Of a stretch of DNA of 12,930 bases, positions 1 through 12,930 are shown in pieces. How positions within the stretch are numbered: the stretch's first letter is position 1; each line of letters starts with the position of its first letter. This DNA is from Chloroflexota bacterium. Its GTDB lineage: Bacteria > Chloroflexota > Anaerolineae > DTPP01. Where the stretch lies: contig JAAYZY010000471.1 of the NCBI GenBank assembly GCA_012514615.1, positions 1-12,930 on the forward strand. The letters are read 5' to 3'. Both the position numbers and the translations under genes were made by a program. The notes beneath the pieces are model-generated. The model ran no database searches, was not told where the DNA came from, and was given only the letters and a program-made list of their open reading frames with translations.

Positions 1-1683
1 GATCCAGTACGTCTCCCGGAAAAGGGTTCCGGGCTGCCACACGGTAGTGGCGAAGTTGCCCCAGCCGGGGTAGAGGTTGCGGGCGCCGTAGGAGACTTGC
101 CCGCAGCCCAAGGCGTGGATCCCCAGGGTGTAGTTCTGCTGGGTCTGGGCCAACGCCCGCCAGTAGAGGGTCACCGCCACCGCCTTGCCCGGGGCCGTGC
201 GGTCGGGCCAGGTTTCGTAGGCCACCAGCTCGGCCATGTCGCCGAACTGCAAGTTGACTCGCTGGGCCTGCGAGGGAATGGCCTCCTCGCGGATGCTGGC
301 GGGCGGGGCATAGGCCGGGACGATCCAGAGGATCGGCGCGGCCACGGCCAGGCCGGCCAAGAGCAGGCTGGCCCCGCTGGCTACGAACCGCTGGGCCTTG
401 GCTGGCCACCAGGCCACCCAACCCAGGGCCAAGAGCAGGGCCACGGCCGGCAGCCCCGGCAGTACGTAGCGGCCCCGCACCAAGGTGCTGCCCCGCAGCA
501 CCTCTCGGAACGCCGACAAGGCCACGATGCTGGCCAGGCCCAGCAGCAACAGCGCCGTGGCCCAGCGCTGCCGGGGCGAGGCCCGCCAGACGAGCCACGC
601 CAGCAGGCCCAAGGCCCCCAGGCCGCAGCAGACAGCCATCAGGGTGTGGAACCAAGGGGCAGGCCCCACGTTGCCCCAGCCGAAGGAGGCCCAGAAGGTG
701 CGGAAGGAGTAGGCCAGGGCCTTGGGCAGCAGGTCCCAGTGCACGCGGTCGACGAACGTCTCTGGCCGTTCCAGGCGCTTCAAAAGCAGCTGGGTCGAGC
801 CGGGGTCGCGGGTGAGCAGCCGGCCGTAGGCCAGCAGGCTGTAGCGGAACCACCACCCAGCCACCCCCGCCAGCACGCCCAGCGTGCCGGCCGCCAAGCC
901 CCAGGCCCGTCGTGGGCGCCCGCTGCGGCGCACCCGCACCAGGGCAACCACCCAGACCACCCCCGCCAGCGGCAGGAAGGCCAGGCTGTTGTACTTGGTG
1001 ATGATGACTAGGCCCAGGAGCGCCGCCAGCGCCACGGCGCGCGGCCAGGCGGCCGGCTCCAGGGCCAGCCGCACCGCCAGGTAGAGGATCCAGCCGGCCA
1101 ACGCCACCACCAGCACATCGTTGGTCACCACCGAGCCGATGAAGAGCCCCTGGGGGCTGAAGGCGGCTACGGCCAGGGCGGCGAGGGCCACGGCCGGCTG
1201 CCTGGGGGCTAACCAGCGCCCCAGCAGGTAGATGGGCCACAGCCCTGCGGTGCTCATGGCCACCGACGCCAGCCGCGCCAGGTGCAGCGCCAGCACCGTG
1301 CCTCGCCAAGGGAATCGCTCTCCGGCCGGATCGTGCACGGCGAAGTTGACGCCGGCCGCGCCGGTGCCCACGTCGGCGTAGGGGTTGGGGACCGGTTCCA
1401 GTCCGTCTCGCGGGGCGGCCAGGGCCACCACCGGCGCGGTCAGCACGTAGTAGAGCGGCGGCTGGGTGGCTTCGTCGTAGCGGTAGACGGTGGTGATCCG
1501 TTCGCCGGGGGGCGGCAGCCGCCAGTGGCGGGCGACATATTCCACATACTTGTAGTGGGCCCACTCGTCATGCGCTTCCCAGGGGGGCACGACCACGCTG
1601 TAGATCGCCCCCAGCAGGGCGTGGGCTACAAGGAGGAGGCAGGCTATTCGTTGAGACCGGAGTTGACCACACCAAAGACGCAA
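1..1683 (-). CDS. Polytopic membrane glycosyltransferase, GT39/PMT-ArnT-like (3' partial)
   Basis: Likely transfers a sugar from a polyprenyl-phosphate donor to an acceptor on the outer face of the membrane; the acceptor is unknown. The frame is open for 561 codons and leaves the window without a stop, so the C-terminus is missing. After a short basic start comes a first membrane helix (about residues 12-32), then the family signature PPWEAHDEWAHY: D39-E40 is the expected catalytic acidic pair in the first external loop. QPPLYY follows at 74-79. Many further hydrophobic helices follow, with TNDVLV and RGRYVLPGLPAVALL as typical family stretches. The last ~100 visible residues form a soluble beta-type domain containing VTLYWRAL. 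There is no in-frame ATG near the start. I chose TTG at 1683 because GGTGG lies 9 nt upstream and the promoter at 1780-1808 fits; GTG or another TTG is possible. Family assignment is firm; start and substrate are not. Confidence 0.85.
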   Translation of the reverse strand, partial: MRLWCGQLRSQRIACLLLVAHALLGAIYSVVVPPWEAHDEWAHYKYVEYVARHWRLPPPGERITTVYRYDEATQPPLYYVLTAPVVALAAPRDGLEPVPNPYADVGTGAAGVNFAVHDPAGERFPWRGTVLALHLARLASVAMSTAGLWPIYLLGRWLAPRQPAVALAALAVAAFSPQGLFIGSVVTNDVLVVALAGWILYLAVRLALEPAAWPRAVALAALLGLVIITKYNSLAFLPLAGVVWVVALVRVRRSGRPRRAWGLAAGTLGVLAGVAGWWFRYSLLAYGRLLTRDPGSTQLLLKRLERPETFVDRVHWDLLPKALAYSFRTFWASFGWGNVGPAPWFHTLMAVCCGLGALGLLAWLVWRASPRQRWATALLLLGLASIVALSAFREVLRGSTLVRGRYVLPGLPAVALLLALGWVAWWPAKAQRFVASGASLLLAGLAVAAPILWIVPAYAPPASIREEAIPSQAQRVNLQFGDMAELVAYETWPDRTAPGKAVAVTLYWRALAQTQQNYTLGIHALGCGQVSYGARNLYPGWGNFATTVWQPGTLFRETYWI

Positions 1684-1969
1684 GACGGTTATCCACCCTG
1701 GCCGAGCTGTGCCGGCCAGCCGAGGCCGGGCCCCTTCCTGCTCACGACGCTCTTCGCAGTGAGACAACAGCAACGATACCTTATAGCACAGAAGCGGGCT
1801 GCCGGCAACTCCTCCCCGCACCGGCAATGGGCCGCGACAGCCCCTGAACGGAGGGGCCCCGGGCGGCGTGCATGTCTGCCGATGTGGCACCTGCAGAGCA
1901 AGTCAGTCGCCGACTCGGGGGCCTTGCCGACAGGGGAAGGGATGGGATCGTCACCGAGGCTGGGCCGGG
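1684..1969. other. Intergenic region between glycosyltransferase and spermidine-synthase-like gene
   Basis: This 286-nt gap holds the glycosyltransferase promoter (1780-1808) and a small hairpin at 1840-1857 (6-bp GCCCCT/AGGGGC stem, 6-nt loop) with no following T-run. I therefore do not call a terminator for the upstream operon. Short open frames across it look non-coding: they are rich in Arg, Cys and Pro and have no usable start signals. Confidence 0.5.
1780..1808 (-). promoter_or_regulatory. Sigma70-type promoter for the glycosyltransferase
   Basis: Read on the minus strand: -35 TTGCCG (1808-1803), a 17-nt spacer, and -10 TATAAG (1785-1780) preceded by TG one base upstream (extended -10). 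Transcription would start near 1773, giving a leader of about 90 nt to the proposed TTG start at 1683. The AT-rich -10 stands out in very GC-rich surroundings. Inferred from consensus match only. Confidence 0.6.
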
Positions 1970-3493
1970 CTACCCGCCCGCCAGGTAGCGCAGGATGATG
2001 CCGTGGACGATCTGCTCTACCGGCGCGCGGTCGTCGGTGAGCACCAAGCCGTCGGTGTGGGCCGCCGCCGCCAGGGGCACCATGCGTTCGGCCACGGCTT
2101 GCAGCAGCGGCTCTTCCAGGAGGGCAGCGTTCGCCACCAGGTTGCTGACCTTGGCCGGTCGCACCGTGGCCACCAACAGGCTGTTCCCCAGGCTCTCGCC
2201 GGGTGGGATCGGCTCCGGCACCACGAAGACGCTAGGGAAGACGGTGGCCGCGGTGGAGGCCAGCGCCAGCACCAGGCTGTCGTCGCCCTCGGCCCGGGCC
2301 ACGTTGATGGCCAACACGCCGTCGGGGGCCAAGCGCCGCCGCGCCTCCAAAAAGAACTCTTGGGTGGTCAGGTGGAACGGGATGTAGGGCGGGCGGTAGG
2401 CGTCTACGGCAATGACGCTGTAGCGGTGGGGGCTCTGGGCCAAGAACCAGCGGCCGTCGGCCCCGTGGGCCTGCAAGTTGGGTTGGGTCATGCCGAAGAA
2501 GGTCCGCCCCACGGCGATGATTCGGGGGTCCAGCTCCACCCCGTCAATGGCCAGCGGCCCGTAGGCCCGGGTGTAGAGGTCGGCTACCGTGCCGCCGGCC
2601 AGCCCCACCAGGCAGAGCGACTGGACCTGCTGGGCGCGGTAGGGCGGTGGGTTGAAGAAGGGAGCCAGCAGGAAGTAGTCGAAGATCGCCTCGGTGAGGG
2701 GCTGGTGCGGATTGTAGACCGAGTGGACGCCCTGGCCCTCGTTGAGCTTCAGCAAGGTGTCGTCGCCGCGCTGCAACACCTGGATGTAGTTGTAGGCCGA
2801 CTCGTTTTCGTAGATCAGCGCCTCGTCTGGCTTGATGGGTCGGCTCTGTCCGGTGAGGGCCAGAGCCAAGATCACCAGCGGCACCGCCAAGTAGGCCCAG
2901 ACCCGCCGCAGCCCTGTGCGCAGCAGCCCCAGCCAGGCCACCTGCCACAGCGTCAGGGCGATGATCCAGAAGGTCCAGCGGGTACCCACGTTGGGGATGA
3001 GGAGCAGCACCGGGAGGAAGGTGCCCAGCAGGCTGCCCACGGTGGAGAGGGCGTAGATGGAGCCGGCCGCCCGCCCGGGTCCCTCGACCCGGCGCACGCG
3101 CAAGCCGATGACGAAGGGGGAGACCGTCCCCAGCAGGGTCATGGGCGCGGCCAGCAGCGCCAGCACGCCCAGCAGCGAGCCCACCAGCAGGGCCACGCTG
3201 TAGTCGGCAAAGCCGCTCACGGCCAACTGCAGCACCGGCGGCGCCAGGGTGGGCACCAGGCCGATGGCTAGGGCGGCCCACAGGGCGATCTCGTAGAGCC
3301 GCTCTTCCCGGGGCGCTCGGTCCACCAGCCAGCCGCCCAGCAGGTAGCCGGCCGAAAGGTAGAGCAGCACCAACCCGATGAGGTTGGCCCAGACGATGAG
3401 CGAGTTGCCGAAGTAGGGGTCCAACAGGCGTGAGGCGGCCATCTCCACCGCCATGCCGCTCATCCCTGCCACAAACACCAACACATACAGCAC
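1970..3493 (-). CDS. Membrane-anchored spermidine-synthase-like protein (fused MFS/SpeE type)
   Basis: 507 aa. Residues 1-215 hold about seven hydrophobic segments of the transporter-like half, including the typical opening FVAGMSGMAVEMAASRLL and a later SPFVIGLR. Residues 220-507 are a Rossmann methyltransferase-type domain: LVGLAGGTVADL (295-306) is the nucleotide-binding glycine loop, VELDP (319-323) the acidic ribose-binding strand, and IAVDAY (361-366) the strand with the family's catalytic-type Asp364. True spermidine synthases usually carry a second Asp three residues on; here it is Arg367, so classic putrescine aminopropylation is doubtful. Start is GTG at 3493 with AGGAGG at 3506-3501 and a 7-nt spacer; the longer open frame upstream overlaps the hydrolase gene and is not coding. 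It lies 22 nt after the hydrolase stop, so it is the last gene of the operon. Family assignment firm, reaction unknown. Confidence 0.85.
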   Translation of the reverse strand: MLYVLVFVAGMSGMAVEMAASRLLDPYFGNSLIVWANLIGLVLLYLSAGYLLGGWLVDRAPREERLYEIALWAALAIGLVPTLAPPVLQLAVSGFADYSVALLVGSLLGVLALLAAPMTLLGTVSPFVIGLRVRRVEGPGRAAGSIYALSTVGSLLGTFLPVLLLIPNVGTRWTFWIIALTLWQVAWLGLLRTGLRRVWAYLAVPLVILALALTGQSRPIKPDEALIYENESAYNYIQVLQRGDDTLLKLNEGQGVHSVYNPHQPLTEAIFDYFLLAPFFNPPPYRAQQVQSLCLVGLAGGTVADLYTRAYGPLAIDGVELDPRIIAVGRTFFGMTQPNLQAHGADGRWFLAQSPHRYSVIAVDAYRPPYIPFHLTTQEFFLEARRRLAPDGVLAINVARAEGDDSLVLALASTAATVFPSVFVVPEPIPPGESLGNSLLVATVRPAKVSNLVANAALLEEPLLQAVAERMVPLAAAAHTDGLVLTDDRAPVEQIVHGIILRYLAGG

Positions 3494-3500
3494 GGTCCTA

Positions 3501-3506
3501 CCTCCT
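3501..3506 (-). promoter_or_regulatory. Ribosome binding site that sets the GTG start at 3493
   Basis: Perfect AGGAGG, 7 nt before GTG at 3493. It decides between this start and the much longer upstream open frame, which would overlap the preceding gene. Confidence 0.8.
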
Positions 3507-3515
3507 GCGGTGGGG

Positions 3516-4962
3516 TCAACGCCCCAGGTTGCGCCGCCCGGCCAGGTACGCTTCGGGGGTGCCCACTGCCTCCAAGAACGCCACGTAGGCGCGGTGGATC
3601 TCCCGGGCCAGAGGCAGATTGCTCTCCAGCAGGTCGCGGCTCTCGTCTGGGTCGTCGGAGAGCCGGTAGAGGGTGGGCCGGGTGGGGTGGGCGGCCTTGT
3701 CCACCGGGCAGAAGGGGATGCGGGTGTGGCTGGCAGACGATGCGCGCCTTGGCCACCGTGGGGGTGGGGTGCACCAACGTGTGGGATGAGACAGCCAGGT
3801 CCCGCACCCGCTGGGCCTCTCCCCGCAGCAGCGGGGCCAGGGAATGGCCGTGGAGCATGGCCGGGTCCAGCCGCCAGGCGTGGTGGCCGTAGATGCCGCA
3901 CTGCAGCACCTGCATGGCCGCCTGGCCCGAGACCGTCTCGGTGGTCACCACGCCGGCCAGCTCCAGGATGGTGGGCATGAGGTCTGGCGGCTGGGCCAGG
4001 GCCGGGATGCACCGCCCCTCCTGCTGCCCAGACAGACGGATGAGCAGCGGGATGTGGCTGATGGGCTGGTAGAGGGGCGCCGTCTCGAAACCGTGGGCCG
4101 AGGAGTGCGACTTGCCCAAGAAGTCGTGCTCGCCGAAGAGGAAGCCATGGTCGCTGGTGAAGAGGATCGCCGTATCGTCGGCCACCCCCAGCGACTCCAC
4201 CTTGACCAGCAGGCGGCCGAACCAGTGGTCCAGCAGGGTCACTTCGCCGGCGTAGAGCGCCCGGCAGTGGGCCATCTCCTGGGGGGTGAGGAACTCCCGC
4301 CAGAAGCCGCAGGCCGGGTAGGTTACCTCCAGGCCGCTGTAGCCGGGGCCGTACATCTTCAGGTAGCGCGCTGGGGGGTCCCAGGGCTCGTGGGGGTCGA
4401 AGCAATCCACGTAGAGGAAGAATGGGCCTTCGTGGGCGTTCTCTTCCAACCAGCGGTTGGCGGCCAGCACCGTCTGGGGGGCGAACCAGTCCTCCTCACG
4501 TTGACGCTCGGCCACGTTGCGGGTGTAGCGCAGCAGGCTTTCCTCGAAGTCCGGTCGCCACTTCTCTGGGTGGGGCGGCTGGGGGACGTGCCGCGGGCGC
4601 GTGCGGTAGTGATCGTTCTCCTGGCCCCGGATCCATAGGAAGCCATCGAAGCCCCGGCCATAGTTGAAGCCGTTGCCCATGAGGTGGGGCGTATCGGCCA
4701 CCATGGCCGTGAGGATGCCCACCCGGCTCAACACCTGCTGCAGCACCACCAGGTCGTGGGGCAGGGGCCCCCATTGGCTCTCGGTGCAGGCGAAGCGCCC
4801 GCTCATCACATCTCGTCGATGGGGCACGGTGGGGAAGGAGCCCAGGTAGGCGTTGGGGAACCGGCAGGCTGTCTGGGCAAAGGCGTCCAGGTGGGGGGTA
4901 TGGACCGGGCCGGTCAGGTTGTCGGCGCGGAAGGTGTCGGCAACGAATAGGATGAAGTTCAA
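3516..4962 (-). CDS. Sulfatase/alkaline-phosphatase-superfamily hydrolase, broken by a frameshift near 3735
   Basis: Probably hydrolyses a sulfate or phosphate ester; substrate unknown. Metal-site motifs are in place: FVADTFRAD (6-14, D9), FDPHEPW (188-194, D190/H191), TSDHG (269-273, D271/H272) and a lysine in FLGKS (K284). The nucleophile site, normally C/S-x-P-x-R, reads TVPHR (45-49), so Thr45 sits where sulfatases have the formylglycine Cys or Ser. Codons up to about 3736 read VAKARIV; the family-like C-terminus (PTLYRLSDDPDESRDLLE through NLGR, stop at 3516-3518) is in the +1 frame. Dropping one base near T3735 joins the halves as RIV-ASHTRIPF, about 481 aa. Unshifted, translation runs on to 3460 with a nonsense Pro-rich tail. 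Start is TTG at 4962 with AGGAGG at 4976-4971 (8-nt spacer). Middle gene of the operon; sequencing error or real mutation both possible. Confidence 0.8.
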
Positions 4963-4970
4963 CAGCTCGA

Positions 4971-4976
4971 CCTCCT
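4971..4976 (-). promoter_or_regulatory. Ribosome binding site that sets the TTG start at 4962
   Basis: AGGAGG with an 8-nt spacer to TTG; the resulting N-terminus (MNFILFVADT) begins directly on the first beta strand and metal-site Asp, as usual for the family. Confidence 0.75.
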
Positions 4977-4998
4977 GCCGGGCGGGGGCGGCGCGGGC

Positions 4999-5619
<621 letters not shown>

Positions 5620-5675
5620 CTCGCGGCTACCCTTCCTGCCGCGGGGCGGCCTTGGTGGGCCAGCGCGGCGGCTCG

Positions 5676-5704
5676 ATTGTAGCATGGGCCAGTAGAAGGG
5701 TCAA
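5676..5704 (-). promoter_or_regulatory. Promoter of the Mo protein / hydrolase / SpeE-like operon
   Basis: Minus-strand reading: -35 TTGACC (5704-5699), a 17-nt spacer, -10 TACAAT (5681-5676). Transcription would start near 5669, giving a leader of about 50 nt to ATG 5619. Five of six matches to consensus in each box, in a GC-rich background. Confidence 0.75.
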
Positions 5705-5721
5705 GGGCGCGTCAGGAGGAT

Positions 5722-5749
5722 TTGACAAGCGCCCGAAAATCTCTATCAT
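5722..5749 (+). promoter_or_regulatory. Promoter of the nitrilase-like gene
   Basis: -35 TTGACA (5722-5727, perfect), a 16-nt spacer, -10 TATCAT (5744-5749). Transcription would start near 5756, leaving a leader of about 94 nt before ATG 5850. Its -35 box lies only 17 bp from the -35 box of the opposing promoter, and the boxes mirror each other (GGTCAA / TTGACA), so one regulator could control both. Confidence 0.75.
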
Positions 5750-5768
5750 ACAGGGTGGATGCAGGGTT

Positions 5769-5808
5769 CAGCCCCCACACTGCCTGGTGGGACGGGTGGG
5801 GTTGGCTG
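5769..5808 (+). other. Possible leader hairpin of the nitrilase-like transcript
   Basis: CAGCCCCCAC (5769-5778) can pair with GTGGG (5796-5800) and GGCTG (5804-5808), leaving a 3-nt bulge and a 17-nt loop. It lies between the predicted transcription start and the ribosome binding site. In such GC-rich DNA this may be chance, and no riboswitch family is recognised. Confidence 0.2.
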
Positions 5809-5838
5809 CCCCACAGGCTCAGCGGCACGGCAACCCAC

Positions 5839-5844
5839 AGGAGG
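5839..5844 (+). promoter_or_regulatory. Ribosome binding site of the nitrilase-like gene
   Basis: AGGAGG five nt before ATG 5850. It selects this start over in-frame upstream codons that lie before the promoter. Confidence 0.8.
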
Positions 5845-5849
5845 GAGCA

Positions 5850-7214
5850 ATGGATAAGATCGTAGTGGCCTGCGCTCAGCAGCAGATGCGCATCTACGAG
5901 TCTGCCGAGGCGTACCAGCAGGACCTCAACCGCTTTCTGCGCTTGGCGGCCACCAAGGGGACGCGGGTGGTGGTCTTCCCTGAGTGCGCCGGCGCCATGC
6001 TGGCCATGCCTCTGATGTCCGGCGTCAAGGTGAATCTGTTGCGGGCCGTGGAGCGTAGCAAAGACCGGCAAGCTTCCTGGTGGACGCGCACCCGCGGCAA
6101 GATGGCAGCCACGGCTGCCGGGGCGCTGGGCAACTCGCTGCGGGGCAACCTGGAGCGGCTGCTGCAGCGCGACCCACAGGCCCTGCGCTCCCTCTACACC
6201 GAAATCTTCAGCCGCGCCGCCCGGGAGTGGGGCATGGTCGTGGTGGCCGGCAGCAGCTACCTCAGCGAGAGCGAGACAACGGCGCCCCACAACCAAGCGC
6301 TGGTCTTTGGTCCCGACGGGGCGCTCTTGGGTACCCAGGGCAAGCTGCACCTGCTGGCCGAAGAGAGGAGCTTGGCCGAGCCCAGCAGCGACGTGGCCAT
6401 CTTCGACACGCCGGTGGGGCGTATCGGCATCCTCTTCGGTGTGGACGCGCTCTACCCTGAGATGGGGCGCATCTTGGCTCTGCGCGGCGCGCAGCTCCTC
6501 ATCTGCCTGGCCGCCTGCTCCGGTCGACCGCTGGCCCACAAGGTCCGCCAGGCGTTCGAAGCCCGGGTGCAAGAGAATCAGCTCTTCGGGGCCATCGCCT
6601 TCTTGGTGGGCCGCAACCTCTTGGCGGCGGACCACAAGGATGACTTCACCGGCCGCTCGGCTGTGCTGGCCCCAGCAGAGATGACCCCCCGAGGCAACGG
6701 CATCTTGGTAGAGTTGGGTACCGAATCCAACGAGGGGTTGGTGGCTGGGAGCTTGGACTTTGGCCTACTGGGCCAGGTGCAGGCCCTGAGCGAGACGCCG
6801 CTGCGCCGGGCCATGCGCATGGACCTCTTCGCGCGACACCTGCCGGGGTTCTACAGCGGCGGGCAGTCGCTGCAGGAGGCGGCGCGCCAGGGTACCCGGC
6901 CGGCTGCGCCGGCCCTGGCAGAACCCCCTGTGGCCGAACCAGCCCCGGCGCCCCTCCCAGCGGCTGCGCCCCCCAGCCAGCCGCCGGAAGAAGCGCCGGC
7001 AGCCGAGGGATGGCAGGAGAGCCCGCAGTGGCCGCCGCAGGAGGAGCAGCCAGCCGCACCGGCGTCGGAAGCGTGGGCCCAGCCGGCCAGCGAAGCGCCT
7101 GACGCCGAGCCGCTGCCCGCGGACGAGGCGGCCTCCTGGCTGGCGGAAGAGGCTCCCGAAGCGGAGGAACCACCGCCCAACAAGGGCAAGCGTCGCTTGT
7201 GGCCGTTCTCCTGA
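5850..7214 (+). CDS. Nitrilase/carbon-nitrogen-hydrolase-fold protein lacking the catalytic Cys, with long Pro/Ala tail
   Basis: 454 aa. Residues 1-345 have the nitrilase-superfamily fold: the opening strand KIVVACAQ, FPECAG with Glu45, GKLHLL with Lys165, and GRIGILFGVDALYPE (190-204). In active enzymes that last segment reads I-C-x-D, with Cys as nucleophile; here it is Gly197 (codon GGT, one base from Cys TGT), while Asp199 and the following PE remain. Relative to ~270-aa enzymes there is an extra stretch of about 55 residues (58-112). Residues ~350-440 are low-complexity Ala/Pro/Glu/Trp sequence, ending in a basic-aromatic tip NKGKRRLWPFS. It may be a pseudoenzyme used for binding or scaffolding, or chemistry may be altered; Cys219 and Cys223 lie downstream but not at the canonical site. 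Own promoter, divergent from the Mo-protein operon; ends 10 nt from the convergent next gene. Confidence 0.85.
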   Translation: MDKIVVACAQQQMRIYESAEAYQQDLNRFLRLAATKGTRVVVFPECAGAMLAMPLMSGVKVNLLRAVERSKDRQASWWTRTRGKMAATAAGALGNSLRGNLERLLQRDPQALRSLYTEIFSRAAREWGMVVVAGSSYLSESETTAPHNQALVFGPDGALLGTQGKLHLLAEERSLAEPSSDVAIFDTPVGRIGILFGVDALYPEMGRILALRGAQLLICLAACSGRPLAHKVRQAFEARVQENQLFGAIAFLVGRNLLAADHKDDFTGRSAVLAPAEMTPRGNGILVELGTESNEGLVAGSLDFGLLGQVQALSETPLRRAMRMDLFARHLPGFYSGGQSLQEAARQGTRPAAPALAEPPVAEPAPAPLPAAAPPSQPPEEAPAAEGWQESPQWPPQEEQPAAPASEAWAQPASEAPDAEPLPADEAASWLAEEAPEAEEPPPNKGKRRLWPFS

Positions 7215-7224
7215 GGTTCGTCGC

Positions 7225-7854
7225 CTAGGCGTCTTGAGCGGCGCGGGCCCAGAAGCGCTCGTCCAGCAGGGTGGCGCGCAGCAGACGCGCCATGAGGGGG
7301 TCGGCTGTCTCCAGGCGCTGCGGGGCGCACATCTGCCAGGCCAGGGAGCTGGCCAGGTAGCCTCGGGGGGCGGAGCGGGCGGTTTCGTCCAGGCCGTAGC
7401 CCAGGGGGAAGAGCCGCTGGATGCGCTTGCCAACGCCCTGCCAGGCTGGACCGATGCCGCCCCCTTCGGACAGCCAGGGGCCGTCCGGCTGGCCGTGACA
7501 ACCCAACAGGTGATCCAGCAGCCCGGCCAGCGCCCGCCACAGCTCTGGGTCGCCGTCGGGCAGGGCGGCGACGTCGATGTAGGCCACGTGGCCCGCCGCC
7601 TGGGGGTCGGGGGCGTAGCGGCTGGGCCCGGCATGGATCACCAACTGGCCGAGCGGTTCGCCAGCCAGGAAGCGCAGGCTGTGGGCCGGCAGCTTGCCCA
7701 GCAGGCGGGCCAGGCCCATGGCCAGGCCCCAGGGGTGGTCAAGAGCAACCCGGCGTGGGGCCGGCAGGCTCGCCCAGGCGTCGGGGGCCAGGTTCACCTT
7801 GCGCGCCAGCAGGAGTTTCCCCTCGTCGGGCAGAGGGGTGGCGGGCGGCGTCAT
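7225..7854 (-). CDS. Unrecognised 209-aa protein, possibly a degenerate metallopeptidase-like fold
   Basis: No family recognised with confidence. Predicted soluble: no signal peptide or membrane helix. The middle (LLDHLLGCHGQPDGPWLSEGGG, 112-133, interrupted by His115 and His120) followed by an alpha-helical C-terminus (GYG, ARSAPRGYLASSLAW, DPLMARLLRATL) loosely resembles zinc-peptidase-like proteins, but no HExxH motif is present, so this is only a suggestion. I chose ATG 7854 with GGGGAG about 10 nt upstream; an open frame extends to 7968 but that part overlaps the start of the opposing YtxH-like gene and is Arg/Pro-rich. It converges on the nitrilase-like gene (10-nt gap) and diverges from the YtxH-like gene (70-nt gap). 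No clear promoter box is seen in that 70-nt gap. Confidence 0.7.
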   Translation of the reverse strand: MTPPATPLPDEGKLLLARKVNLAPDAWASLPAPRRVALDHPWGLAMGLARLLGKLPAHSLRFLAGEPLGQLVIHAGPSRYAPDPQAAGHVAYIDVAALPDGDPELWRALAGLLDHLLGCHGQPDGPWLSEGGGIGPAWQGVGKRIQRLFPLGYGLDETARSAPRGYLASSLAWQMCAPQRLETADPLMARLLRATLLDERFWARAAQDA

Positions 7855-7924
7855 GGTTGCGCGGCTCCCCACCAGTCGGCGGCGCAGCGCCCCTGGCCAA
7901 ACGCGAGGAGGAAGAGAGGGAGAG

Positions 7925-8149
7925 ATGGGCAGAATCCTCCGTTGGTTGGCTGGTTTCGTCTCTGGCATGGGCTTCGGGGCGCTTCTGGCCCTGATGTGGG
8001 CCCCTTACACCGGTCCTGAGCTGCGAACGCGGTTGGAAGAGCGCGTCCTCTTGGTGTTGGAAGAGGGGCGACGCGCGGCTGACACCCGTCGCCAGGAACT
8101 GCAGCACCGCCTGCAGGAAGCCAGCCAGATGCCAAAGCGCACCCCCTAA
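7925..8149 (+). CDS. Small YtxH-like single-span membrane protein
   Basis: 74 aa. One N-terminal membrane helix (about 5-26) is followed by APYTGPELRTRLEER (26-40), the hallmark AP-x-(S/T)-G-x-ELR turn of YtxH-type proteins, then a charged alpha-helical segment to the end that could form a coiled coil. Members are often stress- or envelope-associated, with no defined biochemical role. ATG 7925 follows a purine-rich run with AGGAGG at 7906-7911 and a second GAGGG closer to the start. A longer in-frame reading from 7694 overlaps the opposing gene and is rejected. Its TAA overlaps the stop codon of the convergent gene. Confidence 0.8.
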   Translation: MGRILRWLAGFVSGMGFGALLALMWAPYTGPELRTRLEERVLLVLEEGRRAADTRRQELQHRLQEASQMPKRTP

Positions 8150-9369
8150 CGGTCTCGGACCAGCAAGCGTTCCAGCAGAGGGATCAGCTCGGGCACCACG
8201 CCCAGCTCCGCCCCGCGGGCGATCACTGCCTTGCGCGCCAGGGCCAGCGTCTGCTTGGGGTCTTCACCGGGCATGGTCACGGCGTCCGAGACGATGAGCC
8301 CCCCCAAGAAAAGCGGAATGTAGACGAACTCGATTCCCAAGGGGCCGGGGGCAGCCGTGCGACTGGCCAGAAGCTCGGCCACCGCCTGCTGCTCGCTGGG
8401 CGGCCAAGGGTCTCTGCCGAAGCGCTGACGCAGCAGCCCGAAGCTCAGTGCCGCGGCCAAGCGCACCAGGCGGGGCAGGCCCAAGCTGCACAAGAGTCGC
8501 TGCGGCTCCCCGGTGGAGAGGCCGGCGGTTCGGGCGGTTTGCAGCAGCGGCAGCAGCAGCCCTTCGTGGCGTTCGGGTCGGCTGAGGAAGTGCTGGGTGG
8601 TGAACAGCAGCGTCTTGGTCAGCATCAACAGCTCGCCGATGCGCAGGGACATCTGCAGGTTGGCGAAGCGCTCGCGAGCCGCATCCAGCAGGAGGGGGAA
8701 CAGGGTCTGGTCGGTCAGGTCTCGCAGCAGGTATGGGCGGCGGGAGTTGAGCTCTCTCTGCGCCGCGGTCTGGGCTGGCCAGTCGTCTGCGGTCCAGTAG
8801 GTGGCGAAGATCGGCGTCAGGTCAGCTACCACCTCTTCTTGGGCCTCGGCCTCTTCGGAGACGCGCAACCGTCCTTCGACCGTCTGCCGCACCTCGGTGT
8901 GGTAGTCCACGCCCAGGGTCTGGGCCAGCCCCAACCCCTCCACGAAGGGGAAGGCTCGAGGATCTACCTTGCCGCTCTTCCGTGGGGGGCGCGCTCGCAG
9001 GCCCCGGCCGCCGGCTGAACCCTGCAAGCGCAGGCCAAACGGGTATTCGCCAGCAGGGGTGCGCGGATGCACTCGCAGCGGCAGGCGCAGCTCGCCCACC
9101 TCCAGGGCGTCCAGCGGGATCTCCGTGGCGGGCTGGGCGGCGATGAGGGCATCTTCACCCCCCTTCACCCGGCGCTGGGGCAGATCCAGAATCGCCTGGA
9201 GCACGAAGGGGATGTCCCACTCACTCTGCATCGGCAGCAGCAGCCAGGCTACGTCGCCGGGCCGCACAGCGGCTGGTCGCAAGCGCCACTGGTACTGTAC
9301 CCCGAACGCTTCCCAGCGCCGCCCACCGCCCACGTAGTCGCCCAGGACGTCCGGGTATGCCATCTCCAC
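8146..9369 (-). CDS. Unrecognised 407-aa protein, last gene of the surface operon
   Basis: I do not recognise the family. Residues 1-115 look beta-rich (FGVQYQWRLRP, RPGDVAWLLLPM, LPLRVHPRTPAGEYPFGLRL). A basic linker (118-136) follows, then a mostly alpha-helical domain (180-407) with conserved-looking pieces such as ELNSRRPYLLRDLTDQTLFPLLLDAA and a hydrophobic stretch PLGIEFVYIPLFLGGLIVSD (343-362). That stretch may be a buried helix or a single membrane span. No signal peptide. Start is GTG at 9369, since AGGAGG (9382-9377) sits exactly 7 nt before it; ATG 9363 is two codons later. It lies 28 nt after the TPR/propeller gene and is probably translated from the same mRNA. The stop TAG overlaps the TAA of the convergent YtxH-like gene. 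Confidence 0.75.
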   Translation of the reverse strand: MEMAYPDVLGDYVGGGRRWEAFGVQYQWRLRPAAVRPGDVAWLLLPMQSEWDIPFVLQAILDLPQRRVKGGEDALIAAQPATEIPLDALEVGELRLPLRVHPRTPAGEYPFGLRLQGSAGGRGLRARPPRKSGKVDPRAFPFVEGLGLAQTLGVDYHTEVRQTVEGRLRVSEEAEAQEEVVADLTPIFATYWTADDWPAQTAAQRELNSRRPYLLRDLTDQTLFPLLLDAARERFANLQMSLRIGELLMLTKTLLFTTQHFLSRPERHEGLLLPLLQTARTAGLSTGEPQRLLCSLGLPRLVRLAAALSFGLLRQRFGRDPWPPSEQQAVAELLASRTAAPGPLGIEFVYIPLFLGGLIVSDAVTMPGEDPKQTLALARKAVIARGAELGVVPELIPLLERLLVRDR

Positions 9370-9376
9370 GCCGCGC

Positions 9377-9382
9377 CCTCCT
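9377..9382 (-). promoter_or_regulatory. Ribosome binding site that favours GTG 9369 over ATG 9363
   Basis: AGGAGG is 7 nt from GTG 9369 but 13 nt from ATG 9363, so the GTG is the better start. Confidence 0.65.
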
Positions 9383-9397
9383 ACCTGCTGTCGCCCG

Positions 9398-11218
9398 TCA
9401 GGGGATCCAGGCCAACTGCTCCTGCATCCAATCGGGGTACTCTCCGGCAACTTGTTGGACCAACTGCACATCGCCGCCGGCCGCCACCGGCAGAGCGTAG
9501 ACGCCCCAAGCGCCGCCGCGGCGGGACAGGAAGGCGATCCACCGCCCGTCCGGCGACCACGTGGGCACGCCGTCGTGATCAGCCCCGTTGGTGAGCCGTC
9601 GCAACCCGAGGCCGTCATCGCCCACCAGGTAGAGCTCCCAGTTGCCGTCGCGGTTGGACATGAAGGCCACAGAGCGTCCGTCCGGCGACCAGGCCGGGGC
9701 GGTGGCGCTAGGGTCCGCCAGCAACAGTTCCGGCGTGCCCCCGTGCTCGTCGATGACGTAGAGCCCCCAGACTTGGCAGGCGGGGCCGCAGCCGCGGAAG
9801 ACGATGCGGCCGTCGGCGGACCAGTCGGGCGCTTCGCCGAACGTCAGCTCCTGGGCCTCTTCGCGGCCTTCGGTCCAGGTGAGGTACACGCGCCACTTGC
9901 GGTCGCCGTGGCGGTTGGAACTGAAGGTCAGGCGCTCGCTGTCGGCCGACCAAGAGGGCTGGATGTCTTCCAGATAGGTTACCACCATCGGTTTGTTGCG
10001 CTGGCCGCCGCCCAGCGGGGCCACCAGGATGCCCAGGCGATCGCGCTCCCACGAGTGGAAGGCCACCCACTGACCGTCGGGGCTGACGCTGGGTTGGCTG
10101 GCGTCTTCCAGCACCAGCACGGGTTCGCCGCCGCTGGCTGGCACGCGGAAGATGCGGTAGCGGTTCTGCGCCGAGTCGTACTGGGTGTACAAGACGTCGC
10201 CGCGCAGGGCTGCGCCGCCTCCGGTGGGGGCCTGGACGGTTGCGCCGGGCCGCGGCGTCCCAGCGGCCCCCGAGCCGCCGGGGCGCGAGGTGGCCGTGGG
10301 GCTCATGCAGTGGCCTTGGGCCCCCAGCGCCTTGCCCCGCAGGTCGCTGCTGGGCAGGATGCCCAGCGCCCGGTTGTAGCGCTCGTAGGCCAGGCACCAG
10401 GCCCCATTCTGGCCGTAGCGGTCGCCGGTCTCGGTGAGGGCTTGGGCCAGGCGGGCGGCCACATCGCGGAACTGCGGGGCCACGCTGTGCAGCTTCTCCA
10501 GCGTGGCCACGGTCTGCTCCCAGTCCTGCCCCCAGGTGAGCAACGCCGCGCCGTAGAGCTGCAGGCGCTCGTGGGCGGCCAGGGCTGCCGGCTCGTTGGG
10601 GCGCAGGGCCAGCACCTGGGCGTAGAAGGCCAGAGCTTCGGCATCGCGCTTGGCAGCTTCGTAATCCTGTGCGGCGCTGAAGTAGGTGGCGTAAAGCAGC
10701 TCGTCCAACAGCTCGGGCTCAAAGGCCGGGTCCAGGCTGCGGACCGTCTCTAGCCGTCGCGCCGCCTCCTCCCACTGGCCCGATTCGTAGAGGTCGTGGG
10801 CTTCAGCCAGGAGCGTTTCCACAGCCCGGGTGCGGGTTTCTGAGGTGAGGGTGGGCTGCACCGCCGCCAGCGGACCCAGCTCGCGCAGTTGCGCGCGGGC
10901 TTGCTCCATCCCCGGCTGCAGGCGCAGCGCCTCCTCGAACTCGGCCACGGCCAACTCGATCTCGCCGGCCTGGCGATGGCTCAGCCCGCGTTCGTAGTGG
11001 GCCAAGGCCTCCTCCTGGTTCAGCACCAGGCGGTCTTGGGCCCCGTGGTAGACGCCCAGTAGGGCGGCTCCGCCCACCATCCCCAGGGAGCACAGCACCA
11101 AGGCCAGGGCCAGCAGCAGCAACCGCCAACCGCTGGGCCGCGGGCGCCGCGCCGGCTGGTCAAGGCGCCCGGGGCGGGATTCAGGGCCTGGTATGCGGAA
11201 TCTCCTCTCGTCTGCCAT
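9398..11218 (-). CDS. Membrane-anchored TPR plus WD40-like (PD40/TolB-type) beta-propeller protein
   Basis: 606 aa. A basic, Pro-rich cytoplasmic N-terminus (1-31) leads into one membrane helix (31-58), so the bulk is probably outside the cell. TPR-like helical repeats cover about 66-300: EALAHYERGLSHRQAGEIEL, LLAEAHDLYESGQWEEA, AEALAFYAQVLALRPNEP and a last one near 262-290. A Gly/Pro/Thr linker (305-335) follows, then a propeller with at least five PD40 blades marked by SPDGQWVAF, SADSERLTFSSNR, SADGRIVF, SPDGRSVAFMSNRDG and SPDGRWIAFLS. Such proteins usually mediate binding or sensing rather than catalysis; the ligand is unknown. ATG 11218 with AAGAGG just upstream. It starts 11 nt after the lipoprotein stop, so the two are probably cotranscribed. 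Confidence 0.85.
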   Translation of the reverse strand: MADERRFRIPGPESRPGRLDQPARRPRPSGWRLLLLALALVLCSLGMVGGAALLGVYHGAQDRLVLNQEEALAHYERGLSHRQAGEIELAVAEFEEALRLQPGMEQARAQLRELGPLAAVQPTLTSETRTRAVETLLAEAHDLYESGQWEEAARRLETVRSLDPAFEPELLDELLYATYFSAAQDYEAAKRDAEALAFYAQVLALRPNEPAALAAHERLQLYGAALLTWGQDWEQTVATLEKLHSVAPQFRDVAARLAQALTETGDRYGQNGAWCLAYERYNRALGILPSSDLRGKALGAQGHCMSPTATSRPGGSGAAGTPRPGATVQAPTGGGAALRGDVLYTQYDSAQNRYRIFRVPASGGEPVLVLEDASQPSVSPDGQWVAFHSWERDRLGILVAPLGGGQRNKPMVVTYLEDIQPSWSADSERLTFSSNRHGDRKWRVYLTWTEGREEAQELTFGEAPDWSADGRIVFRGCGPACQVWGLYVIDEHGGTPELLLADPSATAPAWSPDGRSVAFMSNRDGNWELYLVGDDGLGLRRLTNGADHDGVPTWSPDGRWIAFLSRRGGAWGVYALPVAAGGDVQLVQQVAGEYPDWMQEQLAWIP

Positions 11219-11229
11219 GAACCTCTTCT

Positions 11230-12873
11230 CTACCTCTCGTCCAGTGTCGGGGTGACTGTGGCTTCGTAGATGGCCTGTCCGGCGCTGTCCAACAGGCGCA
11301 CCTGCAGCCCTTCGCCAGAGGGGAGCAGCTCAGCCGGCACCGAGGCCAGCAGCGGGCGGGAGGGCTCCCATTGCACCGCCTCGTGCTGCAGCGTCTTGCC
11401 GCCCGCGGCAAGGAGCTCCAGCACGCCGCGCCCGGCGCGTAGGGGCTGCAGGCGGACCTGCCAATCGGCCACGCCGCGGCGCACGTGCAGCGCTCCGCCT
11501 GGCCCGGCCTCCGTCAGGCCGCCCAAGCCGGCCACGGGGAACCAGGTCTCGGTCCAGCACACCTCCTGGCCTGGCCCCAGCGCCGTCGCTTCTTGGAAGG
11601 TGGGGGCGAGGCCGCCGTGCATCTCCACGTAGGCCGAGCCGCCGTCGGTCCACTGATCGCTCTTGGGAGAACGGGGGCCGGAGGCAAAAGCGAACCCCTT
11701 GAGGCCCGGCGCAGTGGCGGCCGGGAAGAGCCGCACCACCCCTTCGTCGGCCTGCGCATCGTAGACAGCGGCCCAGTTGTGCTGCGCCCGGGGGCTGGCG
11801 AAGAAACCGAGCCAGCCCTCCCACATGGCAGGACGATCCCAGCGCACGCCGCCGTGCCAGGGCCAGCTCAGCGTCTGGCCGGGGCCGGGCAGGCGTGGGT
11901 CGCCAGTCGAGTGGACCTGCGCCCGCTCTATTGGGTAGATGAAGCGGAGGTCGGCGGAGGGGTGGTTGGCCCCACCGGGGGCTAGCATGGCGTTGGTCCA
12001 GTAGCTGAAGGCCACGTTCTGCGCCGAGGGGTTGTGGATGCGAAACTCCAGACGCAGGGCTGCTTCGTCCGGGCGCATGGCCACGGCGATCTGGGCCACC
12101 AGCGGCTGGTCGGCAGGGCTTTCCAGCAGGATGACGGCCTGGTCGGGCCCTTGCTCCACCCGCGCCGTCCACCTCTCGGCCCAGAGGTAGCCGTGCTCCA
12201 CCACCGGCAGGCACCACTCCAAGCCGCCGGCGGCCAGCCACCACCCCTGCTCTGGAGGACCCCACGCGGTTGGCTTCAGCACCGGGTTGCTGTAGAGCTG
12301 GTTGTGACCGCTGGGCTTCCAGGTGAGCTCGGCCACACGGCCGCCCAACTCTGGCAGCACCGTCACCCGCAGCCAACGGTTTTCCAGGGTCAGGCTGCGC
12401 CAGGAGGTGGGCGCGGGCTGAGGAGCGGCGGCGCGGTAGGCGTCCCAGTCCAGCCGCCAGAAGCTGAAGCCGGGCGCGGCTGCCGCTGTGGCCTGCTGCA
12501 GGTGCTGGGCATAGGGGTAGGCCAGCACCTCCCAGATGCCTTCGCTCACCACGACAGCCGGCGCGGCGGTGGGTGATGGCGTGCCCGTGGGCGGCGCAGG
12601 GGTGGCCGTGGGCGTCGGCGTGCCTGTGGGCGTCGGCGTGCCTGTGGGCAGAGGGGCGGTGGCCGAGGGGATGGCCGTTGGCTGGCTGTGGGGCGCTCCC
12701 CCCGAAAGCGCCGTGGGGCTGGCCGGCCGGGGGGTGGCCGCCGCGGCCAGGGCCGGCGGACGGGCGGTGGCCGCAGTCGCCGTTCGCGCGCTCTTGGGTG
12801 CGCATCCAGCCATCAGAGCCAGGGCCAGCAGCACAGCATGCCCCCCCTTCGGTCCCAAGCCCATGCCGTTCAC
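11230..12873 (-). CDS. Lipoprotein with DUF5107-like beta-sandwich domain
   Basis: 547 aa. A signal peptide ends in a lipobox, LMAGC, with Cys24 as the lipidation site. Residues 25-108 are a low-complexity Ala/Thr/Pro stalk with GTPTPT repeats. From about 157 the sequence has the look of DUF5107/aldose-epimerase-like supersandwich proteins: LENRWLRVTVLPELGGRV, KPSGHNQLYSNPVLKP, GGLEWCLPVVEHGY, RIHNPSAQNVAFSYWTNAM and PWHGGVRW. The C-terminal ~100 residues form a further beta-rich part. Probably a surface carbohydrate-binding or sugar-modifying protein, but DUF5107 activity is not established. GTG 12873 is used as start because it overlaps the upstream stop as GTGA and lies just after GGGAGG; ATG 12864 is an alternative. 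First complete gene of the operon. Confidence 0.8.
   Translation of the reverse strand: MNGMGLGPKGGHAVLLALALMAGCAPKSARTATAATARPPALAAAATPRPASPTALSGGAPHSQPTAIPSATAPLPTGTPTPTGTPTPTATPAPPTGTPSPTAAPAVVVSEGIWEVLAYPYAQHLQQATAAAAPGFSFWRLDWDAYRAAAPQPAPTSWRSLTLENRWLRVTVLPELGGRVAELTWKPSGHNQLYSNPVLKPTAWGPPEQGWWLAAGGLEWCLPVVEHGYLWAERWTARVEQGPDQAVILLESPADQPLVAQIAVAMRPDEAALRLEFRIHNPSAQNVAFSYWTNAMLAPGGANHPSADLRFIYPIERAQVHSTGDPRLPGPGQTLSWPWHGGVRWDRPAMWEGWLGFFASPRAQHNWAAVYDAQADEGVVRLFPAATAPGLKGFAFASGPRSPKSDQWTDGGSAYVEMHGGLAPTFQEATALGPGQEVCWTETWFPVAGLGGLTEAGPGGALHVRRGVADWQVRLQPLRAGRGVLELLAAGGKTLQHEAVQWEPSRPLLASVPAELLPSGEGLQVRLLDSAGQAIYEATVTPTLDER
12608..12650. repeat. 18-bp tandem repeat inside the lipoprotein stalk
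   Basis: Two exact copies of an 18-bp unit (12608-12625 and 12626-12643) plus seven bases of a third with the last base differing. It encodes the PTGTPT stalk repeats, so copy number changes in multiples of 18 keep the frame and would lengthen or shorten the stalk. Confidence 0.8.
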
Positions 12874-12930
12874 GAGCCTCCCAAGTCCAGCTCGTGGGCG
12901 AACGATTGGCCGCCCGGCACCGACGCGGCC
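12870..12930 (-). CDS. C-terminal end of an upstream gene (partial)
   Basis: Only about 19 codons are in the window, reading ...PGGQSFAHELDLGGS and stopping at TGA 12872-12870. The stop overlaps the GTG start of the lipoprotein as GTGA, a typical translational-coupling arrangement, and third codon positions are mostly G/C. Nothing can be said about function; it could also be chance open frame. Confidence 0.4.
   Translation of the reverse strand, partial: AASVPGGQSFAHELDLGGS

Follow-up and report, generated by a model that had tools for sequence, protein, structure and literature searches.

A nitrilase-fold protein family of Chloroflexota with glycine at the position of the catalytic cysteine

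The window analysed in this study, a stretch of 12,930 nucleotides from the Chloroflexota contig JAAYZY010000471.1 (assembly GCA_012514615.1), encodes a nitrilase-fold protein whose nucleophile position is occupied by Gly (Table 1). The segment around this residue, Gly197, reads RIGILFGVDALYPE, and the PE motif after the elbow is present. The predicted structure is a nitrilase fold of high confidence in which a strand ends at residue 196 and a helix starts at 197. A previous sequence-only reading had assigned Glu45, Lys165 and Gly197, the latter encoded by GGT, to the triad positions; residues and coordinates proved right when re-read from the sequence. Among the NCBIfam models of named nitrilase equivalogs (AguB, deaminated glutathione amidase, Nit6803 and others), the protein scored far below the curated cut-off in all six that it touched, the best scores being 52.2 bits where 500 is required (NF040852) and 42 where 410.25 is required (TIGR03381). 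The reverse strand of the window carries a sulfatase ORF (3460-4962), of which approximately the last 100 residues seem to be read in the wrong frame. Sequence similar to the C-terminus of a sulfatase was seen in another frame near 3516-3674, and the break is possibly a frameshift in the gene or in the assembly. Also on the reverse strand, a fused MFS/spermidine-synthase-like protein (NF037959, 197.5 bits) is encoded at 1970-3500.

Table 1. Features of the Gly-type nitrilase-fold gene in the window and of a tandem protein at locus L036
Feature	Position	Strand	Remarks
Whole gene, Gly-type nitrilase-fold protein, 454 aa	5850..7214	+	Open frame; ATG start at 5850, GGAGGGA a few bases upstream, stop ending at 7214; Pfam CN_hydrolase (PF00795) 2.9e-24
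Glu45 codon, first triad residue, present	5982..5984	+	Glu in 47/54 family proteins, 28/35 loci
Lys165 codon, second triad residue, present	6342..6344	+	Lys in 45/54 family proteins, 27/35 loci
Gly197 codon GGT, nucleophile-elbow position (Cys in active nitrilases)	6438..6440	+	Gly in 54/56 proteins, 34/35 loci; strand 190-196 and helix 197-201 in the predicted model
Low-complexity Pro/Ala/Glu-rich tail, residues 351-454, ends KRRLWPFS	6900..7211	+	Pro+Ala+Glu fraction 0.68; block-mean pLDDT 47-61
Tandem Cys-domain/Gly-domain nitrilase protein	L036:9776-11518		

A protein search, in which scoring was limited to the 7996 candidates with the most words in common, provided 77 proteins, which were aligned. 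From these, 56 (P0001-P0055 and P0057) constitute the window family. The two members without Gly at the nucleophile column carry Ala (P0020) and Asp (P0045), and none carries Cys. All of the seven closest relatives (P0002-P0008, 63-66% identity) have Gly, so that the outcome that would have refuted the sequence-only reading, namely Cys in close homologues, did not occur. The remaining 21 of the aligned proteins have Gly in five tandem-type cases (P0059-P0061, P0063, P0064) and Cys in 16. Scanning genome records with a single sequence gave 18 pattern matches of which none was confirmed. Scanning with the family alignment resulted in 234 confirmed matches; 80 were kept, of which L001-L035 were taken as the window family. 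The others, L036-L080, are different nitrilases; only four of them (L036, L038, L062 and L072) served in the analysis, either to exemplify the tandem type or as outgroup. Among the 80 loci kept, the 35 of the window family, read from DNA, are found in Chloroflexota records named Anaerolineae, Caldilineae, Ardenticatenia and the like; the single locus without Gly has Asp (L011), and Cys was found in none. Codons at this column varied in a set of 43 rows (28 GGC, 8 GGG, 3 GGA, 2 GGT and, for Asp, 2 GAC), which indicates that the amino acid is kept and not just the DNA. Conservation across separate assemblies answers the same question as an inspection of raw reads, and Gly at the nucleophile position is confirmed as real and no sequencing error. 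As Gly has taken the place of Cys in almost all members, the replacement most probably goes back to the root of the window family.

Two Cys residues of the window protein, at positions 219 and 223, were considered as a substitute nucleophile and rejected. Both lie outside the predicted elbow and neither is conserved, Cys being present in 8 and 20 out of 54 proteins and in 4 and 9 out of 35 loci, respectively. As to the other triad residues, Glu45 is lost in 7 and Lys165 in 9 out of 54 proteins, in different ones, and 38 have both; among the 35 loci, 21 retain both.

Pairwise dN/dS values over residues 1-345 ranged from 0.04 to 0.18 (pairs that are not identical, exceed 72% identity and have a finite dS, which is above 1 in many of them). 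The set comprised 43 rows including 8 identical pairs, as 8 of 51 sources were missed by the motif filter. This part of the protein is under purifying selection. Conservation, computed with similar sequences down-weighted, reached 0.94 in the Gly197 column itself. It was 0.75 in the Glu loop (residues 40-50), 0.59 in the Lys loop (160-170), 0.74 in the elbow (191-204), 0.52 in the segment after the elbow (216-230) and 0.70 in helix 233-254, with a mean of 0.58 for residues 1-345. The corresponding values in the related Cys-type family g2, described below, were 0.67, 0.66, 0.78, 0.69 and 0.68, with 0.63 overall. Constraint thus persists around two of the three triad positions and is about average on the Lys side, a pattern more in line with a site that has kept a function than with a relic. 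It does not prove one fixed ligand: the Lys loop and the segment after the elbow fall below their counterparts in g2, which counts against a single fixed ligand pocket, and as Glu or Lys is absent in some members, ligand contact via these residues would not be universal.

The C-terminal tail is variable. Past residue 350, the median length of the family tails is 92 aa with a range from -2 to 272 (83 sequences), and Glu, Ala and Pro make up 48% of them. The sequence-only reading had counted the long tail towards a binding or scaffolding role, but a feature that varies so greatly in length is by itself no evidence of a scaffold. Aromatic motifs of the type LWPFS, WPFES, FPWQK or PWWKRYLP were found in the last 30 residues of 25 out of 79 family tails. 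Shuffled tails gave a mean of 0.2 and a maximum of 4, a contrast that is overstated, since the pattern was picked after inspection of the tails, which are moreover related to one another. It is plausible that the predicted disordered arm carries a short motif for binding. The motif is missing from the other 54 tails, so the tail alone cannot define the function.

The window family resembles the nitrilase superfamily in its profile match and predicted fold, and Glu and Lys are usually present. It departs from the superfamily by having no Cys as nucleophile, more residues separating the Glu loop from the core strand that follows, and a long disordered tail. The thioester intermediate of nitrilase chemistry requires a nucleophile; without one, no such intermediate can form, and we infer that the protein lacks catalytic activity. 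The fold is conserved and the catalytic motif is lost across a lineage under purifying selection, as is characteristic of pseudoenzymes. That the gene is not simply decayed and that its product is a pseudoenzyme, both proposed from the sequence-only reading, are well supported for the whole family by the recurrence of Gly, the purifying selection, the high-confidence predicted fold and the lack of Cys at the nucleophile column. The binding or scaffolding role proposed along with it is plausible. Our preferred interpretation, to which we assign a probability of roughly 55%, is a conserved non-hydrolytic member of the nitrilase superfamily that most likely binds a small ligand without turnover. 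Ligand binding appears to be the most likely role because the family has preserved the fold and the elbow and, for the greater part of its members, Glu and Lys as well. The ligand may be a small amide, nitrile, carbamoyl or carboxylate compound that would be held unturned. There are laboratory Cys-to-Ala variants that keep their ligand bound, with 6ypa and 4izs as solved Cys-to-Ala complexes, and the window protein may be likened to a natural version of these. The long acidic disordered tail, with its aromatic tip in part of the family, would serve as an arm presenting the domain to a partner or a surface. Points that count against this interpretation are the lack of an operon partner shared across the 35 loci, the variability of the tail and its motif, and the patchy occurrence of the family.

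Gly at the nucleophile column is not confined to the window family. Two sister families were designated g1 and g2 after homology searches and a first tree of 82 rows. The g1 family had 168 matches; among those listed, Gly was found in 114 out of 120 and Cys in one, Lys was lost in all 120, and Glu was lost in 106 and kept in 13 out of 119. From the 174 matches to g2, those listed had Cys in 117 out of 120 cases (Gly in 2, Arg in 1), Glu in 119 out of 119 and Lys in 120 out of 120. Where named, g2 records are called 'nitrilase' or 'nitrilase-related carbon-nitrogen hydrolase' and come from Chloroflexota, Bacillota and Armatimonadota. The g1 family shares with the window family the Gly at the nucleophile column, but its members are triad-less proteins of approximately 300 aa without a long tail, whereas g2 keeps the triad and has an extra N-terminal segment.

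In two genomes, G012 and G025 (loci L113 and L114; L113:455-2460), the g1 gene runs into the start of a g2 gene whose triad is intact, the g1 stop overlapping the GTG read as the start of g2 in both. These g1 genes encode proteins of 304 aa that retain Glu but not Lys and have Gly at the nucleophile column. The two genomes are close relatives, their g1 proteins being identical at 291 of 304 residues. Among the matches listed, g1 and g2 share the size of the longest contig in 18 out of 120 cases, of which 17 derive from a common source; the exception (P0086/P0293) stems from different sources and is probably due to chance. Controls with the window family gave 0 out of 53 with g2 and 3 out of 53 with g1, so that g1 and g2 probably lie on one contig in further genomes too. 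A shared contig does not equal adjacency, which was seen only in G012 and G025. We regard g1/g2 as a candidate bacterial pseudoenzyme-enzyme pair.

Further combinations of both domain types occur within single proteins. P0056 (732 aa, named Firmicutes/Bacillota) has a first domain that keeps Cys without Glu and Lys, fused to an intact domain; the first domain falls with g1 in the 82-row tree. In the tandem proteins P0059 and P0061 (named Bradyrhizobium and Sodalis) and at the Azospirillaceae locus L036, a Cys-type first domain is followed by a Gly-type second domain.

A tree of 50 rows, calculated with the triad columns left out, comprised 14 of 54 window family proteins, 14 of 120 g1 and 14 of 120 g2 proteins, P0058, three tandem C domains and four outgroups. 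The window family (100/99), g1 (100/99) and g2 (100/98) each formed one clade, g1 grouped with g2 and not with the window family (97/96), and the rhizobial-type Gly domain was placed elsewhere. In the quicker 82-row tree the support for g1 with g2 was only 85, and the distribution of Cys and non-Cys required at least 5 changes. The AU test rejected that Gly in the window family, in g1 and in the C domain of the rhizobial type goes back to a single origin (p 3.4e-5); it did not reject one clade of the window family and g1 (p 0.094). As the trees separate the Gly groups, the change from Cys to Gly arose at least twice, perhaps three times, under the tree model used.

These arrangements suggest an alternative explanation for the window protein, namely that it is an inactive subunit in a mixed oligomer with an ordinary Cys-type nitrilase of the cell, stabilising or tuning that enzyme. 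The overlapping g1 and g2 genes of two related genomes, which belong to the same branch, argue for it, as do the fusions in P0056 and in the Cys-domain/Gly-domain proteins. Moreover, each of 10 genomes contained other nitrilase-like matches beside one strong copy of the window family and no second member of it. We nevertheless consider this explanation unlikely for the window family. None of 15 genomes holding the family had a g2 gene, the top match to the g2 model being the family gene itself and the next reaching at most 97 bits, in metagenome assemblies that may be incomplete. No second nitrilase-like ORF was found beside the family gene in 35 loci with two profiles (E 1e-3), 16 of the 35 reaching 3 kb on both sides. 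Together with the separate clades, this shows no sign of a g1-type protein with an adjoining g2. An operon partner conserved across the 35 loci was not found either; neighbours differ between loci and hence no such partner is claimed. With no g2, no second nitrilase and no conserved neighbour, a paired-subunit model that fits g1 is only a rival for the window family.

Published systems offer partial parallels. Lnt-type N-acyltransferases also belong to the nitrilase superfamily. According to PMC3850990, the mycobacterial Lnt homologue BCG_2279c with C387S could not replace its active paralogue; it resembles the window protein in that the nucleophile is replaced, but by Ser instead of Gly and in an acyltransferase family. 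The metformin hydrolase MetCaCb, as described in PMC11271267, pairs an active with an inactive subunit that is needed by the active paralogue. It provides a bacterial precedent for an inactive subunit, but from the ureohydrolase superfamily and not from the nitrilases. In sorghum, NIT4A and NIT4B2 work as a heteromeric nitrilase (PMC5154151). A search of the open-access literature by title and start of abstract found no work on a nitrilase pseudoenzyme, although other wording or another venue could hold one.

Still less probable is that the window protein remains an enzyme by another route, for instance with water activated by Glu45 or in a non-hydrolytic reaction without Cys. Retention of both Glu and Lys in 38 of 54 proteins is compatible with such a route, and so are the conserved elbow and the fact that Gly is kept rather than any non-Cys residue, an argument made without a null model. 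Against it, some members lack Glu or Lys with the rest kept. No member of the superfamily is known to us to dispense with the Cys. Errors in sequencing or assembly and decay of the gene, which nothing beyond the odd codon suggests, are excluded by Gly across loci and proteins, by dN/dS well below 1 and by an open frame whose third positions are 80-92% G+C in every stretch tested.

Beyond the non-hydrolytic, ligand-binding role preferred for the window protein, a broader scheme may tentatively be put forward, although we would rather bet against it as a whole. The nitrilase fold may have been turned into a non-catalytic binding module by Cys-to-Gly changes two or three times: in the tailed stand-alone protein of Chloroflexota, in g1 as an obligate triad-less partner of g2, and in the second domain of the tandem rhizobial-type proteins. 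Gly itself would then have been selected, opening the pocket for an unreacted amide or acid, and these proteins would be natural substrate traps or sensors.

New in this study are that Gly is fixed throughout the family, that one fold has undergone the Cys-to-Gly change repeatedly, and that the sister families have overlapping genes for a presumably inactive and an active protein. Where database names are given for the window family, they often read 'nitrilase-related carbon-nitrogen hydrolase' or 'predicted amidohydrolase', and many entries have none or 'hypothetical protein'. The former credit the family with an activity that is very likely absent. As the nucleophile of one fold has given way to the same residue more than once, these proteins may provide a natural series for the path from an enzyme to a binding protein, and g1/g2 offers a candidate bacterial pseudoenzyme-enzyme system that is open to direct test.

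Distribution was surveyed in 400 sampled genomes of the phylum and in a further scan, with the best 4 or 5 candidates scored per genome, so the counts are lower bounds. Strong matches were obtained in at least 5 of the 400 genomes, to the window family in three and to g1/g2 in two (G012 and G025). In the further scan, G147 proved to be a Cys-type relative. In one order, 4 out of 10 genomes had the window family, whose distribution is patchy. Synteny with the window (E 1e-5) was restricted to the MFS/spermidine-synthase-like gene, a relative of which is located some 2 kb away from the family gene in 1 out of 35 loci (L021), and to a partial TPR/TolB match in L029.

Among plausible genes, the most widely shared neighbour is a convergent small membrane protein, mostly of approximately 100 aa as called, found in 12 of the 35 loci (L001, L011, L012, L013, L014, L015, L017, L020, L022, L024, L025 and L026) at a distance of 1.4-6.1 kb from the start of the family gene; the one copy tested (L011) had no Pfam match. 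By reading of the sequences, ABC transporter-like parts were named upstream in L001, L014, L024, L031 and L032, an XdhC-type gene overlapping the family gene in L029, and a tRNA-synthetase-like neighbour in L027. In L031 and L032 genes resembling an ABC transporter for branched-chain amino acids directly precede the family gene and an asparaginase-like gene lies downstream (all likewise named by reading), and a context of nitrogen metabolism is possible for these two loci. A pair of EutN/CcmL-type genes (microcompartment vertex) together with a class II aldolase gene lies upstream of and divergent from the family gene in L011, L013, L021 and L028, the copies in L011 being confirmed by Pfam, and an aldolase-type gene is also located upstream in L016, L025 and L035.
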